DNA of 64,000 nucleotides. Source: Kineosporia babensis (GTDB lineage: Bacteria > Actinomycetota > Actinomycetes > Actinomycetales > Kineosporiaceae). Below the pieces are notes generated by a model, which did no database searches, was not told where the DNA came from, and worked only from the letters and a program-made list of their open reading frames with translations. Shown here piece after piece: positions 1-64,000 of this stretch; position 1 is the first letter of the stretch; every line of letters starts with the position of its first letter. The translations under genes were made by a program, and so were the position numbers. The DNA lies in assembly GCF_021129305.1 (NCBI RefSeq), contig NZ_JAJOMB010000020.1, forward strand, positions 124,001-188,000, written 5' to 3'.

Positions 1-1
1 G

Positions 2-730
2 TCGCTCGACGCCGAGCGGATCGAGTTCTTCCGCCGGATGCGCGACGACTTCAACCGGTTCGAGATGGAGTACCGCTGGGCCGTGCAGGAGATCCTGACC
101 AAGGTCTCGATTCTGCGCGAGGAGTTCCTGCAGCTGCACCGCTACAACCCGATCGAGCACGTCAACTCCCGGGTCAAGACCCCGGTCAGCATCCTGGAGA
201 AGGTCGCCCGGCGGGGTGTGCACCCCAGCCTGCCCTCGATCCGGCGGCACATCACCGACATCGCCGGGGTGCGGATCACCTGCAGCTTCCGGGCCGACAC
301 CTACCGCGTGCTGGAGGCCCTGACCTCGCAGGACGACGTGCGGCTGATCCAGGTCAAGGACTACATCGCCAACCCCAAGGCGAACGGCTACCAGAGCCTG
401 CACGCGATCGTCGAGATCCCGGTGTTCCTGTCCACCGGCCCGGTCCCGGTGATCGTCGAGCTGCAGCTGCGGACCATCGCGATGGACTTCTGGGCCAGCC
501 TGGAGCACAAGATCTTCTACAAGTACGACCGCGAGGTGCCCGAGGACCTGCGGGCCGACCTGAAGCAGGCCGCCGACGCGGCCGAGCAGCTCGACCTGCA
601 GATGGAGCAGTTGCACCATGAGGTGCACGGCGCCGCCGGGCGCACCGATCTGCAGCCCGGCCCGGAGCTCGACCCCGACCTGCTGCAGCGCCTGTGGCAG
701 CTCTCGCTCCAGGCCGACCCGAGCACCTGA
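2..730 (+). CDS. GTP pyrophosphokinase family protein (small alarmone synthetase), 5' partial
   Basis: RelA/SpoT-type nucleotidyl synthetase domain that would make (p)ppGpp from ATP and GTP/GDP in the cytoplasm. The frame is open to the left edge of the window, so the start may lie outside; the first internal ATG is at 38. Visible synthetase motifs in order are VKTPVSILEKVARR, DIAGVRITC, ANPKANGYQSLHA and ELQLRTIAMDFWASLEH, which together cover the ATP- and GTP-binding parts of the fold. There is no HD hydrolase domain before it and no TGS/ACT region after it, so it resembles the stand-alone YjbM/YwaC class rather than long Rel. The C-terminus is a helical tail rich in Gln and Leu. The family is clear; whether it is catalytically active cannot be judged. 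Confidence 0.9.
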   Translation, partial: SLDAERIEFFRRMRDDFNRFEMEYRWAVQEILTKVSILREEFLQLHRYNPIEHVNSRVKTPVSILEKVARRGVHPSLPSIRRHITDIAGVRITCSFRADTYRVLEALTSQDDVRLIQVKDYIANPKANGYQSLHAIVEIPVFLSTGPVPVIVELQLRTIAMDFWASLEHKIFYKYDREVPEDLRADLKQAADAAEQLDLQMEQLHHEVHGAAGRTDLQPGPELDPDLLQRLWQLSLQADPST

Positions 731-786
731 TCCGGGTGCTGACCGGGCCTCCCACAGCCCGGTCACCAACCGGTTGGATGGTGGCC

Positions 787-957
787 ATGAGTCTCTGGCT
801 GATGCACCTGGACCGCGTCCTCACCCGCATCGGGGTCTGCCTGATGCCGGCCCCCATCGCGGTGCCGATCTACCTCGAGGAGCGCGACCGCTGGGACAAT
901 GCGCTGAAGTCGCTTACCGACGAAAAGCCGCACCCCGACGGCGAACGCACGCACTGA
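787..957 (+). CDS. possible small hypothetical protein
   Basis: A 56-codon frame starting at ATG 787 (another ATG lies at 778) reads MSLWLMHLDRV and then a hydrophobic stretch with PAPIAVPIYL and a charged C-terminus. No convincing ribosome binding site precedes it and I recognise no family. It is the only candidate gene in the 320-bp space between the alarmone synthetase and the SnoaL-like gene; otherwise I see nothing in that space. It could equally be non-coding. Confidence 0.3.
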   Translation: MSLWLMHLDRVLTRIGVCLMPAPIAVPIYLEERDRWDNALKSLTDEKPHPDGERTH

Positions 958-1051
958 CGTCTGCCGTTCGACCCGAAACCGGCCAACCGGTGGCGCCCGG
1001 CCCGCGGTGATGATCTACTCGGCTGCGTCCAGACACCGAAGGGATGCTCGG

Positions 1052-1492
1052 ATGCCTGATCAAACCCCTGCCGAACTCGCCGCCGCCTGGGTCGACCTCT
1101 GGAACGGTGATCTCGCCCTCTCCCCCAGCATCGTCGCTACCGATTTCGTCTCCCACGCCGCGCCGCTGTTCGGAGGCGCGGCGGCCGACAACACCGGCCG
1201 GGACCTGCTCGAGCGCTGGATCTCCGGCGCCCACGCGGTCTTTGCCGACCTCCGGTTCAAGGTGCAGCTGGGCCCCTTCCAGGACGGGGACTTCGTGATC
1301 CTGCGCTGGAAGGCCCAGGGCACCTACACCGGTGTGCTGCCGGGCACCGCCCCCAACGCGAAGGGCCGGACCGTGGAGTTCTACGGCACCGACACCCTGC
1401 GCATCAGCGACGGCCTGATCCGCGAGTACTGGGCCAACGCGGACAGTCTGTGGGTGGTGCAGCAGATCGGCCGGCAGTACGTTCCGGCCTGA
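1052..1492 (+). CDS. SnoaL-like / ester cyclase family protein (NTF2 fold)
   Basis: A 146-aa protein with the typical SnoaL-like polyketide cyclase/ester cyclase layout: an N-terminal helix (ELAAAWVDLWNGD), a central DFVSHAAPLFGG segment, and strands ending VEFYGTDTLRISDGLIREYWANAD. The protein is cytosolic and small. The start at 1052 was chosen because a purine-rich GAAGGGA lies about 8 bp upstream; an in-frame upstream start at 1007 would add 15 low-complexity residues. Members of this family include polyketide cyclases, but most genomic copies are uncharacterised, and nothing nearby suggests polyketide synthesis. Substrate unknown. Confidence 0.8.
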   Translation: MPDQTPAELAAAWVDLWNGDLALSPSIVATDFVSHAAPLFGGAAADNTGRDLLERWISGAHAVFADLRFKVQLGPFQDGDFVILRWKAQGTYTGVLPGTAPNAKGRTVEFYGTDTLRISDGLIREYWANADSLWVVQQIGRQYVPA

Positions 1493-1498
1493 GACCTT

Positions 1499-2326
1499 TC
1501 AGAGCGTCGAAAAGTCGACCGCGCTGAGCAGTTGCAACTTTTCGTAGGCCTCGGTGCCCGGCGCGGCCGTGTACACCAGCAGGGTCTGGTGCTGCTCGGG
1601 ATCCACCAGCGTCTGGCACTGCAGGTCGAGCACGCCCAGCTGCGGGTGCAGGTACCGCTTGCCCTCGGTGTAGATCAGCCCCACCTCGTGTTCCGACCAG
1701 TACCGCACGAACTCGGGGCTTTTCGCCAGCAGGTCGTCCACGTACTCGGCCACCCGGGGCAGCTTGCGCCCGTACCGCTCGCGCATGCCCGCGGCGAAGA
1801 TCCGGCTGTGCATGTCGTGGTCCTCCGGCGGGTAGATGCACCGCGCCTCCGGTTCGGTGAACCAGCGGTAGCCCAGGCTGCGGGCCTTGCCGGTCCAGCG
1901 CTGGTCGTCCCCCATCAGGGCGATGGCCGGCCGGGTCTGCTTCAACGTCTCGCCCAGATGGTTCAACACCTGCGCGGGCGTGTCTTCCAGCCGGTCGATG
2001 ATGCGCATCATGCCCGGGGTGATGTGGTCCCCGCGCAGCTGGCGCTGCGGTACCGGATGGCCGCCGACCTCGAACAGGTGGTCGCGTTCGGCCAGCGACA
2101 GATGCAGCCCCCGGGCGATGGCGGCGAGCATCTGGGCCGACGGCTGCGGCCCTCGCTGCTGTTCGATCCGGCTGTAATAGTTTTCCGACATTCCGCACAG
2201 CGCAGCCACTTCCTCGCGGCGCAGCCCACCGGTGCGTCGGCGCTGACCCCGCGGTAGCCCTACGTCTTCCGGTTGCAGGGCCTCCCGGCGCTTGCGGAGG
2301 AAGTCAGCCAGCTCAGCACGATCCAT
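1499..2326 (-). CDS. XRE-type transcriptional regulator with MmyB-like ligand-binding domain
   Basis: A 275-aa regulator. The N-terminus has an XRE helix-turn-helix (LRREEVAALCGMSENYYSRIEQQRG, about residues 35-60), with the LRREEVA and YY/RIEQ signatures typical of MmyB-type actinobacterial regulators. Residues of about 100-270 form the C-terminal PAS-like MmyB domain (TPAQVLNHLGETL, WSEHEVG, HPQLGVLDL). I use ATG 2326; an in-frame TTG 18 bases upstream lacks support. It starts 10 bp after the stop of the SDR gene on the same strand, so the two are probably one transcript. In known relatives such regulators control a neighbouring SDR/oxidoreductase gene; this is inferred here. Confidence 0.88.
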   Translation of the reverse strand: MDRAELADFLRKRREALQPEDVGLPRGQRRRTGGLRREEVAALCGMSENYYSRIEQQRGPQPSAQMLAAIARGLHLSLAERDHLFEVGGHPVPQRQLRGDHITPGMMRIIDRLEDTPAQVLNHLGETLKQTRPAIALMGDDQRWTGKARSLGYRWFTEPEARCIYPPEDHDMHSRIFAAGMRERYGRKLPRVAEYVDDLLAKSPEFVRYWSEHEVGLIYTEGKRYLHPQLGVLDLQCQTLVDPEQHQTLLVYTAAPGTEAYEKLQLLSAVDFSTL

Positions 2327-2336
2327 GCGCTCAGTC

Positions 2337-3263
2337 TCACCCAACCAGGAACTTGGTACGGGTCAGCTCCTCGGAAACCTCCCAGATCCGGGCGGCTTCC
2401 TCGGCGCTGCGCAGAGGACGGTAGAGCTTCTGCTCGGCGGGCGGCCCGGACAGGTGCATCCACCGGCTCGGCCCGTACATCCGCCCCGGCTCCCCCTGCG
2501 CACCGACCGCCGCCATCAATGCCGGCAGACCAGCCGATTCCACCGTCCCGAACACCAGGCCCCGGTCCGCCATCCACTGAATCATCCGCCCACCCATGGT
2601 GGCCTGCGGCCGGCCGATCTCGGGCCGGGCCTTCAGCAGATTGGTCGGCGCGATCCCCGGATGCGAGATGTTGCTGGTGATCCCCCATCCCCCGGCCTCA
2701 CTGCGGCGCTGCAGTTCCAGCCCGAACAGCCCGAACGCGATCTTCGACTGCGCGTACGCGCGCTGCCCGTGGTACGAGCGTTCCCAGTTCAGGTCGTCCC
2801 AGTTGATCCGCCCGCTCTGGGCGGCCACGCTGACCTGCGACGTCACTCGGGCTCGCCCGGCCCGCAGCAGCGGCATCAGGTGTGCGACCAGGGCGAAGTG
2901 CCCCAGGTGATTGCTGCCGAACTGCAGTTCGTACCCGTCCGCCGTGGTCTGCCGTTCCGGCGGCGTCATCACCCCGGCGTTGTTGATCAGCAGGTGAATC
3001 GCCCGGCCCTCCTGGTTCAGCGTCGCCCCGAGCGCGTGCACGGACTCCAGCGACGAAAGATCCAGATCCCGCAACGAGAGGACGGCGCGGGGTTGCGTCT
3101 GCTTGATCCTCTCGATCGCGGCCTGGCCCTTACGTCGATTACGGACGGGCATCACCACTTCCGCTCCAGCGGCGGCCAGGCGGGTGGCCAGTCCCAGACC
3201 GACACCGTCGCTGGCACCGGTCACAACCGCGAGCTTTCCGGACAGGTCAGGGATGGTGAGCAT
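2337..3263 (-). CDS. SDR family NAD(P)-dependent oxidoreductase
   Basis: A 308-aa short-chain dehydrogenase/reductase. The Rossmann motif TGASDGVG is at residues 15-22, NNAG in the middle, and a catalytic YAQSK (YxxxK) follows, so the enzyme should be functional. The start at 3263 has a good AAGGAAC ribosome binding site, whereas an upstream in-frame start would add a basic, unconserved tail. It resembles the long SDRs (about 300 aa) often called retinol/WW-domain oxidoreductase-like in bacteria. The MmyB-type regulator follows after 10 bp. Substrate cannot be deduced. Confidence 0.9.
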
Positions 3264-3326
3264 GTTCGTTCCTTGTCGTCGAGGTGGGTGGTGCTTCCTC
3301 AACGAGTCTGGTGTCCGGCCCCTGGC

Positions 3327-3962
3327 TTATCCACGGTCTGTTGATCCCTGGCTGAGCCAGGCCAGCAGGGGCGGGATGATCAGGCCGGCCAGGATCTCGT
3401 ACCCGCCGGCATCCGGGTGCGCGCCGTCGCCTTCGCGAACCTGCTGGCGCCACAACGGATTGCTCACGGTGCTGGAGAAACTGGAGACGTGCGGGATGTC
3501 CAGTTCGCGGCACAGTCCGCTGAGGTGGGTGTCCAGGACGGCGATCCGCTCGTTCTGTTCCTCGTTGTCGATGGCCGGTGGCCCGACGAAGAAGAGCCCG
3601 GTGGCGGGCATCTGCCGCTGAATGGAGCGCAGCGCCTGCAGGGTCTGCTCAGCCGAAACTTGAGGATGCCCGTGCCCGGCGAGCGTAGTGTCGTTGACAC
3701 CGAAGGCGAGGACTACCCGGGCGTCCTCGGCCGGGCTCAGCCGCGGGGTGGTCTCGGCAACGATCCGCGCCGCGATGTCCTGTGACGTGTCCCGCCGGAT
3801 GCCGAGGTTGTAACCGGTGAAAGCGTAGCCCTGACGGGCGCCTTCACGGATCGCGGCCGCGCTGACCCTCCCGGTCCAGCCCAGCGCGGTGCTGTCGCCC
3901 ACCCCGGCGGTGAAGGAGTCTCCGACGAAACAGGTACGCAGATCACGAACAGGCAGAGTCAC
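3327..3962 (-). CDS. SGNH/GDSL family hydrolase
   Basis: A 211-aa SGNH-fold esterase/lipase-like protein. Block I is VGDSFTAG with nucleophile Ser16, block III is FGVNDT with the oxyanion Asn, and block V is DGAHPDAGG carrying the catalytic Asp and His. There is no signal peptide, so it is probably cytosolic. GTG start. The family contains lysophospholipases, acyl-CoA thioesterases and carbohydrate esterases; the substrate is open. It lies divergent from the TetR gene, and one palindromic operator candidate (4002-4017) lies between them. Confidence 0.87.
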   Translation of the reverse strand: MTLPVRDLRTCFVGDSFTAGVGDSTALGWTGRVSAAAIREGARQGYAFTGYNLGIRRDTSQDIAARIVAETTPRLSPAEDARVVLAFGVNDTTLAGHGHPQVSAEQTLQALRSIQRQMPATGLFFVGPPAIDNEEQNERIAVLDTHLSGLCRELDIPHVSSFSSTVSNPLWRQQVREGDGAHPDAGGYEILAGLIIPPLLAWLSQGSTDRG

Positions 3963-4001
3963 AGGTCAGCACCCTACCGATCCGGCCTGGAGGAGCCGCC
4001 A

Positions 4002-4017
4002 CTAGCCGAGCAGCTAG
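4002..4017. promoter_or_regulatory. candidate TetR operator upstream of the TetR gene
   Basis: CTAGCCGAGCAGCTAG, an imperfect palindrome 36 bp before the TetR start. It closely matches the two sites at 4738 and 4782 before the MMPL gene. Inferred to be the regulator's autoregulatory site. Confidence 0.6.
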
Positions 4018-4052
4018 CATAAACTCCTGCCAGTGAACTGCGAGGAGCAGCC

Positions 4053-4625
4053 ATGACCACCGCCCGACGCGTCGACGGCCGCCAGCGGGTGCTCGACGCC
4101 GCCCTGGCCCAGTTCGCCAAGAACGGCGTGGGCGCCACCTCGCTGCAGATGATCGCCGACGAGATGGGCGTGACCAAGGCCGCGCTGTACTACCACTTCA
4201 AGACCAAGGAAGAGATCGTGCTGGCCGTGGTGCAGCCCGCGCTGCGCCGGCTCTCCGAGGTGCTCGAGGAGGCCGAGGCGCAGCGCAGCCAGGCGGCCCG
4301 CACCCGCACCTTCCTGGACGGCTTCGTCCGGCTGGTCGTGCAGAACCGCACCCTGCTCGGCCTGGCCTGGGGCGATGCCCACATCACCCAGATCGGGCTG
4401 GGCCACGTACCCGGTTTCGAGGGGATCGACGACCGGTTCATGGCCATCCTGCTCGGTGAGGACCCGACCATGGAGCAGATCATCTGCGCCGACGTCGCGC
4501 TGAGCGGCATCGCGATCTCGGCCAGCGCCCCCCGGTTCGCCGAGATGAACGACGACGACCTGGCCGCTGCCCTGATCGAGGCCGGCCAGCGCCTGGTCCC
4601 CCAGCGCCGGCGACGCAGCAGCTGA
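4053..4625 (+). CDS. TetR/AcrR family transcriptional regulator
   Basis: A 190-aa TetR-type repressor. The N-terminal helix-turn-helix is clear (VGATSLQMIADEMGVTKAALYYHFKTKEEI, about residues 26-55), and the C-terminal all-helical domain would bind an inducer. A GAGGAG ribosome binding site precedes ATG 4053. Palindromic CTAG(C/T)CGA-type sites lie just upstream and again ahead of the MMPL transporter gene that follows. The simplest reading is a repressor of itself and of the exporter, released by an exported lipid or drug-like compound. The inducer is unknown. Confidence 0.93.
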   Translation: MTTARRVDGRQRVLDAALAQFAKNGVGATSLQMIADEMGVTKAALYYHFKTKEEIVLAVVQPALRRLSEVLEEAEAQRSQAARTRTFLDGFVRLVVQNRTLLGLAWGDAHITQIGLGHVPGFEGIDDRFMAILLGEDPTMEQIICADVALSGIAISASAPRFAEMNDDDLAAALIEAGQRLVPQRRRRSS

Positions 4626-4737
4626 GGCCTCGGGCACCGACCGCAACTCTCCGGCCAGCCCTCCGATCAGCCTCCGATCAGCCCGGTCCTCTGCGGATCG
4701 GCCCTCTGCCCTGCCGCTGCCCAGCCTTCGGCCATCA

Positions 4738-4797
4738 CTAGTCGATCGGCTAGCAAAATGGTCGCTCGCCCTTGGCATCCACTTGCCGATCGGCTAG
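4738..4797. promoter_or_regulatory. two candidate TetR operators before the MMPL gene
   Basis: CTAGTCGATCGGCTAG at 4738-4753 and CTTGCCGATCGGCTAG at 4782-4797, spaced 44 bp start to start and sharing the core CGATCGGCTAG. The second ends 63 bp before the MMPL start. They match the 4002-4017 site before the TetR gene. Confidence 0.65.
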
Positions 4798-4860
4798 TTT
4801 GATGATGCCGCAGCGCGCTCCCTGGGTGGTGAGCGCGCCCTAGGAAGGGCAATCACTCTC

Positions 4861-7044
4861 ATGGCATGGCATCTTTTCCGGCTCGGATCCTGGTCGTTCC
4901 GGCACCGCCGACTGGTGGCCGGTTTCTGGATCGCGCTGCTGGCGGTGGTCGGGTTTGCTGCCGCCGGTTCGTCCGGGCAGACCAACGGCAACTTCACGCT
5001 TTCCGGAATGGAGTCCACCGACGCGTTCGAGCTGATCAAGGAGCGCAGCCCGGAGACCTCTCCCGACGGCGCCACCGCCCGTCTGGTGATCGAGGGCGAA
5101 GCGCTCACGTCCGAGGCCCATCAAGCCCTGATCGGCCAGGCTCTGGAGATCGCCAAAAGCCCTGGTGTGCAGGGCATTGCCGATCCTTTCAGTTCAGGAA
5201 CCATAACTGAGGACGGGACGGTCGCCTACGCGACGATCTCGTACCGGGAGCTCGCGGCCGACTTGGGCGAACCGGACAAGATCGCCCTCGAGGACGCCAA
5301 GGCTCTGCTCGAGGCGGGCGGGCTGGAAGCTCACATCGGGGGTGACGCACTCAGTGAGGAGATGCACGCGACCACGGCTGAGGTCGTCGGTATCGCGGTG
5401 GCCCTGGTCGTCCTGGTGATCACCTTCGGCTCGCTCGTCGCGGCCGGGATGCCGCTGATCACCGCGCTGATCGGGGTGGGCATCGGCGCCCTCGGCATCA
5501 CCGCGCTGACCAGCGTGATCGAGCTGAGCTCGGTGACTCCGGCGCTGGGCACGATGCTGGGCCTGGCGGTCGGGATCGACTATGCGCTGTTCATCATGTC
5601 GCGTTACCAGCAGGAGGTACGACAGGGCCGGCCGCTGGCCGAGGCAGCCGGGGTTGCGGTCGGAACCGCCGGTTCAGCCGTCATTTTCGCCGGGCTGACG
5701 GTGATCATCGCACTGCTGGGGCTGAGCATCACCGGCATCGGCTTCCTGATCCAGATGGGGGTGGCCGGAGCCGCGATGGTCGCCCTGGCCGTGCTGATCG
5801 CGCTCACCCTGTTGCCCGCCGCGCTGGGGTTCGCGGGCCACCGGGTGATCCGGGGCCGTCGGGACCCGGTCAAGCGGGAAGGACCTCCGGCCGGGCAGCG
5901 CTGGGTTCAGGCGGTCAGCCGGTTCAAGGTTGGGGCGCTGGTCCTGGGTGTGGCTCTGGCAGCCGTGATCTCGCTGCCGGTGGCCAAAATGGAACTGGCC
6001 CTGCCGGACGACGCCACCTTCCCGGCCGGCAGTGACCGTCGCCTGGCCTACGACACGATCTCCGAGAACTTCGGCCCCGGCGCCAACGGCCCGCTGCTGG
6101 TGGTGGTGGACACGGCCGGATCCGCCGACCAGGCGGGGGCGGTTTCGGCTGTGCAGGAAAAGCTTTCGACTCTCGACGTGGCTGCGCTGATCCCGCCGGT
6201 CACCAGTGACACGCCGCAGGCCCAGGAAGCGTTCCAGCAGCAACTCGACGCGGTGAACCTGGCCAGCTTCACCGTCGTGCCGCGCACCGGCCCGGCCGAC
6301 GCGGACACCAAGGCCCTGGTCGAGACGATCCGGGATGCGGTGGCCGGGACCGATGCCACCGTGATGGTCACCGGCACCACCGCGGTCGGGGTGGACATCT
6401 CGCAGGAACTGCTGGACATCTTCCCGCTCTACCTGCTGGTGGTCGTCGGCTTGGCCTTCGTCCTGCTGGTGCTGGTGTTCCGCTCGATCCTGGTGCCGCT
6501 CAAGGCCGCCCTCGGTTTCCTGCTCAGCGTGGGCGTGGCCCTCGGAGCGGTGGTCGCGGTGTTCCAGTGGGGTTGGCTGAACGAGGTGATCGGCCTGGAC
6601 GTGACCACACCGGTGCTGTTCATCCTGCCGCTGCTGCTCACCGGCGTGTTGTTCGGCCTGGCCATGGACTACGAAGTGTTCATCGTGACCCGGATGCGGG
6701 AGGCCCACGTGCACGGCACCGAGGCCCGGCAGGCCGTGATCGACGGCTTCGCGCACAGCGCCCGGGTGGTCACCGCCGCCGCGATCATCATGTTCGGGGT
6801 GTTCGCCGGCTTCGCGCTCAGCGACGACATCATCATCAAGACCATCGGATTCGGCCTTGCGGTGGGCGTTCTGGCCGACGCCTTCCTGGTCCGGATGCTG
6901 ATCGTCCCGGCGGTGATGGCGATCGTGGGTGAGCGGATCTGGTGGCTTCCCGCCCGACTGGAGCGCGCTCTGCCGAACCTTGACGTCGAAGGCGAGGCCC
7001 TCGTCCATCGTCTGAACCAGCCGGCCGAACCCGTCACAGTGTGA
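4861..7044 (+). CDS. MMPL family RND-type transporter
   Basis: A 727-aa membrane transporter of the MMPL family. It has an N-terminal transmembrane helix (about residues 18-36) and an extracytoplasmic domain. A block of five helices follows, including the AVGIDYALFIMSRYQQE signature (about residue 240). A second extracytoplasmic domain and a second helix block complete it, with the matching AMDYEVFIVTRMREA motif (about residue 600). The duplicated Asp-Tyr pairs in these helices are the proton-relay residues of the family. Such proteins export lipids or hydrophobic compounds using the proton gradient. The TetR operator candidates immediately upstream suggest inducible expression. Confidence 0.93.
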   Translation: MAWHLFRLGSWSFRHRRLVAGFWIALLAVVGFAAAGSSGQTNGNFTLSGMESTDAFELIKERSPETSPDGATARLVIEGEALTSEAHQALIGQALEIAKSPGVQGIADPFSSGTITEDGTVAYATISYRELAADLGEPDKIALEDAKALLEAGGLEAHIGGDALSEEMHATTAEVVGIAVALVVLVITFGSLVAAGMPLITALIGVGIGALGITALTSVIELSSVTPALGTMLGLAVGIDYALFIMSRYQQEVRQGRPLAEAAGVAVGTAGSAVIFAGLTVIIALLGLSITGIGFLIQMGVAGAAMVALAVLIALTLLPAALGFAGHRVIRGRRDPVKREGPPAGQRWVQAVSRFKVGALVLGVALAAVISLPVAKMELALPDDATFPAGSDRRLAYDTISENFGPGANGPLLVVVDTAGSADQAGAVSAVQEKLSTLDVAALIPPVTSDTPQAQEAFQQQLDAVNLASFTVVPRTGPADADTKALVETIRDAVAGTDATVMVTGTTAVGVDISQELLDIFPLYLLVVVGLAFVLLVLVFRSILVPLKAALGFLLSVGVALGAVVAVFQWGWLNEVIGLDVTTPVLFILPLLLTGVLFGLAMDYEVFIVTRMREAHVHGTEARQAVIDGFAHSARVVTAAAIIMFGVFAGFALSDDIIIKTIGFGLAVGVLADAFLVRMLIVPAVMAIVGERIWWLPARLERALPNLDVEGEALVHRLNQPAEPVTV

Positions 7045-7057
7045 ATACCTAGCCTGG

Positions 7058-8236
7058 TCAGAGGAGGACGAACCCGACCGCGGCCGAACCGAGCACCACG
7101 GCCCAGGGCGGCGCAGCCCAACGGGTAAGCAACACGAAGGCCGCAATGGCCACCGCCAGAGTCCGGGCCGAGGTGATGCCGTCGGTGAACACCGGGTCGT
7201 AGAGAGCGGCCGCGAGCAGGCCGACCACCCCGGCGTTCACCCCCATCAACGCGGCCCGGGCTTTCGGCAGATGCCGCAGCGACTGCCAGAACGGCAGCGC
7301 ACCCAGCACGAGCAGGGCTGCGGGCAGGAAGATCGCGCAGATGGCGATGATGACGCCGGGGACCCCATCGATCAGCGCACCCAGGTAGGCGGCGAAGGTG
7401 AACAGCGGTCCCGGAACTGCTTGAGCGGCACCATATCCGGCCAGGAATTCGTCGTGGCCGACCAAACCCGTGGACACCGTCTGCGATTCCAGCAGGGGCA
7501 GCACCACATGTCCACCACCGAAGACCAGTGCGCCGGCAGAGTAAAAGATCTCGAAGAGCGCACCATCGACTACCAGGGGAAGGGCAATCAGCAGTACCGC
7601 GAAGGCGGCCAGCGCGGACAAGGCCACCGGCCGGGGCACCTGTACATCGAAAGCTGCTTCTTGAGAGGTTTTTTCCGAAGACGCCTCTCGGCGCAGCCAC
7701 AACAAGCCGATGACCCCGGCCACGGCAATAATGGCGACCTGCGCCCAGGGGCCGGCGATCAGCAGGGCGGCAATCGCAGCCGCACCAGCGACCGTGGCGC
7801 GTTTGCGATCGGGCGCCAGCGAACTCGCCATCCCCAGCACGGCCTGCGCCACTACCGCGACGGCGGCCGCCTTCAGACCGATGATCCACCCGGCGTCGGA
7901 CAGGTCGCCGATCTCCACCACGGCGTAGGCGAACAGCGCCAGAGCCACGGCCGAGGGCAGGGTGAAGGCCACCCACGCCGCGAGCATGCCCAGGTAACCG
8001 GCCCGCTGCAGACCCAACGCCATGCCGACCTGACTTGAGGCAGGCCCGGGCAGGAACTGGCACAGCGCCACCACATCGGCGTAGGCCTGCTCGCTGAGCC
8101 ACTTGCGCCGCACCACCAGCGCCTCGCGGAAGTAGCCCAGGTGCGCCACCGGCCCGCCGAACGAGGTCAGGCCGAGTTGGAGGAACGCCACGAACACCTC
8201 GCCGGGTGTGCCCGGGGGTCGGCGCAGGTCAGTCAT
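7058..8236 (-). CDS. chrA: ChrA family chromate efflux transporter
   Basis: A 392-aa membrane protein with the two-half CHR topology. The N-terminal half has FLQLGLTSFGGPVAHLGYFR and CQFLPGPASSQ; the C-terminal half repeats the motifs as FYSAGALVFGGGHVVLPLLE and AAQAVPGPLFTFAAYLG. These (F/G)GGP/H and PGP motifs are diagnostic of the chromate ion transporter family. I start at ATG 8236 (MTDLRR), since upstream in-frame codons overlap the divergent ArsR fusion gene. It is divergent from the ArsR-arsenate reductase gene, so the pair may be an oxyanion resistance module. Actual substrate (chromate or sulfate-like anions) not provable here. Confidence 0.92.
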   Translation of the reverse strand: MTDLRRPPGTPGEVFVAFLQLGLTSFGGPVAHLGYFREALVVRRKWLSEQAYADVVALCQFLPGPASSQVGMALGLQRAGYLGMLAAWVAFTLPSAVALALFAYAVVEIGDLSDAGWIIGLKAAAVAVVAQAVLGMASSLAPDRKRATVAGAAAIAALLIAGPWAQVAIIAVAGVIGLLWLRREASSEKTSQEAAFDVQVPRPVALSALAAFAVLLIALPLVVDGALFEIFYSAGALVFGGGHVVLPLLESQTVSTGLVGHDEFLAGYGAAQAVPGPLFTFAAYLGALIDGVPGVIIAICAIFLPAALLVLGALPFWQSLRHLPKARAALMGVNAGVVGLLAAALYDPVFTDGITSARTLAVAIAAFVLLTRWAAPPWAVVLGSAAVGFVLL

Positions 8237-8263
8237 GGGCGTCAGCTTGACCGCCAGAATTAG

Positions 8264-8279
8264 TTCAGTCAATCTTGAA
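8264..8279. promoter_or_regulatory. candidate ArsR operator in the chrA/arsR intergenic region
   Basis: TTCAGTCAATCTTGAA has perfect 4-bp arms (TTCA...TGAA) and lies between the divergent starts at 8236 and 8283. It is the only symmetric AT-rich sequence there. Inferred to be the binding site of the adjacent ArsR-type protein. Confidence 0.45.
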
Positions 8280-8282
8280 GCA

Positions 8283-8948
8283 ATGGCCGACAACCTTGAG
8301 CACCGCGCCCGGCAGCACGCAGCGCTGGGCGATGCCACGCGGCTGCGGATCGTGGACCTGCTGGCGCTGAGCGACCTGGCCGTGGGTCAGATCCGGGCCG
8401 AGCTCGGCATCCCGGCCAACCTGCTCACCCACCACCTCACCGTGCTGAACCAGGCCGGGCTGATCGGCGAGCACCGTTCCGAAGGCGATCGCCGGCGCAA
8501 GTACCTGCATCTCTCGCCCGAGGCCGAGAAGGCCGCCGAGGTCACGCAGCCGCTGCTGGTCCGCCGCCTGCTGTTCGTCTGCACCGGCAACACCGCCCGC
8601 TCACCACTGGCCGCCGCGCTCTGGCAACGGCACAGCCCGGTGCCCGCCACCTCGGCCGGCCTGCAGCCCAGAGACATGGCACCACGCTTGCTGGCGGTGG
8701 CGCACGAGCACGGCCTCGACCTCGACGACCACCGCCCCCGGGCGATCGACGAGGTCACCGAGGAAGGCGACCTCGTCGTCACCCTGTGCGACAAGGCCCA
8801 CGAATCACTGAAGCGGGCGCAGAGCCTGCACTGGTCGGTTCCCAATCCCAGCCCGATCGGCACGCGCCAGGCCTACGTCAGCGCCCTGACCGAGATCGAC
8901 CGCCGCGTGCAGGCTCTCGCGTCTCACGTCCAGGCCCTAGCTGCTTAG
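8283..8948 (+). CDS. ArsR-type regulator fused to low-molecular-weight phosphatase / arsenate reductase
   Basis: A 221-aa fusion. Residues 1-90 are an ArsR winged helix (LGDATRLRIVDLLALSDLAVGQI...NLLTHHLTVLNQAGLI) with the HHL recognition helix. Residues 94-221 are an LMW-PTP fold with the phosphate loop VCTGNTARSP (Cys100, Arg106) and a VVTLCDKA segment as in thioredoxin/mycothiol-coupled arsenate reductases. It should sense metalloid or anion stress and reduce arsenate. I start at ATG 8283; upstream alternatives would run over the operator-like palindrome. It is divergent from chrA and converges with the VKOR gene, overlapping it by 12 bp. The order ArsR then ArsC in one chain is a known but uncommon arrangement. 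Confidence 0.88.
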   Translation: MADNLEHRARQHAALGDATRLRIVDLLALSDLAVGQIRAELGIPANLLTHHLTVLNQAGLIGEHRSEGDRRRKYLHLSPEAEKAAEVTQPLLVRRLLFVCTGNTARSPLAAALWQRHSPVPATSAGLQPRDMAPRLLAVAHEHGLDLDDHRPRAIDEVTEEGDLVVTLCDKAHESLKRAQSLHWSVPNPSPIGTRQAYVSALTEIDRRVQALASHVQALAA

Positions 8949-9569
8949 CCCGACGAACTCGTCCCAGAACCGGAACATCACCAGGCAGAACACGGCCAGG
9001 TACCAGATCACCAACGGCACCGCCGGAATCGTCGCCAGAGCCGAGGAGATCGTGGCCGGCCGACTCCCCGGTCGCCGGGCCGCCAGCGTCCTCAAGTTGT
9101 ACAGCGTGACGAACCAGAAGATCGGCGCCGTCACCGCCCACACCACCATGCAGTACGGGCACAGCGCGCCGATCCGGAACAACGTCTGGAAGATCAGCCA
9201 GTGCACGAACCCGAAACCCGCCGTGACCCCGATCTGCAGGCCGACCCAGTACCAGGACCGCAACCGGGCTCCGGCCAGAAGCACTGCGCCGGTGGCGATC
9301 ACCAGCGGGAACCCGGCGATCCCGAGCAGCGGATTGGGAAAACCGAACACCCCGGCCTGATCGCTGGACATCACCGGCCCGCAACTGAGGACCGCGTTCA
9401 CGGTGCAGCTGGGCACGTACGTCGGATCGCTCAGCAGATGGATCTTCTCGACCATCAGCGTGAACGATGCGGCCAGCCCGATCGAAGCACCGATGATCAG
9501 GAGCAGAGCCAGATGACGGACGTCGGCCCGCGGTGGTGCGGTCGGCTCACTTCGGGTGTCGAGACTCAT
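8937..9569 (-). CDS. vitamin K epoxide reductase (VKOR) family protein
   Basis: A 210-aa integral membrane protein with about five helices. It has the VKOR signatures: a Cys pair in SCTVNAVLSCGPVM, a conserved Ser/Gly loop (FPNPLLGIAGFP), and the quinone-side CPYC active site (GALCPYCMVVW). It would reoxidise a periplasmic DsbA-like partner and pass electrons to menaquinone. Its ATG overlaps the stop of the DsbA-like gene (ATGA), so the two are translationally coupled, matching the bacterial DsbA-VKOR system. Confidence 0.93.
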   Translation of the reverse strand: MSLDTRSEPTAPPRADVRHLALLLIIGASIGLAASFTLMVEKIHLLSDPTYVPSCTVNAVLSCGPVMSSDQAGVFGFPNPLLGIAGFPLVIATGAVLLAGARLRSWYWVGLQIGVTAGFGFVHWLIFQTLFRIGALCPYCMVVWAVTAPIFWFVTLYNLRTLAARRPGSRPATISSALATIPAVPLVIWYLAVFCLVMFRFWDEFVGLSS

Positions 9570-10219
9570 GACTTCAGAGCCTCGTCGATCGCGGCGGTGA
9601 ACTCCTCCGCGCTTTCCGGCTGCAGCAGCTTGCCGTTCAGGAAGAAGGTCGGCGTACCCGGGACCTGCAGGTCTTCGCCGTCCTTCTGGTCCCGGTCGAC
9701 GCGTTCCTGGGTGGCCGGGTCGGCGAGCGCGGCGTCGTACTCGGCCAGGTCCAGGCCGAGTTCCTCGGCGTAGCCCCGGAAGGTCGCGGCCTGGTTGTCC
9801 TGGCCGCCCCAGGCGTTCTGGGTCTGGAAGAGCTTGCTGTACATGGCTTCGAACTGGTCCTGCTGAGCCGCGGCCTCGGCGGCCAGGGCGGCGTCGTTGG
9901 CGTTGCTGTGCATGGGCAGCGGGAAGTGGCGGGCCACGAAGGTCACCTGTCCGGCGTAGGTCTGGCGCAGTTCCTCGACGAAGGGGTACATGGCGCCGCA
10001 GGAGGGGCATTCGAAGTCGAGGAACTCGACCAGGGTCACATCGCTCGAGCCGGGTTCGCCCAGCACGTGCGAATCCTCGCGCTGCACCTGGCCGTTGCCG
10101 GTGGGCTGGGTGGCGGCCTGCGAGGGTTCGCTGCGGGTGGCCGAGAAGATGAACGCGGCGCCGATGAAGAGCACGACAACGGCGATCAGGGCGCCGGAAA
10201 GCTTGAGATTGCGGGACAT
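9566..10219 (-). CDS. DsbA family thioredoxin-like protein, membrane anchored
   Basis: A 217-aa protein with an N-terminal transmembrane anchor (residues 8-26) and an extracytoplasmic thioredoxin-type domain. The redox motif is CPSC at residues 71-74 (DFECPSCGAM), and the cis-Pro loop is in VPGTPTFFLNG. It should form disulfides in exported proteins and is reoxidised by the downstream VKOR, with which it overlaps by 4 bp. The start ATG 10219 is preceded by an AGGA ribosome binding site. Confidence 0.93.
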   Translation of the reverse strand: MSRNLKLSGALIAVVVLFIGAAFIFSATRSEPSQAATQPTGNGQVQREDSHVLGEPGSSDVTLVEFLDFECPSCGAMYPFVEELRQTYAGQVTFVARHFPLPMHSNANDAALAAEAAAQQDQFEAMYSKLFQTQNAWGGQDNQAATFRGYAEELGLDLAEYDAALADPATQERVDRDQKDGEDLQVPGTPTFFLNGKLLQPESAEEFTAAIDEALKS

Positions 10220-10357
10220 GGGGGGGTCCTTCCTGGCCGGGCTGTCCGCAGCGCCGAATCCGGGCAGGCGAAAGCCACGGCACCGGAACGGTTCAGAATG
10301 CGGAAAGCCCGAATACTGGTTCGGGAAAGCTGATGAGCGCGGCTCCAGGGAGCCGGA

Positions 10358-10945
10358 TCAGATGAACGCGGCCGTCCGGCCGGGGAAGGAGCCCCGGGGC
10401 GGACCACGCCGCGGCGCGCTGCGCACCAGCTTCTCGAGGGCCTGGGCCCGACGGGCGCGACACGAAACCAGCTGCCGCAGGCCGAAGATCCGCGAGCGCA
10501 GCCGCGGCGGGAAGGTCAGCTCGACCGAACGCTGCAGGGCCTGGCGGCTCTGGCGCAGGGCGAGCACCACCAGCAGCGCGATCAGCACCCGCAGGGCGAC
10601 CACCACCAGGCCACGCCAGCCCAGATCACCGGCGCAGCCGAGGAATCCCTCCGGTGCGGTACAGCCCCGCGGCAGCACGATCCCGCTGCTGCTCAGCCTT
10701 TCCAGCCCGTGGTGCAGTCCGTACTGGGCGCTGCCCAGGACCACTGCCTCGATCCCCAGCCAGGGCCCGCGCCGGTCGCTGACCAGGAGCAGCACGGCCA
10801 CGCTGATCAGGCCGACGATGAGGGAGGCGAGCAGAGGGGTGGCCACCGAGGCGCAGTAGGCGCCCACGGCCAGCAGGCCGATCACGGCGGGCACGGCCAC
10901 CCGGGCATGGGTCAGCGCGCTTGCGGGTCGAAGCGCGCTGGACAC
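10358..10945 (-). CDS. hypothetical membrane protein
   Basis: A 195-aa protein with GTG start. Hydrophobic helices are at about residues 13-37, 40-55 and 108-130, followed by a very basic C-terminal third (RSRQALQRS, RSRIFGLRQLVSCRARRAQ). Two Cys residues in PRGCTAPEGFLGCAG lie in a predicted outside loop. I recognise no family. It lies between the disulfide-forming pair and the Excalibur gene on the same strand but with spacers, so operon membership is uncertain. Confidence 0.65.
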   Translation of the reverse strand: MSSALRPASALTHARVAVPAVIGLLAVGAYCASVATPLLASLIVGLISVAVLLLVSDRRGPWLGIEAVVLGSAQYGLHHGLERLSSSGIVLPRGCTAPEGFLGCAGDLGWRGLVVVALRVLIALLVVLALRQSRQALQRSVELTFPPRLRSRIFGLRQLVSCRARRAQALEKLVRSAPRRGPPRGSFPGRTAAFI

Positions 10946-10999
10946 CCGTGCATCGTAGCTGTGAAAGCTGTGTGACTCGGCCCGTTGGGGACGGGCAGG

Positions 11000-11695
11000 C
11001 TACTCGCAGCCCACGCCGTCACCGTCGCGGTCGAGGTGGCGCCCATAACCCGGATCGCCGACGCGGACCGGAGCTGCACCAGCCGCGCGAGCCGCCGTGC
11101 AGTTCTGGTAGTAGGCGCTCGTGGCCGCGTCTTCTTCTTCCGCTTCGCGCTGCTCTTCCTCCTCGCGCTGGCGCTCCTGCTCGGCCGCTGCCTGGGCTTC
11201 CCGGCGTTCACGGGCCTCGCGCCGTTTGCGGGCCTCGCGCTTCTTCCTGATCCGTTCTGCCTTCAGCCGTTTGGCTTTTGCTTTCGCCTTGGCCTTGGCT
11301 TCCGCCTTCGCTTCGGCTTTCGCCTCTGCTTCCGCCTTGGCCTCGGCCCGCTCCTGGGTCTGCTGTTCGAGGGCGGCGACCTCAGCCTGAACATCGTTGG
11401 ACGGCTCGGTGGTTGACGACGGCTGCGGGGTGGCCGTGCTCTGCGCACCCGGGGCGTTGGTGGCCGGATCGTCCAACTGAGAACCGAGCAGGGCGAAGCC
11501 GGCCAGCAGGATCAGCGGCAGCAGAAACCGCTTCTTCTTGTACCAGGGACGACGGTCCGGCCGGCGGGGCGGCTGTTCCCAGCCCGACTGGCCCCAGCTC
11601 AGCTGTTCCTGACCGGGCCGGGCCCACTGCCCGGAGTTGGCGTGCTGTCCGGGATTGGCGTGCCGTGGGGGCTGGCCGCCCTGCCAGTCGCTCAT
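11000..11695 (-). CDS. membrane-anchored Excalibur calcium-binding domain protein
   Basis: A 231-aa protein. It has a Gln/Gly/Pro-rich cytoplasmic N-terminus, one transmembrane helix (KKRFLLPLILLAGFALLG, about residues 54-71) and a Ser/Thr/Pro linker. A long highly charged helix of Ala-Lys-Ala-Glu repeats follows (about residues 110-195). The C-terminus is an Excalibur domain: YYQNCTAARAAGAAPVRVGDPGY, ending HLDRDGDGVGCE with the DxDxDG calcium loop and two conserved Cys. Excalibur domains sit on extracellular proteins of Gram-positive bacteria. The repeat helix could be a rigid spacer through the cell wall. Confidence 0.85.
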   Translation of the reverse strand: MSDWQGGQPPRHANPGQHANSGQWARPGQEQLSWGQSGWEQPPRRPDRRPWYKKKRFLLPLILLAGFALLGSQLDDPATNAPGAQSTATPQPSSTTEPSNDVQAEVAALEQQTQERAEAKAEAEAKAEAKAEAKAKAKAKAKRLKAERIRKKREARKRREARERREAQAAAEQERQREEEEQREAEEEDAATSAYYQNCTAARAAGAAPVRVGDPGYGRHLDRDGDGVGCE

Positions 11696-11824
11696 TACGC
11701 CGTCCTTGTCGATGAGGAGGTCCGCCGTGCTCGGCCCGTGCTCGCTGGGCCAAGCTATGGGTCCGCTGTGACCGGTGAAGCGTCAATCAGGCGGAATCAG
11801 CCGAACGACGGACCTGCCCCTTTT

Positions 11825-12559
11825 TCAGCCGGCCGCGCCCGGCCAGTACTGACTGTCCGGCGTGGCCCGGGCCCCGAAGATCGCCTGACCGACGCGGACC
11901 ACCGTGGAGCCTTCCTCGATCGCGGTCTCGAAGTCCCCGGACATGCCCATGGACAGCTCGCCCGCCTCGAAATGCTGATCGCGCAAGGTCCGCAGCAGCG
12001 AGAAGCAGCCGCGCACCCGCTCGGTGTCGGCGCTGAACACCGCCAAGGTCATCAGCCCGCGCACCCTGAGGCTGCTGTACTGCGGCAGGGCGGTCAGAAA
12101 GGCCGGTAGTTCCTCCGGTGCGAGGCCGTACTTCTGTTCCTCGGCCGAGGTGTTGACCTGCACGAACACGTCCAGGCTGCGGCCCGCGGCCTGGAGCCGG
12201 CGGTCCAGCGCCTCGGCCACCCGCAGGCTGTCCAGGGCCTGGAACTCGCTGGCGTAGGCGGCCACGTCACGGGCCTTGTTGGTCTGCAGGTGCCCGATGA
12301 TCGACCAGGCGACGTCCAGATCGGCCATCTCGTGGTGCTTGCGCGTGGCCTCCTGCACCTTGTTCTCGCCCAGTTCGCGGCAGCCGGCCTCCACGGCCCG
12401 GCGCAGCCGCTCCTCGGGCACGGTCTTGCTGACCGGCAACAGGCGGACCGCCGACGCGTCACGGCCCGCCCGCTCGGCCGCGGCCGCGATGCGGTCCTGG
12501 ACGGCGGCGATGTTGCGGGCGAAGTCCTGGGCGGTCTGCGGAGCCTCGGGGTTGTGCAT
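11825..12559 (-). CDS. YggS family pyridoxal phosphate-dependent protein
   Basis: A 244-aa alanine-racemase-fold PLP homeostasis protein (YggS/PROSC/YlmE family). PLP-binding Lys45 is in LLPVSKTVP. Other family blocks are GENKVQEA, WSIIGHLQTNKAR, VFVQVNTSAEEQKYGL, RGLMTLA and SMGMSGDFETAIEEGSTVVRVG. Length is normal for the family. In Actinobacteria this gene often lies in the cell-division cluster, but not here. It binds PLP without racemase activity in known members. Confidence 0.95.
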   Translation of the reverse strand: MHNPEAPQTAQDFARNIAAVQDRIAAAAERAGRDASAVRLLPVSKTVPEERLRRAVEAGCRELGENKVQEATRKHHEMADLDVAWSIIGHLQTNKARDVAAYASEFQALDSLRVAEALDRRLQAAGRSLDVFVQVNTSAEEQKYGLAPEELPAFLTALPQYSSLRVRGLMTLAVFSADTERVRGCFSLLRTLRDQHFEAGELSMGMSGDFETAIEEGSTVVRVGQAIFGARATPDSQYWPGAAG

Positions 12560-12567
12560 GGCGCCAA

Positions 12568-13044
12568 TTATGGACGGTGTGGTTGCGGCACCTGGTCCGC
12601 GTCGGCGCAGGAGCGGGCCGGGAAACGACGCAGAAAGGCCCGGCCGAGACGCGCATCACGTTCGCCGTAGATGACCCCCACCACGGCGACGACCGTGAAC
12701 AGGGCGAGAAGAGTGGTCTCGACCGGCCCCGACCCGGCGACGACCCGGGGCCAATGCCAAGCAGCCTGCAGGACGAAGAACACGAAGAAGAACCGCTGCG
12801 CCTGCATCTGCAGAGCCATGATCCGAACCTGGCCGAGCTCCTCGGGTTCGGTCCCCTCCCGCAGAGCCACCCCCATCACGCGTCGGCGCTCGCGGGCGCT
12901 GACCCGATCGAACGGCAGCTGCAGGGCTCTGCGCTCGGCCGAGATCCGCTGACGCACCCGCCGCAGCTGCACGAAATGTACAGCCAGGACCGTGACCGCG
13001 AGCACCAGCAATAGCCCGCTGGCCACGGTCTGAAGCTCGGTCAT
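12568..13044 (-). CDS. hypothetical membrane protein, paralogue of the preceding gene
   Basis: A 158-aa protein with transmembrane helices at about residues 5-25, 85-105 and 115-135, between basic cytoplasmic segments. It ends with RLGRAFLRRFPA, which matches RVAGAFLRRYPV in the upstream gene, and both share a central REGxxxxxLxxLR-type segment. The start ATG 13044 overlaps the upstream stop (ATGA). The two genes look like a tandem duplication whose products may form a heteromer. No family recognised. Confidence 0.7.
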   Translation of the reverse strand: MTELQTVASGLLLVLAVTVLAVHFVQLRRVRQRISAERRALQLPFDRVSARERRRVMGVALREGTEPEELGQVRIMALQMQAQRFFFVFFVLQAAWHWPRVVAGSGPVETTLLALFTVVAVVGVIYGERDARLGRAFLRRFPARSCADADQVPQPHRP

Positions 13045-13502
13045 GCCCCCAGACCGGCCGCTTTCAGCGTAGGCACCGGATAGCGGCGCAAGAAGGCCCC
13101 GGCCACCCGGGCGTTCCGTTCCACCGCCACCAGCATGATCACGATCGCAAGGATGAGCAGACCCAGAAGCAGCAGATGCCAAGGCGGCGGGGCCGACAAA
13201 GCCGCCCCCAACTGCACCGCCACGAACAATGCAGCGAACCACCGAGGCCGGCGCGAGCGCAGTTCCTCGGCCAGGTGCCGCAACTCGACCAGATCGATCC
13301 CATCGGCGCCCTCGCGCAACGCCCTGCGCAGCACCTCCCGCTTGCCGCCGTCGGTCTCCCGGCCCAGCGGCATCCCCTGTCGACGGGCCCGCACCGCCAG
13401 CACAGCGGCTCGTGACCCGACCACCACGACGGCCGTCAGGCACAGCACCGTGAGCACGAGCAGAAGCAGGTCAAGAGCGGCGCGGATGGGCGAATCGTCC
13501 AT
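13041..13502 (-). CDS. hypothetical membrane protein
   Basis: A 153-aa protein with an N-terminal membrane helix (residues 7-30), a charged cytoplasmic middle (KREVLRRALREGADGIDLVELRHLAEELRSRRPRWF) and two further helices. The C-terminal motif AGAFLRRYPVP recurs in the overlapping downstream gene. It is divergent from the secreted M1 peptidase gene. Role unknown. Confidence 0.7.
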   Translation of the reverse strand: MDDSPIRAALDLLLLVLTVLCLTAVVVVGSRAAVLAVRARRQGMPLGRETDGGKREVLRRALREGADGIDLVELRHLAEELRSRRPRWFAALFVAVQLGAALSAPPPWHLLLLGLLILAIVIMLVAVERNARVAGAFLRRYPVPTLKAAGLGA

Positions 13503-13645
13503 TTGCCTACTCCAGCGGCAAGCTCACCCCCGCGCAACCGGACAGTGTCTTTGTCCGTGAGCGCGTGGGCGAAAGTGCTTGCCGGGAATCCGCTCTGAAG
13601 CGATCTTCGGTGAGCCTCAGCCCTGCGACGAACGGAAGACCGCTC

Positions 13646-15163
13646 ATGCGAAGAGTCTCGATCCGCACGTTCACCACCTCGGCGGTCACCGCCACGGCCC
13701 TGGCCGTGGGCGCCGGGGTGGCCTACGCGGCCGGTACGCCGGGCGACCCGGGAGCCGGGGACGTCTACTTCCCCGGGTACGGCAACGGTGGTTACGACGT
13801 CGAGCACTACGACATCCGGGTGCGCTACCAGCCCAAGACCGACGAGCTCTCCGGCACCACCACGATCGTGGCCCGCAGCACCCAGGACCTCTCCAGTTTC
13901 AACCTCGACTTCGCCCTGAAGGTCTCCTCGGTGCGGGTGAACGACCGGGCCGCCAAGTTCAAGCACAAGAACAAGAACCACGAGCTGGTGGTGACCCCGG
14001 CCCGGGAGGTCTTCAAGGGCGATCCGCTGAACATCGTCGTCAAGTACGCGGACACCCCGTCCAAGGTGAAGGTGAACGGCTTCACCAACTGGAAGCGCAC
14101 GCCCGACGGGGCGCTGGCGGTGAACGAGCCGGAGAGCGCCTGGTGGTGGTTCCCCAGCAACGACCACCCCACCGACAAGGCCACCTACGACGTCTCGGCC
14201 CTGGTCCCGGACACCGTGCAGGCGCTGAGCAACGGCACGGTCACCGTGGCCCAGGGTGAGCTCAAGGGCTGGGACCGCTGGAGCTGGCGCAGCACCACCC
14301 CGCAGGCCACCTATCTGGCCTTCCTGGCGGTCGGGAAGTACGAGCTGGAACTCGACGAGACCGACCAGGGCGAGCAGATCCTGAACGCCTTCTCCACCTC
14401 GCTGGGCCAGTACGCGAACCCGGCCAAGGCCAACATCCGCCGCTCGAACGAGGTCATCGAGTCGCAGGAGCAGTGGTTCGGCGCGTACCCGTTCGAGGCC
14501 CGCGGCAGCGTGGTGGTGCCGTTCGGGTGGCTCGGTTTCGCGCTGGAGACGCAGACCCGGCCGGTGTACGACGCCCGGTTCTGGCGTAACGGCAGTGCCA
14601 TGTACGTGGTGGCCCACGAGCAGGCGCACCAGTGGTTCGGCGACTCGGTGTCGGTGGGTCAGTGGCGCGACATCTGGCTCAACGAGGGTTTCGCCAGCTA
14701 CGCGGAATGGTTGTGGTCGGAGCAGGAGAACGAGGGCACGCCGCAGGAGCTGTTCGACTACGCCTACGAGGTGATCCCGGCCGAGGACCCGTTCTGGGAC
14801 CTGAAGATCGGCGACCCGGGTCCGGCGGAGATGTTCGCCGGACCGGTCTACCTGCGCGGGGCGATGGCCGTGCACGCGCTGCGGATGCAGATCGGTGACA
14901 AGGCCTTCCGCACCCTGCTCAAGACCTGGCTCAAGAACAAGGAGAACAGCCACGGCACCACGGCCGAGTTCATCGCGCTGGCCGAGAAGATCTCCAAGCA
15001 GGACCTGACGAAGCTGTTCGACGCCTGGCTCTTCACCTCCGGGAAGCCGGAACTGGGCACCGCCCGGCCGGACGGGCGCAGCCGGGCCGCGCTGCCCACG
15101 CCGGTCAAGCCCAAGTCGTGGGACAAGATCCGCCAGACGCACGCCGATCTGGCCGATCACTAG
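13646..15163 (+). CDS. secreted M1 family metallopeptidase
   Basis: A 505-aa zinc aminopeptidase-type enzyme with a signal peptide (RRVSIRTFTTSAVTATALAVG...YAAG, cleavage near residue 30). An N-terminal beta-domain typical of M1 follows. The catalytic domain has His324-Glu325-x-x-His328 (HEQAH) and the third zinc ligand Glu347 in NEGFASYAEW. The chain ends soon after the helical region, so it lacks the long C-terminal domain of PepN, like many secreted actinobacterial M1 proteins. ATG 13646 was chosen because it opens the signal peptide and has AACGGAAG upstream. Confidence 0.93.
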   Translation: MRRVSIRTFTTSAVTATALAVGAGVAYAAGTPGDPGAGDVYFPGYGNGGYDVEHYDIRVRYQPKTDELSGTTTIVARSTQDLSSFNLDFALKVSSVRVNDRAAKFKHKNKNHELVVTPAREVFKGDPLNIVVKYADTPSKVKVNGFTNWKRTPDGALAVNEPESAWWWFPSNDHPTDKATYDVSALVPDTVQALSNGTVTVAQGELKGWDRWSWRSTTPQATYLAFLAVGKYELELDETDQGEQILNAFSTSLGQYANPAKANIRRSNEVIESQEQWFGAYPFEARGSVVVPFGWLGFALETQTRPVYDARFWRNGSAMYVVAHEQAHQWFGDSVSVGQWRDIWLNEGFASYAEWLWSEQENEGTPQELFDYAYEVIPAEDPFWDLKIGDPGPAEMFAGPVYLRGAMAVHALRMQIGDKAFRTLLKTWLKNKENSHGTTAEFIALAEKISKQDLTKLFDAWLFTSGKPELGTARPDGRSRAALPTPVKPKSWDKIRQTHADLADH

Positions 15164-15226
15164 GCCGTGTTCTGGATTAAGTCGGTAGGGCTGATGTAGC
15201 AGGGGGTTTCGTTCGGTGGAGATGGG

Positions 15227-15283
15227 AGAGGTCTCCGTTGGGCTGGGAAGCGACCAAGCAAACCGTCCCCGACGGAGACCTCT
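15227..15283. repeat. 12-bp perfect inverted repeat (hairpin), possible terminator or IS remnant
   Basis: AGAGGTCTCCGT (15227-15238) and its exact complement ACGGAGACCTCT (15272-15283) flank a 33-base loop. Outer GGGA/TCCC bases nearly extend the stem. It sits between the convergent M1 peptidase and 599-aa gene ends, where a bidirectional terminator would fit, but the loop is long. The sequence before it (15165-15200) has the look of a degraded insertion-sequence end. Confidence 0.5.
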
Positions 15284-15342
15284 TTCCCAGAGATAGCCCG
15301 AACCAGCTGATGCTCTGGTCACCCGATGGGTTGCAGGCCCTC

Positions 15343-17142
15343 TCAGGTGCGCAGGAAGGTGACGCGCTGTGCGGTCTCGATCATCTGGCGGGCGAAGGCC
15401 CCGGAGTCGAAGGTGGCGGCCTGGACATTCAGGACCGTGGCCATGGCGTCGGCCAGGGCCGTGATGGGGACGACACCGGTTGTGGGCAAGGCTTGGACAG
15501 GAGTGGACGGGCCGGGTGAGCCGTCGGCTGTTCTGAGGGTTTTGGCCACGCCGCCCGCCGAGGGCAGTTCCACGCCGAAGTGCTGGTCCTGCGGGGGTTG
15601 GTGAAGGTCGAGCCTGCCGAGAACGCCTTGGAACAGGCAGAGCAGGATTGTGGGCGACAGCCGTTCGGTGCGGAGCACGGGCAGCTGGGTGCCTCCAGAC
15701 TCCGAGGCGTAGGCGTCGATCAGCAGGCCGGGGTATCCGGGAACAAGAGCTGAGCGGATCAGCGCCCCGGTGACGGGGGCCGTGTTCACCGGCACCGGGT
15801 GTGTCCGGTCCCGGTCGGCATCTGCGCGGGTGATCCGGCCGATGCTGGTCGCGCCGTCGAGGAGATGGGTGATCCAGGCCGGGTCGAGCTGGAGGAACCG
15901 GATCGTCTCTACCGGCAGCAGTCGTTCGTCCGGCACGAGGTAGCGCAGTGGCACACCGCGCAGTGTGGCCAGGTCGTCCAGGAACGCTCGCACGTCGCCG
16001 GGCACGGTGACGTCGATGTCGACCAGGTCGAGGGGGTGGTCGGACGGCTCGTCACGCCCGGCTGCCATGGAAAGCCGCCGTTTCCAGGCGGTGACGCTCC
16101 GCGCGATCGTGGTGTGCTGGAGCGTCAGCATCCGGCCCAGCTGCCAGGCCGAGGCGTATCCGAGATCGAGCATTCCCACGGCCGGGTGGTAGCGCAACAG
16201 TTCGTCGGAGGCCCGGACGCCGAGGCGCGGGTCTGCAGGCGAGGTGCCGGTGACGAAGGGCCCGCGGTACCACGAAACCGTACGGCCGCCCTGCCGGAGT
16301 TCGTGCCCGACCGGGACGTACCCCTGCCGCAGAAACCCGTCGGCGGCGGGCACCCCGCTGTCGGGGAGCCGGAACGGGGTCCCTTCGTCGGCGAGGGCCC
16401 GCGCGAGGTAGGGAAAGGTGTGTTCCTGGGACACCGAGGCGAACCGCCAGTTCGCCAGCGTCACCAGCCGAACCTGCGCCCCCGCCGTGTCGGGGCCGAG
16501 CACGAAACCCGAGTCGGAGTACCGGCCCTCGACCGAGACCAGGTGAACGGTTGTGGGCACGCCGGGCACGGCCAGCCGGCCGGCGATCACCACGGCGGTC
16601 TCCTCGGTGCCATGCCGGACGTGGGCGAGCCGCTCCAGATCGGTGAGCGAGGGCATGATCGAGGCCAGCAGGGTGCGTTTGACGTCGATGACGTTCACCG
16701 GGTCGGCCGCCTTCTGGGCCTGCTCCAGCACGGGCGCGGGAATGTAGGCCTCGCCGGTCGCGAGCGTGCCGAGCGTCACGGTCTTCAGCTCGGGTTGTTC
16801 GTCGCCGCTGAACACCAGCAGCACCAGCCAGGGCGGGGCCGTGGGCGACGCGGCCGTGGCGGGACGTTCCCAGGGCAGCGTCGGCCGGTCGAGGACGACG
16901 TGCGGGAGCACCTCGGCGTAGTCGCCGAGTCCGCCGTCCGGTGGGAACACCGATCTGACCATGGTCGGCGGCAGCGTGAACCGTTCCCCCGCAACACTGA
17001 AGGTCCGAGTCGTCGTGAAGGTCGTGGGGTCCACCAGCGTGCTGGGCTCGACGCTCTTGAGATCCTGGGCGACGTCGATCGTGTAGTCGCCGGTCGGCAG
17101 GGAGGGCCGCAGGAAGCTGACGAAGGTCAGGTTGTCAGCCAT
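15343..17142 (-). CDS. hypothetical protein of the six-gene giant-protein operon (599 aa)
   Basis: Last gene of the operon. The 599-aa product has no signal peptide or membrane helix. It is mainly beta-type at the N-terminus (TFSVAGERFTLPPTMVRSVFPPDGG), with a block PHVVLDRPTLPWERP...PPWLVLLVF that looks like a conserved family motif. A helical segment around residues 330-420 (YASAWQLGRMLTLQ) and a mixed C-terminus follow. I do not recognise a named family. Its ATG overlaps the end of the 1439-aa gene by 8 bp, so translation is coupled. Presumably a structural partner of the other large proteins. Confidence 0.75.
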   Translation of the reverse strand: MADNLTFVSFLRPSLPTGDYTIDVAQDLKSVEPSTLVDPTTFTTTRTFSVAGERFTLPPTMVRSVFPPDGGLGDYAEVLPHVVLDRPTLPWERPATAASPTAPPWLVLLVFSGDEQPELKTVTLGTLATGEAYIPAPVLEQAQKAADPVNVIDVKRTLLASIMPSLTDLERLAHVRHGTEETAVVIAGRLAVPGVPTTVHLVSVEGRYSDSGFVLGPDTAGAQVRLVTLANWRFASVSQEHTFPYLARALADEGTPFRLPDSGVPAADGFLRQGYVPVGHELRQGGRTVSWYRGPFVTGTSPADPRLGVRASDELLRYHPAVGMLDLGYASAWQLGRMLTLQHTTIARSVTAWKRRLSMAAGRDEPSDHPLDLVDIDVTVPGDVRAFLDDLATLRGVPLRYLVPDERLLPVETIRFLQLDPAWITHLLDGATSIGRITRADADRDRTHPVPVNTAPVTGALIRSALVPGYPGLLIDAYASESGGTQLPVLRTERLSPTILLCLFQGVLGRLDLHQPPQDQHFGVELPSAGGVAKTLRTADGSPGPSTPVQALPTTGVVPITALADAMATVLNVQAATFDSGAFARQMIETAQRVTFLRT

Positions 17143-20100
17143 TCGCGCCCACCTCCGGGGCCAGCAGGAAATCGGCCGGGGCCAGCCCGTTCAGGTCGAT
17201 GAGCAGGTCCGGCCGTAGCTTGCCGGCGATGGCGTCGCGGGTCTGCGCCCCGGCGGTGAGGTTCAGGGTCTGGTCCGCCGCCTTGGTGAAAGTCGGCAGC
17301 GGGACCCACTCGAACGCGTGGTGCTCGACGAACAGCGCGGTCGCGGACTGGAGGCTCGACACGGGCAGGCTGGATGTCGTCGCGGGTCTGACTGGTGGCG
17401 TGGGCCGCACCACGTACCCGGTCAGCATGTCCTCGCACAGAGCCTCCTTGGACAGCGTTGGGGTGAGTTCCTCACCCCACAGTGCAGCGGGAAGGCTCTT
17501 GGCGACCGGTTCGAACCTGAACGAAGCGTTCACCGGGGTCGTGCCCTGGGTGATGTTGATCGTCTGGACCGAGGTGAACGTGCCGGGCTTTGCCCCCACG
17601 GGGGCTATTGCGAAGGCCAGGGCTCCGGTCCCGGTCAGCGCCGTCGTTCCCGACCGTCCGCTCGTCGCCGGGACGCAGGAATCGGTGAGCAGTTCCAGTT
17701 CGGCGGGGTTGACCGTGCCCAGGTAGGTCCCGGCCGCGGCCTGCGGTGCGCCACCGCGCAGCACCACCGTGACGGCTTTGTCCGCCGCGGGCAGCTGCGC
17801 CGTCCTGAACCTGTTCCACGGGACGGGTTCGGCCGAGGCGCCGCCGGAAGACCCGAACGTGATCGTGAACGAGATGACGTCAAGGTCGATGTAAGCGGTG
17901 CCGCCGAAGTCCGGGCCCCAGAACCGCACGTCGGTGCCGACGTGCACGTTGATTGTGTGGCTGCCGAAGAAGCTGAACGTGTAGGACGCCCCCACACTGA
18001 TGTGCAGCGCCGCCTCGTAATGGTATGGCTGCCAGGCGATGAGGAAGTCCATCCCGGCGTCGAACCAGGCCCGCAAGGACCCGTCCTCGTACGTAGCGCT
18101 GAGCGCCGCGCCGGCCATCAGCGCGCCCGGGGTGAGGGCGAAATAGGCCGAGCCTTTGAGCGCGAGCTTGTCGGAGACCTTCCAGTCGAACCCGAGGCGC
18201 GGCACGGCGGGGTAGTGGCCGGGCTTGGTGAAGTGGGGGTGGTAGCCGCCCACGGTCAGGACAAAGTCGCCGTCGTGGTCTCCGGCGAACCAGGTGACGA
18301 ACGCGAACCCGCCGGTCAGGCGGCACGCCCGGGACAGCAGATAGGAGTTGGAGGTGAGCTGGGCCAGCAGGGAGAAGTAGCCGTCGTCCGGCATGAAGGA
18401 CGCCTTCATCGCCAGTTGGATCTCCGCGACCGGCGTGACGTCTCCCAGGCCGGCATCGGGCACGGGCAGGACCAGTGTCGACAGACCCAGCACGTTCAGC
18501 TCGAACCGGTGCCCGAACCCGGCCGTCACCAGCAGGAACGAGTCGATCATCTTGAACGACGTGAAGCGCAGACCCGCAGCGAGGAAGACGTCGCCCGGAG
18601 ACGGCGGCAGGGCGTCCGCCAGCTGGGACAGCTCGGTGGCCAGGGTGCCGGGGACCGTCGTGCCGACGGCCTCGGCGACCAGCGGGAAGCTCGCGATCTG
18701 GTCGACCGCAGGCGCGATGAACCGCCGGTTGTAGCCGAAGCCCGCGGCGATCCCCTCGACGAAGAAGAACGCAGGCCCACCGATCGGGTAGTTCAGGAAC
18801 GCGTACACGAACAGCGACGGCCCCTCGGGGAGCTGCAGATACGATCCGAGCGCGCCGAGCGTGAACGTCTCAGTCTCGATGACGGCTTTACCACTGTAAG
18901 AGGGGATCGGTTTGCCTTGGTAGGTCACGGTGTTCCTGAGGAACGCCCCGCTGAGCGTCACTGGTCCCCCGGTGTAGGACACCCCCAGCCCGGCCAGATC
19001 GAACACCGGCAGCGCCGCCGGATCGGCGAGCGACACCGAGGCGCTGAGCCCGTCGCACGACAGGGTCAGCCCGCCTGCCGAGACCGAGGCGTCCACCCGG
19101 ACCGACAGTCTCGCGGGCTGGCCGGGTTCGTGCAGGTAGGCGACGCCGACCCGGTCGAGCTGGATCGGGCCGAAGGACCGCTGGACCTTGTACCAGAGCG
19201 TGTTGTCAGCGGTCTGGGTCTGCTTGGAAGTGATCGGTGGCGCCGTCTGGGCCGGTGAGACGGGCAACGCCATCGGCTGTTCCAGCACGCCCAGCTTCAG
19301 CTTTCCGCTGACCAGGAACCCGGCTGCCCGGTCCCCGTCGGGCAGCTTGGTGATCGCCGTCGGCAGCTGCCCGTTGATCGCTGTCACCTCGGTGGCGCTC
19401 AGCGCGGCCGACAGTGCGACCAGCCGCAGCGGATCGAAGCCCATCACCCCGAGGTCGAGGTGGTCGCCGAACACCGGCAGGTGGGACAGGTCGAGGGTGA
19501 TCGCCAGGTCGGCGCCGAACACCTTCGCCGGGCCGTCCACGGCCATGAAGGTGTCGTTGAGGTCGACCACCAGGCCGTCCGGGACGTAGGCCGCCGCCGA
19601 CGGCAGGAGCGCGGCGATCAGGTCCTTCAGGGCGGGGACCGGGTCACCCGTCGCATGCGAGTACGCGGCGGTGAACAGGGTCGCGGTCTCCTGCTGGGCG
19701 AACAGCAGATCGAACCGGGGGGTGAACGGGCCGTGCGCGGTCGGCACGCTCACCACGAGCGATGCAGTGAAGGAGCGCTGTGCGGTGTCGATGGCGATGG
19801 TGAGGTCGGCCGACGCGGTGTCGATCGGAAAGAGCGCCTCACCGGTGAGGTAGAGGCGTTTGGTCCCGGTGGACACCTCGATTCCCAGGTTCTCGATCAC
19901 CAGCTGGGAGATCGGCGTGGGCAGGGCGATGGCGCCGAAGTTGCCGGCCAGGGTCTGGAAGAGCTCGCCGATCGCGATCTGCTGGCCCGGGCCGCTCGCC
20001 CCGCTGAACTCCCATTGCTTGTCCGGGGCCGGATCGTAGGACGCCCCGATCGCGACGCCCACACCCTGGATGACGAAGGTGGCCATGGCCGCGAACCTGG

Positions 20101-21454
20101 TGTCGGGGTCGTGGCTCAGCGAGAACATCACGTCGGTGAGCGACAACTGGTCGGTGAGCTTCCAGTCGCCGACCAGTTCCAGGAAGCCGTGGTAGGTGAA
20201 GGGCTGGGGTGCGGGTGGGAAGGCGAGGCCGAAGTCGAACCTGGCCACCGCCAGGTCGGGCACCGGGGCCGGATCCTGGCCGGTGAAGTCGGTGTAGACC
20301 TCACGGATGCTGAGCGGCCCGTCGCCGGAGCGCAGCGCACCGCCGACCGAGCGGTCGCCGAAGTTGGCACTCATCTCCAGGACACCCGACGCGCCGATGC
20401 CGAACAGTCCGCTCAGCACGCCGGACAGCCGCGCGCCGGACAGCGGGCTGTCGATCCGGAAGGTCAGGTCGATGGCCTGAAGGTCCAGCACGTCCTCGAC
20501 GATCTGCCATTCCTCGGCGGTCTCCAGCTTCACGCTGATGTAGCTCAGCGTCATGGTTTTCGGGGCGACCAGCATCCGCACGTCGGTGAGTACCACCGGG
20601 CTGGACACGTCGAAGTCGAAGGGGATCGGCAGTGATGACTGGCCGGTGAAGGCCGCCACATCGGCCAGGCTCAGCGGTCCCAGGTCGGTGAAGTCGGCGA
20701 CGAACAGCACGCTGTCGCCCCAGCCGAAGATCTCGGTGTAGAGGAGCGCGCTGTGGGGCACACCGGCCACGCGCACCGGCACCGAGCCGGTGACCACGAT
20801 CGAGCTCTGGACCGCGTAGTCGACGACGTCGTAGTCGAAGGTCGGATCGCCGAGGATCTCGTACCGCAGATCGGTCAGGGTGAACAGGCCCAGGTCGAGA
20901 CTCGCCCCCTGCGGCCCGTAGAGCAGGATGTCGGGCACTGTTGAGGTGGGGAATCCCAGTTCGGGATCACCGGTGACGGTGGTGATCTCGCCGGTCACGG
21001 TGTGCGTGACACCGGGCAACAGCAGATCCAGTGGGGCCATCGGCGTAGTGATGATCAGCGTGCCGGTGAAGGACATGACAGCCGTCGTCGAGTCCAGGAC
21101 CAGCGCCGGCCCCTGGAAGCGCAGCGAGTCGAAGATGGAGTGCCGCAGCACGCCGAAGGCGTCGACGAAAGTCCAGTTCTGGTCTCCGGTCGCCCGCACG
21201 AGCGCGGTGACGGTGCCCCCGGCCGCCGCGAACGTGGCGGACACGGCCATACCGGTGAACGGCCCGGACGCGCCGGTTCCCGTGACCGTCACGCCGTCGG
21301 CGGTCGCGGCCGTGGTCGTCACCGAGGTCAGGACGAGGCGTCCGGCGGGGAAGAACCCGGTGAAGAACGCGCTGATCCCGGTGAGCGCGTCCAGTTGTAC
21401 GTCGAGGCGGCCGTCGGTCGCGGTCACGATGCCCCTGAGCTGGTCGGGGGTCAC
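17135..21454 (-). CDS. giant beta-rich protein, DUF6603-like (1439 aa)
   Basis: The GTG start at 21454 overlaps the stop of the MBL gene (GTGA), which decides the start over an in-frame codon 30 bases upstream. The 1439-aa product is dominated by alternating hydrophobic/Thr/Ser strands, with no signal peptide and no clear transmembrane helix. The central to C-terminal part (LAGLGVSYTGGPVTLSGAF, FVYAFLNYPIGGPAFFFVEGIAAGFGYNRRFIAP) resembles DUF6603 proteins as I remember them. A later segment (GSAYFALTPGALMAGAALSATY, ISVGASYTFSFFGSHTINVHVG) is barrel-like. The function of that domain is not known. Fifth gene of the six-gene operon. Confidence 0.8.
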   Translation of the reverse strand: MTPDQLRGIVTATDGRLDVQLDALTGISAFFTGFFPAGRLVLTSVTTTAATADGVTVTGTGASGPFTGMAVSATFAAAGGTVTALVRATGDQNWTFVDAFGVLRHSIFDSLRFQGPALVLDSTTAVMSFTGTLIITTPMAPLDLLLPGVTHTVTGEITTVTGDPELGFPTSTVPDILLYGPQGASLDLGLFTLTDLRYEILGDPTFDYDVVDYAVQSSIVVTGSVPVRVAGVPHSALLYTEIFGWGDSVLFVADFTDLGPLSLADVAAFTGQSSLPIPFDFDVSSPVVLTDVRMLVAPKTMTLSYISVKLETAEEWQIVEDVLDLQAIDLTFRIDSPLSGARLSGVLSGLFGIGASGVLEMSANFGDRSVGGALRSGDGPLSIREVYTDFTGQDPAPVPDLAVARFDFGLAFPPAPQPFTYHGFLELVGDWKLTDQLSLTDVMFSLSHDPDTRFAAMATFVIQGVGVAIGASYDPAPDKQWEFSGASGPGQQIAIGELFQTLAGNFGAIALPTPISQLVIENLGIEVSTGTKRLYLTGEALFPIDTASADLTIAIDTAQRSFTASLVVSVPTAHGPFTPRFDLLFAQQETATLFTAAYSHATGDPVPALKDLIAALLPSAAAYVPDGLVVDLNDTFMAVDGPAKVFGADLAITLDLSHLPVFGDHLDLGVMGFDPLRLVALSAALSATEVTAINGQLPTAITKLPDGDRAAGFLVSGKLKLGVLEQPMALPVSPAQTAPPITSKQTQTADNTLWYKVQRSFGPIQLDRVGVAYLHEPGQPARLSVRVDASVSAGGLTLSCDGLSASVSLADPAALPVFDLAGLGVSYTGGPVTLSGAFLRNTVTYQGKPIPSYSGKAVIETETFTLGALGSYLQLPEGPSLFVYAFLNYPIGGPAFFFVEGIAAGFGYNRRFIAPAVDQIASFPLVAEAVGTTVPGTLATELSQLADALPPSPGDVFLAAGLRFTSFKMIDSFLLVTAGFGHRFELNVLGLSTLVLPVPDAGLGDVTPVAEIQLAMKASFMPDDGYFSLLAQLTSNSYLLSRACRLTGGFAFVTWFAGDHDGDFVLTVGGYHPHFTKPGHYPAVPRLGFDWKVSDKLALKGSAYFALTPGALMAGAALSATYEDGSLRAWFDAGMDFLIAWQPYHYEAALHISVGASYTFSFFGSHTINVHVGTDVRFWGPDFGGTAYIDLDVISFTITFGSSGGASAEPVPWNRFRTAQLPAADKAVTVVLRGGAPQAAAGTYLGTVNPAELELLTDSCVPATSGRSGTTALTGTGALAFAIAPVGAKPGTFTSVQTINITQGTTPVNASFRFEPVAKSLPAALWGEELTPTLSKEALCEDMLTGYVVRPTPPVRPATTSSLPVSSLQSATALFVEHHAFEWVPLPTFTKAADQTLNLTAGAQTRDAIAGKLRPDLLIDLNGLAPADFLLAPEVGANG

Positions 21455-22683
21455 GGCGTGAGGGTGAACTCGACGGTGTCCCACGACCCGGTCGTGAAGA
21501 CCTGTTCCTGGTGGAACTGGCTCTCGTTGGTGTAGCTGCCAAAGCTGCCGGCCCGCCAGCCGAACGTCTCGTGACTGGGGATCAGCGCCCGATTGCTGGT
21601 GTTGAGCCGGGTCCGGTAACGGTCGATCACCTCCTCGCTCGGCAGGTGGTGCAGCGGCACGGCCTTCGGCGCGCTGATGACGCTGCGCAGCGGGTTGACC
21701 GTATCGACGAAGGCCTGGGAGGAGGAGGTGAGACGGCTGCCGTGGTGGCCCGCCTGGGCGATGGACATGCCGGTGATCCGGGCCCGCGCGGTGTTCAGCA
21801 GGTACTGCTCGGTGTTGAAGGTGGCGTCTCCGCAGATGAGGATCTTGTCACGGGTCGTCTCGATCAGCGTGACCACGCTTCCTCGGTTGGTGGTGTTGCT
21901 GTTGTCGGCCACGTACTGGTGTGAGACGTCGGCGGCCAGGATGCTGACCGTGCAGTTCGGCTCGTCGACAATCCTGATCCCACCGGCGGCGTCGAGCCGG
22001 TCGACGAAGACGCCGGCCGAAGCTGCCGGGACCGGGGTGGGGGTCCCCCCGTTCACCGCGATGGTCACCTGCCCGGGCGCCTGGTTGCCGGGATCGTGGT
22101 TGTGCACGACCTTCTTGATCCCGAGGACGTTGCTCATCTGTGTGGTGATGAAGCTGCTGGTGGCGCCTTGGGCGTAGAACCTCAGCTCCGAACTGAAGTA
22201 CACGTTGTTGATGGTGACGGCGGGGTTGAGGATGTTCGTCAGCTGGTTGTAGTGATCCGCGTCCGGATGGGTGAGTACCAGGATGTCGACGGTGTTGTAG
22301 CCGGCCATGAACTTGGCCCGGGTCAGGACCGCCTGAACCCGCCGTCGGTAGAGCAGGTCGGTCTCGGAGTCCTTGGCGTCCGAGCCGCAGTCGAACAGAA
22401 CGATCTGGCCTCTCGGGGTCGCCATGATCGCGCAGTCGCCCTGACCGATCTTCACGAACGCGAGGTGCAACTGGCCGTCGCCCCGATTGCCTGGCGGGGC
22501 CACCGGCCGGTTCGCCAGGTCCTGGGCCCGCCGCTGGGCGAGTGCCCGCTGCTCGGCCAGGGCCTGCTGGGCGATCGCCTGCAGCTTCGCGTCGCGGGCG
22601 GGTTTGGTGGCCGAGCGGGTGATGGCCTTCCGGATGGGAATGGTGCTCTTGCCCTTGGCCCGGGCCACGTCCTTTTTCCCCAT
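21451..22683 (-). CDS. ComEC-like MBL-fold metallo-hydrolase (410 aa)
   Basis: The basic N-terminal tail (about residues 1-70, rich in Lys, Arg, Ala and Gln) could bind nucleic acid. The metallo-beta-lactamase fold follows: LAFVKIGQGDCAIMATPRG, FDCGS, and the metal motif THPDADHYN with His139, Asp141, Asp143 and His144. A later QAGHHGSRLTSSSQAFVDTVNP block is typical of ComEC/Rec2 C-terminal domains. There are no competence membrane helices, so it is a stand-alone soluble hydrolase. It may act as nuclease or phosphodiesterase; unproven. It follows the LamG gene by 16 bp and is coupled to the 1439-aa gene. Confidence 0.88.
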   Translation of the reverse strand: MGKKDVARAKGKSTIPIRKAITRSATKPARDAKLQAIAQQALAEQRALAQRRAQDLANRPVAPPGNRGDGQLHLAFVKIGQGDCAIMATPRGQIVLFDCGSDAKDSETDLLYRRRVQAVLTRAKFMAGYNTVDILVLTHPDADHYNQLTNILNPAVTINNVYFSSELRFYAQGATSSFITTQMSNVLGIKKVVHNHDPGNQAPGQVTIAVNGGTPTPVPAASAGVFVDRLDAAGGIRIVDEPNCTVSILAADVSHQYVADNSNTTNRGSVVTLIETTRDKILICGDATFNTEQYLLNTARARITGMSIAQAGHHGSRLTSSSQAFVDTVNPLRSVISAPKAVPLHHLPSEEVIDRYRTRLNTSNRALIPSHETFGWRAGSFGSYTNESQFHQEQVFTTGSWDTVEFTLTP

Positions 22684-22699
22684 GGCAGGAGGACTCCGT

Positions 22700-25411
22700 T
22701 CAGCTCGGGAAAGTGATGCGCCAGCGGCCCTGGTCGATGCGTTCCTTACGTCGCCATGTCCACACGTTCCTGCGGTCGCCGTCGTAGGGTTTGTAGTCGG
22801 CCGCGTAGGCGTACTCCCCCTGCTTGACGTTGAACAGGTCGAACTCCAGCGCTCCGGCCGCGAGCCGCTTCAGGATGCGCAACTCCTCCACGCCGATGGT
22901 GACGTCTTTGATCCTGAAGCCGTTGCTGGCCACGAACGTCTGGGCGTAGGCATCGACGAAGGTGTCGCTGGGCAGGTTGCCGTCCTTGAACGCGAACCCC
23001 TCCGGCCGTCCTTCGATGCGGTGCCAGAACTTGCTGCCGTGATGAAACCTGATGCTCGGGTAGGTGATGGCGTCGCCGGTCGTGGTGTCCTGGAACAGCT
23101 CCAGGTAGAGGACCTGCCCGCCGCCTCCGTGGCCGGTGTCCCGGCGTAGCTGAAGATGGGAGCCCGCGTTCATGATCGTGACCTTGCCGCCGAGCGGACC
23201 CGAGGTGCCGATGGCGACGGGGTCGGTGCCCAGCGGGTTGATGGCCAGTGGCTTGGCCCCGCCGGACTGGATCCAGGAGTAGTCCTGGTGGTGCCCGAAC
23301 CGGATGTGCGCCTGGTTGTCCGGGCCGACGTACAGGGCGCCGCCGAGGGAGTTCTCGCTGACGTTGACGACGTGCAGGCGGCCCTTCGGCTCGGTGACCG
23401 CGCCGATGCCCACGGCGCTGGCGACGGGGTTCAGCAGCAGCGGCTTACCTCCGTGCGACTGGATCCAGGAGTAGCTCGCGTGGTATCCGAGCCGCAGGTT
23501 CGACTGGTTCGTCGGCCCGATGATCAGCGTTCCGTTGGTGGCGTCCTGGTTGGCGTCGACGATGTGCAGGCGGCTCGCGGGTGCCGAGACGCCGACGCCG
23601 ACCCGGTTGCCCAGCGGGTTGAGGGCCAGGGGAAGCCCACTGTGAGACTGGATCCACGTGTGGTCGTTCCCGTAGCCGAGGCGAAGGTTCTGGTCCCGCT
23701 TACGGCCGATGATGAGGGCGGGGACCCCGTTGGCGTCGGTGGGGGTGTGCAGGATCTGGAAGCGCCCCTCCAGATCGGTCGGAGGGAAGTTGACCCCGGC
23801 GAAGGACTGGTTGAACAGCAGCGGGGTGCGTTCCACCGGCGCGGTCATCGAGCCGTCGGCGTAGCCTGGGATGTTGCGGTACTCCACCAGGATCGGGGCG
23901 TGGCCCTGCTTGGGCAGCGCATAGACCTTGTCGAGCCTGAACTCGATGAACTGCCCGGGCGTCAGCAGGGTGTCGGCGTCCGGGGTGATGTCCCAGGCGC
24001 GTTCCCGGTCCAGGACCTTCGTGATGCTCCAGCCCGCCGACACCGACAGACTGATGTTGCCCGCCGCCCCGACCGTGGTCAGTGCCCAGGGCTTCTCGTT
24101 CTTGGCGGTCGGGCTCGCTCCGTCCGGTTCGGCATCGAAGGACACCCGGAAGGCCGACACCGGCTCTGCTGTCTGGAAAGAGATGCCCTTGCCGGCGCTC
24201 ATCACGTTGGTGAGGTGCAGGGTCAGAGCACTGGCGGTCGCCCCGTCGCTGAGGACCCGGTCACCCCCGACGAACCGCAGGTCCAGGGGCAGGTCACGGC
24301 GCCCTCGGTGGTTGACCACGTCGAGGTACTGCACTCGGGTGCCGGCCAGGGGCTGGCTCTGCCCGGTGTACCTGACGGTGCCGTACTCCAGTTCCACCTG
24401 GGTGCCGTGGGTGCCGTCCGTACCGTCGGCGTTCAGGCCCGACACGTCCACGGAGATCGTTGCGCCGGGAAGGATCGGCTTGAGGTTGTTCTTCCACTGG
24501 AAATACAGGGCCGTGCCGTCCGGCTCGGCCGCTATCGCCCAGTCCGCCGAGGAGACCTTCGGGGTGAGCGCGGCGGCGAGTGTGCCTTTCCGTAGGCGCA
24601 GCGCGAAATGGTAGGTGCTGGAGGATACCCCGGTGAGCGGGACGGCCTCGATGGCGTGGCGGGAGCTGTTGGTCACCTCCAGGGACATCACCTGAAGGTT
24701 GGTGTCGTCGATGAACAGGACGGGCTGACCGTCGTTGTTGACGAAGCCGAAGTCGAGCGGGTGGGTTCGGACGAACGCTTCCAGCGGAGGTTCGCTGTCG
24801 GCCATGTCCCGCTGGATCTCCGCGGTGGTCAGCGCACGGGAGTACACGCGGAACTGCGCCACGAGACCAGCGAAGCTGAGTGTCCCATTGCCGGCGGCGA
24901 GTTCGAACTCCGCCTGGTCGGCCACGCGGGAGCCGCGTCCCTGCGCCTGTGCGACCAGGGCGCCGTCCACATAGGTTCGCGCGACACCGCCGTCATGGGT
25001 GATGGCCACGTGCGCCCAGACGTTGCCGGGCACCGCTCCGGCGTCCGAGAGGGTGGTCTCCAGGCCCACTGTTGAGTCGAACAAGTGCTCGAGCCGTCCG
25101 TCACCGTAGAGCCTGAGCCGGATGTTGGGTGAGGCCTTCCCGAACACCGCGACGGCTGAGTTGGCACCGCCCGGGGCCCATTTGATCCAGGCCGACAGGG
25201 TGTAGGCCGTCAGTTGCAGCGCCGGATTACCCGCCGGCACGCTGACGTACTGGTCTTTCCCGTCAAGGCTCAGGCAGGCGAATTTCTGGTCGGTGACGAT
25301 CGTCGGCGTGCCCTTGTAGATCCCGTTGATGGCGTTCGGACCGCTGTCGAGAATCACGTTCTGCGGGGCGAGAGCGTTCAGGGGCCAGTGCAGGACGAGG
25401 GAATCGCTCAT
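22700..25411 (-). CDS. LamG-domain / phage tail-fibre-like protein (903 aa)
   Basis: Residues of about 1-210 form a LamG/concanavalin-like domain (VSVPAGNPALQLTAYTLSAWIKW, WAHVAITHDGGVARTYVDG, FRVYSRALTTAEI). A beta-rich middle follows. Residues of about 590-730 hold three tandem repeats with the pattern (L/I)R(L/F)G...(T/S)WIQS..G.PL.(L/I)NP, spaced about 45-50 aa. Such repeats are typical of trimeric tail fibres and adhesins. The C-terminus (SNGFRIKDVTIGVEELRILKRL) could be a capping or trimerisation region. There is no signal peptide. ATG overlaps the stop of the 54-aa gene. Probable binding component. Confidence 0.82.
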   Translation of the reverse strand: MSDSLVLHWPLNALAPQNVILDSGPNAINGIYKGTPTIVTDQKFACLSLDGKDQYVSVPAGNPALQLTAYTLSAWIKWAPGGANSAVAVFGKASPNIRLRLYGDGRLEHLFDSTVGLETTLSDAGAVPGNVWAHVAITHDGGVARTYVDGALVAQAQGRGSRVADQAEFELAAGNGTLSFAGLVAQFRVYSRALTTAEIQRDMADSEPPLEAFVRTHPLDFGFVNNDGQPVLFIDDTNLQVMSLEVTNSSRHAIEAVPLTGVSSSTYHFALRLRKGTLAAALTPKVSSADWAIAAEPDGTALYFQWKNNLKPILPGATISVDVSGLNADGTDGTHGTQVELEYGTVRYTGQSQPLAGTRVQYLDVVNHRGRRDLPLDLRFVGGDRVLSDGATASALTLHLTNVMSAGKGISFQTAEPVSAFRVSFDAEPDGASPTAKNEKPWALTTVGAAGNISLSVSAGWSITKVLDRERAWDITPDADTLLTPGQFIEFRLDKVYALPKQGHAPILVEYRNIPGYADGSMTAPVERTPLLFNQSFAGVNFPPTDLEGRFQILHTPTDANGVPALIIGRKRDQNLRLGYGNDHTWIQSHSGLPLALNPLGNRVGVGVSAPASRLHIVDANQDATNGTLIIGPTNQSNLRLGYHASYSWIQSHGGKPLLLNPVASAVGIGAVTEPKGRLHVVNVSENSLGGALYVGPDNQAHIRFGHHQDYSWIQSGGAKPLAINPLGTDPVAIGTSGPLGGKVTIMNAGSHLQLRRDTGHGGGGQVLYLELFQDTTTGDAITYPSIRFHHGSKFWHRIEGRPEGFAFKDGNLPSDTFVDAYAQTFVASNGFRIKDVTIGVEELRILKRLAAGALEFDLFNVKQGEYAYAADYKPYDGDRRNVWTWRRKERIDQGRWRITFPS

Positions 25412-25572
25412 TTCTGCACCTCCTCAGCGGCCGGGGCGAGGCCTAGCTGACCTTGGGCCTGCTGCTGGAGGGAGCCGATCAGCTCGTAGACCTGGGCGTA
25501 CGGGAGGGCCCCGAGAGCGTCGAGGATCTGGTTGACCTCGGGAAGGGTCAGCGACAGATTGATTTTCGGCAT
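25408..25572 (-). CDS. 54-aa phage-type small protein
   Basis: ATG 25572 has GAGGA 5-9 bp upstream, inside the 9-bp gap after the 1127-aa gene; the stop overlaps the LamG gene start (ATGA). The product opens MPKINLSLTLPEVNQ and continues with an ALPYAQVYELIGSLQQQAQ segment: a strand, then two amphipathic helices. It resembles small proteins that lie beside tail-fibre genes in phages, as I remember them. Tight coupling on both sides argues that it is made in ratio with the LamG protein, perhaps as chaperone or assembly factor. Too short for most gene callers. Confidence 0.75.
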   Translation of the reverse strand: MPKINLSLTLPEVNQILDALGALPYAQVYELIGSLQQQAQGQLGLAPAAEEVQK

Positions 25573-25581
25573 CGGAATCCT

Positions 25582-28500
25582 CTACTCGGTGTCCGGAACG
25601 AGTGTCAGCCAGCCCTCGCGGGCCGTGGGCAGGGTGGGCAGACCCGCGTCGTTGTGCACCGGGTCGAGTTGCCGGTCGGTCCACGTAGCAGGTCCGCGCT
25701 CCCGCCAGGTCCACCGGTGCCCGGCCACGCTGGGGACGGGCAGCGCCAGAGAATCGCCGTCCACGAGCACGGGCGCGGTGAACTCGGGGACGCGCAGTGC
25801 CTCCATGGCGGTGCGGTACTGGTCGGCGGGCAGGCTGATGGCCTGGGCGGGCAGGAACCCCGAGGTCAGATGAACAGGCGCCCTGGGGTCGACGAGCATC
25901 GTGAGGATGTGGGCCTCCTGGCCGGGTCCCACGGCCAGTGGGGGCGCGGTCGTCACCGGCACGAAGTCGCCGAGCCCGAGGAACAGCGCAGGGTCCTCCC
26001 GCCAGTAGCCGATGAGCCCGTCGTTCAGGCGCGCCGCCGAGCCGACCCGCACGGGAAAGACCACTGCGGGGTAGCCGTTGGAGTCGCGGGTGGTCCGCCG
26101 CAGGTCTTGGCGGAAGACGTTCCAGTCCTGGTGGACCGCGGGCAGTCCCATGAGCTGGAGGTCGAGTTCGGCCCGCAGGACGGCCAGTGGCCTGATGGTG
26201 AACACGTCCAGGCTCTGGTCCTCGGGCTCGACACCCGAGGTGAGGATGTCGAGGGCGGCGACGAACGCCGCGAACGGGTCGGGACCGAGGGCCTGGAGCC
26301 GGGCCGCGACCGCCTTCAGATGGGCGTTGCCGATCTGCGGGATGCCGGTGACGGTGCTGCCGGGTGAGGCAAGCCAGCGGGCGAGATCGCCGTTCGACGG
26401 CTCCGGATCCGCCGTGAGCAGGCCGAGTTCGACGCCGTCCTCGTCGTAGAAGGCGAGGCCGCCGTTGAGATCGTCGGGAACCACCCAGCCGCACACCGGG
26501 GAGGTGACCGGCACGTCGTTCATCTCCCGCAGTTCGTGGTCGGAGTCCAGCCATCGGAACGACAGCCGGGACGGCTGTGTCAGGCGCGGTGGCATGGCCA
26601 CCCAGCCGGGCCGGTCCGGTACCCGCAGCTGGGTGGTGGTGGCCGCGGAGTCCACGTCGACGTCGCAGCACTGCCCGAAGTTGTCGACCATGCGCAGCCG
26701 GGACAGGCGCATCACCCCGGCGCGAATCGGGTTGTACGCGGAAAGCGGCTCGGGAGCGTGCCGGGTGTCGTCGCCGACGGCGGCTGCGACCTGGCGAGCG
26801 AACTCCTGGTAGGCAGGGAATCCGAGCGGGTCGGCGATCGGGAGCTGCCGGGTGAGGCGCCGCATCAGCAGGGCGTCGTTGAAACCGCCGAGCACCTGCG
26901 CGAGATTGCTGTCCTCGTGCTCGGCCAGGTGCTGGTAGACCGCCACGAGGGTCTTGAGACGGGCATCCTCACCGTGGGCGTCGTACCAGGTGAGCACGGT
27001 GTCGGGGGCGGCCTGGAAATCGGCGGGCGCGAGCGTCGTCCCGTGTGCGGTGTTGTAGGAGTCGACGACGGTCCCGGCCAGGTAGCGCAGGACGCGCGCG
27101 GACAGCACTGGCTTCGCGCTCTGCGACAGAACGGTTCTGCCCGCATACACGCTCGCAGCACGGGTCGGGGCCTCAAATCCCGGCCGGGTCCGCAGATCCA
27201 CCTCACCGGGGACCAGTTCGTAGGCCTGTGTGAGGTAGGCCGGGTCGTACACCGAATCGGACGGGCCGAGATTGTCGCCGCCCCCAGTCGCGAGGAACTC
27301 GACTTCCCATTCGAGCAGCACCGGGTGCCAGGGGTTGTGCGCCCAGACATCGGGGACGAAGCCCGCCCCCGGCAGCGTCTTCTGAAGGGCCACCGGGTCA
27401 CGCGGGTCTGTGACCGAAAGGACCTGGCAGGCCAGGGTTCCGTCCTGGCCGTGCCGATCCGAAGGGGTGGCGGCCTGGCCGGTGAGCAGCACGACGGGCT
27501 CGGCGGGCAGGTGGTACTGGGGGGCGGGGACCGCGTCGAGAACAAAAGTCGCCCCGTTGGGCACGGCCGTCGCAACGTTGTAGGTCTTCAGCGCGGCGGC
27601 CATGGCCGCACGGGCGGCTCGGAACGCAAGCTCCGCCTCGTCCGCGACGCCGTCCTGCCCGGTCAGATGCGCCATCCACCATCCCAGGTAGGAGCGCACC
27701 TCGTCCGGATCGGGGTAACTCTCCCGCGCGCCCCCTGCCGGATAGGCGCAGATCATGTACTTGTACCAATCCGCGAAAAGCTGTTCGCGCAGGCTGACCT
27801 GCGCGCCGCGCGCCCGGTCGAGAGTCTCCTGTGCCGTGTTCAGCGCGTTCAGCAGGTCACCGATCGCGTGGCTGAGGGTGAGCGCCTCGCGCCGCTGCCG
27901 GGTCGGGGCGTCCACGTTCGGTGCGTCCTCACGGCGGATCGTCCACAGCTCGCCGGACGGCAGGGGCCGAAAGCCGTCCGCGTGCCGCTCCTCGGCCAGC
28001 CTGATGCCGACGTCGAGGGGCGTGGCCTCCAGTTCATCGGCGTAGGCGAGGGCCTCTAGCAGGTTCTCCACCTGATCGGGGTCGCCACCGAGTTCGGCAC
28101 CGAGGTGGGCGGCGAGGGCCTCGGTCGCGGTTGTGCCGACGTACACCCCGGCGTCCTGGTCGTGCAGCAGTGGGCTGACCGTCCGGCCATCGGGCCGGAA
28201 CAGGAGCGAGGCAAAGCAGACCGTGGACGTAGGGCGGGCGCTGCCCTCCGGTACGGTCCAGGCGAAACCGCTGCTCAGGGCCACGCGCCAGTCGGGTCCC
28301 GTGGTCAGGTCGGCGAGGGTGTCCTGCGCGGGCGAGGAGAACCAGCCCGCGACCTCATACTGGATGCCGTTGGGAGGCGGTGTCGAGGCGAAGTCAGCGT
28401 CATGGAAGCCGAAGACGCTGTGACAGTCGGGGTAGAACGCCGCGAAGGCAGCCTCGCCATGACCAATGGCCGTCACCTGCGGCAGTCGGTCGCCAGGCAG

Positions 28501-28965
28501 TCCCGGGTTCCAGTCCGCCAGCGGCACGGCCCGGCCGAGACGCCGAAACGGCACGTCACCGGGCACGGGGAAGGCGATGCCGGCGGCTGCGGTATCGGTG
28601 GGTGCGGCCAGGTAGTCGCTCTCGACCACCCATGACTTCTCGATCTTGCCCTGGTTGCGGCGGGTCACCAGCCACCGATTCGGCACGGTGGGCGCCCGGG
28701 TGGTCCCGTCGCGCTGGACGAGCCTGGTCAGCGCGTCGGGCAGCGTCCAATGCAGATGCACGCCAGCCTGGAGCGGGAAACTCTGGTCCTGAAGCGGGTC
28801 GGGAAGAATCACCTCGCTGACGTACGGGGTGCCCGAGTTCATGTCCCGACCGGTGAGCGGGTCCACATACGGCAGGCGCGTGAAATCTGCCGCCCCCACC
28901 ACGTCGACGTCCTCAGCCAGATACAGCGCCGCGAGACTCACCGGCACCACGAGAACATCCGCCAC
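25582..28965 (-). CDS. hypothetical large protein, first gene of the six-gene operon (1127 aa)
   Basis: The GTG start at 28965 follows a strong GAGGAGGG ribosome binding site; the frame has no better ATG. The 1127-aa product has no signal peptide or membrane helix. The N-terminus contains GVHLHWTLPDALT and PNRWLVTRRNQG, motifs that look strongly conserved, then mixed alpha/beta regions. A helical segment around residues 360-480 (RQRREALTLSHAIGDLLNALNTAQETL) precedes a beta-rich C-terminus ending in a WTWRERGPATW block. No known domain recognised. Transcribed from the AT-rich region just upstream. Confidence 0.78.
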   Translation of the reverse strand: MADVLVVPVSLAALYLAEDVDVVGAADFTRLPYVDPLTGRDMNSGTPYVSEVILPDPLQDQSFPLQAGVHLHWTLPDALTRLVQRDGTTRAPTVPNRWLVTRRNQGKIEKSWVVESDYLAAPTDTAAAGIAFPVPGDVPFRRLGRAVPLADWNPGLPGDRLPQVTAIGHGEAAFAAFYPDCHSVFGFHDADFASTPPPNGIQYEVAGWFSSPAQDTLADLTTGPDWRVALSSGFAWTVPEGSARPTSTVCFASLLFRPDGRTVSPLLHDQDAGVYVGTTATEALAAHLGAELGGDPDQVENLLEALAYADELEATPLDVGIRLAEERHADGFRPLPSGELWTIRREDAPNVDAPTRQRREALTLSHAIGDLLNALNTAQETLDRARGAQVSLREQLFADWYKYMICAYPAGGARESYPDPDEVRSYLGWWMAHLTGQDGVADEAELAFRAARAAMAAALKTYNVATAVPNGATFVLDAVPAPQYHLPAEPVVLLTGQAATPSDRHGQDGTLACQVLSVTDPRDPVALQKTLPGAGFVPDVWAHNPWHPVLLEWEVEFLATGGGDNLGPSDSVYDPAYLTQAYELVPGEVDLRTRPGFEAPTRAASVYAGRTVLSQSAKPVLSARVLRYLAGTVVDSYNTAHGTTLAPADFQAAPDTVLTWYDAHGEDARLKTLVAVYQHLAEHEDSNLAQVLGGFNDALLMRRLTRQLPIADPLGFPAYQEFARQVAAAVGDDTRHAPEPLSAYNPIRAGVMRLSRLRMVDNFGQCCDVDVDSAATTTQLRVPDRPGWVAMPPRLTQPSRLSFRWLDSDHELREMNDVPVTSPVCGWVVPDDLNGGLAFYDEDGVELGLLTADPEPSNGDLARWLASPGSTVTGIPQIGNAHLKAVAARLQALGPDPFAAFVAALDILTSGVEPEDQSLDVFTIRPLAVLRAELDLQLMGLPAVHQDWNVFRQDLRRTTRDSNGYPAVVFPVRVGSAARLNDGLIGYWREDPALFLGLGDFVPVTTAPPLAVGPGQEAHILTMLVDPRAPVHLTSGFLPAQAISLPADQYRTAMEALRVPEFTAPVLVDGDSLALPVPSVAGHRWTWRERGPATWTDRQLDPVHNDAGLPTLPTAREGWLTLVPDTE

Positions 28966-29103
28966 GAGACCCCTCCTCAGCCGCCGTGGCGCACGTTACC
29001 GATATGTAAGTCTTCTACGGAAGAGTGGCGTTTGCTATTTAAGTCCGAAATACACCTTTACTTAGCTCGCTACTTGGCAGCCCTTGGAGTCGGCGCCGGT
29101 GGC
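28966..29103 (-). promoter_or_regulatory. AT-rich intergenic region, probable promoter of the six-gene operon
   Basis: An unusually AT-rich stretch (about 28995-29075, with ACTTACATATC and GGACTTAAATAG read on the minus strand) in a GC-rich genome. It lies directly before the GAGGAGGG site and GTG start of the 1127-aa gene. Exact -10/-35 boxes cannot be fixed. Confidence 0.5.
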
Positions 29104-30123
29104 TCAGCCCCGCTGCGGCGCCGGGGCGGCCGCGCTGTCCCGCACCAGCAGCCGCGGGCGCTCGGACGAGAAGGTCCGGCCGTCCTCGCCGTTCACCAGC
29201 TGGGCCAGCAGGTCGAACCCGCGCCGGCCCATCCCGGCGAAGTCCTGCTCCACCGTGGTCAGCGCCGGTGACCACATCTCGGCCAGCGGATGGTTGTCGA
29301 AGCCCACCACCGACACGTCTTCGGGCACCCGCAGCCCCTGGTCGTTCAGGCCCCGCACCACACCCATGGCGATCTCGTCGTTGCCGCAGAACACCGCGCT
29401 CACCGAGGCGTCGGCCGCGATCTCGTGCCCGATCGCCCGGCCGCTGCGCGGTTCCCAGGTGGCGTCGTACGGCGTGATCACCTCTGCACCGGCCTTGCGC
29501 AGAGCCCGCCGCCAGCCGGTGGTGCGGCCGTCCTCGCGCCGGGAGGGCGGCACCCGGACGTGATGCACGGTGGCGTGACCGAGCCCGAGCAGGAACGCGG
29601 TGAGTTCCTCGGCCGCGCGGGTCTCGTCCAGCACGGCCTGGGCGATGTTCTTCTCCCGCACCCCGGACAGCGCCACTACCGGCAGATCGGCCGGAACCCG
29701 GTGCAGCGCGGCCACCCCGGGCGGGTCGAACTTCAGCACGATCACCCCGGCGATGGGCTGCGAGAGGGTGGCCGACATGGCCCGGTCCAGCTCGTCCTGG
29801 TCGGCGGACTCGACCACCGTGATCATCACCGTGTAACCCACCGCCCGAGCCGCCTCCTCCACCCCGCGGATGGTCTCGGCGTAGCCGTAGCGCGAGGTCT
29901 CCCCCGCGATCACGGCAATCACCTGCGAGCGCCGCGAGGCCAGGACCCGGGCCGCCGCGCTGGGCCGGAACCGCAGCTCGGAGATCGCGGCCTCGACCAG
30001 CCGGCGCTTGTCCGGGCTGACCCGCGCGGCCCCGGTGAGCACCCGCGAGACGGTAGGGACCGAGACCCCGGCGCGTGCGGCCACGTCGGTGATCGTGGCC
30101 GGCCGGGACGTCTGCCCTGGCAT
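29104..30123 (-). CDS. LacI family transcriptional regulator
   Basis: A 339-aa LacI/GalR-type repressor. The N-terminal helix-turn-helix is TITDVAARAGVSVPTVSRVLTG (residues 9-30), followed by the hinge (RPSAAARVLASRRSQ) and a periplasmic-binding-protein-like sensor domain (CGNDEIAMGVVRGLNDQGLRVPEDVSVVGFDNHPLAEM). ATG 30123 has a GAGGAGGG ribosome binding site. It is the last gene of the alpha-galactosidase/ABC importer operon, 29 bp after the second permease. Three operator-like copies in the 35455-35655 promoter region are its likely targets, with a galactoside as inducer (inference). Confidence 0.94.
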   Translation of the reverse strand: MPGQTSRPATITDVAARAGVSVPTVSRVLTGAARVSPDKRRLVEAAISELRFRPSAAARVLASRRSQVIAVIAGETSRYGYAETIRGVEEAARAVGYTVMITVVESADQDELDRAMSATLSQPIAGVIVLKFDPPGVAALHRVPADLPVVALSGVREKNIAQAVLDETRAAEELTAFLLGLGHATVHHVRVPPSRREDGRTTGWRRALRKAGAEVITPYDATWEPRSGRAIGHEIAADASVSAVFCGNDEIAMGVVRGLNDQGLRVPEDVSVVGFDNHPLAEMWSPALTTVEQDFAGMGRRGFDLLAQLVNGEDGRTFSSERPRLLVRDSAAAPAPQRG

Positions 30124-30152
30124 CCCTGCCCTCCTCGGCAACGAGCGTGCTG

Positions 30153-30971
30153 TCACTTCACGGCCCCGCTGGTGATCCCGGAGATGATGCGCCGCTGGGC
30201 GACGACGAAGGTGAGCAGCAGGGGCAGGCTCATCAGGATGATATAGGCGAACACCAGGTGCCAGTTCTGCAGGTAGAGACCGGAACTGGCGACCTGGTAG
30301 AGGTTCAGCGGCAGGGTGTCGATCCGGCCGCCGATCACGAACAGCGCGTAGAACACGTCGTTCCAGATGTACAGGCAGATCAGGATCGTCGCGGTGGCCA
30401 GGACCGGGCGCAGCAACGGCAGGATGATCCGGGCGAAGACCCGCCAAGGGGAGGCGCCGTCCACCCGGGCCGCCTCCTCCAGCTCCAGCGGGATGGTCCG
30501 CACGAAGCCGGTGACGAAGAAGATCACCGTGGACAGGTACATCCCCATGTACACCCCCACCATGCCGGTCGCGGTTCCGGCCAGGCCGAGCTGGCGCAGC
30601 AGCAGGACGATCGTGACCACCGCCGGCGGCAGCACGATGCCGCTGATCGCCAGCGCGTACACCGCCGCCAGCCACCGTGAACTGCGCCGGGCCAGGATCC
30701 ACGAGGCCATCGACCCCAGGATCAGCACGCCGAGCACCGACGGAACCATCACCAGCAGGCTGCCACCGAGCGCGGCCAGCATCCGCCCGTCGGTGAACAC
30801 CGCCTGCAGGTTCTCCAGCAACTGCCAGCGTTCCGGGAGGGCAAGGGTCGGGTTCAGGGCCTGCGCCTGATCCTTGGCCGCGGTCACCAGCACCAGCCAG
30901 AACGGGATCCCCAGCAGGACGAGGGCGGTGGCCACCGCGGCCACCGGCTGCAGCCTGGCGAACCGGTTCAC
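30153..30971 (-). CDS. carbohydrate ABC transporter permease (MalG type)
   Basis: A 272-aa inner-membrane permease with six helices and the EAA motif (LEEAARVDGASPWRVFARIILPLLRP, about residues 175-200) that docks the ATPase. The GTG start at 30971 overlaps the stop of the first permease (GTGA). It belongs to the CUT1 sugar importer of this operon, which lacks its own ATPase gene. A shared MsiK-type ATPase encoded elsewhere is the usual actinobacterial solution. Confidence 0.93.
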   Translation of the reverse strand: MNRFARLQPVAAVATALVLLGIPFWLVLVTAAKDQAQALNPTLALPERWQLLENLQAVFTDGRMLAALGGSLLVMVPSVLGVLILGSMASWILARRSSRWLAAVYALAISGIVLPPAVVTIVLLLRQLGLAGTATGMVGVYMGMYLSTVIFFVTGFVRTIPLELEEAARVDGASPWRVFARIILPLLRPVLATATILICLYIWNDVFYALFVIGGRIDTLPLNLYQVASSGLYLQNWHLVFAYIILMSLPLLLTFVVAQRRIISGITSGAVK

Positions 30972-31903
30972 AACACGTCCTCTCGTCGGCGCAGGGTCCG
31001 GATCACCGGGAAGGCCAGCACCGTGACGGCCACGAACAGCACCAGGCTCATCGTGGTGGCCTGGGCGAACAGCCCCTGGCCGAAGGTCCGGAACACCCAG
31101 ATGTTGAGCAGTTCGGTGCTCCCGCCGGGCCCGCCCGCGGTGGTGGCCTGAACGATGTCGAAACCGTTCATCGAGCCGAGCAGCGCGGTGGCCACGTTGA
31201 ACGTGATCGCCGGCGCCAGCAACGGGAAACGGATGGCCAGAAACGTCTTCCACCAGCCCGCGCCGTCGATCCGGGCCGCCTCGATCACCTCGCTGTTGAT
31301 CGTCTTCAGCCCGGCCAGGTAGATCAGCATGGACAGGCCCATCCACTTCCAGGCGTGCACCAGCGCCACCACCACGATCGTCCAGGTGGTGCTGCCCAGC
31401 CAGGCGATCTCGACGGTACGGCCGGCGAGGAACCCGAGGATCTGGTTCAGCGCGCCCTCGGGCTTCAGCAGGGCCTGAAAGATGTAGCCCACCGCCAGGG
31501 CCGACATCACCACCGGAACGAAGAACGCGACCCGCACGGCCCGGTTCACCGCGGTGTCGCGCTCCAGCAGCAGGGCCAGGACCAGGCCGAACAGGTTCTG
31601 GAAGACGGCTACCAGCGCGGCATAGACCATGGTGACGACCAGCGCGTCGGCCAAGGAACCGTTGGACAGCAGGGACCGGAAGTTCTCCAGCCCGGCGAAC
31701 GAGATCGAGGACTTGAAGCTGGACCAGTCGGTGAACGCGTAGACGAAGTTGAACACCGTGGGCAGGACGAAGAACACGGTGAGGACGGCCAGCGCCGGGA
31801 TCAGGAACCACAGCGGGTGGTCGTGGGCGGCCCGTTGACCGGATGACGTTCGGGGCCGGCTCGGGCTCGGTGGCGCGAGGGCGCGGTCGATGACGACGGC
31901 CAC
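30968..31903 (-). CDS. carbohydrate ABC transporter permease (MalF type)
   Basis: A 311-aa permease with six hydrophobic helices after a cytoplasmic N-terminus. The EAA loop is visible (SEVIEAARIDGAGWWKTFLAIRFPLLAP, about residues 205-230). GTG start 2 bp after the stop of the substrate-binding protein gene. It pairs with the MalG-type permease to form the CUT1 channel. Confidence 0.93.
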   Translation of the reverse strand: MAVVIDRALAPPSPSRPRTSSGQRAAHDHPLWFLIPALAVLTVFFVLPTVFNFVYAFTDWSSFKSSISFAGLENFRSLLSNGSLADALVVTMVYAALVAVFQNLFGLVLALLLERDTAVNRAVRVAFFVPVVMSALAVGYIFQALLKPEGALNQILGFLAGRTVEIAWLGSTTWTIVVVALVHAWKWMGLSMLIYLAGLKTINSEVIEAARIDGAGWWKTFLAIRFPLLAPAITFNVATALLGSMNGFDIVQATTAGGPGGSTELLNIWVFRTFGQGLFAQATTMSLVLFVAVTVLAFPVIRTLRRREDVL

Positions 31904-31905
31904 GC

Positions 31906-33228
31906 TCAGAAGCCTTCGGTACCGATGGCTTTGGCCAGCTCGGCGAACTGGGCCTGGGTGGCCTCGGCCACTTCCTGAGACGTCTTGGTGCCCTGGATCA
32001 GGTCGCCCAGGTTCAGATACAGATCCGGGTTGGCCACGGCCAGAGCCTGCATGGAGCCGACCGCATCACCGAGAGACGCGTGAACGTCCAGGAGCGCTTG
32101 CGGCACCCCGGCCGGGGTCGGGACGGCGTCCTGCAACGAGACCGTGGACTGCGCCTCGACGAAACCGGCGTACCCGTCGCCGAGCCAGAACGACAGCAGC
32201 TGCCGGGCTGCGGCCTCCCGTTCGGCATCACCGGTCCGGAAGGCCACCAGGGCGTTGGACTGGTCGGGGATGAACGTGCCGACGTTGCCGGAGGGCGAGA
32301 TCGGGAAGAAGCCGATCTTCTCGTTCAGCTCGTCGGTGTCGGCCAGCGACTGCAGCTGCCCGAAGAAGGAGTTCACCTGGATCGCCATCGCCGCCTCACC
32401 GGCCAGCAACGCCGCACCCTGGTCCTCGAACGTGGCCGTCTTCAGGTTCTGGTTGAACAGCCCTTCCTCGATCAGCCCTTGGTAGCTGTCGATCGCCTTC
32501 TGGATCGTCGGGTCGGTGAACTTCTCCTGGTTCTGGTTCACCCGCTCCCACAGGCCGTCCTTGGCGGCATCGGCCAGTTGCACCTGCACCCACCACTGCG
32601 TGGCCCACGGTGTTCCGGCGCCGAAGTCGAAGAACGGGGTGACGTTCTCGCCCTTGAGTTTGCGTGCCACAGCAAGGAACTCGTCCCAGTTGGCGGGGGT
32701 CTCGGTGATGCCGGCCTGCTCGAAGACCTGCTTGTTGTAGTAGACGCCCTCCACCGCCGGGGTGGTGATCAGCGCGGCATAACGGGTCTCGTCCAGGATT
32801 CCGGTGATGCCGCGCAGATCGCCCGAGTACGAGTCCAGCCAGGGCGCCCCGTCGAGGGGCTGCAGGTTGGTGCGGGCGTTCAGGGCGGTCAGCTGCGAGG
32901 CGGTGGGCTGCCAGAAGGCCAGGTCGGGCTTGTCTCCGGTGGCCACCTTGGTCTGCACGCTCTGCTCGTACGGGTCGGGGATGGTGACCACGTCCACGGT
33001 GGCGCCGGTGCTCGACTCAAAGGCCGAGACCACGCTTTCCGGAACCTTGTTGGAGTTCTGCGCGGCCCAGACGGTCAGCGTGATGCCGTTGAGATCGGCG
33101 TCCTGGGCCGGCCAGTCGCTGGCGGTCGCAGGTTCGCCGGCATCGCCCGCTCCCGGGTCCGAGCAGGCGGTCAAGGTCACGGCGGCGAGAGTGGCCGCGG
33201 CGACGACGGTGAGGAACGGATTCTTCAT
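31906..33228 (-). CDS. sugar ABC transporter substrate-binding lipoprotein
   Basis: A 440-aa extracellular solute-binding protein (family 1). A lipobox LTAC places the lipid anchor on Cys22. The mature part has the usual alternating-domain features (TLTVWAAQNSNKVPESVVSAFE, GVYYNKQVFEQAGITETPANWDEFLAVARKLK). It captures an alpha-galactoside or related sugar for the two permeases downstream, judging from the upstream GH36 gene. An AAGGAGC-type ribosome binding site precedes ATG 33228. Confidence 0.93.
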   Translation of the reverse strand: MKNPFLTVVAAATLAAVTLTACSDPGAGDAGEPATASDWPAQDADLNGITLTVWAAQNSNKVPESVVSAFESSTGATVDVVTIPDPYEQSVQTKVATGDKPDLAFWQPTASQLTALNARTNLQPLDGAPWLDSYSGDLRGITGILDETRYAALITTPAVEGVYYNKQVFEQAGITETPANWDEFLAVARKLKGENVTPFFDFGAGTPWATQWWVQVQLADAAKDGLWERVNQNQEKFTDPTIQKAIDSYQGLIEEGLFNQNLKTATFEDQGAALLAGEAAMAIQVNSFFGQLQSLADTDELNEKIGFFPISPSGNVGTFIPDQSNALVAFRTGDAEREAAARQLLSFWLGDGYAGFVEAQSTVSLQDAVPTPAGVPQALLDVHASLGDAVGSMQALAVANPDLYLNLGDLIQGTKTSQEVAEATQAQFAELAKAIGTEGF

Positions 33229-33267
33229 TGAACTGCTCCTTGTACGGACGGGTGGGCAGGGGTTCGT

Positions 33268-35454
33268 TCAGTCGTTCGGGTCGCTCACGTGCAGACGAAA
33301 AGTGCGGGCAGCCACGTCATGGGTGCTGTCGGCGCGTACGGTGAGCACGGCCCGGTCGGCATCCCAGTGCGTGGACCAGGGCGGAAGATCCTTCGGGAAA
33401 ACGGTTTCGACGGTGATCTGCTGCTGAGCCCGGTGCGGCAGATGCAGCTGAACCTCGCTCTGTCGGCCGCGCCGCCAGAGCGAGACCAGGTCCTCGTCCG
33501 CCCGGCACAGACCCAAGGCGACCCAGGACCCGTCCCAGATCGGCAGGTGCAAGGGCCAGATCGGATGCCCGGTGCGGACGAACGAACGGATCTCCTTGGC
33601 CACCGCAACCGCCGCGGCCACCCGCTCGCGCTCGGCCGACGTCATCCGGTTCAGGTAGCCGGACAGGTAGAACCGGCCCAGCAGCCCGGTGACCAGGCAG
33701 AACGAGATCTGCTCGGGCGTCATCCCGGGCTGCGGGTAGGCCCAGTTGGCCGCCTGCTCGGGCAGCATGGTCATCGGCGCCGCCGCCGCGATCGGCGGGA
33801 ACAACCGGAAGTCCTGTTGGTCCGACGTGGACTGCAGGGCGAGCCGGGACAGGATCGCCCAGTCCGAACGCATCGCACCCGACGAGCAGTTCTCCAGGAT
33901 CAGCCGCGGATGACGCTCCAGCACCGCATCCAGCCAGGCCAGGTGTGCGCGGTTGTGCTCCAGCAGCCCGGCGCCCGGGCTGTCCGCATCGAGGTCGGTC
34001 CCCGGGCCGGGGTTGATGTTGTAGTCCAGCTTGAAGAAGCCGATGCCGAACTCCTCGACCAGCCGGTCCACCACCCCGTTCAGATGCTCGACGGCCGCCG
34101 GGTGCCGCAGATCGAGGTGATAGCGGTGATGCTCGACCACCCGCTCCTGGTTGCGCTGCAGAAATGCCTCCCGCGGCAGCTTTTCGGCCATCGGGCTGTT
34201 GATCCCGATCACCTCCGGCTCCAGCCACAGCCCCGGGACCAGGCCGTGCGCCCGGACGGCCTCGATCACTTCCTGCAGTCCGTTGGGAAAGCGGGTGCGC
34301 GAGGGCTGCCACTCCCCCACGCTGTCCCACCAGTGGCCGGTGTCGTCGTACCAGCCGGCGTCGATGCAGAACACCTCGGCGCCGACCTCGGCCGCGGCCT
34401 GGATCAGGGGGAGCAGGCGCTCGGTGGTCGGGTCGCCGTTGAGGGTGTTCATGTAGTCGTTGAACACCACCGGCATCAGCGCGTTGTCCTGGTGGGGGCG
34501 GCGGCCGGCCCGTCGGTGATCGGTCAGTCCGGCCATCGCTGCGGTGAAGTTCTTGCCCCAGGCCAGGGTGACCGGGACGGTGCTGAACTCCTCGCCGGGC
34601 TGTAGCACCTTGGTCCAGGCCGCGTCCTCGTCGGTCGGGCCGGCCAGGGTCAGGACGGCGCCGGTCTCGTCGTCACCGATCTCCCAGCGCCAGGCTCCGT
34701 TGTGCTCGATCTGCCAGGCCAGGGCCTGTTGCTGCGCTGCATGGACCACCGCGCCCACCGGCAGGTGGTGCCCGGTCGACCAGGTGCCCTGAGACGTAGC
34801 GGTGTACGAGCCACGCGGCGGCTGATGAGTCAGCGCCGCCGCCAGTTGCGGCAACCCCAGCTCGCGAAGAGGTCTGCTGGTGAAGCGCCCCTCAGCCAGC
34901 CAGTCGCTGACCCCCGACACCAACTCCCAGCCCACCAGAGGATCCCCGGCTTCCCGCTTGTCGGCTTCGGGGAGTGGAGCCGAGGCGGCCGTGGGCACCT
35001 GGGCGACCACAGCGTCCGTTGCTGGTGCTTGTACCGAAGCCGCCGTGAAGCCGCCCGACCATGAGGCCACCGACCGCAACACCACGCGTCCACCACCAGC
35101 CGCCCGGACCACCACCCGGGCCGTCGCCGCCGCCATCCCCGCCGGCTGGGTGAGCAGCAAGTCCGCCTCCAGACCGCCGCCCGCCTGCCTCACCACGAGC
35201 GTGCGCACGCCGCCACGCTGCTGGATCTCGTGCCCGGTGTAGCGCAGCTCCGTTCCGAGCTGGGTGTGCGCCAAGCGGCTCGAAGCCGGCAGCCGGCCCT
35301 GAGCAGCCGTGACGATCTCGACCACGGCAACCGGATACACATCCGCCCCGCCGGCCCGGACCAGGCGGACCGCAACCCCCGGACCGTGTTCAAACACCAG
35401 CTCCAGGGCGGAATCTCCGAAGGTGAACCTGCGCAGCACCGGACTCCTCGTCAT
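33268..35454 (-). CDS. GH36 alpha-galactosidase
   Basis: A 728-aa cytosolic alpha-galactosidase. It has an N-terminal beta-supersandwich, a TIM barrel with catalytic nucleophile Asp477 in FFKLDYN, and acid/base Asp531 in ENCSSGAMRSDW, followed by a C-terminal beta-domain. Active-site positions and spacing agree with known tetrameric GH36 enzymes. First gene of the operon with the ABC importer and LacI regulator. It would hydrolyse imported melibiose/raffinose-type or galactomanno-oligosaccharides. No signal peptide. A second GH36 starts at the right end of the window. Confidence 0.94.
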   Translation of the reverse strand: MTRSPVLRRFTFGDSALELVFEHGPGVAVRLVRAGGADVYPVAVVEIVTAAQGRLPASSRLAHTQLGTELRYTGHEIQQRGGVRTLVVRQAGGGLEADLLLTQPAGMAAATARVVVRAAGGGRVVLRSVASWSGGFTAASVQAPATDAVVAQVPTAASAPLPEADKREAGDPLVGWELVSGVSDWLAEGRFTSRPLRELGLPQLAAALTHQPPRGSYTATSQGTWSTGHHLPVGAVVHAAQQQALAWQIEHNGAWRWEIGDDETGAVLTLAGPTDEDAAWTKVLQPGEEFSTVPVTLAWGKNFTAAMAGLTDHRRAGRRPHQDNALMPVVFNDYMNTLNGDPTTERLLPLIQAAAEVGAEVFCIDAGWYDDTGHWWDSVGEWQPSRTRFPNGLQEVIEAVRAHGLVPGLWLEPEVIGINSPMAEKLPREAFLQRNQERVVEHHRYHLDLRHPAAVEHLNGVVDRLVEEFGIGFFKLDYNINPGPGTDLDADSPGAGLLEHNRAHLAWLDAVLERHPRLILENCSSGAMRSDWAILSRLALQSTSDQQDFRLFPPIAAAAPMTMLPEQAANWAYPQPGMTPEQISFCLVTGLLGRFYLSGYLNRMTSAERERVAAAVAVAKEIRSFVRTGHPIWPLHLPIWDGSWVALGLCRADEDLVSLWRRGRQSEVQLHLPHRAQQQITVETVFPKDLPPWSTHWDADRAVLTVRADSTHDVAARTFRLHVSDPND

Positions 35455-35525
35455 CGTGGATCAGGCCCGTCGGCACCGACCCCGTGAGCCGAGGCCGGTG
35501 CTCCCCGTCGACGGTAACCCGATTC

Positions 35526-35586
35526 TGAAAGCGCTATCAAGACCCCGGATGAAACCGCTATCACGAACCCATTGAAACCGTTATCA
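35526..35586. promoter_or_regulatory. three direct LacI-family operator copies
   Basis: TGAAAGCGCTATCA (35526-35539), TGAAACCGCTATCA (35550-35563) and TGAAACCGTTATCA (35573-35586) are spaced 24 and 23 bp. Each is an imperfect palindrome with the central CG typical of LacI-family sites. They lie between the divergent GH36 operon and the secreted glycosidase gene, so one repressor could control both. Confidence 0.8.
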
Positions 35587-35655
35587 CCCGATTGCTACCT
35601 TGGCCGCGGCCCGACACTCGGATGCGACCTGTCTCGACGACGAGGAGAGTCCTTC

Positions 35656-38316
35656 ATGAAGAAGTCCCTGGCCGGGGTGGTGGCCACGGCCGCCGCCCTG
35701 ATGTTCTCCGTCCTGAGCGCGCCACCCTCACAAGCAGCGAGTCAGCCCTTGAAGATTGATTTCTCCACCACCACCGGCGATTTCCGCGGTGGGGCCAGCG
35801 GCACCCTGTACGGATTCGGCGACGAAGGGGCCCCCACCCAGGCCCTGATCAACGGCGCCCACATCACCAACACCTCGCAGAAACCGCCGTACGGCACCCA
35901 GCACCCGGGCGGCGACACCCTCAAGATCGAGGACGGCTTCTTCGCCAAGCACGGCGAGGACCTGTACATCTACGCCCAGGACTACTACCCCGAATGGCCT
36001 TACAACAGCGGCGAACGGCCCGGCGACGAGCGGACCTACGACCTGGCCAAGGGCACGTACACCGAGGGACCCAACGGGGTCTGGGACTACCTCGAGGTGC
36101 TCGAGTTCGTGGTCGAGGCAGTGGCCACCCGCTCCGAGCATCCGGAGAAGTACGTCATCATCCCGTTCAACGAGGCCGACGGCGGCAACTGGTACCCGGA
36201 CTGGGCCACCCAGAAGGATCAGTTCCTCGGTGACTGGGAGGCCACGTACAACGAGATCCAGGAGGTCTACGCCCGGCACGGCCTGGGCCACGCCCGGGTC
36301 GGCGGCCCTGGTGACAGCCGCTGGCTGAAGCAGCGCAGCAGCGACTTCGTCGCGTTCGCCAAGGACCGGAAGGTGCTGCCGGACATCTGGATCTGGCACG
36401 AGCTGGGCATCGAGAACCTGGCCACCTACCGCGGCCATCTGGCCGAGTACCGCGCCCTGGAGCAGGAACACGGCATCGGCCCGCTGCCGGTGAACATCAC
36501 CGAGTACGGCATGCTGCGCGACATGGGCACCCCCGGCCAGCTGGTGCAGTGGTTCTCGATGTTCGAGGACACCAAGGTCGACGCTCAGACCGCCTACTGG
36601 GGCTACTCGGGCAACTTCTCCGACAACACCGCCCGCCCCAACGGTGCCAACGCCGGCTGGTGGCTGTTCAAGTGGTACGGCGATCTCGAAGGCTCCCAGA
36701 CCGTCAAGGTCACTGCGCCGCAGCCGGACACCGCCGACACCCTGCAGGCCATCGCCGCTCGTGACGACACCAACTCCCGCGCAACGGTTCTGCTCGGCGG
36801 ATCGGACGACGACGTAGCGCTGCAGCTGTCCGGCCTGGACCGCAAGACGTTCGGGGCAAGCGTCGACATCGAGGTCCGCGAGGTGGCCACCACCGGCGCC
36901 GAGGGCCTGGCTCAGACCCCGCGAGTGGTGTGGGCCAAGAACGCGGTCAAGCTCAACTCCGGCGCGCTGAACCTGCCGGTGCAGACCTACAACCGCTACG
37001 CCGCCTACCAGGTCATCATCACCCCGTCCGGAGACCGGGACGTGGCCAAGGCATACGCCGCGCAGCCCTGGACCACCACCGTCGAGGCCGAGGACACCAA
37101 GGTCACCGGTGCCGACATCACCACCCACGATCCGCAGGCGAGCGGCGGCTGGACCTGGCTGGCCTCGGGCAACAAGGACGTCCGCGCCTTCAAGACCCTG
37201 GACTCCCGCAGCGATTGGACCGTCAAGGTGCCCCGCACCGGCGCGTACCGGCTGCAGGTGATCGGCGCCAGCAACAAGAAACCCGGCCGTCATGCCCTTT
37301 TCGTGGACGACAGGTTCAGCAAGCTCGTGCAGTACGCGGCCGACCTGCACTGGGACTACCGGGGCAGCGCCGAGGTCCTCCTCGACCTCAAGGCCGGTAC
37401 TCACACCCTCTCCCTGCGCACCAGCCAGGACGGCAAGACCCTGCTCCCCAACCCCGATGTCACCCTGGACCGCTACCTGCTCACCGACGTCACCGACGGC
37501 GAGCCCACCCAGTACCCCGCTTCCACCTTCCGCCTCTACAACGGCGCCAAGCTCGATCACGGGCAGGCTTCACTGAGCGGCAAGGCCCGCAGCGACCTCT
37601 ATGTGACGGCGATGGACACCGGCTACTACGACGTGGATGTCGCCTACCGGACCAAGAAGCCATCGGATGTCCGGGTCACCGTCAACGGCCGGGAACGCGC
37701 CAAACTCTCCGCCAAGCAGTCCGGTTCGTGGAAGTCGACCGTGCGCCTGCGCCTGGTCGAGGGCATCAACGAGATCGAACTTCGCTCCCCCTCCGGAGTC
37801 CTGATCGACACGTTGACGACCACCCGCGTCCGTAAATCTGATGCTTCGCAGGTAGTTCTGGAAGCAGAGGACGCACGGCTCGAGGGACAGGCGTCCGTCA
37901 CCGAACTGGCCGCTTCGGTCGGGAGCAATGCCAGCGGACGTGGGTACGTGGGTTACGTCGGCAACGGCACCGAGAACGCGGTGGTGTTCGACCGGGTCAA
38001 GGGCTACGACCAGCCCGGCGACTACGACGTGGCCATCACCTACGCCAATGCCGAACTGAAGGGTGATCACCAGTACAACCCCCAGGTGGTGGACCGGCGG
38101 GCCGAACTGCAGGAGGGCACCCGGCCGATCGGTCACGGGTACTTCCGCTACACCTACGACTGGAACAGCTTCTCCCAGCGCAGCATCGCGGTCACCTTGA
38201 AGACCGCGAACCAGCCGCTGCGGCTGACCAGTTCGCAGGGCTGGGCGCCGAACATCGACAAGGTCACCGTGGCGCCGGCCGTGCTGGGCTCACCCCTCAC
38301 GCAACGCCTGCGGTAA
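35656..38316 (+). CDS. secreted multi-domain glycoside hydrolase (clan GH-A, GH39-like) with CBM-type domains
   Basis: An 886-aa exported enzyme. Signal peptide (KKSLAGVVATAAALMFSVLSAPPSQAA, residues 2-28). Residues of about 35-350 form a TIM barrel with likely acid/base Glu173 (IIPFNEADGG) and nucleophile Glu283 (NITEYG), as in clan GH-A. A beta-domain follows. Then come a carbohydrate-binding-like domain beginning VEAEDTKV (about 475-620), a linker domain, and a CBM35-like domain beginning VVLEAEDARLEG (about 735-880). ATG 35656 has GAGGAGAG upstream; an in-frame ATG at 35572 would overlap the operators. It probably attacks a polysaccharide outside the cell and feeds the divergent importer. 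GH family assignment is tentative. Confidence 0.82.
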   Translation: MKKSLAGVVATAAALMFSVLSAPPSQAASQPLKIDFSTTTGDFRGGASGTLYGFGDEGAPTQALINGAHITNTSQKPPYGTQHPGGDTLKIEDGFFAKHGEDLYIYAQDYYPEWPYNSGERPGDERTYDLAKGTYTEGPNGVWDYLEVLEFVVEAVATRSEHPEKYVIIPFNEADGGNWYPDWATQKDQFLGDWEATYNEIQEVYARHGLGHARVGGPGDSRWLKQRSSDFVAFAKDRKVLPDIWIWHELGIENLATYRGHLAEYRALEQEHGIGPLPVNITEYGMLRDMGTPGQLVQWFSMFEDTKVDAQTAYWGYSGNFSDNTARPNGANAGWWLFKWYGDLEGSQTVKVTAPQPDTADTLQAIAARDDTNSRATVLLGGSDDDVALQLSGLDRKTFGASVDIEVREVATTGAEGLAQTPRVVWAKNAVKLNSGALNLPVQTYNRYAAYQVIITPSGDRDVAKAYAAQPWTTTVEAEDTKVTGADITTHDPQASGGWTWLASGNKDVRAFKTLDSRSDWTVKVPRTGAYRLQVIGASNKKPGRHALFVDDRFSKLVQYAADLHWDYRGSAEVLLDLKAGTHTLSLRTSQDGKTLLPNPDVTLDRYLLTDVTDGEPTQYPASTFRLYNGAKLDHGQASLSGKARSDLYVTAMDTGYYDVDVAYRTKKPSDVRVTVNGRERAKLSAKQSGSWKSTVRLRLVEGINEIELRSPSGVLIDTLTTTRVRKSDASQVVLEAEDARLEGQASVTELAASVGSNASGRGYVGYVGNGTENAVVFDRVKGYDQPGDYDVAITYANAELKGDHQYNPQVVDRRAELQEGTRPIGHGYFRYTYDWNSFSQRSIAVTLKTANQPLRLTSSQGWAPNIDKVTVAPAVLGSPLTQRLR

Positions 38317-38408
38317 ATACCCTGGCGCTGCGCACGAGCGCCGTGCCATCCTGATCTCGCGCCGGAAACGCCGGCCGGGTACGACAGCGATCTGGAAGGA
38401 CTGAAATC

Positions 38409-38474
38409 ATGCGTTACTCACTGCGCCAGCGTCGCTATCAGTCGTCCCGACAGCGTTCCCGCACGGTCTTGTAA
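38409..38474 (+). CDS. tiny Arg-rich reading frame (21 aa), possible peptide gene
   Basis: ATG 38409 is preceded by TGGAAGGA at good spacing. The 21-residue product starts MRYSLRQRRYQSS and is very basic. A perfect intrinsic terminator follows 22 bp after the stop, which argues that the stretch is transcribed as a unit. I know no family. It could be a small protein, a leader peptide or chance. Confidence 0.4.
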   Translation: MRYSLRQRRYQSSRQRSRTVL

Positions 38475-38496
38475 GTGCCTGATCAGGTGCTGACCA

Positions 38497-38535
38497 AGCG
38501 CCGCGGCCGGGAACCTCCGGCCGCGGCGCTTTTTC
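38497..38535 (+). terminator. strong rho-independent terminator
   Basis: A perfect 14-bp stem, AGCGCCGCGGCCGG with its complement, has a 6-base loop (GAACCT) followed by TTTTTC. It ends the secreted glycosidase/tiny-frame transcript 9 bp before the first tRNA gene. Confidence 0.9.
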
Positions 38536-38544
38536 GTTGTCCCA

Positions 38545-38627
38545 GGAAGCTGGCGCCAGTGGTGGCGAACCTGTCTCGAAAACAGGGCCGGGCAGTGCGC
38601 CCGAGGGTTCGACTCCTTCAGCTTCCG
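38545..38627 (+). tRNA. tRNA-Ser (CGA)
   Basis: An 83-nt class II tRNA. Acceptor GGAAGCT pairs with AGCTTCC plus discriminator G. The anticodon stem CCTGT/ACAGG has loop CTCGAAA (anticodon CGA). A long variable arm CGGGC...GCCCG and a GGTTCGACT T-arm follow. Folding is complete by eye. Confidence 0.88.
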
Positions 38628-38630
38628 CGC

Positions 38631-38795
38631 AGGGCCTGTCCTGTGGATCATGGCCGTAGCGAGGAGGTGCCCGGGGCGTCGGCTGGGCGTGGCCGGTGGG
38701 GCCCCTCGCAATGGTTTTGCGTGGGGCCACGCCGGACGCGTCCAGACGGCGTCCCGGGTGCCCCGCAGTAGGCAAAGATCCACAGGACAGGCCCT
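38631..38795. mobile_element. 165-bp MITE-like palindromic element
   Basis: Perfect 19-bp terminal inverted repeats AGGGCCTGTCCTGTGGATC (38631-38649) and its complement (38777-38795). The interior is itself an imperfect palindrome (for example GGCGTGGCC/GGGGCCCCTCGCA against TGCGTGGGGCCACGCC). It has no coding capacity and sits between the Ser and Tyr tRNA genes. This fits a non-autonomous miniature inverted-repeat transposable element; a target duplication is not obvious. Confidence 0.75.
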
Positions 38796-38806
38796 AGTCC
38801 CGACCC

Positions 38807-38890
38807 GCGGGTGCACTGGGCATGTGGTTGAGCCCAACGGCCTGTAGAGCCGCCGCCTCGGCTGTGGGGGTTCGACTCCCTCCGCCCGCA
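38807..38890 (+). tRNA. tRNA-Tyr (GTA), divergent sequence
   Basis: An 84-nt class II tRNA. Acceptor GCGGGTG pairs with CGCCCGC (one G-T pair), discriminator A. The anticodon loop CTGTAGA gives GTA. A long variable arm (CCGCCTCGGCTGTGG) and a GGGGTTCGACTCCC T-arm follow. Position 8 is C instead of the usual T and the top anticodon-stem pair is A-C, so it differs from standard actinobacterial tRNA-Tyr. Confidence 0.8.
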
Positions 38891-38900
38891 CGTCACCCTT

Positions 38901-38969
38901 TCCGGCTGGTGCAATGGCAGCACGACGGGCTCTGAACCCGTTGATCGAGGTTCGAGTCCTCGGCCGGAA
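38901..38969 (+). tRNA. tRNA-Gln (CTG), short
   Basis: A 69-nt tRNA. Acceptor TCCGGCT pairs with GGCCGGA (one T-G pair). The anticodon stem ACGGG/CCCGT has loop CTCTGAA (anticodon CTG), and the T-arm is GAGGTTCGAGTCCTC. The D-arm is short (TGC...GCA, 3 bp), which makes the gene a few bases shorter than usual. Confidence 0.8.
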
Positions 38970-38981
38970 GCGATCCATCAG

Positions 38982-39055
38982 GCCCCCATGGCGCAGCTGG
39001 AGAGCGCGTCTCGCTACGAACGAGAAGGCCGGCGGTTCGAATCCGTCTGGGGGCA
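38982..39055 (+). tRNA. tRNA-Arg (ACG)
   Basis: A 74-nt tRNA. Acceptor GCCCCCA/TGGGGGC plus A, anticodon stem TCTCG/CGAGA with loop CTACGAA (anticodon ACG), and T-arm GGCGGTTCGAATCCGTC. It ends 1 bp before the stop codon of the convergent nucleoside hydrolase gene. Confidence 0.9.
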
Positions 39056-39056
39056 C

Positions 39057-40013
39057 TCAGCGAACGGTGTCGAAGAAGAGCTGGAGCACGGCCTCGGGGT
39101 CGGCGCTGAGCGCGATGTCCGCCGTCGGCCAGGGCCGCTGGCCGGTCGGGTAGAACGTGTCTTCGCCGATCGCCCGGCGGCGGTCGACCACCGTCTGGCC
39201 CCGGCTCAGTCCGGGTGCGAGTTCGACCTGCAACGGCCAGGTCTCGAAGCGGAACAGCTCGGGCGAGGTGATCGCGCAGACCGCTCCGGCGTCGCCGATC
39301 ACCCGGTTGACCGTGATCGCACCGGTGAGCGGGTTGACCATCTCGTAGCCGAGCAGGGCGCCGAGGACCTGATCGAGGCGCTGCCCGGACGCTTTCAGGT
39401 CGGCAGTGGTCTCGGCGCTCGCCTCGACGGTGTGGAAGACGTCGAGACCGTACATGGTCAGCGGCACGCCGCTGTTCAGCACCACGTAGGCCGCTTCCGG
39501 ATCGTGCCAGACGTTGAACTCCGCCAGCGCGGTGGCATTTCCGTCGGCCACGGCTCCGCCCATGAACACCACTCGCTCGATCCGCTCGATCACCTCGGGG
39601 TGGGTGCGCAGCAGCAGGGCCAGGTTGGTCATCGGGGCCAGGCAGACCACGGTCAGCGGCTCGGCGGCGGCCATCAGGGTCTGCCGCATCAGCTCGACCG
39701 CGTGCTGCTGCACCGGCTTGCGCCCGCCGACCGGCAGATCGAGCCCGGCCAGGCCGTCGGCGCCGTGCACCCAGGAGGCCGGGCGCGACGGTTCGATCAG
39801 GGGCTGCTGGGCTCCGCCGGCCACCGGGATCGGCGGGGCGTCGAGCAGCTCGAGCACGCCGAGGGTGTTGGTCACCACTCGCTCCAGGGAGGCATTGCCC
39901 GCCACGCAACTGATCGCCCGCACGTCGATGCCCGGATGCCGCACGGCGAACATGATCGCCATCGCGTCGTCAATACCGGTGTCCACGTCCAAGATCACGT
40001 TGCGCTTCGTCAC
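39057..40013 (-). CDS. nucleoside hydrolase (inosine-uridine preferring type)
   Basis: A 318-aa enzyme that cleaves the N-glycosidic bond of nucleosides for base salvage. The calcium-binding signature DVDTGIDD is at residues 9-16. Further blocks are MTNLALLLRTHPEVIERIERVVFMGG and EFNVWHDPEAAYVVL, the latter carrying substrate-binding Asn/His residues. GTG start with a weak ribosome binding site. Length is normal. No transport or regulatory neighbour; it is divergent from the tiny peptide/P450 pair. Confidence 0.93.
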   Translation of the reverse strand: MTKRNVILDVDTGIDDAMAIMFAVRHPGIDVRAISCVAGNASLERVVTNTLGVLELLDAPPIPVAGGAQQPLIEPSRPASWVHGADGLAGLDLPVGGRKPVQQHAVELMRQTLMAAAEPLTVVCLAPMTNLALLLRTHPEVIERIERVVFMGGAVADGNATALAEFNVWHDPEAAYVVLNSGVPLTMYGLDVFHTVEASAETTADLKASGQRLDQVLGALLGYEMVNPLTGAITVNRVIGDAGAVCAITSPELFRFETWPLQVELAPGLSRGQTVVDRRRAIGEDTFYPTGQRPWPTADIALSADPEAVLQLFFDTVR

Positions 40014-40142
40014 CGGGGCAGCCTAGGGGATCCGGCCTCGGGAATGCTGGACGGCTTCGGTTTCCTGACCTACCCTCGATCGAAGTCCGATTTACCCCTT
40101 TTATGTCGGGCTCTTCCCTGAAGTCGAGCTGGAGGTTCTGCG

Positions 40143-40205
40143 ATGAAGCGCATCATCGAGCGTCTCACCCGTAAGACCATGCCGGGCCGCTACTCCTGGC
40201 ACTGA
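40143..40205 (+). CDS. putative P450-modified RiPP precursor peptide (20 aa)
   Basis: ATG 40143 has a textbook GGAGG (40131-40135) 7 bp upstream. The 20-residue product is MKRIIERLTRKTMPGRYSWH: a basic amphipathic leader-like helix, a Pro-Gly break, then aromatic C-terminal RYSWH. The stop codon touches the open frame of the cytochrome P450 that follows. Known minimal biarylitide precursors are pentapeptides of the form MxYx(H/W) encoded beside one P450 that cross-links the aromatic side chains. Here the terminal R-Y-x-W-H has the same flavour but with a leader in front. Function as a modified peptide is inferred; a translational leader for the P450 is the main alternative. Confidence 0.68.
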   Translation: MKRIIERLTRKTMPGRYSWH

Positions 40206-41479
40206 TCCGATCCCGCGCACGGGAGGCAGCCGCCTCCCGTGCGCTCGATCCAGCCGAATCCGGCCTCAGCTGGCGTGCTTTCACCTCCGCCTACAACACC
40301 GACCGCCTCGCCTTCCTGAGCACGCTGCCCAGCCGGGCGCCGGTGGTGCGGATGGCCGCCAACCTGGTGTTCGTCAGCGACCCGGACCTGATCGAAACCA
40401 TGTTCCGGCGCACGAACACCGACTTCCAGATGACCTTGAACCGGCGGATGGAGTCGGAATCCGCCGCCCGCGGCGAAGCTGCCCTGGACGCCTGGATGCT
40501 GGCCCGCCGGCGCTCGTCCTCCGTTCTGCACACCGCAGCCAACCCGACTATGGACGAGGAACTCACCGAACACGTTCGGGCGTGGGTCAGGGTCGGCGAA
40601 CCCACCGATCTGGTGGGCGATCTCAGTCGCCTCAACCTGCGCTCCACCGCCCGGCTGGTGACCGGGACCTCCGATCCGGCCCTGGAAGAGGCCACCCTCG
40701 CCCTGCTGTCCCCGCTCACCGAGGTGGTGGATCAGGGCACCCGACTACGCGGCGTCCTCGCTCTGCTGACCCGGCGCCACCGGCATGCCCGGAGCCGGGA
40801 CACTCTGCTGCAGAACCAGATCCAGGCCGTCGCACACCCCGACTCGCTGGTGGGTGAACTCGCCCGGGCCGGCGTCGAGCCTCAGGTAGTCACCAACTTC
40901 GCGGTGGCCATGCTCCTGGCCGGCTCGGTGGTTCCCGGTGCAGCCGGCGCCTGGGTGCTGGCCATGCTCGCCGCCCACCCGCAGTGGCAGGAACGGGCCC
41001 GCACCGACGAAACCGCCCGCACCTGGCTGATCAACGAGACGCTACGCCTGTACCCGCCCACCTGGCTGATCAGCCGGATGGTGGCCCAGGACGGGATCTA
41101 CGCCGGCTGGCGACTGCGCGCGGGCGACGAACTGGTGCTCTCGCCCTATGTGAGCCACCGCGATGCGCAGGTCTTCCCCGATCCGGAAGAGTTCCGGCCC
41201 GAGCGCTGGAACGGCCTGCACCCCAGGATCAACGAGTACTTCCCGTTCGGAGCGGGCGCCCGGCGTTGCGTCGGCGCCGAACTCTCGCTGGCCCGGCTGG
41301 ACCATCTGGTGCGCGAGGTGCTTCAGGCCGGGACGGTCGAGGGCCCCGCACCGACCGGGATGTCCACCACCATCACCCTGGTTCCGCAGAACCTCCGCCT
41401 GCGGTTCCGCAGCACAAAGGGCGGTCTACCGGGCCAGGGCGACCAGTTCCGCCCGGGTCCGGGCCCCGGCCTTGCGTAA
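40202..41479 (+). CDS. cytochrome P450, probable tailoring enzyme of the adjacent peptide; start codon unresolved
   Basis: The heme motif is FGAGARRCVG and the K-helix ExxR is NETLRL, with FRPERW between them. The I-helix reads LLAGSVVPGAAG, so the usual acid-Thr pair is absent, as in some phenol-coupling P450s. No ATG, GTG or TTG exists between the in-frame stop at 40172 and GTG 40334. Yet that stretch has coding-type third positions and reads like a P450 N-terminus (SWRAFTSAYNTDRLAFLSTLPSRAPVVRM). I extend to CTG 40202, which overlaps the precursor stop; from there the Cys is residue 356 and the Glu of ExxR 279. The conservative alternative is ATG 40343 (378 aa). The last 54 bp overlap the convergent LuxR gene. 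Confidence 0.85.
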   Translation: MIRSRAREAAASRALDPAESGLSWRAFTSAYNTDRLAFLSTLPSRAPVVRMAANLVFVSDPDLIETMFRRTNTDFQMTLNRRMESESAARGEAALDAWMLARRRSSSVLHTAANPTMDEELTEHVRAWVRVGEPTDLVGDLSRLNLRSTARLVTGTSDPALEEATLALLSPLTEVVDQGTRLRGVLALLTRRHRHARSRDTLLQNQIQAVAHPDSLVGELARAGVEPQVVTNFAVAMLLAGSVVPGAAGAWVLAMLAAHPQWQERARTDETARTWLINETLRLYPPTWLISRMVAQDGIYAGWRLRAGDELVLSPYVSHRDAQVFPDPEEFRPERWNGLHPRINEYFPFGAGARRCVGAELSLARLDHLVREVLQAGTVEGPAPTGMSTTITLVPQNLRLRFRSTKGGLPGQGDQFRPGPGPGLA

Positions 41480-42232
41480 CAGGTTCGAGACGTGGAACTT
41501 GACCGTGTTCTCGCTGATCCCGAGCTCTTTGGCGATCTCCTGGTTGCGCCCGCCGCCGACCAGCAGCCGCAGCACTTCCTGCTCGCGCGGGCTCAGGTCC
41601 ACGCTCTCGCCCAGCGGCAACGAGGGCGAGGGCGGGTCGAGCGGGATCACGATGCTCAGGTTGGAGCCCCAGCCCGGGGTGGAGGAGACGTCCAGGTGAC
41701 CGCTCAGTGCGGTCACCTTCTCGGCGATCGGGCGCAGCGCGTCGTCGTGCCCGGTGAGTTCGCCCCGGCCGTCGTCGCGCACGTGGATCAGCAGGTTCAG
41801 CCCGTCGCAGTCCCAGTGAATGCGCACCCGCTGGGCTTCTCCGGCATCGACCAGGGCCAGGACCGCAGTACGCACGATCGCCCGGGCCGAGTGCGCCACC
41901 TCCCCCGGCAGCGCCCGGCCGGTCGAGGGCGGCTCGACGAACTGCACGTCCAGATCGCCGAACCTAACCAGCGGCCGCAGGTCGTTCTTCAGCCGGGCGA
42001 AGGCCCCGACCACCGGTTCCAGCACGGCCGCCCGCACCTGGTCGGTCTGGGTGCGCAGCTGCACCAGGGCCGAGGCGGCCAGGTCGATCGCCATCGTGCG
42101 GGCCGCCCGGTCGTCCAGGTGGCCGGAGCGCAGCACGGCGAGCAGGGATTCCAGCGTCACGGCGTGCTGCTCACCCAGTTCCGCGAGCAGCCGGTTGTTC
42201 TCGGCGCCCTGGCGGCGGGAGGCTTCGGTCAT
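41426..42232 (-). CDS. LuxR-type regulator with histidine-kinase-like ATPase domain
   Basis: A 268-aa protein without a receiver domain. The N-terminal half is helical. Residues of about 115-195 resemble a HATPase fold (ARAIVRTAVLALVDAG as N-box, VRDDGRGE as G1, STPGWGSNLSIVIPL as the final strand), with no phospho-acceptor His block. The C-terminus is a LuxR/NarL helix-turn-helix (LSPREQEVLRLLVGGGRNQEIAKELGISENTVKFHVSNLLRKAG, about 205-248). It probably senses a ligand or nucleotide and acts on the palindrome 27 bp upstream of its own start, facing hxlB. Its 3' end overlaps the P450 gene by 54 bp. Confidence 0.86.
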   Translation of the reverse strand: MTEASRRQGAENNRLLAELGEQHAVTLESLLAVLRSGHLDDRAARTMAIDLAASALVQLRTQTDQVRAAVLEPVVGAFARLKNDLRPLVRFGDLDVQFVEPPSTGRALPGEVAHSARAIVRTAVLALVDAGEAQRVRIHWDCDGLNLLIHVRDDGRGELTGHDDALRPIAEKVTALSGHLDVSSTPGWGSNLSIVIPLDPPSPSLPLGESVDLSPREQEVLRLLVGGGRNQEIAKELGISENTVKFHVSNLLRKAGARTRAELVALAR

Positions 42233-42258
42233 TCCGCAGAACCTAGCGGATGGCCGGC

Positions 42259-42278
42259 ACCTACCCGTTCGGGTAGGT
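42259..42278. promoter_or_regulatory. perfect palindrome, candidate LuxR-family operator
   Basis: ACCTACCCG, then TT, then CGGGTAGGT: 9-bp perfect arms in the 102-bp space between the divergent LuxR-type gene and hxlB. Length and symmetry fit NarL/LuxR-type sites. Likely controls both directions. Confidence 0.7.
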
Positions 42279-42334
42279 AGGGCTCGACCGTCGCAGGGCG
42301 GCAGCCGCGGCGCCGCGCTGCCAGCATCACTGTC

Positions 42335-42904
42335 GTGTCCTCGAGAACGGCTACTGCAGCACAGTCATTGACGGCAATCACCGAAGAAGTCGGCGCCTGC
42401 GCCCAGCAGGTGGCGGGCGCAGACCTGTCCCGGCTGGCCCAGCTTCTGGACCGGTATGAGCGGGTTTTCGTGCTCGGCGCGGGCCGGTCCGGGCTGGCCC
42501 TGCGGATGACCGCGATGCGGCTCATGCACCTGGGGCTCACCGTGCACGTGGTCGGCGAAGTGACCACGCCCGCCATCGGCCCGCAGGACATCCTGCTCAC
42601 CGCAAGCGGTTCCGGCAGCACGGCCGCCGTGGTGCGGGCCGCCGAGACCGCGGTGGCGGCGGGTGCCGAAGTGGCGGCCATCACCACGAATCCCCGCTCC
42701 CGGCTGGCCGAACTGGCCGGCACCGTGGTCGTGGTGCCCGCCGCCGAGAAGCTGGATCGCTCCGGCGCGGCCAGCTCGCAGTACGCCGGAAGCCTTTTCG
42801 AGCAGACCGTGATGCTGATCGGCGACGCCCTGTTCCACGCCCTCTGGCTGAACTCCGGTGCCTCCGGCGACGACCTGTGGCCACGCCACGCCAATCTCGA
42901 ATAA
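42335..42904 (+). CDS. hxlB: 6-phospho-3-hexuloisomerase
   Basis: A 189-aa SIS-domain isomerase that converts hexulose 6-phosphate to fructose 6-phosphate in the ribulose monophosphate pathway. The sugar-phosphate motifs are VLGAGRSGLALRMTAMRLMHLG and TASGSGSTAAVV. The characteristic C-terminus QYAGSLFEQTVMLIGDALFHAL...DLWPRHANLE matches the family. GTG start. hxlA follows after 25 bp. In bacteria the pair detoxifies formaldehyde or supplies pentose phosphate. Confidence 0.95.
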   Translation: MSSRTATAAQSLTAITEEVGACAQQVAGADLSRLAQLLDRYERVFVLGAGRSGLALRMTAMRLMHLGLTVHVVGEVTTPAIGPQDILLTASGSGSTAAVVRAAETAVAAGAEVAAITTNPRSRLAELAGTVVVVPAAEKLDRSGAASSQYAGSLFEQTVMLIGDALFHALWLNSGASGDDLWPRHANLE

Positions 42905-42929
42905 CCCGTTCCGCGCAAGAGGAGAAATC

Positions 42930-43553
42930 ATGCAGCTGCAATTCGCCATCGACACCCTGAGCACCGAGAAGGCGCTGGAGCTGGCGGCCGCCGCGGCGCC
43001 GTCCGTCGACATCCTGGAGCTCGGCACGCCGCTGATCAAGAGCGTCGGGCTGAGCGTGATCACCGCGATGAAGCAGGCGCACCCGGACAAGATCGTCTTC
43101 GCCGACCTGAAGACGATGGACGCCGGTGAGCTGGAGGCCGACATCGCCTTCGCTACGGGCGCCGACCTGGTCACCGTGCTGGGCGCGGCCGGGGACAGCA
43201 CCCTCGCCGGTGCGGTGAAGGCCGCCCGCAAGTACGGCAAGGGTGTCGTCGTGGACCTGATCGGGGTGCACGACAAGGTGGGCCGGGCCAAGGAGGTCAT
43301 CGACCTGGGCGCCGAGTTCGTCGAGATGCACGCCGGCCTGGACGAGCAGGCCGAGCCCGGCTTCAGCCTGCAGACCCTGCTGGAGGCCGGCCGGAGCGCC
43401 GGGGTGCCGTTCTCGGTCGCCGGTGGTGTGAACGTCTCCAGCATCGCCGCGGTGCAGGGCTCCGGCGCCATCGTGGCCGTGGCCGGCAGCGCGATCTACA
43501 GCGCTCCTGACGTCGCCGCGGCGGCCGCCCAGCTGCGCGCTGCGATCAGCTGA
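42930..43553 (+). CDS. hxlA: 3-hexulose-6-phosphate synthase
   Basis: A 207-aa orotidine-decarboxylase-like barrel enzyme that condenses formaldehyde with ribulose 5-phosphate. Signature blocks are LELGTPLIKSVG, IVFADLKTMDAGELEADIAF (metal-binding Asp and Lys), DLVTVLGAAGDSTL, EMHAGLDEQ and FSVAGGVN. ATG 42930 has GAGGAG upstream; an earlier in-frame start would overlap hxlB. The order hxlB-hxlA is reversed relative to the common hxlAB. Confidence 0.96.
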   Translation: MQLQFAIDTLSTEKALELAAAAAPSVDILELGTPLIKSVGLSVITAMKQAHPDKIVFADLKTMDAGELEADIAFATGADLVTVLGAAGDSTLAGAVKAARKYGKGVVVDLIGVHDKVGRAKEVIDLGAEFVEMHAGLDEQAEPGFSLQTLLEAGRSAGVPFSVAGGVNVSSIAAVQGSGAIVAVAGSAIYSAPDVAAAAAQLRAAIS

Positions 43554-43572
43554 CCCGACGTGCGGGCAGGTC

Positions 43573-43595
43573 GGGCGGGGAACGGTTCCCCGCCC
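43573..43595. terminator. GC-rich hairpin after hxlA
   Basis: GGGCGGGGAA, loop CGG, TTCCCCGCCC: a perfect 10-bp stem 20 bp after the hxlA stop. There is no T-run, as often seen in GC-rich genomes, so terminator function is likely but not certain. Confidence 0.6.
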
Positions 43596-43668
43596 GCACC
43601 GGCGCTCTGATGACTCATTGGTAAGCTCTCGAATCGGGTATTGCTGACGCTATCGGGGGTTAACTGCA

Positions 43669-45231
43669 GTGGTCAGGACGGCAGAGCCGGACAGCCGACC
43701 GCCCGACCTGCCCCCCACGTCGGCGCAGCGCCGGATGCTGGGCAGTCCCGCCACGCGTTATCTGAGCGCCGGCGTCTACCTCGACCCGCCGTTCCGCAAC
43801 GCGGTCCTGCGGGAACTGGTGGGCTCGGCCAAGCGCTCGGTCGCGCCCGCGTTCAGCACCGACGCCGTACCGGTGGTGCGGCACGCCCTGAACGCGCGCC
43901 GCAACCAGGTCGTGCGCGATCTGGTGCTCACCGTCGTCCTGCTGGTCTTCCTGGTGCTGCAGGCCAAGCTGCTGCTGGCGATCCTGGCCCTGACCGGCTC
44001 GGCGCTGCTGACCCTGCGGGCGGCCCGCACCGCCCTGCGGCTGCGGTTCCTGGCCGCCCTCGTGCTGCTGGTGCCCGCGCTGATCGCGCTGCTGATCGCC
44101 CTGCTCCTGCTGGAGTCCAGTTCCGGGCTGTTCGCCTCGATCGACGGCTCCAGCGGGTACGAGGAGCACACCCCCTTCGGCGCCTTCCTGCTGGAGGTCA
44201 TCGGCGTCTTCGTGATCGTGATGGGGGCGGCCTGGACCACGATCACCGTCGAGCGGCTGATCAACCGGCAGACCATCCTGGACCACCTGATGCCGGGCCG
44301 GTTCGACCCCACGCAGAGCCCGGCCGGGCCCAGGTCCCGCCAGGCCCGGCTGCGGTACATCGCCGAGGCCCAGCTCGGCAACGTCACCTACTACCCGCAG
44401 GACGCCGCCGAGCAGCCGTTCATCGGTGCCGGGCCCGCGCAGCACACCTACACCCGGACGGTCTCGCTGGCCGCAGGCGGTGGCGGCGCGGCCGAGTTCA
44501 GCACCGAGAGCCTGCGTGAGGCCCTGGCCCGCGATCTGGCTCAGCTGAACGGTCCCGAGGAGGTCTCGGTCCAGGACCGGCTGATCACCCCGGCGAGCGC
44601 GCACTCCGGTGATCCGCGGCTGGATCCGGCCACCGGCCTGCTGCGCCACCGGCTGCCGGTCGCGGAGATGGAGCAGCTCACCGAGTCCGATTCCACCGGA
44701 ACCCACCGCTACCTGAGCGTGCGCACCGCACCGGACCGGGGTCAGGGCGAGGTCTGGGTGTTCGTGCGGGCCCTGGTCCAGGGCCGCCGGCTGCACCTGG
44801 ACCTGGTCAGCTGCGGTCTGCCGCCGGTCCGGGCCCGGTACCGCGAGATCGACCAGTACGCCGCGTCCGGGCCCGGGGTGGTGCTGCGCACCGCGCTCGG
44901 CGTGCTCCCCGACCTGCCCGGTACCTTCCTGCGTGCACCGCTGAACCTGGTGCTGGCCCTGCTCGGCCAGGAGCAGCTGTCCTGGGACCTGCGCGATCGG
45001 CTGCGCCAGCTCGGGACCTCGGACGAGCGCGGCGCCCACGCCAGCGTGCGCGAACTGGGCACCGATCAGGAGTCCGGGAATCTGATGGCCGGCTTCGCGG
45101 CGCAGCGGCAGATCCGGGTGATCGAGCAGCAGATCATCGAGACCGTCGCCGCCTCGATGGAGAACGCCGGCCTCGACCCGGAGGAGTTCCACCGCCGGAC
45201 GCAGGTCATTCTCGATGGGACGGACCAGTGA
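43669..45231 (+). CDS. hypothetical membrane protein (520 aa)
   Basis: GTG start. Two clusters of hydrophobic helices (about residues 83-150 and 178-198) follow a cytoplasmic N-terminus (TRYLSAGVYLDPPFRNAVLRELVG). The large C-terminal soluble part has RARYREIDQYAASGPGVVLRTALG and a final charged helix. I recognise no family. The stop overlaps the GTG of the zinc-ribbon gene (GTGA), so the two products probably act together at the membrane. Confidence 0.75.
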   Translation: MVRTAEPDSRPPDLPPTSAQRRMLGSPATRYLSAGVYLDPPFRNAVLRELVGSAKRSVAPAFSTDAVPVVRHALNARRNQVVRDLVLTVVLLVFLVLQAKLLLAILALTGSALLTLRAARTALRLRFLAALVLLVPALIALLIALLLLESSSGLFASIDGSSGYEEHTPFGAFLLEVIGVFVIVMGAAWTTITVERLINRQTILDHLMPGRFDPTQSPAGPRSRQARLRYIAEAQLGNVTYYPQDAAEQPFIGAGPAQHTYTRTVSLAAGGGGAAEFSTESLREALARDLAQLNGPEEVSVQDRLITPASAHSGDPRLDPATGLLRHRLPVAEMEQLTESDSTGTHRYLSVRTAPDRGQGEVWVFVRALVQGRRLHLDLVSCGLPPVRARYREIDQYAASGPGVVLRTALGVLPDLPGTFLRAPLNLVLALLGQEQLSWDLRDRLRQLGTSDERGAHASVRELGTDQESGNLMAGFAAQRQIRVIEQQIIETVAASMENAGLDPEEFHRRTQVILDGTDQ

Positions 45232-45995
45232 CCTGTACCCGCTGCGGCGCCGGCTACCTGCTCGCCGACCCCGAATGCCCGCGCTGCGGACTGGAACTGC
45301 AGGCCGCGCTCCCCTCGGTCAGCGGGAACGCGCTGACGCCGGTGCGCACCACCCGTGACTCCGAACGTCCCTGGATCATCCGGGGTGTGTCCGTCGTCGG
45401 CGTCCTGATCTGCGTCTTCGTCGGCCTGCAGTTCGCGGCCAGCCGCAGCGGGGACGACGCGTCCTCCAGTCTGCGGCCGGCCGACCTGCCCTCGGGGGTG
45501 GCCAGCACCGGCACCGCCGCCCCGACCACCGTGGTGAACCTGGCCAAGAGCGCCACGATCGTCGCGGACCGTACCGCCGATCCGGCCGAGGACGCCGCCG
45601 GCGACCCGGTCACCTACGGCACCGAGCACCTGACCGACGAAGACCCGAACACCGCCTGGCGGGCCCCCGGCTTCTACTCGGACGAGTTCATCACCATCAC
45701 GTTGCCGGCCGCCTCGACGATCCAGACGGTCGGGCTGACCAACGGCTACACCAAGGTCGACCCGGTCTCCGGCGAGGACCGTTACCCCGCCGGACGCCGG
45801 ATCCGCTCGGTGACCTGGATGTTCGACAACGGCCTGAGCGTCAACCAGTCGCTGGAGGACGAGACCCGCGAGATCCAGTACATGACGATCGAGGCGGTGC
45901 AGTCCCGGACCGTCCGGCTGCGGGTCAACCAGACCACCACCCCGGGCCAGTTCACCGACGACTACACCGCCATCTCGGAACTGTTCGTCGGTTAG
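45228..45995 (+). CDS. zinc-ribbon, membrane-anchored discoidin-like protein
   Basis: A 255-aa protein. The N-terminal zinc ribbon has Cys3, Cys6, Cys17 and Cys20 (CTRC...CPRC). One transmembrane helix follows (about residues 50-66), then a Ser/Thr/Ala linker and an extracytoplasmic F5/8-type-C/discoidin-like domain (AEHLTDEDPNTAWRA-like segment, FITITLPAASTIQTVGLTNGY, RTVRLRVNQT). Similar layouts occur in actinobacterial proteins with glycan-binding NADase-type domains. Coupled to the 520-aa membrane protein gene. Exact role unknown. Confidence 0.8.
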   Translation: MTCTRCGAGYLLADPECPRCGLELQAALPSVSGNALTPVRTTRDSERPWIIRGVSVVGVLICVFVGLQFAASRSGDDASSSLRPADLPSGVASTGTAAPTTVVNLAKSATIVADRTADPAEDAAGDPVTYGTEHLTDEDPNTAWRAPGFYSDEFITITLPAASTIQTVGLTNGYTKVDPVSGEDRYPAGRRIRSVTWMFDNGLSVNQSLEDETREIQYMTIEAVQSRTVRLRVNQTTTPGQFTDDYTAISELFVG

Positions 45996-48268
45996 GTTCT
46001 AGCCACCGTGACCTTCCCTTCGACGGGTCCGGCCAGGGTGCCGTCGCCGTCCGCCGCCTGAGCGGTCAGCGCCCAGGTGTACACGCCAGGCGTGGCGCCG
46101 GTGGTGTCCCAGTTCAGGCCGTGGACGGTGCCGTGGGCGGCCTCACCGGTCAGGTTCGCCACCACCCGGCTGTTGCGCCGGATCGTGAGCTTGACCGCGA
46201 TGAGCGCCTTGCTGGTGTCGAACTCCGGCGCCCAGTTGGTGCCTGCGGTGACGCTGGGCTCGGTCTTGGCCGCGATCAGCCTGGGCCGGTAGTTGGTGTC
46301 CTGACCGAACGGCAGCGGCAGCACCTGGGCCCGCCCGTTGGCCGCGACCCCGGTCATCAGGTGGTCGTAGACGTCGGCCGGGGCCTTCAGCGGCGTGATC
46401 TGTGGATTAGTGCGGTTCGAGCGGGTGTTCAGGACCCGCAACCGCCCAGCGTTGTCCTGCCAGCTCAAAGTGCCCTCGGTGAAGCGCAGTTCGTGTACCC
46501 CGCCAGTGTTCGTGACCACGCGGGGCTGCTGCGGTTTGGCCAAGGTGGCGATCCGCAGCGACGAGCCGTCAGCCCAGGCGATGTCACTCCCCCAGATCGC
46601 CACCTCGCCGCCGGCCCCCTGAGCCAGGGTGCTGGCCGCGCCCTGCGTCACGTCCTGCGTGCGCAACTGCCCGCCGGTCGTCGACCACAACACCCGCGAG
46701 CCAAACAGATCAACGTCTTTCGTCCCGCTGGTCAGGTCGAGCAGCGGGGTGGCGCTCTTGTCCCGGAACACCCGGTTGCCGGCCACGGCGTACGGGCCGG
46801 ACAGCCGCAGCGGCGTCGGCTCGGCGGAGGCCGGGCCAAGGTCGGTGGTGGAGAACGTACTGCTGGCCAGGTAGTAGTGCGGTGTGGGTGGCAGCCCACG
46901 CAACAGCCAGCGGTCGCCGGACGCCGCCAGGGCCCCGGGTGGGGACATCAGCCAGGCGGGCACCCGGAAGAACGGTTCCCCGGTCTCCTTGGCGCCCAGC
47001 GACAGGCGCCCGGCTGAATCCTGTTCGACCGGACGTCGGGCGATCAGCCGGATCCCGTCATCGGGGTCGGCGGAGCCGGGCCGGCCGGTGTAGTACAGCC
47101 GCCCGGCCGCCAGCGCGAGTGTCTCGACCGGGCGGTAGGTCTCGGTCAGGGCTGCGAGTGGCCGGGACGTCCCGTCGGCGGTGATCTCGTGCACTCCGGC
47201 GGGTTGCTCGGCGGCCGAGCCGAGGGCGTACACCAGGCGGTTGCCGATGGCCTCGACGCCGCCGAACTGGCTCGTCTCGGTACTTCCGGTGCCGAAAAGG
47301 CTCTCTGGTAAGGGCACCTCCCGCCAGGCACCGGCGACCAGGACCCGCAGCCCGGTCGTGTTCAGCTTCCCGGGCGGTACCCAGGAGTCGGCGACGGCGA
47401 CCTGCTGGTCGGTCGCGGCGAAGTCGATCCGGGTGCCGGCGCGCAACCACGGCACTTCCTGGTCGGTGATCTCGGTGTCGGTGCGGGCCCTGCGCCCGAT
47501 CCTGGAGAAGGACCGGTCGGCGAAACCGTACGAGAGCCAGACGAAGGACGACGGGGTCAGGGCTACCTGTCCCGGCCAGTACCCGGGTGCGGTCCGGGGC
47601 GGGACGATCACCTCGACGGCGCTGGAACCGAACGGCACGTGTACCAGGGTGCGGCCGGACGTGGGCTGGTCGGCGATCGTGCGGGCGTAGCTGATCAGCG
47701 CACTACCGGCGTCGGCAGCGACGTAGGTGGGTGCCCCGGCCATGCCCGGGTCGGCCGACACGTCGTTGATCAGGACTTTGTCGGCGAGACCTTTGCGGTG
47801 CAGGGTGATGCGGCTGCCGAGCTCTCCGACGTATCCGGTGGGGACGAAGGCGAGCGGCCGATCGGGAACGTTCTGGGTGGTCGTGGCCCCGGTGCGCAGA
47901 TCGGCGGTGTGGATCCGCCAGGCGCTGTCGGCGGCGGTGGCCCACCGTAGCTGGTGGCCGGTCAGGTCCTTGACCTGCTGGAGCCGCCCGGGCGAACCGT
48001 CCTCGGAGTAGGTGATCCGGTTGTCGGCGAAGGGTTTTCCGGCCGGGGCGGTGAGCACCTCGGTGTGGTTGCGGGCCACTGTGTATCCGGACGGGCCGGC
48101 GCCGAGCAGGGTGAGCTGCTGGGGCTTGGATATCTGGCCCGGTAGTTCGGCCCCGGGTGATCCGGTCGCCCCGGCCGGCGAGGCCAGTGCGAAGATGGTG
48201 ATGAGAGCGGCAAATCCGCCCGCAGCCTGACGTTTGCGGCGGCGGGTGTGCGGTGGCGCGGTGCTCAT
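45992..48268 (-). CDS. secreted beta-propeller-like protein with FlgD-type Ig domain
   Basis: A 758-aa exported protein. A basic N-region and signal peptide (RRRKRQAAGGFAALITIFALASPAGA) come first. Many short repeats with alternating strands follow (for example SGDRWLLRGLPPTPHYYL, GNRVFRDKSATPLLDL, GSDIAWADGSSLRIA), which suggest a propeller. The C-terminal domain of about 80 aa (KLTIRRNSRVVANLTGEAAHGTV...GVYTWALTA) resembles FlgD immunoglobulin-like domains. ATG 48268 with AAGG upstream opens the signal peptide. It overlaps the convergent zinc-ribbon gene by 4 bp. Function unknown. Confidence 0.82.
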   Translation of the reverse strand: MSTAPPHTRRRKRQAAGGFAALITIFALASPAGATGSPGAELPGQISKPQQLTLLGAGPSGYTVARNHTEVLTAPAGKPFADNRITYSEDGSPGRLQQVKDLTGHQLRWATAADSAWRIHTADLRTGATTTQNVPDRPLAFVPTGYVGELGSRITLHRKGLADKVLINDVSADPGMAGAPTYVAADAGSALISYARTIADQPTSGRTLVHVPFGSSAVEVIVPPRTAPGYWPGQVALTPSSFVWLSYGFADRSFSRIGRRARTDTEITDQEVPWLRAGTRIDFAATDQQVAVADSWVPPGKLNTTGLRVLVAGAWREVPLPESLFGTGSTETSQFGGVEAIGNRLVYALGSAAEQPAGVHEITADGTSRPLAALTETYRPVETLALAAGRLYYTGRPGSADPDDGIRLIARRPVEQDSAGRLSLGAKETGEPFFRVPAWLMSPPGALAASGDRWLLRGLPPTPHYYLASSTFSTTDLGPASAEPTPLRLSGPYAVAGNRVFRDKSATPLLDLTSGTKDVDLFGSRVLWSTTGGQLRTQDVTQGAASTLAQGAGGEVAIWGSDIAWADGSSLRIATLAKPQQPRVVTNTGGVHELRFTEGTLSWQDNAGRLRVLNTRSNRTNPQITPLKAPADVYDHLMTGVAANGRAQVLPLPFGQDTNYRPRLIAAKTEPSVTAGTNWAPEFDTSKALIAVKLTIRRNSRVVANLTGEAAHGTVHGLNWDTTGATPGVYTWALTAQAADGDGTLAGPVEGKVTVART

Positions 48269-48292
48269 GTCGAAAACCTTCCCCCCGAAGAT

Positions 48293-48315
48293 GATCACGC
48301 TGAGGCTAGGTGATC
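48293..48315. promoter_or_regulatory. inverted repeat GATCAC-N11-GTGATC
   Basis: Perfect 6-bp arms in the divergent promoter region between the secreted propeller gene and the diguanylate cyclase gene. It could be a regulator site; no matching regulator nearby. Confidence 0.3.
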
Positions 48316-48419
48316 TTGAGGCTGCGGCCGGCCGGGGGCGCGCCGGGAAATTCGGAGCTTCACCCGATCGCGCAACCGGCCGATGATGACGGCTCAAGGG
48401 CTTCGGGGGGAGCAGGCTG

Positions 48420-49856
48420 GTGCCAGGGTCACGGGGGTGGCAGTGGTACGTCGCGTTCTGCGCCGTACTGGCCCTGGTGTACCCGTTGCTGCCTTGGGAG
48501 CACGTCCAGGCGGTCCTGGCCACGCTGCTGCATTTCTGCGCGAGCGGCATCATTTTGGCTGGCGTCCGTATCTACCGGCCAGCGCTGCGCTGGCCCTGGT
48601 ACGCCCTGGCCGCACGGGCCGGTCTGTTCGCCGTCGGGGACATCGCCTACTGGACGCAGAGTGCCTTCGGCCAGGACGTGTTCCCGTCCTGGGCCGATGC
48701 CTTCTACGTTCCCTCCAACCTGGCCCTGATCGCCGCGCTGATCGGCTTCACGCTGTCGCGACATACCGGCTGGGACCGCCCCGGCCTGATCGACGCGGCG
48801 GTCCTGACCATCGGCGCGAGCATGCTGGCCTGGCTGTACCTGATCTCCCCCACGGCCGGCGACGGCACCCTGTCGTTGTTCGCCCAGGCGGTGTCGCTGG
48901 CCTATCCGATCCTGGATCTGACCGCTCTGGCCGTGCTCTTCCGGCTGACCATCGGCGCCGGGAAAAGGCCGTTCGCGTACCGTCTGCTGGTTGCCGGGGT
49001 GAGCTGTCTGCTGGTCACCGACATCGCCTACACCCTGCTGGAGCTGGAGGGCCTGTACAGCGCGGGCGGGCTCCTGGACGGCGGCTGGTTCTTCAGTCAT
49101 GCGCTGCTGGCCGCGGCCGCCCTGCACCCGTCCATGCCCGCGATCTCCCAGGCCACCGCGCCGCTGCTGGCCGGGGTGATCGGGCGAAGACGGTTGTACG
49201 GGCTGGCCGCCGCCAGCCTGATGGCCCCGCTGGTGCTGCTGCTGGAATGGCTGCGCGGCGGGCCGATCGACGCGCCGCTGATCGCGTTCGGCTCGATCGC
49301 CCTGTACCTGCTGGTCCTGGCCCGGCTGCACGGTGTGGTGGAGCAGCTGGACGACTCGTTGCAGACGGCCCGGACGCAGGCCCACACCGACCAGCTCACC
49401 GGTCTGGCCAACCGCCGGTTGTTCCATGACCGCTGGCAGCAGAACCTGAGTGGGACGGCCGGGCCGACTGCGCTGCTGTACGTGGACCTGGACGGCTTCA
49501 AGAAGATCAACGACACGCTCGGGCACGAGAGCGGCGACGTGGTGCTGCGGACCGTGGCCGAGCGGATCAGCGCCGTGGTGCGTTCCGGTGACGTGGTGGC
49601 CCGTCTCGGCGGCGACGAGTTCGCGGTGATCCTGCCCGGGGCCAGCGACGAGCACGCCGACGACATCGCCTCGCGCATCCTGGCCACGATCAGCCGCCCG
49701 ATCGACCTGGACGGTCACCGGGTCTCGGTGGGGGCCAGCATCGGGGTGCTCCTGGCGCCGCCGGGCGCCGATCCGGAACAATCGATCAAGAGCGCCGACT
49801 CCGCCATGTATGCCGCCAAAACCGGTGGCCGTGGCCAGATCCGCCACGCATCATAA
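48420..49856 (+). CDS. membrane diguanylate cyclase (GGDEF)
   Basis: A 478-aa protein with about nine membrane helices in residues 8-300 (a MASE-type sensor) and a C-terminal GGDEF domain. The active site is GGDEF at residues 397-401. An RSGD inhibitory-site motif stands exactly five residues before it (386-389), so product inhibition by c-di-GMP is expected. The domain opens with HTDQLTGLANRRLF. GTG start with a G-rich ribosome binding site. It should synthesise c-di-GMP. The kinase gene starts 4 bp after its stop. Confidence 0.94.
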   Translation: MPGSRGWQWYVAFCAVLALVYPLLPWEHVQAVLATLLHFCASGIILAGVRIYRPALRWPWYALAARAGLFAVGDIAYWTQSAFGQDVFPSWADAFYVPSNLALIAALIGFTLSRHTGWDRPGLIDAAVLTIGASMLAWLYLISPTAGDGTLSLFAQAVSLAYPILDLTALAVLFRLTIGAGKRPFAYRLLVAGVSCLLVTDIAYTLLELEGLYSAGGLLDGGWFFSHALLAAAALHPSMPAISQATAPLLAGVIGRRRLYGLAAASLMAPLVLLLEWLRGGPIDAPLIAFGSIALYLLVLARLHGVVEQLDDSLQTARTQAHTDQLTGLANRRLFHDRWQQNLSGTAGPTALLYVDLDGFKKINDTLGHESGDVVLRTVAERISAVVRSGDVVARLGGDEFAVILPGASDEHADDIASRILATISRPIDLDGHRVSVGASIGVLLAPPGADPEQSIKSADSAMYAAKTGGRGQIRHAS

Positions 49857-49860
49857 GCGG

Positions 49861-50708
49861 GTGATCTTGCTGCCGGAGAACCTGCTGCGCCATGCCCGGG
49901 ACAACCACGACGCGCAGTTCCACGGCTGGTTGCGTGAGTTGCCGGACATCGTCGACGAGTACGCGGCCCGCTGGTCCCTGCAGCTCCAGGAGCCGTACCA
50001 GCCCGGCGGGACCTGTTCCTGGGTGGCTGCGGCCGACGGGGACCGGGTGCTCAAGGTCAGCTGGCGGCACTACGAGGCGGACGACGAGGCTGCCGGGCTC
50101 GCAACCTGGTCCGGGCACGGCGCGGTCCGCGTGCACGCGAGCGAACAAACCGCTGTGAGCAGTGTGCTGCTGCTGGAACGCTGCACGCCGGGTACCCCGC
50201 TGGCCGAGGCCCGGCCCGAGGCGGAGCAGGACGCCGTGATCGTCGAGGTGCTGCGCAAGCTGTGGGCGGCGCCCCTGGGCGGGCACCCGTTCCGGCCGCT
50301 GAGCCAGATGTGCAACGCCTGGGCCGACTCGGCCCAGGCCCGCCCGATCACGATCGACCGCGGTCTGGCCCGGGCCGGGCTGAACCTCCTGCGTGAGCTA
50401 CCCACCACCGCCACCGAGCAGGTGCTGCTGGCCACCGACCTGCACGCCGGCAACGTGCTGCAGGCCGAGCGTGAGCCGTGGCTGGTGATCGACCCCAAGC
50501 CGTACGTCGGCGACCCGCACTACGACGTCCTGCAGCACCTGCTCAACTGCGACGAGCGCCTGCACCACGATCCGCGGGCGCTGGTGCACCGGGTGGCCGA
50601 TCTGGCCGGGCTGGACCGCGACCGGGTGCTGGCCTGGTTGTTCGCGCGATGCGTGCACGCCTCGCTCGACCTTCCGGTCCTGCGCCCGGTCGCTACCCGG
50701 CTGGCTGG

Positions 50709-50718
<10 letters not shown>
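49861..50718 (+). CDS. aminoglycoside/hydroxyurea phosphotransferase family (APH(6)-like)
   Basis: A 285-aa APH-fold kinase. The catalytic loop is LLATDLHAGNVL (Asp, His, Asn) and the metal Asp is in WLVIDPKPYVGDPHYDV, the combination seen in streptomycin 6-phosphotransferases. GTG 49861 is used; an upstream in-frame start would overlap the GGDEF gene. Many genomic members are not resistance genes, so substrate is open. It overlaps the convergent GH1 gene by 10 bp. Confidence 0.86.
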
Positions 50719-52082
<1,364 letters not shown>

Positions 52083-52123
52083 CAAAGCTCCTGAGAGGGT
52101 TAGTAAATGGAGGACGGTGTGGC

Positions 52124-54643
52124 TCAGTCAGCGACCATGTGGCCACCGGAACCGGTGGCCGGGGAAGCGGTTCGCACCGCAACGGCTTTCAGGTCGTTGG
52201 CGGTGCGCAGCACCGGCGCCCGGGTGAGGCCGGCCGGATCGAGGTCGGCGGTGCTGGTCACCAGGAAACTGGCCCGGGCCCCGGCCGGCAGGCTGATCAC
52301 GCCGTCGTCCACCTGCGCGTCGGAGGCCAGACGATCGGGGTGAACGGTGATGTCGGAGGCGAAGCTCCGGGCCCGCACGTCGATCCGGTAACCACCGTCG
52401 ACCTTGTCGGCGCTGACTTCCAGCGGGTCGGGGTCCAGGGTGAGGGTGACGTCCTCGCCAAAGGTCTTGACCGCCCGCAGGCCGTCGAGTTCGGCGACCA
52501 GCACCTCACCGGCCGGGTCCTTGGCCGTGGTGAGATCCGCCGGCAACGGCAGGACGACAACGCTGCGCGGCTGTGCGGAAACGGTGAAGTTGCCCGAGGT
52601 GTGCTGCTCCCCCGCGAAGGTCTCGCGCCGGACCTCGGATGTGCCCAGCCACGGCTCGTCGGTGTCGTTCACCGCCACCAACGTGCCCTCGGTCAGATAC
52701 AGCGCCCGTGGTGCGGCGGCCCGGCGCAGAGCGAAATAGACCGGCTTGGGCCGCTCCTCGTAGTCGACCAGCGCCCAGGAGACCACCGGCCAGCAGTCGT
52801 TCAGCTGCCAGACGATCCACCCGGCGGTACGCGGCCAGTACGAACGGTAGTGCTCCACCGCGTGCCGGATGGCCCGGGCCTGGTTGAGCTGCGCAGCCCA
52901 GTGCCAGTCCTCGAACCGTTGCGGCACCCCGGTGTGCGGATCCATGCCCCGCTCGAGCTTGCCGGTGCCGTCGTCGGCCTTCTGGTGGATCAGGAACACC
53001 GGATCGGCGTACGGAGCCGCCGCCTCGGCCAGAGCAGTGCCGTCCGTGGCACGCACGTGGTCGGTCAGCGTGCGCCACGCGGGCGGCGCCTGATATCCGA
53101 ACTCCGAGCAGAAACGCGGAATCTCGCTGCGGTAGGCGGTCCAGTCGATCCGGTTCCAGACCTCCCACTGATGGTGCGTGCCCCGGTCGGCATCGTTGGG
53201 GTGCGACTGCTCCGGCGTGCGCCGCGGGGTGTAGGGGCTGTTGTCGCTGTACGGACGAGTCGGGTCCAGTTCCGCCACGATCTGCCTGAACAGGCGCTGG
53301 GCGTAGTCCTGCCCCCAGGTCAGATCGCCCAGACGTCGCTTCCAGTCCCAGTCCTCGTGACCCCAGAGGTTCTCGTTGCCGCCGTTCCACAGGATCAGCG
53401 ACGGGTGCGGCATCAAGCGCACCACGTTCTCGCGGGCCTCGGCCTCGATCTCGGTGCGCAGCGGCTCTTCCTCGGGGTAGGCCGCACAGGCCAGCAGGAA
53501 GTCCTGCCAGACCAGAAGGCCCTTCTCATCGCACAACTCGTAGAAGTCGTCGGACTCGAACATTCCCCCGCCCCAGATCCGCACCAGGTTCAGGTGCGCG
53601 CCCAAGGCCTGGTCCAGCCGACGGTCGAGGCGCTCGCGGGTGATCCGGGAGACGAAGTGGTCGTCGGGGATCCAGTTCGCCCCACGCACCGCAATCGGCT
53701 TGCCATTGATCAGAATGCTAAAGCGGGTGCCGTACTCGTCGTCGCCCGTGTCGATCTCAACCGTGCGGAACCCGATCCGGCGAGTCCACGCGTCGACAAT
53801 CTGGTCGTTCTTCAGCTCGACGCTCAACTCGGCCAGCGGCTGGTCACCGTGGCCTACCGGCCACCACAGCGGAGCCTCGGGCACCCGTAGGCTCAACACG
53901 GCGCCATTCTCGCCCGCCGCAATCGTCGTGGTCGTTCTGACCCCCGAGACCTCGGCTGTCAGTTCCAACGCCGTGTCCGGTTCCAGCCCGGAGCGCTCGA
54001 TCTCGACGTGCACCTGGACGGTGCCGGTGCCGTCAGGGGCCACCCCGACAACAGGACGCACCTGGGCCAGTCGCGCAGTGGCCCAGCGTTCGATCCGGAC
54101 CGGCTTCCACAGGGCGGCGGTGCGGAAGTCGGGCCCCCAGTCCCAGCCGAACGAGCTGGCCATCTTGCGGACGAAGTTGAACGGGCGCGGCGCGTTGGTG
54201 GCCGGCCGGTTGCCGAGTTCCTCGCGCAGGGCCTCGGCCCAGATCGTGGCCGAGCGGATGTCCACTTCCAGGTCGTGGGCAGCCGCGTGCCCGGTGATGT
54301 CAAACCGGTAGCTGCGGTGCATGTTTGCGGTCTCGCCGAGGACGGTCCCACCCAGCTTGAGCGTCGCGATCGTGTCGATGCCGTCGAACACCAGGTCGAT
54401 GCGTTCACCGGCGGCCGGTGGTTCGAGGTCCAGTTCAGTGCGATAGAGCCAATCGGTGCGGTGGAACCATTCCAGGTCGTTCTCGTGCGCGTCGTCGTAC
54501 GGCTCATCGATCGCCCCGGCGGCCAGCAGATCGGTGTGAATGCTGCCCGGAACCATGGCCGGCCAGGTTCCCCTGACCGCCTCCGGCAGTTCACCGGCCG
54601 TCGCGGTGACGGTCCAGCCGCTGGTCACTTCCTGGTGTTTCAC
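52124..54643 (-). CDS. GH2 family beta-mannosidase
   Basis: An 839-aa enzyme with the beta-mannosidase layout. The N-terminal sandwich includes VPGSIHTDLLAAG and FVRKMASSFGWDWGP. The barrel includes LVRIWGGGMFESDDFYELCDEKGLLVWQDF. Acid/base Glu424 is in WNGGNENLWG and nucleophile Glu514 in FCSEFGYQ. GTG start overlapping the GH42 stop (GTGA). It removes mannose from non-reducing ends of manno-oligosaccharides and is the best clue that the operon deals with mannan. Confidence 0.94.
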   Translation of the reverse strand: MKHQEVTSGWTVTATAGELPEAVRGTWPAMVPGSIHTDLLAAGAIDEPYDDAHENDLEWFHRTDWLYRTELDLEPPAAGERIDLVFDGIDTIATLKLGGTVLGETANMHRSYRFDITGHAAAHDLEVDIRSATIWAEALREELGNRPATNAPRPFNFVRKMASSFGWDWGPDFRTAALWKPVRIERWATARLAQVRPVVGVAPDGTGTVQVHVEIERSGLEPDTALELTAEVSGVRTTTTIAAGENGAVLSLRVPEAPLWWPVGHGDQPLAELSVELKNDQIVDAWTRRIGFRTVEIDTGDDEYGTRFSILINGKPIAVRGANWIPDDHFVSRITRERLDRRLDQALGAHLNLVRIWGGGMFESDDFYELCDEKGLLVWQDFLLACAAYPEEEPLRTEIEAEARENVVRLMPHPSLILWNGGNENLWGHEDWDWKRRLGDLTWGQDYAQRLFRQIVAELDPTRPYSDNSPYTPRRTPEQSHPNDADRGTHHQWEVWNRIDWTAYRSEIPRFCSEFGYQAPPAWRTLTDHVRATDGTALAEAAAPYADPVFLIHQKADDGTGKLERGMDPHTGVPQRFEDWHWAAQLNQARAIRHAVEHYRSYWPRTAGWIVWQLNDCWPVVSWALVDYEERPKPVYFALRRAAAPRALYLTEGTLVAVNDTDEPWLGTSEVRRETFAGEQHTSGNFTVSAQPRSVVVLPLPADLTTAKDPAGEVLVAELDGLRAVKTFGEDVTLTLDPDPLEVSADKVDGGYRIDVRARSFASDITVHPDRLASDAQVDDGVISLPAGARASFLVTSTADLDPAGLTRAPVLRTANDLKAVAVRTASPATGSGGHMVAD

Positions 54644-56655
54644 AAGGCCCTCCCGGGCGATTCGACTGCAGGGTTCTCACGCACGACCCGCACACCACCG
54701 GCCGGCACCACCGTCACCGGACCGACCTTCTCCTCGGTCAGCAGGTCCAGGCCTTCCGCCGCCACTTCCACGTCATCGGTGCGATGATTGATCAGGAACA
54801 GGTAGGAGGCGTTCTCACCGATCCGACGCACCGCCTCCAGCCCGGAGGGCGCCGGCACCGTGCGCGGCAGCCCTGCCTCAGTGATCAACCGCTCCACGAT
54901 CGCCGAGATGCTGCGCTCTGACAAGGCCGCCGAGACGTACCAGGCGGCACCCGCACCGATCGGACGGCGGGTCACCGCCGGGGCACCGCTCAGCGAACTG
55001 CTGGCGTAGGACACCACGGCCTCGGCGCCGTCCAGGTGAACCCGCTCGGTCCAGTCCCGCACCACGCCGCCGTCGTCCAACTGCACCTCCTCGCCGTCCT
55101 GCAGCGGGTAGAACTCATCGCTCCAGGCGCCCAGAACGTCGCGGAAGGCCCCGGGGTAGCCGCCGGTTCGCACCCGTCCCGTCGGCTCGCAGATCCCCGA
55201 AAGGTAAGTCACCACCAGGGCTGTGCCGTGCTGCGGCAGAGCTGAAAGCTCTTCAGCCACCGCGTCGGAGACCAGCATCAGGTTGGGCACCAGCACCAGG
55301 TCGTAACCGGCCAGATCCGCACCGGCCGGGACCAGGTCGAGCAGCACCTGCCGCTCCCACAGCGCCTTGTGCCAGGCCCGCAACTCCCGCCCGTAGCGCA
55401 AGCCCCGGTGCGGCTTGAGCCCGTGCTGCAGATACCAGCCGGACTCGTCGTCGACCACCATCGCCGCCCGGGCCGGCTCCACCCGCGAACCGGCCACCTC
55501 GTTAAGCGCTTTCAGACGGGAACCGAGCTCTAGCACCTCGTGCCAGACCCTCGAGCGGGTACCGGCGTGCGGCAGCATGGCGGAGTGGAACTGCTCGGCC
55601 CCGGCCGTCGAGGACCGCCACTGGAAGAACATCGCCCCGTCGGATCCCCGCGCCACGTGGGCCAGCGAGTTCCGGAGGATCTCCCCCGGATCCTTGGCCC
55701 GGTTGCGCTGCTGCCAACTCGGCCCGCCGGTGGAATGCTCCATCAGCAGCCACGGCCGCCGATCCGCGAACATCCCCCGCATCCGGTCGCCCGCGCAGGC
55801 CAGCTCCACCGCCCGGTCCGGATCGTTGACCAAGGTGTAGTGATCGGTCGCCGCGATGTCGGTGTGCGGGGCCCAGCGGGCGTAGTCCACCACCTGAGCG
55901 CCGGGCCCGACCATCATGTTCGTGGTGACCGGCCGATCCGAGAACTCCTGTAGCACCTCACGTTCAGCGCGATAGTGAGCCAGCAGGGCGTCGGAGGAAT
56001 ACCGTTCGTAGTCGATGAACAGGCCGGGGTTGGGCGCACCGTGCTTACCGCGAGGCGGCAGGATCTCCTCCCAGGCGCCGAACCGGTGACCCCAGAACGC
56101 CGTGCCCCACGCCTGGTTCACCGCCTCGAGGGTGCCGTGCCGCTCGGTCAGCCATTCCCGGAACGCCTGGGCCGAGACATCGCAGTAGCAGCGGGCATTC
56201 CCACCGCCGAGCTCGTTGCCGACGTGCCAGAGCCGCACCGCCGGGTGCTGCCCGTAGCGCCGGGCCAGTTGCTCGGCGATCCGCAGCGCGTAGCGGCGGA
56301 ACACCGGTGAGCTCGGGCACCAGGCGTTCCGGCCGCCCGGCGGTTCCTGGTACAGGTCGCCAAGGCGCGGCAGGATCTCCGGGTGGGCGGTGTGCAGCCA
56401 GCTCGGCGGAGCTGCGGTCGGGGTGGCCAGGTTGATCCCGATGCCGTTCTCGTGCAGCAGCTCGACGATCTCGTCCAGCCAGCCGAACTCGAAAACCCCG
56501 TCGGATGTTTCGACGAGACCCCAGGAGAAAACGCCGAGCGTGACCAGGTTGACCCCAGCCTCCCGCATGAGTGCCATGTCCTCGAGCCAGACCGCACGCG
56601 TCCATTGTTCGGGGTTGTAGTCGCCGCCGTACACCAGCCCCTCGGCCAGCTTCAT
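54640..56655 (-). CDS. GH42 family beta-galactosidase
   Basis: A 671-aa enzyme. The barrel starts GGDYNPEQW, with acid/base Glu148 in HVGNELGGG and nucleophile Glu306 in LLMEHSTGG. A zinc-type Cys cluster is partly visible (AWCPSS, ARCYCDVS). The trimerisation and C-terminal beta-domains follow. ATG overlaps the OppF-type ATPase stop. It cleaves beta-galactosides such as galacto-oligosaccharides after import. Confidence 0.95.
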   Translation of the reverse strand: MKLAEGLVYGGDYNPEQWTRAVWLEDMALMREAGVNLVTLGVFSWGLVETSDGVFEFGWLDEIVELLHENGIGINLATPTAAPPSWLHTAHPEILPRLGDLYQEPPGGRNAWCPSSPVFRRYALRIAEQLARRYGQHPAVRLWHVGNELGGGNARCYCDVSAQAFREWLTERHGTLEAVNQAWGTAFWGHRFGAWEEILPPRGKHGAPNPGLFIDYERYSSDALLAHYRAEREVLQEFSDRPVTTNMMVGPGAQVVDYARWAPHTDIAATDHYTLVNDPDRAVELACAGDRMRGMFADRRPWLLMEHSTGGPSWQQRNRAKDPGEILRNSLAHVARGSDGAMFFQWRSSTAGAEQFHSAMLPHAGTRSRVWHEVLELGSRLKALNEVAGSRVEPARAAMVVDDESGWYLQHGLKPHRGLRYGRELRAWHKALWERQVLLDLVPAGADLAGYDLVLVPNLMLVSDAVAEELSALPQHGTALVVTYLSGICEPTGRVRTGGYPGAFRDVLGAWSDEFYPLQDGEEVQLDDGGVVRDWTERVHLDGAEAVVSYASSSLSGAPAVTRRPIGAGAAWYVSAALSERSISAIVERLITEAGLPRTVPAPSGLEAVRRIGENASYLFLINHRTDDVEVAAEGLDLLTEEKVGPVTVVPAGGVRVVRENPAVESPGRAL

Positions 56656-57545
56656 GCCGCGACCTCCTGGGTGCCGCTGGGTACCCAGTCCCCGAGATGA
56701 TGGTCGTAGCAGACCGAGTCGTCGATCGCGTCCCGGTCAGGGGCCGTGGAACGCACCACTCCGCCGAGCCGGTTGGGATCCGGCGCCGACAGGGCCAGCA
56801 GCTTGGTGTAGTCGTGATGCGGATCCAGGATCACCGCATCGGCCGGGCCACGCTCGACCACCCGGCCGTGATGCAGCACCAGGATGTCGTCGGAGAAGTG
56901 CCGGGCGGTGGCCAGGTCGTGGGTGATGTACAGCACTGCCAGCCGACTTTCGCGCTGCAGGCGGCCGAGCAGGTTCAGCACGCCCAGCCGGATCGAGACG
57001 TCCAGCATCGAGACCGGCTCGTCGGCGATCAGCACCTGCGCCCCCGGAGCCAGCGCCCGGGCGATCGCCACCCGCTGGCGCTGACCGCCCGAGAGTTCGT
57101 GCGGCCGGCGCTCGGCCATCTCCTCGGCGGGCGTGAGGTTCACCCGCTCCAGCATGGCCAGAACCTCCGAACGAGTGGACGCGGCGTCCTGGGTTCGCTT
57201 GTGCAGCCGCAGTGGGCGGGCGATGTGGTGAGCCACCGAGTGGAACGGGTTCAGCGAGGCGAACGGGTCCTGGAAGACCATCTGGACCTCGCGCCGGTAC
57301 GCCGACCCCGCAACCCGCGCGCCATCGTCCGTCAGCACGTCGATCGTGCCCGAGGTCGGACGCTCCAGCCGGGTGAGCAGTTTGGCGATGGTGGACTTGC
57401 CCGAACCGGACTCCCCCACCAGAGCCACCGTACGACCGGGAGTCAGCTCGAAACTGACCTTGTTGACCGCCCGCATCCGGCGCCGGCGCAGGCCGTCCCG
57501 GATCAGGTAGTCCTTGGTCAGGTCGGTGACCTTCACGCTGCTCAT
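56652..57545 (-). CDS. ABC transporter ATP-binding protein (OppF type)
   Basis: A 297-aa ATPase with Walker A GESGSGKST (about residues 44-52), signature LSGGQRQRVAIARAL and Walker B VLIADEP. The C-terminus ends with an oligopeptide-type DHHLGDWVPSG extension. ATG 57545 overlaps the OppD stop. Works with OppD and the two permeases on the inner face of the membrane. Confidence 0.94.
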   Translation of the reverse strand: MSSVKVTDLTKDYLIRDGLRRRRMRAVNKVSFELTPGRTVALVGESGSGKSTIAKLLTRLERPTSGTIDVLTDDGARVAGSAYRREVQMVFQDPFASLNPFHSVAHHIARPLRLHKRTQDAASTRSEVLAMLERVNLTPAEEMAERRPHELSGGQRQRVAIARALAPGAQVLIADEPVSMLDVSIRLGVLNLLGRLQRESRLAVLYITHDLATARHFSDDILVLHHGRVVERGPADAVILDPHHDYTKLLALSAPDPNRLGGVVRSTAPDRDAIDDSVCYDHHLGDWVPSGTQEVAA

Positions 57546-58396
57546 GCTGACCTCTCCTGGGCGCTGCCGTGCCGGACGAAGTCGCTGCGCGAACCGGTCA
57601 GGCTGGGGAACGAGCCGAGCAGCTTGCGGGTGTACGGGTGCTGCGCCTGCTGGTGCACCTGCTGCGCGGTACCGAGTTCGACGATCTCGCCCTGGTACAT
57701 CACCGCGATCCGGTCGGCGATCTCCAGCAGCAGCGGCAGGTCGTGGGTGATGAAGATGACCGCGAAGTCGAGTTCGTCGCGCAGCCGCAGGATCTCGCGC
57801 AGGATCTCGCGCTGCACCACCACGTCGAGCGCGGTGGTCGGCTCGTCCATGATCATGATCTGCGGCTGCAGCAGCATGGCCATCGCGATCATCACCCGCT
57901 GCCGCATCCCGCCGGACAGCTCGTGCGGATAGGACCGCAGCCGGACCGGATCGACGCCGACCCGGGTGAGAACCTCGGCCGCGCGCTCCTTGCGCTGCGC
58001 CCTGGACAGCGAGCCGTCGTGCACCTTGAGCGTGTCGTCCAGCTGATATCCGATGGTGCGCACCGGGTTCAGCGAGTTCATCGCTCCCTGGAACACCATC
58101 GACAGCTGGGACCAGCGGAACTGGCGCAGACCCTCGTCCTTGAGGGCCAGCAGGTCGATGTCCTCGCCCTCGCGATCGTGGAAGATCACCGAGCCACCGG
58201 CGATCCGGGCCGGGGGCTGGTGCAGCCGGTTGATCGCGTAGGCCAGGGTGGTCTTGCCGCAGCCGGACTCCCCGGCCAGGCCGAGGATCTCGCCGCGGCC
58301 CAGTTCCAGGGAGGCCTGCCTGACCGCGGTCACCGGCTGCTCGGTCTCGTAGATCACCGTCAGGTCGCGCACACTGAGCACGGGTTGCCGGGCCAT
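57542..58396 (-). CDS. ABC transporter ATP-binding protein (OppD type)
   Basis: A 284-aa ATPase with Walker A GESGCGKTT, signature LSGGMRQRVMIAMAM and Walker B MIMDEPTTALD. The C-terminal region HPYTRKLLGSFPSLTG is typical of oligopeptide/oligosaccharide transporters. ATG overlaps the last base of the permease stop. In actinobacteria and Thermotogae, Opp-type systems often import beta-linked oligosaccharides, which fits the glycosidases downstream. Confidence 0.94.
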   Translation of the reverse strand: MARQPVLSVRDLTVIYETEQPVTAVRQASLELGRGEILGLAGESGCGKTTLAYAINRLHQPPARIAGGSVIFHDREGEDIDLLALKDEGLRQFRWSQLSMVFQGAMNSLNPVRTIGYQLDDTLKVHDGSLSRAQRKERAAEVLTRVGVDPVRLRSYPHELSGGMRQRVMIAMAMLLQPQIMIMDEPTTALDVVVQREILREILRLRDELDFAVIFITHDLPLLLEIADRIAVMYQGEIVELGTAQQVHQQAQHPYTRKLLGSFPSLTGSRSDFVRHGSAQERSA

Positions 58397-59463
58397 CAGG
58401 ACTCCTTCCGGGTGCGAGCCAGCCGCCGGGCATTGCGGGCGTTCTTCAGCCGGGGGTCGATGATCTCGTCGATCGAGAAGTTGATCAGTGAGAGCCCCAT
58501 CCCGAACAGGGCGATGATCAGGCCCGGCGGGACGAACCACCACCAGGCGCCCAGCGGCAGGGCGAAACCGTTCTGGGCGTAGAACAGCATCGTGCCCAGG
58601 GTGGAGGAGTTGGACGCGCCCAGACCCAGGAACGACAGGCCGGCTTCACCGAGGATGGCCGCGATCACCGCGTAGACGAACTGCGAGGCCAGCACCGGCA
58701 GCAGGTTCGGCAGGATCTCCACCACGATCACCCGCCAGGGCCGTTCGCCGGACAGCTGCGAGGCGGACACGTAGTCGCGCTGGCGGACCGAGAGCGTCTG
58801 GGCCCGCAGCACCCGGGCCGAGGCCGCCCAGCTGGTCAGGGCGAGCACGAGGGCGATCGTCCACAGGCCACGGCTCTCCGGCGGCACGAAGCCGGAGATC
58901 ACGATCACCAGCGGCAGGCCGGGGATCACCAGAAAGACGTTGGACAGCAACGAGAACGCCTCGTCGGCGAAGCCGCCCAGGTAGGCGCCGTAGATGCCGA
59001 AGAACGCGGAGAGCACGGTGGCCAGTACTCCGACGATCAGGCCGATCTGCAGCGAGCCCCGGGTGGCGAAGGCCAGCTGGGAGAACACGTCCTGCCCGGT
59101 CTGGGTGGTGCCCAGGATGTTCTCACCGGTCGGGCCGGCCAGGCCGATGTCGCGGATCGTGTCGGGGTCGCCGACCAGGAACGGGCCGATCAGGCCGAAC
59201 AGCGTGATCAGCCCGACCAGGGTCAGGCCGAGGGCCAGCCACGGGGTCATGGTGGGCAGCAGCGAACGCCAGCCGCGCCGCCGGGGCTGGGCGGGTGGCA
59301 CGGCTGCCGGGGTCGGTGGCGGGGTCGGTGGCGGTCCGGCGATCGGGCCGCCCGGACCGGTGATCGCGGTGGGCGCGGCCGGGCTCTCCTGAGCGATCAG
59401 AGTGGAATCAGCAACGGACGCTCCGGTCGGCCGGGGTGGGTCCGTGGGGGTCGAGGTGGTCAT
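58396..59463 (-). CDS. ABC transporter permease (OppC type)
   Basis: A 355-aa permease with an unusual Pro-rich cytoplasmic N-terminus of about 70 residues (GPPPTPPPTPAAVPPAQPRRRG) before the first helix. Six helices and the docking loop (RVLRAQTLSVRQRDYVSASQLSGERPWRVIVVEILPNLLP) follow. It forms the importer channel with the OppB-type protein. Confidence 0.93.
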   Translation of the reverse strand: MTTSTPTDPPRPTGASVADSTLIAQESPAAPTAITGPGGPIAGPPPTPPPTPAAVPPAQPRRRGWRSLLPTMTPWLALGLTLVGLITLFGLIGPFLVGDPDTIRDIGLAGPTGENILGTTQTGQDVFSQLAFATRGSLQIGLIVGVLATVLSAFFGIYGAYLGGFADEAFSLLSNVFLVIPGLPLVIVISGFVPPESRGLWTIALVLALTSWAASARVLRAQTLSVRQRDYVSASQLSGERPWRVIVVEILPNLLPVLASQFVYAVIAAILGEAGLSFLGLGASNSSTLGTMLFYAQNGFALPLGAWWWFVPPGLIIALFGMGLSLINFSIDEIIDPRLKNARNARRLARTRKES

Positions 59464-59476
59464 CGGGTTCCTCCTC

Positions 59477-60466
59477 TCAGGCCTTGGCCCGGATACGCGG
59501 ATCGATCAGGCCGTACAGCAGGTCGACCACCAGGTTGGCGCCGAGAACGGCCAGGGTGATGTAGAGGAAAATGCCCTGCATCAGGGCGTAGTCGTTGTTC
59601 TGCACGGCCGAGAGCAGCTTGGAGCCGATGCCCGGGTAGGAGAACACCTGCTCGGTGACCACCGAGCCGGAGACCACGAAGCCCAGCGAGATGGCGAACC
59701 CGGCGATCGAGGGCAGCACCGCGTTGCGGGCCGCGTAGTTGCGCATGATCGTCCGCTCGGGAAGGCCTTTGGCCCGGGCGGTGAGCACGTAGTCCTCGGA
59801 CAGCGTGGAGACCATCATGTTGCGCATGCCCAGCAGCCAGCCGCCGAGCGAGGCCAGCACGATGGTCAGGGCCGGCAGGAACCCGTAACGGATCGCCGAC
59901 TCGACGAACGGTGCGTTGAACCCGGGATCGAGGACCACGTCGTAGCCGCCCTGGGCCGGGAACCAGCCCAGCACCCGGGACAGGAAGTAGACCAGCACCA
60001 GGGCCAGCCAGAAGTACGGCACCGCCGCCAGGATCGTGGTGGCCGGCACGGCCGAGTCCAGCCAGGTACCCGGTTTCCAGCCGACGATCGCGCCCAGGCC
60101 CACGCCCAGCACCGCGGCGATCACGGTGGCGATGCCGACCAGCATGATGGTCCACGGCATCGAGGTGGAGATGACCTCGGTGACGTTGGTCGGGAAGTAG
60201 GTGACCGAGGTGCCCAGGTCGCCCTGGACCAGGTTGACCAGGTAGTCCCAGTACTGGACGAGGATCGGGTCGTCGCTCTCCCCGCCGAGCAGGGCGGCGT
60301 AGGCGGCCCGGGACTCGGGGGTGACGCTGGCGCCCCGGGCCTGCAGCTTGGCCAGCAGGATGTCCACCGGATTGCCCGGCAGCAGGCGGGGAATGGCGAA
60401 GTTCAGGGTGATGGCCGCCCAGACGGCGACCGCGTAGAACAGGAGTTTGCGCACGACGAAGTTCAC
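59477..60466 (-). CDS. ABC transporter permease (OppB type)
   Basis: A 329-aa permease with GTG start. The N-terminal helix is followed by the OppB signature (FAIPRLLPGNPVDILLAK). The docking loop (MVSTLSEDYVLTARAKGLPERTIMRNYAARNAVLP) and helices typical of the family follow. It lies 13 bp before the OppC gene and 70 bp after the binding-protein gene. Confidence 0.93.
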   Translation of the reverse strand: MNFVVRKLLFYAVAVWAAITLNFAIPRLLPGNPVDILLAKLQARGASVTPESRAAYAALLGGESDDPILVQYWDYLVNLVQGDLGTSVTYFPTNVTEVISTSMPWTIMLVGIATVIAAVLGVGLGAIVGWKPGTWLDSAVPATTILAAVPYFWLALVLVYFLSRVLGWFPAQGGYDVVLDPGFNAPFVESAIRYGFLPALTIVLASLGGWLLGMRNMMVSTLSEDYVLTARAKGLPERTIMRNYAARNAVLPSIAGFAISLGFVVSGSVVTEQVFSYPGIGSKLLSAVQNNDYALMQGIFLYITLAVLGANLVVDLLYGLIDPRIRAKA

Positions 60467-60536
60467 GGCACGACCACCTTTCGCAGGTCCGGGCCGTGAT
60501 CGGGCCGGTGGCCGGCCCGATCACGCAGGAGGTCGG

Positions 60537-62249
60537 TCAGGACGCCGGCTTGACGTGCTTGATGATCTCGGCGAAGTCGTTGCGCGACCACACCGCCGGG
60601 TAGGCGTACATGTCGCTGTCGCTGGGCCAGCCGCTGAACTTCTTCACGTTCCAGACGCTGGTGGTGCCACCGGTCCACAGCGGGATGTAGGGCATCTCCT
60701 CGACGATCGTGTTCTGGATGACGTCCAGGTGCGGCTGCCGTCCGGCGTGGTCGTCCAGCGGCAGGCCGCTGAGCGCCTTGATCGCCTGGTCCACCTCCGG
60801 GTCGGAGAACCGGGAGACGTTGTTGCCCGAGGTCTTGCCCACCTTGGCCGTGCTCGTGGTGGAGAAGAAGTTGTTGTACACGTAGTACGGGTCCGGCGCC
60901 GAGCCCTGGTAGAGGTTGTCGATCGCCAGCTGGAACTTGCCGCTGGTCTTCTTGCCGGTCCACTCGTTCCAGGACGACTGGCCCACCTTCAGCTCGATGC
61001 CCACCTCCTTGAGCTGCTGGGCCATCGTCTGCAGGCCGGTGATGTAGTCGGTCCAGCCGGTCACCGTCTCGACCATCAGGCTGAGCTTCTCGCCGTCCTT
61101 GGCGTAGATCCCGTCGCTGCCCTTGGCCCAGCCGGCGCCTTCGAGTTCGGCGGTGGCCGCGGCGGCGTCACCGGTCTCCGGGGCCACCGGCTCGGTGATC
61201 GCCGAGGAGATCATGTCCTTCTGGTTGGACAGCAGCGCGTAGCTCGGCGAGATCTCGCTGTTGGTGTTCTGGAAGCCCAGGGCGTTGATCTGCTGCCGGT
61301 TCAGGGCGTAGTACACCGCCCGCCGCACGGCCGGGTCGGTCTGCGGGCCGGTGCAGCCCAGATCCGGGTTGGCGCAGGCGATCAGCGACGTCTGCATCAG
61401 GTTGGAGGTCAGCGCGTCGTATCCCGGGTAGACCTCCGAGACCTTGTCCATGTTCGGCACCGGCGAGGTCTGCCAGTCGATCGTGCCGGCCATGATCCCG
61501 TCGGCGCCGGCGGTGTTGCCCGACAGCGACAGGAAGCGCACCGTCTTGATCGCCGGGACCTCGCCCCAGTAGTCCTCGTTGGCCACGTAGGTGAACGCCT
61601 GGGCCTTGAAGTCGCCGAACTTGAGCGGGCCGGTGCCGACCGGCTCCTCGTTGACGTCGGTCTCCGGGTTACGCCCTTCCCACAGGTGCTCGGGCACCAT
61701 GTAGATGTTGCCGAGCACATCCGGGCCCTGGGTGAAGGCCGCCTCGGGGAAGGTGATCACCACGTGGGTGTCGTCGACAGCCTTGGCCTCACCGTCGAAA
61801 CCGATCGAGTTCAGCGCCGCGTGGTCCTTGACGATGTTGAGGCTGAACACCACGTCGTCGGCGGTGAACGCCTCGCCGTCGGTCCATTTCACGTCGTCGC
61901 GCAGGGTGATCGACAGCTCGGTGCCGTCGTCGTTCCAGGTGTACTCGGTGCCCAGCAGCGGCTGCGGTTCGCCGTCACCGGACTTGTTGATGAAGAACAG
62001 CTGCTCGTAGATCGCCGCCCCGCCGCCGATCTGGGTGGGCGAGAACGGGTTGAAGTTGATCTGGTAGTCCCCGGACTGGCCGGTGTAGACCACCATCGTG
62101 GTGGTGCCGCCGCCTCCGGAGCCCTCTGAGCTGCCGCTGCCACCGGAACAGCCGGCCGCGAGCATCCCGAGCGCGACCAGACCGGCCGAAATCTGCAGAG
62201 CCCGGGCCCGGTTCGTCCGGGAGCGAGCCCTCATCGCCGTAAGGAACAT
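60537..62249 (-). CDS. ABC transporter substrate-binding lipoprotein (family 5)
   Basis: A 570-aa solute-binding protein of the peptide/oligosaccharide family. The lipobox LAAGC places the anchor at Cys34. Family landmarks are EYTWNDDGTELSITLRDDVKWTDGEAFTADDVVFSL and RRAVYYALNRQQINALG. ATG 62249 is used, as it opens a normal signal peptide; an in-frame start 69 bases upstream would enter the promoter. First gene of the eight-gene operon, divergent from the ROK regulator. Confidence 0.93.
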   Translation of the reverse strand: MFLTAMRARSRTNRARALQISAGLVALGMLAAGCSGGSGSSEGSGGGGTTTMVVYTGQSGDYQINFNPFSPTQIGGGAAIYEQLFFINKSGDGEPQPLLGTEYTWNDDGTELSITLRDDVKWTDGEAFTADDVVFSLNIVKDHAALNSIGFDGEAKAVDDTHVVITFPEAAFTQGPDVLGNIYMVPEHLWEGRNPETDVNEEPVGTGPLKFGDFKAQAFTYVANEDYWGEVPAIKTVRFLSLSGNTAGADGIMAGTIDWQTSPVPNMDKVSEVYPGYDALTSNLMQTSLIACANPDLGCTGPQTDPAVRRAVYYALNRQQINALGFQNTNSEISPSYALLSNQKDMISSAITEPVAPETGDAAAATAELEGAGWAKGSDGIYAKDGEKLSLMVETVTGWTDYITGLQTMAQQLKEVGIELKVGQSSWNEWTGKKTSGKFQLAIDNLYQGSAPDPYYVYNNFFSTTSTAKVGKTSGNNVSRFSDPEVDQAIKALSGLPLDDHAGRQPHLDVIQNTIVEEMPYIPLWTGGTTSVWNVKKFSGWPSDSDMYAYPAVWSRNDFAEIIKHVKPAS

Positions 62250-62329
62250 CCTTGGTCCTTCCCGTTGACCGCCGGGTGCCACCGACGGCTCATCTCCCGC
62301 AACTTTGCGGTGACGCAATTCTTACGGAG

Positions 62330-62339
62330 CTAAATTTAG
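62330..62339. promoter_or_regulatory. candidate ROK operator
   Basis: CTAAATTTAG, a perfect 10-bp AT-rich palindrome in an otherwise GC-rich divergent promoter region (62250-62440). ROK regulators use AT-rich palindromes, so this is a likely site for the adjacent regulator. Confidence 0.5.
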
Positions 62340-62440
62340 TGTGTCAATATAGTCCTGGGACATCGCGACGGAGCTGTTCACCGGCCTGCGTTGCGCCCCT
62401 GACCTGCGCCTTTGAACTCTCCGTCCGCGAAGGGGGCACC

Positions 62441-63664
62441 TTGGCGACACCGACCCTCGCCCTCGTCCTCGATCTGATCAGGACTTCCGGCCCGATCAGC
62501 CGGGTCGAACTGGCCGCCCACTCGGGACTGACGCCGGCGACGATCACCAACACCGTGCGCGAGCTCCTGGCCGGCGGTCTGGTCCGGGAGACCGGCCGCC
62601 GCCCGGTGGCGGTCGGCTCACCCCGGCGCCTGCTCGACCTCGCTCCGGATGCCTGGTACGCCGTGGGCGTTCAGCTGTCCCGCTCCACGATCACCACCGT
62701 GGTCACTGATTTCACCGGAAGACGGCTGGTCAGCGCGCAGTCGCCGGGTGTCGGGGACGGCACGGTGCAGGCCACGCTGACTACCCTGGCCGCGCACGTG
62801 GAGCACCTGCTGGCCTCGGCCGCCGTGCCGCGGAAGCGGGTGCTCGGGCTGGGCCTGGTCACGCACGGGCCGCAGGACCGTGAGCGCGGCATGATCCTGA
62901 CTGCGCAGCCGACCCCGGCATGGCAACGTTTTCCGCTGAGCACCACGCTGAACGAGTTGCTGTCGCTGCCGGTGCTGCTGGAGAACGATGCCACGGCGGC
63001 GGCGATCAGTGAGCAGTGGACGGGTGCGCTCGGGGTGGGCACGTTCGGGGTGGTCTGGGTGAGTGGTAGCGGGATCGGTGGCGGGGTGGTGCTCAACGGT
63101 GAGGCTTTCGGTGGCCCGATCGCCAATCCGGTGGAGATCGGGCATGTTCCGCTGGATCCCAGTTCGACGTTGTGCGCGTGCGGCAATCGGGGGTGCGCGG
63201 AGGTGACGGCCGGGCCGGCTGCGGTGGTGGCTCAGGCGGTTGCCGATCCCTTGCAGCAGGGGCGGTTACGGTTGTCCGGGCGACCGGAGGACACGCTGAA
63301 CGACTTCGAGCGCCTGGCGGTGGCGGCAGACCGGGGCGATCGGTGGGCCCTGGCTCTGCTGCGCACGTCGGCGGACCGGCTGGCGGACGCGGTGGTCACC
63401 CTGATGAACCTGTTCGACCTGGATACCGTGGTGCTGTCCGGTCCGGCCATGGTGACCGCGGGCCCGTTGTACGCCGAGGCGGCTACCCGGGCGGCCGAAC
63501 GCGGTGCCCTGGCCCGATTGCTGCGGCCGGTCAAGATTTTGCTCTCGCCTGATGCTGCTACTGCTGCGGCTGTTGGCGGGGCTCTGGTGGTGCTGCGCTC
63601 GCCCCTGGCCCACGCCGAGCCGCCGGCGGTTCCCGAGAAGAACGTCTCACCACTGACGACCTGA
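62441..63664 (+). CDS. ROK family transcriptional regulator
   Basis: A 407-aa ROK protein. The N-terminal winged helix is RTSGPISRVELAAHSGLTPATITNTVRELLAGGLV. The sugar-kinase-like domain has GSGIGGGVVLNGEAFGGPIANPVEIGHVP and the zinc motif CACGNRGCAEV. The TTG start at 62441 is chosen because AGGGGG lies 5-10 bp upstream; an earlier in-frame ATG at 62252 would run across the operator and add unconserved residues. It probably represses the divergent oligosaccharide operon and the GH36 gene downstream until a sugar binds. Confidence 0.9.
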   Translation: MATPTLALVLDLIRTSGPISRVELAAHSGLTPATITNTVRELLAGGLVRETGRRPVAVGSPRRLLDLAPDAWYAVGVQLSRSTITTVVTDFTGRRLVSAQSPGVGDGTVQATLTTLAAHVEHLLASAAVPRKRVLGLGLVTHGPQDRERGMILTAQPTPAWQRFPLSTTLNELLSLPVLLENDATAAAISEQWTGALGVGTFGVVWVSGSGIGGGVVLNGEAFGGPIANPVEIGHVPLDPSSTLCACGNRGCAEVTAGPAAVVAQAVADPLQQGRLRLSGRPEDTLNDFERLAVAADRGDRWALALLRTSADRLADAVVTLMNLFDLDTVVLSGPAMVTAGPLYAEAATRAAERGALARLLRPVKILLSPDAATAAAVGGALVVLRSPLAHAEPPAVPEKNVSPLTT

Positions 63665-63757
63665 AACGGTCTTCATCCAGGCACCCAACCTCGTTCTGAC
63701 TCTCAAAGCCCTTCCGGCCGTGGAGCCTTCGTCTCGTTCCCTTCCCCAGGAGAAACC

Positions 63758-64000
63758 GTGCCCGACACCCCTATCGATCCCACCCCTGGCCCGAGCGCCA
63801 CAACCCCAGCACCCCAAAAGCCCACGCCCCCAGCATCCGCGACCCCAACGTCAGCGATGCCGACCTCTGCGCCGCAGACGTCGGTGCTCAGGCGTGACGG
63901 AGTGGCCGTGATCGTCCGTCATCCCACTGACGCTCCCCCCATCGTCCAGCATTGGGGTGCCGACCTCGGACCTCTGAGCCCCGAGGACCTCATCGCCCTC
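63758..64000 (+). CDS. alpha-galactosidase (GH36-like), 3' partial
   Basis: The GTG start at 63758 has CCAGGAG upstream. The first 40 or so residues are an unusual Pro/Thr/Ser/Ala-rich tail. Then VLRRDGVAVIVRHPTDAPPI, a HWGADLG motif and LSPEDLIAL follow, which match the N-terminal beta-domain of GH36 alpha-galactosidases. The gene runs off the right edge, so no active-site residue can be checked. It lies 93 bp after the ROK regulator and probably completes the galactomannan locus. Confidence 0.72.
   Translation, partial: MPDTPIDPTPGPSATTPAPQKPTPPASATPTSAMPTSAPQTSVLRRDGVAVIVRHPTDAPPIVQHWGADLGPLSPEDLIAL

Follow-up and report, generated by a model that had tools for sequence, protein, structure and literature searches.

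A conserved 20-codon peptide gene with an aromatic end beside a cytochrome P450 in Kineosporia: a putative minimal cross-linking RiPP locus

RiPPs with aromatic cross-links made by cytochrome P450s go under the broad name of cyptides in the portions of two reports drawn on here (PMC12299652, PMC12352619). Tyr-Trp bonds of several kinds are described among them in the excerpted text of three papers (PMC13383641, PMC13250620, PMC12299652), which name rubrin, lapparbin and roseovertin, and also micitide, as relatives; lapparbin and rubrin contain such Tyr-Trp bonds (excerpt of PMC13383641). Biarylitides, as far as the excerpts of PMC13417212 go, are made from a five-residue precursor, MxYxY/H, and have been mined as frames of 5-8 residues, and atropopeptides are characterized in part of PMC11450843 by a KSLK leader motif and a Trp at core position 2, within an xWxxxx core. 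The P450 ApyO couples the i and i+2 aromatics of Tyr-x-Tyr near the C-terminus, and a variant in which the first Tyr is changed to Trp gives a Trp N to Tyr C bond (PMC13192836, in the passages available). Here we describe a unit in Kineosporia that resembles each of these systems in some respects and departs from the defining features of several.

In a 64-kb stretch of Kineosporia babensis DNA (the window, by which we mean the whole stretch that was analysed), a 20-codon frame on the forward strand, 40143-40205, encodes MKRIIERLTRKTMPGRYSWH and ends in TGA. The features of the unit are as follows.

40131..40135, + strand: Shine-Dalgarno sequence GGAGG, 7 nt upstream of the peptide ATG (G005, a second species of the genus, has AAGGAG at the equivalent position)
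40143..40205, + strand: precursor peptide gene, 20 codons plus TGA, from its translation; orthologue at L009 1409-1471
40143..40187, + strand: putative leader, residues 1-15, a basic helix-like stretch followed by MPG, the split between leader and core being suggested by the sequence
40191..40202, + strand: putative core Tyr17-Ser18-Trp19-His20, with Tyr17 and Trp19 as the proposed cross-linked pair; PGRYSWH is invariant in two species
40215..40244, + strand: hairpin with a 13-bp stem and a 4-nt loop, inside the P450 frame and directly 3' of the peptide stop, from folding z-scores
40202..41479, + strand: cytochrome P450, 425 aa if CTG 40202 is the presumed start; I-helix AGSVVPG, without acid and Thr

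A preliminary description of this DNA had reported a 20-codon gene with a GGAGG site, a leader-like basic stretch and an aromatic C-terminus, whose stop codon touches the frame of a P450 with an I-helix lacking the acid-Thr pair, and all of this was borne out. Frame, site and translation are as described; the peptide TGA overlaps the P450 frame, which lies in the -1 frame with respect to the peptide, runs open from 40175 to a stop ending at 41479 (+), contains ETLR and FPFGAGARRCVG and matches Pfam p450 at 5.7e-28; and the I-helix reads AGSVVPG, compared to AGHETTA (eight), AGHETAA (one) or AGHESTS (one) in the 10 ordinary P450s of our tree. On the two strands of the window, 21 frames that begin with ATG and encode 10-45 residues have a Shine-Dalgarno-like site, and the precursor is the only one of them with two close aromatics (His counted) in its last five residues. 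No NCBIfam family matched the peptide up to E 1, and a reading of the window frames revealed neither a protease nor a transporter nor a tailoring gene linked to the unit. Three tRNA genes (Ser, Gln, Arg) precede the peptide-P450 unit by 1.1 to 1.6 kb, at 38545-39056. At the other end, the P450 frame extends about 23 codons beyond the end of its orthologue (41411-41479), overlapping the 3' end of an opposite-strand LuxR-like gene (41426-42232).

A P450 search at E 1e-40 was positive in two of six genus genomes, the window's own and G005. The G005 P450, which is 64% identical to that of the window, is preceded by MKQLIARLTRRSMPGRYSWH and a stop codon, also 20 residues long (L009 1409-1471). The last seven residues, PGRYSWH, are identical in both species despite four base changes, with Ser kept across TCC and AGC, and 10 of the 15 leader residues are kept; across the 20 peptide codons dN is 0.19 and dS 0.53, values resting on just 13 changes. 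When the 64-kb window was compared by blastn with G005 stretches of 14.0 and 13.2 kb surrounding its copy of the unit, the match was confined to 40143-41381, indicating that the peptide and P450 genes have been kept together in unrelated neighbourhoods. The unit itself is known from two species, the window's own included (2 of 13 family genomes, and 2 of 297 and 2 of 238 order genomes in overlapping draws with six and seven candidates scored per genome, respectively), so direct orthology rests on one pair. A phylum-wide search for the pattern PGRYxWH in 396 genomes, the second species not among them, returned the window itself only, while a class search with a second profile returned 2 of 197 genomes, the window's own and G786. 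A genome-contig search with the single P450 gave five weak P450s and was blind to the G005 unit, because G005 lacks the six 8-residue patterns of that search, and plasmid records gave no match at 1e-20.

Short upstream frames with aromatic ends also accompany more distant P450s. A class-wide search of 394 genomes, with four candidates scored per genome, found nine with a match, including the window's own, and the eight other P450s have 31-38% identity. Short frames lie upstream of six of these eight and end in PYIYY (three), PYSYY (two) or GRYHWATPTG (one); none was counted for L020 and L022, and L022 is labelled precursor-less though a 12-residue frame, MPGFGLPYAQFW, sits about 320 nt before its P450 frame. 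A wider search in another family, with a profile built from the P450s of the window, G005 and L023, gave 80 matches in 73 of 297 genomes. Among the 50 matches that we read (out of the first 51 of the 80), 42 are preceded by a short frame whose end is aromatic, a call made by eye where two or more of the last 12 residues are W/Y/F (30 of 30 returned loci and 12 of 20 fetched); L026, L045, L048 and L055 are the same places as L023, L017, L016 and L019. Sixteen of the 42 are of cittilin type, and the other ends are GRYHW/GRYWWFH, ASYIWH/ASYAWV, GKYPYWPYHGG, GRYxIYRLR (GRYIIYRLR), GAYxxYW and similar, and PYTSWS. The Y-x-W of the window core is common to L026, L027, L028, L031 and L037, and the precursors beside the nearest P450s have about 20-30 residues, assuming internal starts. 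The precursor types of L027, L036, L039, L043 and L037 matched no NCBIfam model up to E 1. When six precursors, among them cittilin-type ones, were aligned, Met1 and Tyr17 proved to be the only invariant positions, and the case for common leader descent beyond the genus is therefore weak.

To set this pairing against chance, we used the motif [GASPT][RKAPS]Y.{1,2}[WY], sought in the last 15 residues of 15-70-residue frames within 480 nt around the P450 start. This motif, which was written after the relatives had been seen and by design excludes most cittilin ends, was present on the sense strand in 24 of 25 members of the P450 clade described below (L059 was missed) and on the antisense strand in 1 of 25, and its rate in shuffles (40 each) was 0.5% (0.005). 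Other P450 loci had it in 0 of 10 ordinary and 1 of 18 cittilin-type cases. That a short frame with such an aromatic end stands here by more than chance is thus confirmed by its being the only such frame of 21, by the second species and by the motif beside distant relatives. The preliminary description had proposed a two-gene P450-RiPP locus and had suggested looking for conserved short frames before P450 homologues and comparing their C-termini; such frames were found in G005 and, as a motif, in distant kin, and the conserved short frame beside the P450 orthologue supports the proposal. The contrary outcome that it had named, loss of the frame or of its aromatic residues, did not occur, because both are conserved beside that orthologue.

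In a maximum-likelihood tree of 53 P450s, the window P450 falls in a clade of 25 (support 99/100) that takes in all non-cittilin precursor types entered in the tree, with 18 cittilin-type P450s and 10 labelled precursor-less outside it. The window and G005 P450s join L031 and L037 (ASYAWV, ASYIWH) at 96/94, a join that the program flags as possibly a long-branch one. In a rebuilt tree of 35 rows, from which L031, L037 and three long rows had been removed and in which the cittilin rows were thinned to 5, the 23 members left form a group of their own at 100/99, within which the window P450 has no resolved place. The heme pattern or length filter dropped L054, L056, L057, L003, L004 and L007, the first three of which all have aromatic-tailed peptides; L002, L006, L010-L014 and L020 were left out.

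The clade also differs at the I-helix: none of its 25 members has an intact acid-Thr pair, which all 18 cittilin-type rows retain as ETT. Acid and Thr are both gone in the window, L009 and L026-L037, the acid alone in L039-L042, L044, L047 and L051, and the Thr alone in L038, L043, L059 and L062. Without the acid-alcohol pair, coupling is favoured over the insertion of oxygen. A broken pair together with aromatic-tailed precursors (25/25 in the clade) offers a simple handle for finding cross-linking P450s. We can only tentatively, and with considerable doubt about the whole, extend this to a joint picture in which the 25 P450s would form a separate cross-linker line beside BytO, CitB and TrpB (the trees contain no sequence of these three or of ApyO), with several undescribed precursor classes (YxWH, GRYxW, GKYxYWPYHGG, GRYxIYRLR, GAYxxYW) and with a window P450 translated from CTG at the stop, through the hairpin. 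Nam 2023, Liu 2024 and He 2023 may already list some of these clades among their classes.

Cittilin loci share with the window unit a leader followed by a four-residue aromatic C-terminal core and one P450, a hairpin behind the precursor gene (in four of four cittilin-type places folded) and, in the L018 leader, the RLTRK stretch of the window leader. They have, however, 27 residues and YIYY or YSYY cores compared to 20 residues and YSWH in the window, and NCBIfam NF038373, with a cut-off of 34, matches precursors of the L018 and L050 types at 59.5 and 55.2 bits but not the window peptide. Cittilin-type P450s, represented by those rows that our searches fetched and not by CitB of Myxococcus itself, form a clade separate from the window P450 in two trees and keep the ETT that it lacks. 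The shared RLTRK had first suggested a cittilin, a reading that we gave up in view of the NCBIfam and tree results. In NCBIfam, the window P450 matched ApyO best (1.7e-37), yet its 129 bits are far under the cut-off of 525, and two cittilin-type P450s, L016 and L018, reach higher scores on the same model (156 and 165 bits), so we see no special ApyO kinship. The likeness to ApyO, as described in the passages at hand, lies in the i/i+2 aromatics near the C-terminus that we propose for the window peptide; by way of comparison with aminopyruvatide, no MNIO, B12-rSAM or methyltransferase was recognised by eye among the frames at 33-48 kb. With atropopeptides the unit shares a two-gene locus, a precursor of 10-40 residues and an aromatic C-terminus, but the window precursor carries neither the KSLK leader motif nor the xWxxxx core. 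Cyptides in the broad sense have, like the window, a short aromatic precursor beside one P450, and judged on gene content the unit appears to be a new branch of these P450-made aromatic cross-linked RiPPs. MpoB, with YPW, is reportedly another P450 of this kind. The kind of pathway is already known; what appears new is the branch, together with the change of the I-helix across the clade and the odd start of the P450.

That odd start arises at the junction of the two genes, where the P450 frame has no ATG, GTG or TTG in the window ahead of GTG 40343. Between the window and G005, the P450 codons ahead of this GTG are conserved as protein (residues 16-47, dN 0.09, dS 0.65), which makes GTG 40343 too late and places the P450 start upstream; residues 1-15, the hairpin stretch, are unconserved as protein (dN 0.96, dS 0.40). 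The simplest start is probably CTG 40202, overlapping the peptide stop as CTGA, and both species have CACTGATC at this presumed start region. G005 has a further GTG, 14 nt beyond the peptide stop. A programmed frameshift fusing peptide and P450 was also considered, and no slippery site was seen by eye in either species. Units of this kind are readily overlooked, because the peptide gene is so small and because gene calling restricted to ATG, GTG and TTG starts yields a P450 that is 47 residues too short.

The hairpin behind the peptide gene has a z-score of -5.4 over 63 nt and -4.9 over 70 nt in the window, and G005 has a hairpin of different sequence at the equivalent place (z -3.0 and -2.4). 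Folding of the region behind the precursor gene covered 25 places and gave z <= -2 additionally in L026, L027, L031, L039, L040, L047, L016, L018, L049 and L052, values between -1.4 and -1.8 in L028, L037 and L042, and a hairpin not above chance in L029, L030, L032, L034, L036, L038, L043, L044, L059 and L062. In the window no T run follows the hairpin 3', and a comparison with Rfam gave a single match far under the gathering score, which we took as chance.

Taken together, these findings give good support to a leader-core RiPP precursor with a putative P450 cross-linker. The best explanation of the whole, which we consider likely, is a minimal RiPP pathway in which the P450 would couple Tyr17 to Trp19, followed by proteolytic release. 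The 20-residue precursor would be made on the ribosome, its basic N-terminal part (about MKRIIERLTRK) would dock it on the P450 encoded by the next frame, and the C-terminal Tyr-Ser-Trp-His would reach the heme. The P450, without its acid-alcohol pair, would then oxidise the rings and join Tyr17 with Trp19, at i and i+2, through a biaryl bond of the C-C or C-N type; the product would be 2.016 Da lighter, and a host protease would cut near Gly15/Arg16 to release a small cyclic peptide. The predicted [M+H]+ ions are 590.236 for YSWH minus 2H and 746.337 for RYSWH minus 2H. By its motif and by analogy with described systems, a bond joining Tyr17 and Trp19 is the likeliest, and His20, also present in L037, may take part. 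The hairpin that follows the peptide stop probably reduces the amount of P450 made compared to that of the precursor. A compact Tyr-x-Trp cyclase of this kind would be a useful biocatalyst.

The same pathway would lead to a bicyclic, cittilin-like tetrapeptide if the P450 made two bonds, such as one between Tyr17 and Trp19 and another to His20. The four-residue core does carry three aromatic rings, and the L037 core is likewise Y-x-W-H; we nonetheless regard two bonds as unlikely, given that His is absent at that position in L031 YAWV, L026 YHWATPTG and L027 YHWAW and that cittilin-type P450s fall in another clade. The P450 might instead carry out a different chemistry on the same peptide, such as hydroxylation, nitration or formation of a Tyr-His link; RufO, which is close to a cross-linking P450, nitrates Tyr in a pentapeptide according to portions of two papers (PMC12186263, PMC13417212). 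The absent acid-Thr pair argues against ordinary hydroxylation, however, the kin share Y-x-W and not Y-x-H, and no nitric oxide synthase was recognised by eye among the frames at 33-48 kb, which together make this reading improbable.

That the short frame encodes a regulatory leader peptide, which by attenuation at the hairpin would only control a P450 acting on another substrate, is in our view very improbable. A strong hairpin directly behind the peptide stop is what such a reading would build on, but no T run comes after it, conservation lies at the peptide end and not in a single-codon run, L029, L030, L032, L034 and L036 keep aromatic ends with a hairpin not above chance, and the antisense and shuffle controls of the motif test also speak against it. 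As for kinship with biarylitides, the preliminary description had taken the locus for a possible undescribed branch of that family, and the unit does have one P450 adjoining a tiny gene and, in Y-S-W-H, an end resembling Y-x-H/W, a Y-x-[HWY]-like motif. A biarylitide locus with an extended precursor is nevertheless a reading to which we give almost no credence: the window and G005 precursors have 20 residues with a leader, 10 of whose 15 residues are kept in G005, where biarylitides have five (5-8 as mined), and the nearest P450s pair with longer precursors. The gene pattern M[KR]YWH was found in 0 of 150 genomes. A weaker point is that no biarylitide P450 was named among the 60 of 364 matched PDB chains listed, several of which are called just 'cytochrome P450'. 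Precursor length, together with the precursors found beside kin P450s, led us to give up the biarylitide tie. An undescribed branch fits our findings, and a full-text search for GRYSWH, RYSWH, MPGRYSW, GRYHW, KMGGRY and GRYxW (outside figures and supplements) found no report.

Several relatives show features of their own. In L029, L030 and L032-L036, the precursors end in G[RK]Y[IP]YWPY..., the P450 frame lies close behind the stop and the hairpin is not above chance in the five members folded; this clade may be an undescribed class. Precursors of the P450 clade made up of L039-L042, L044, L047 and L051 end in GRYxIYRLR, and here the I-helix acid is lost and the Thr kept. In L074, a cittilin-type precursor, PYTYY runs on into NQCRSRSA with no stop. 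At L023 1305-1391 (the L026 place), the precursor has ATPTG after GRYHW, so a short follower would need removal.
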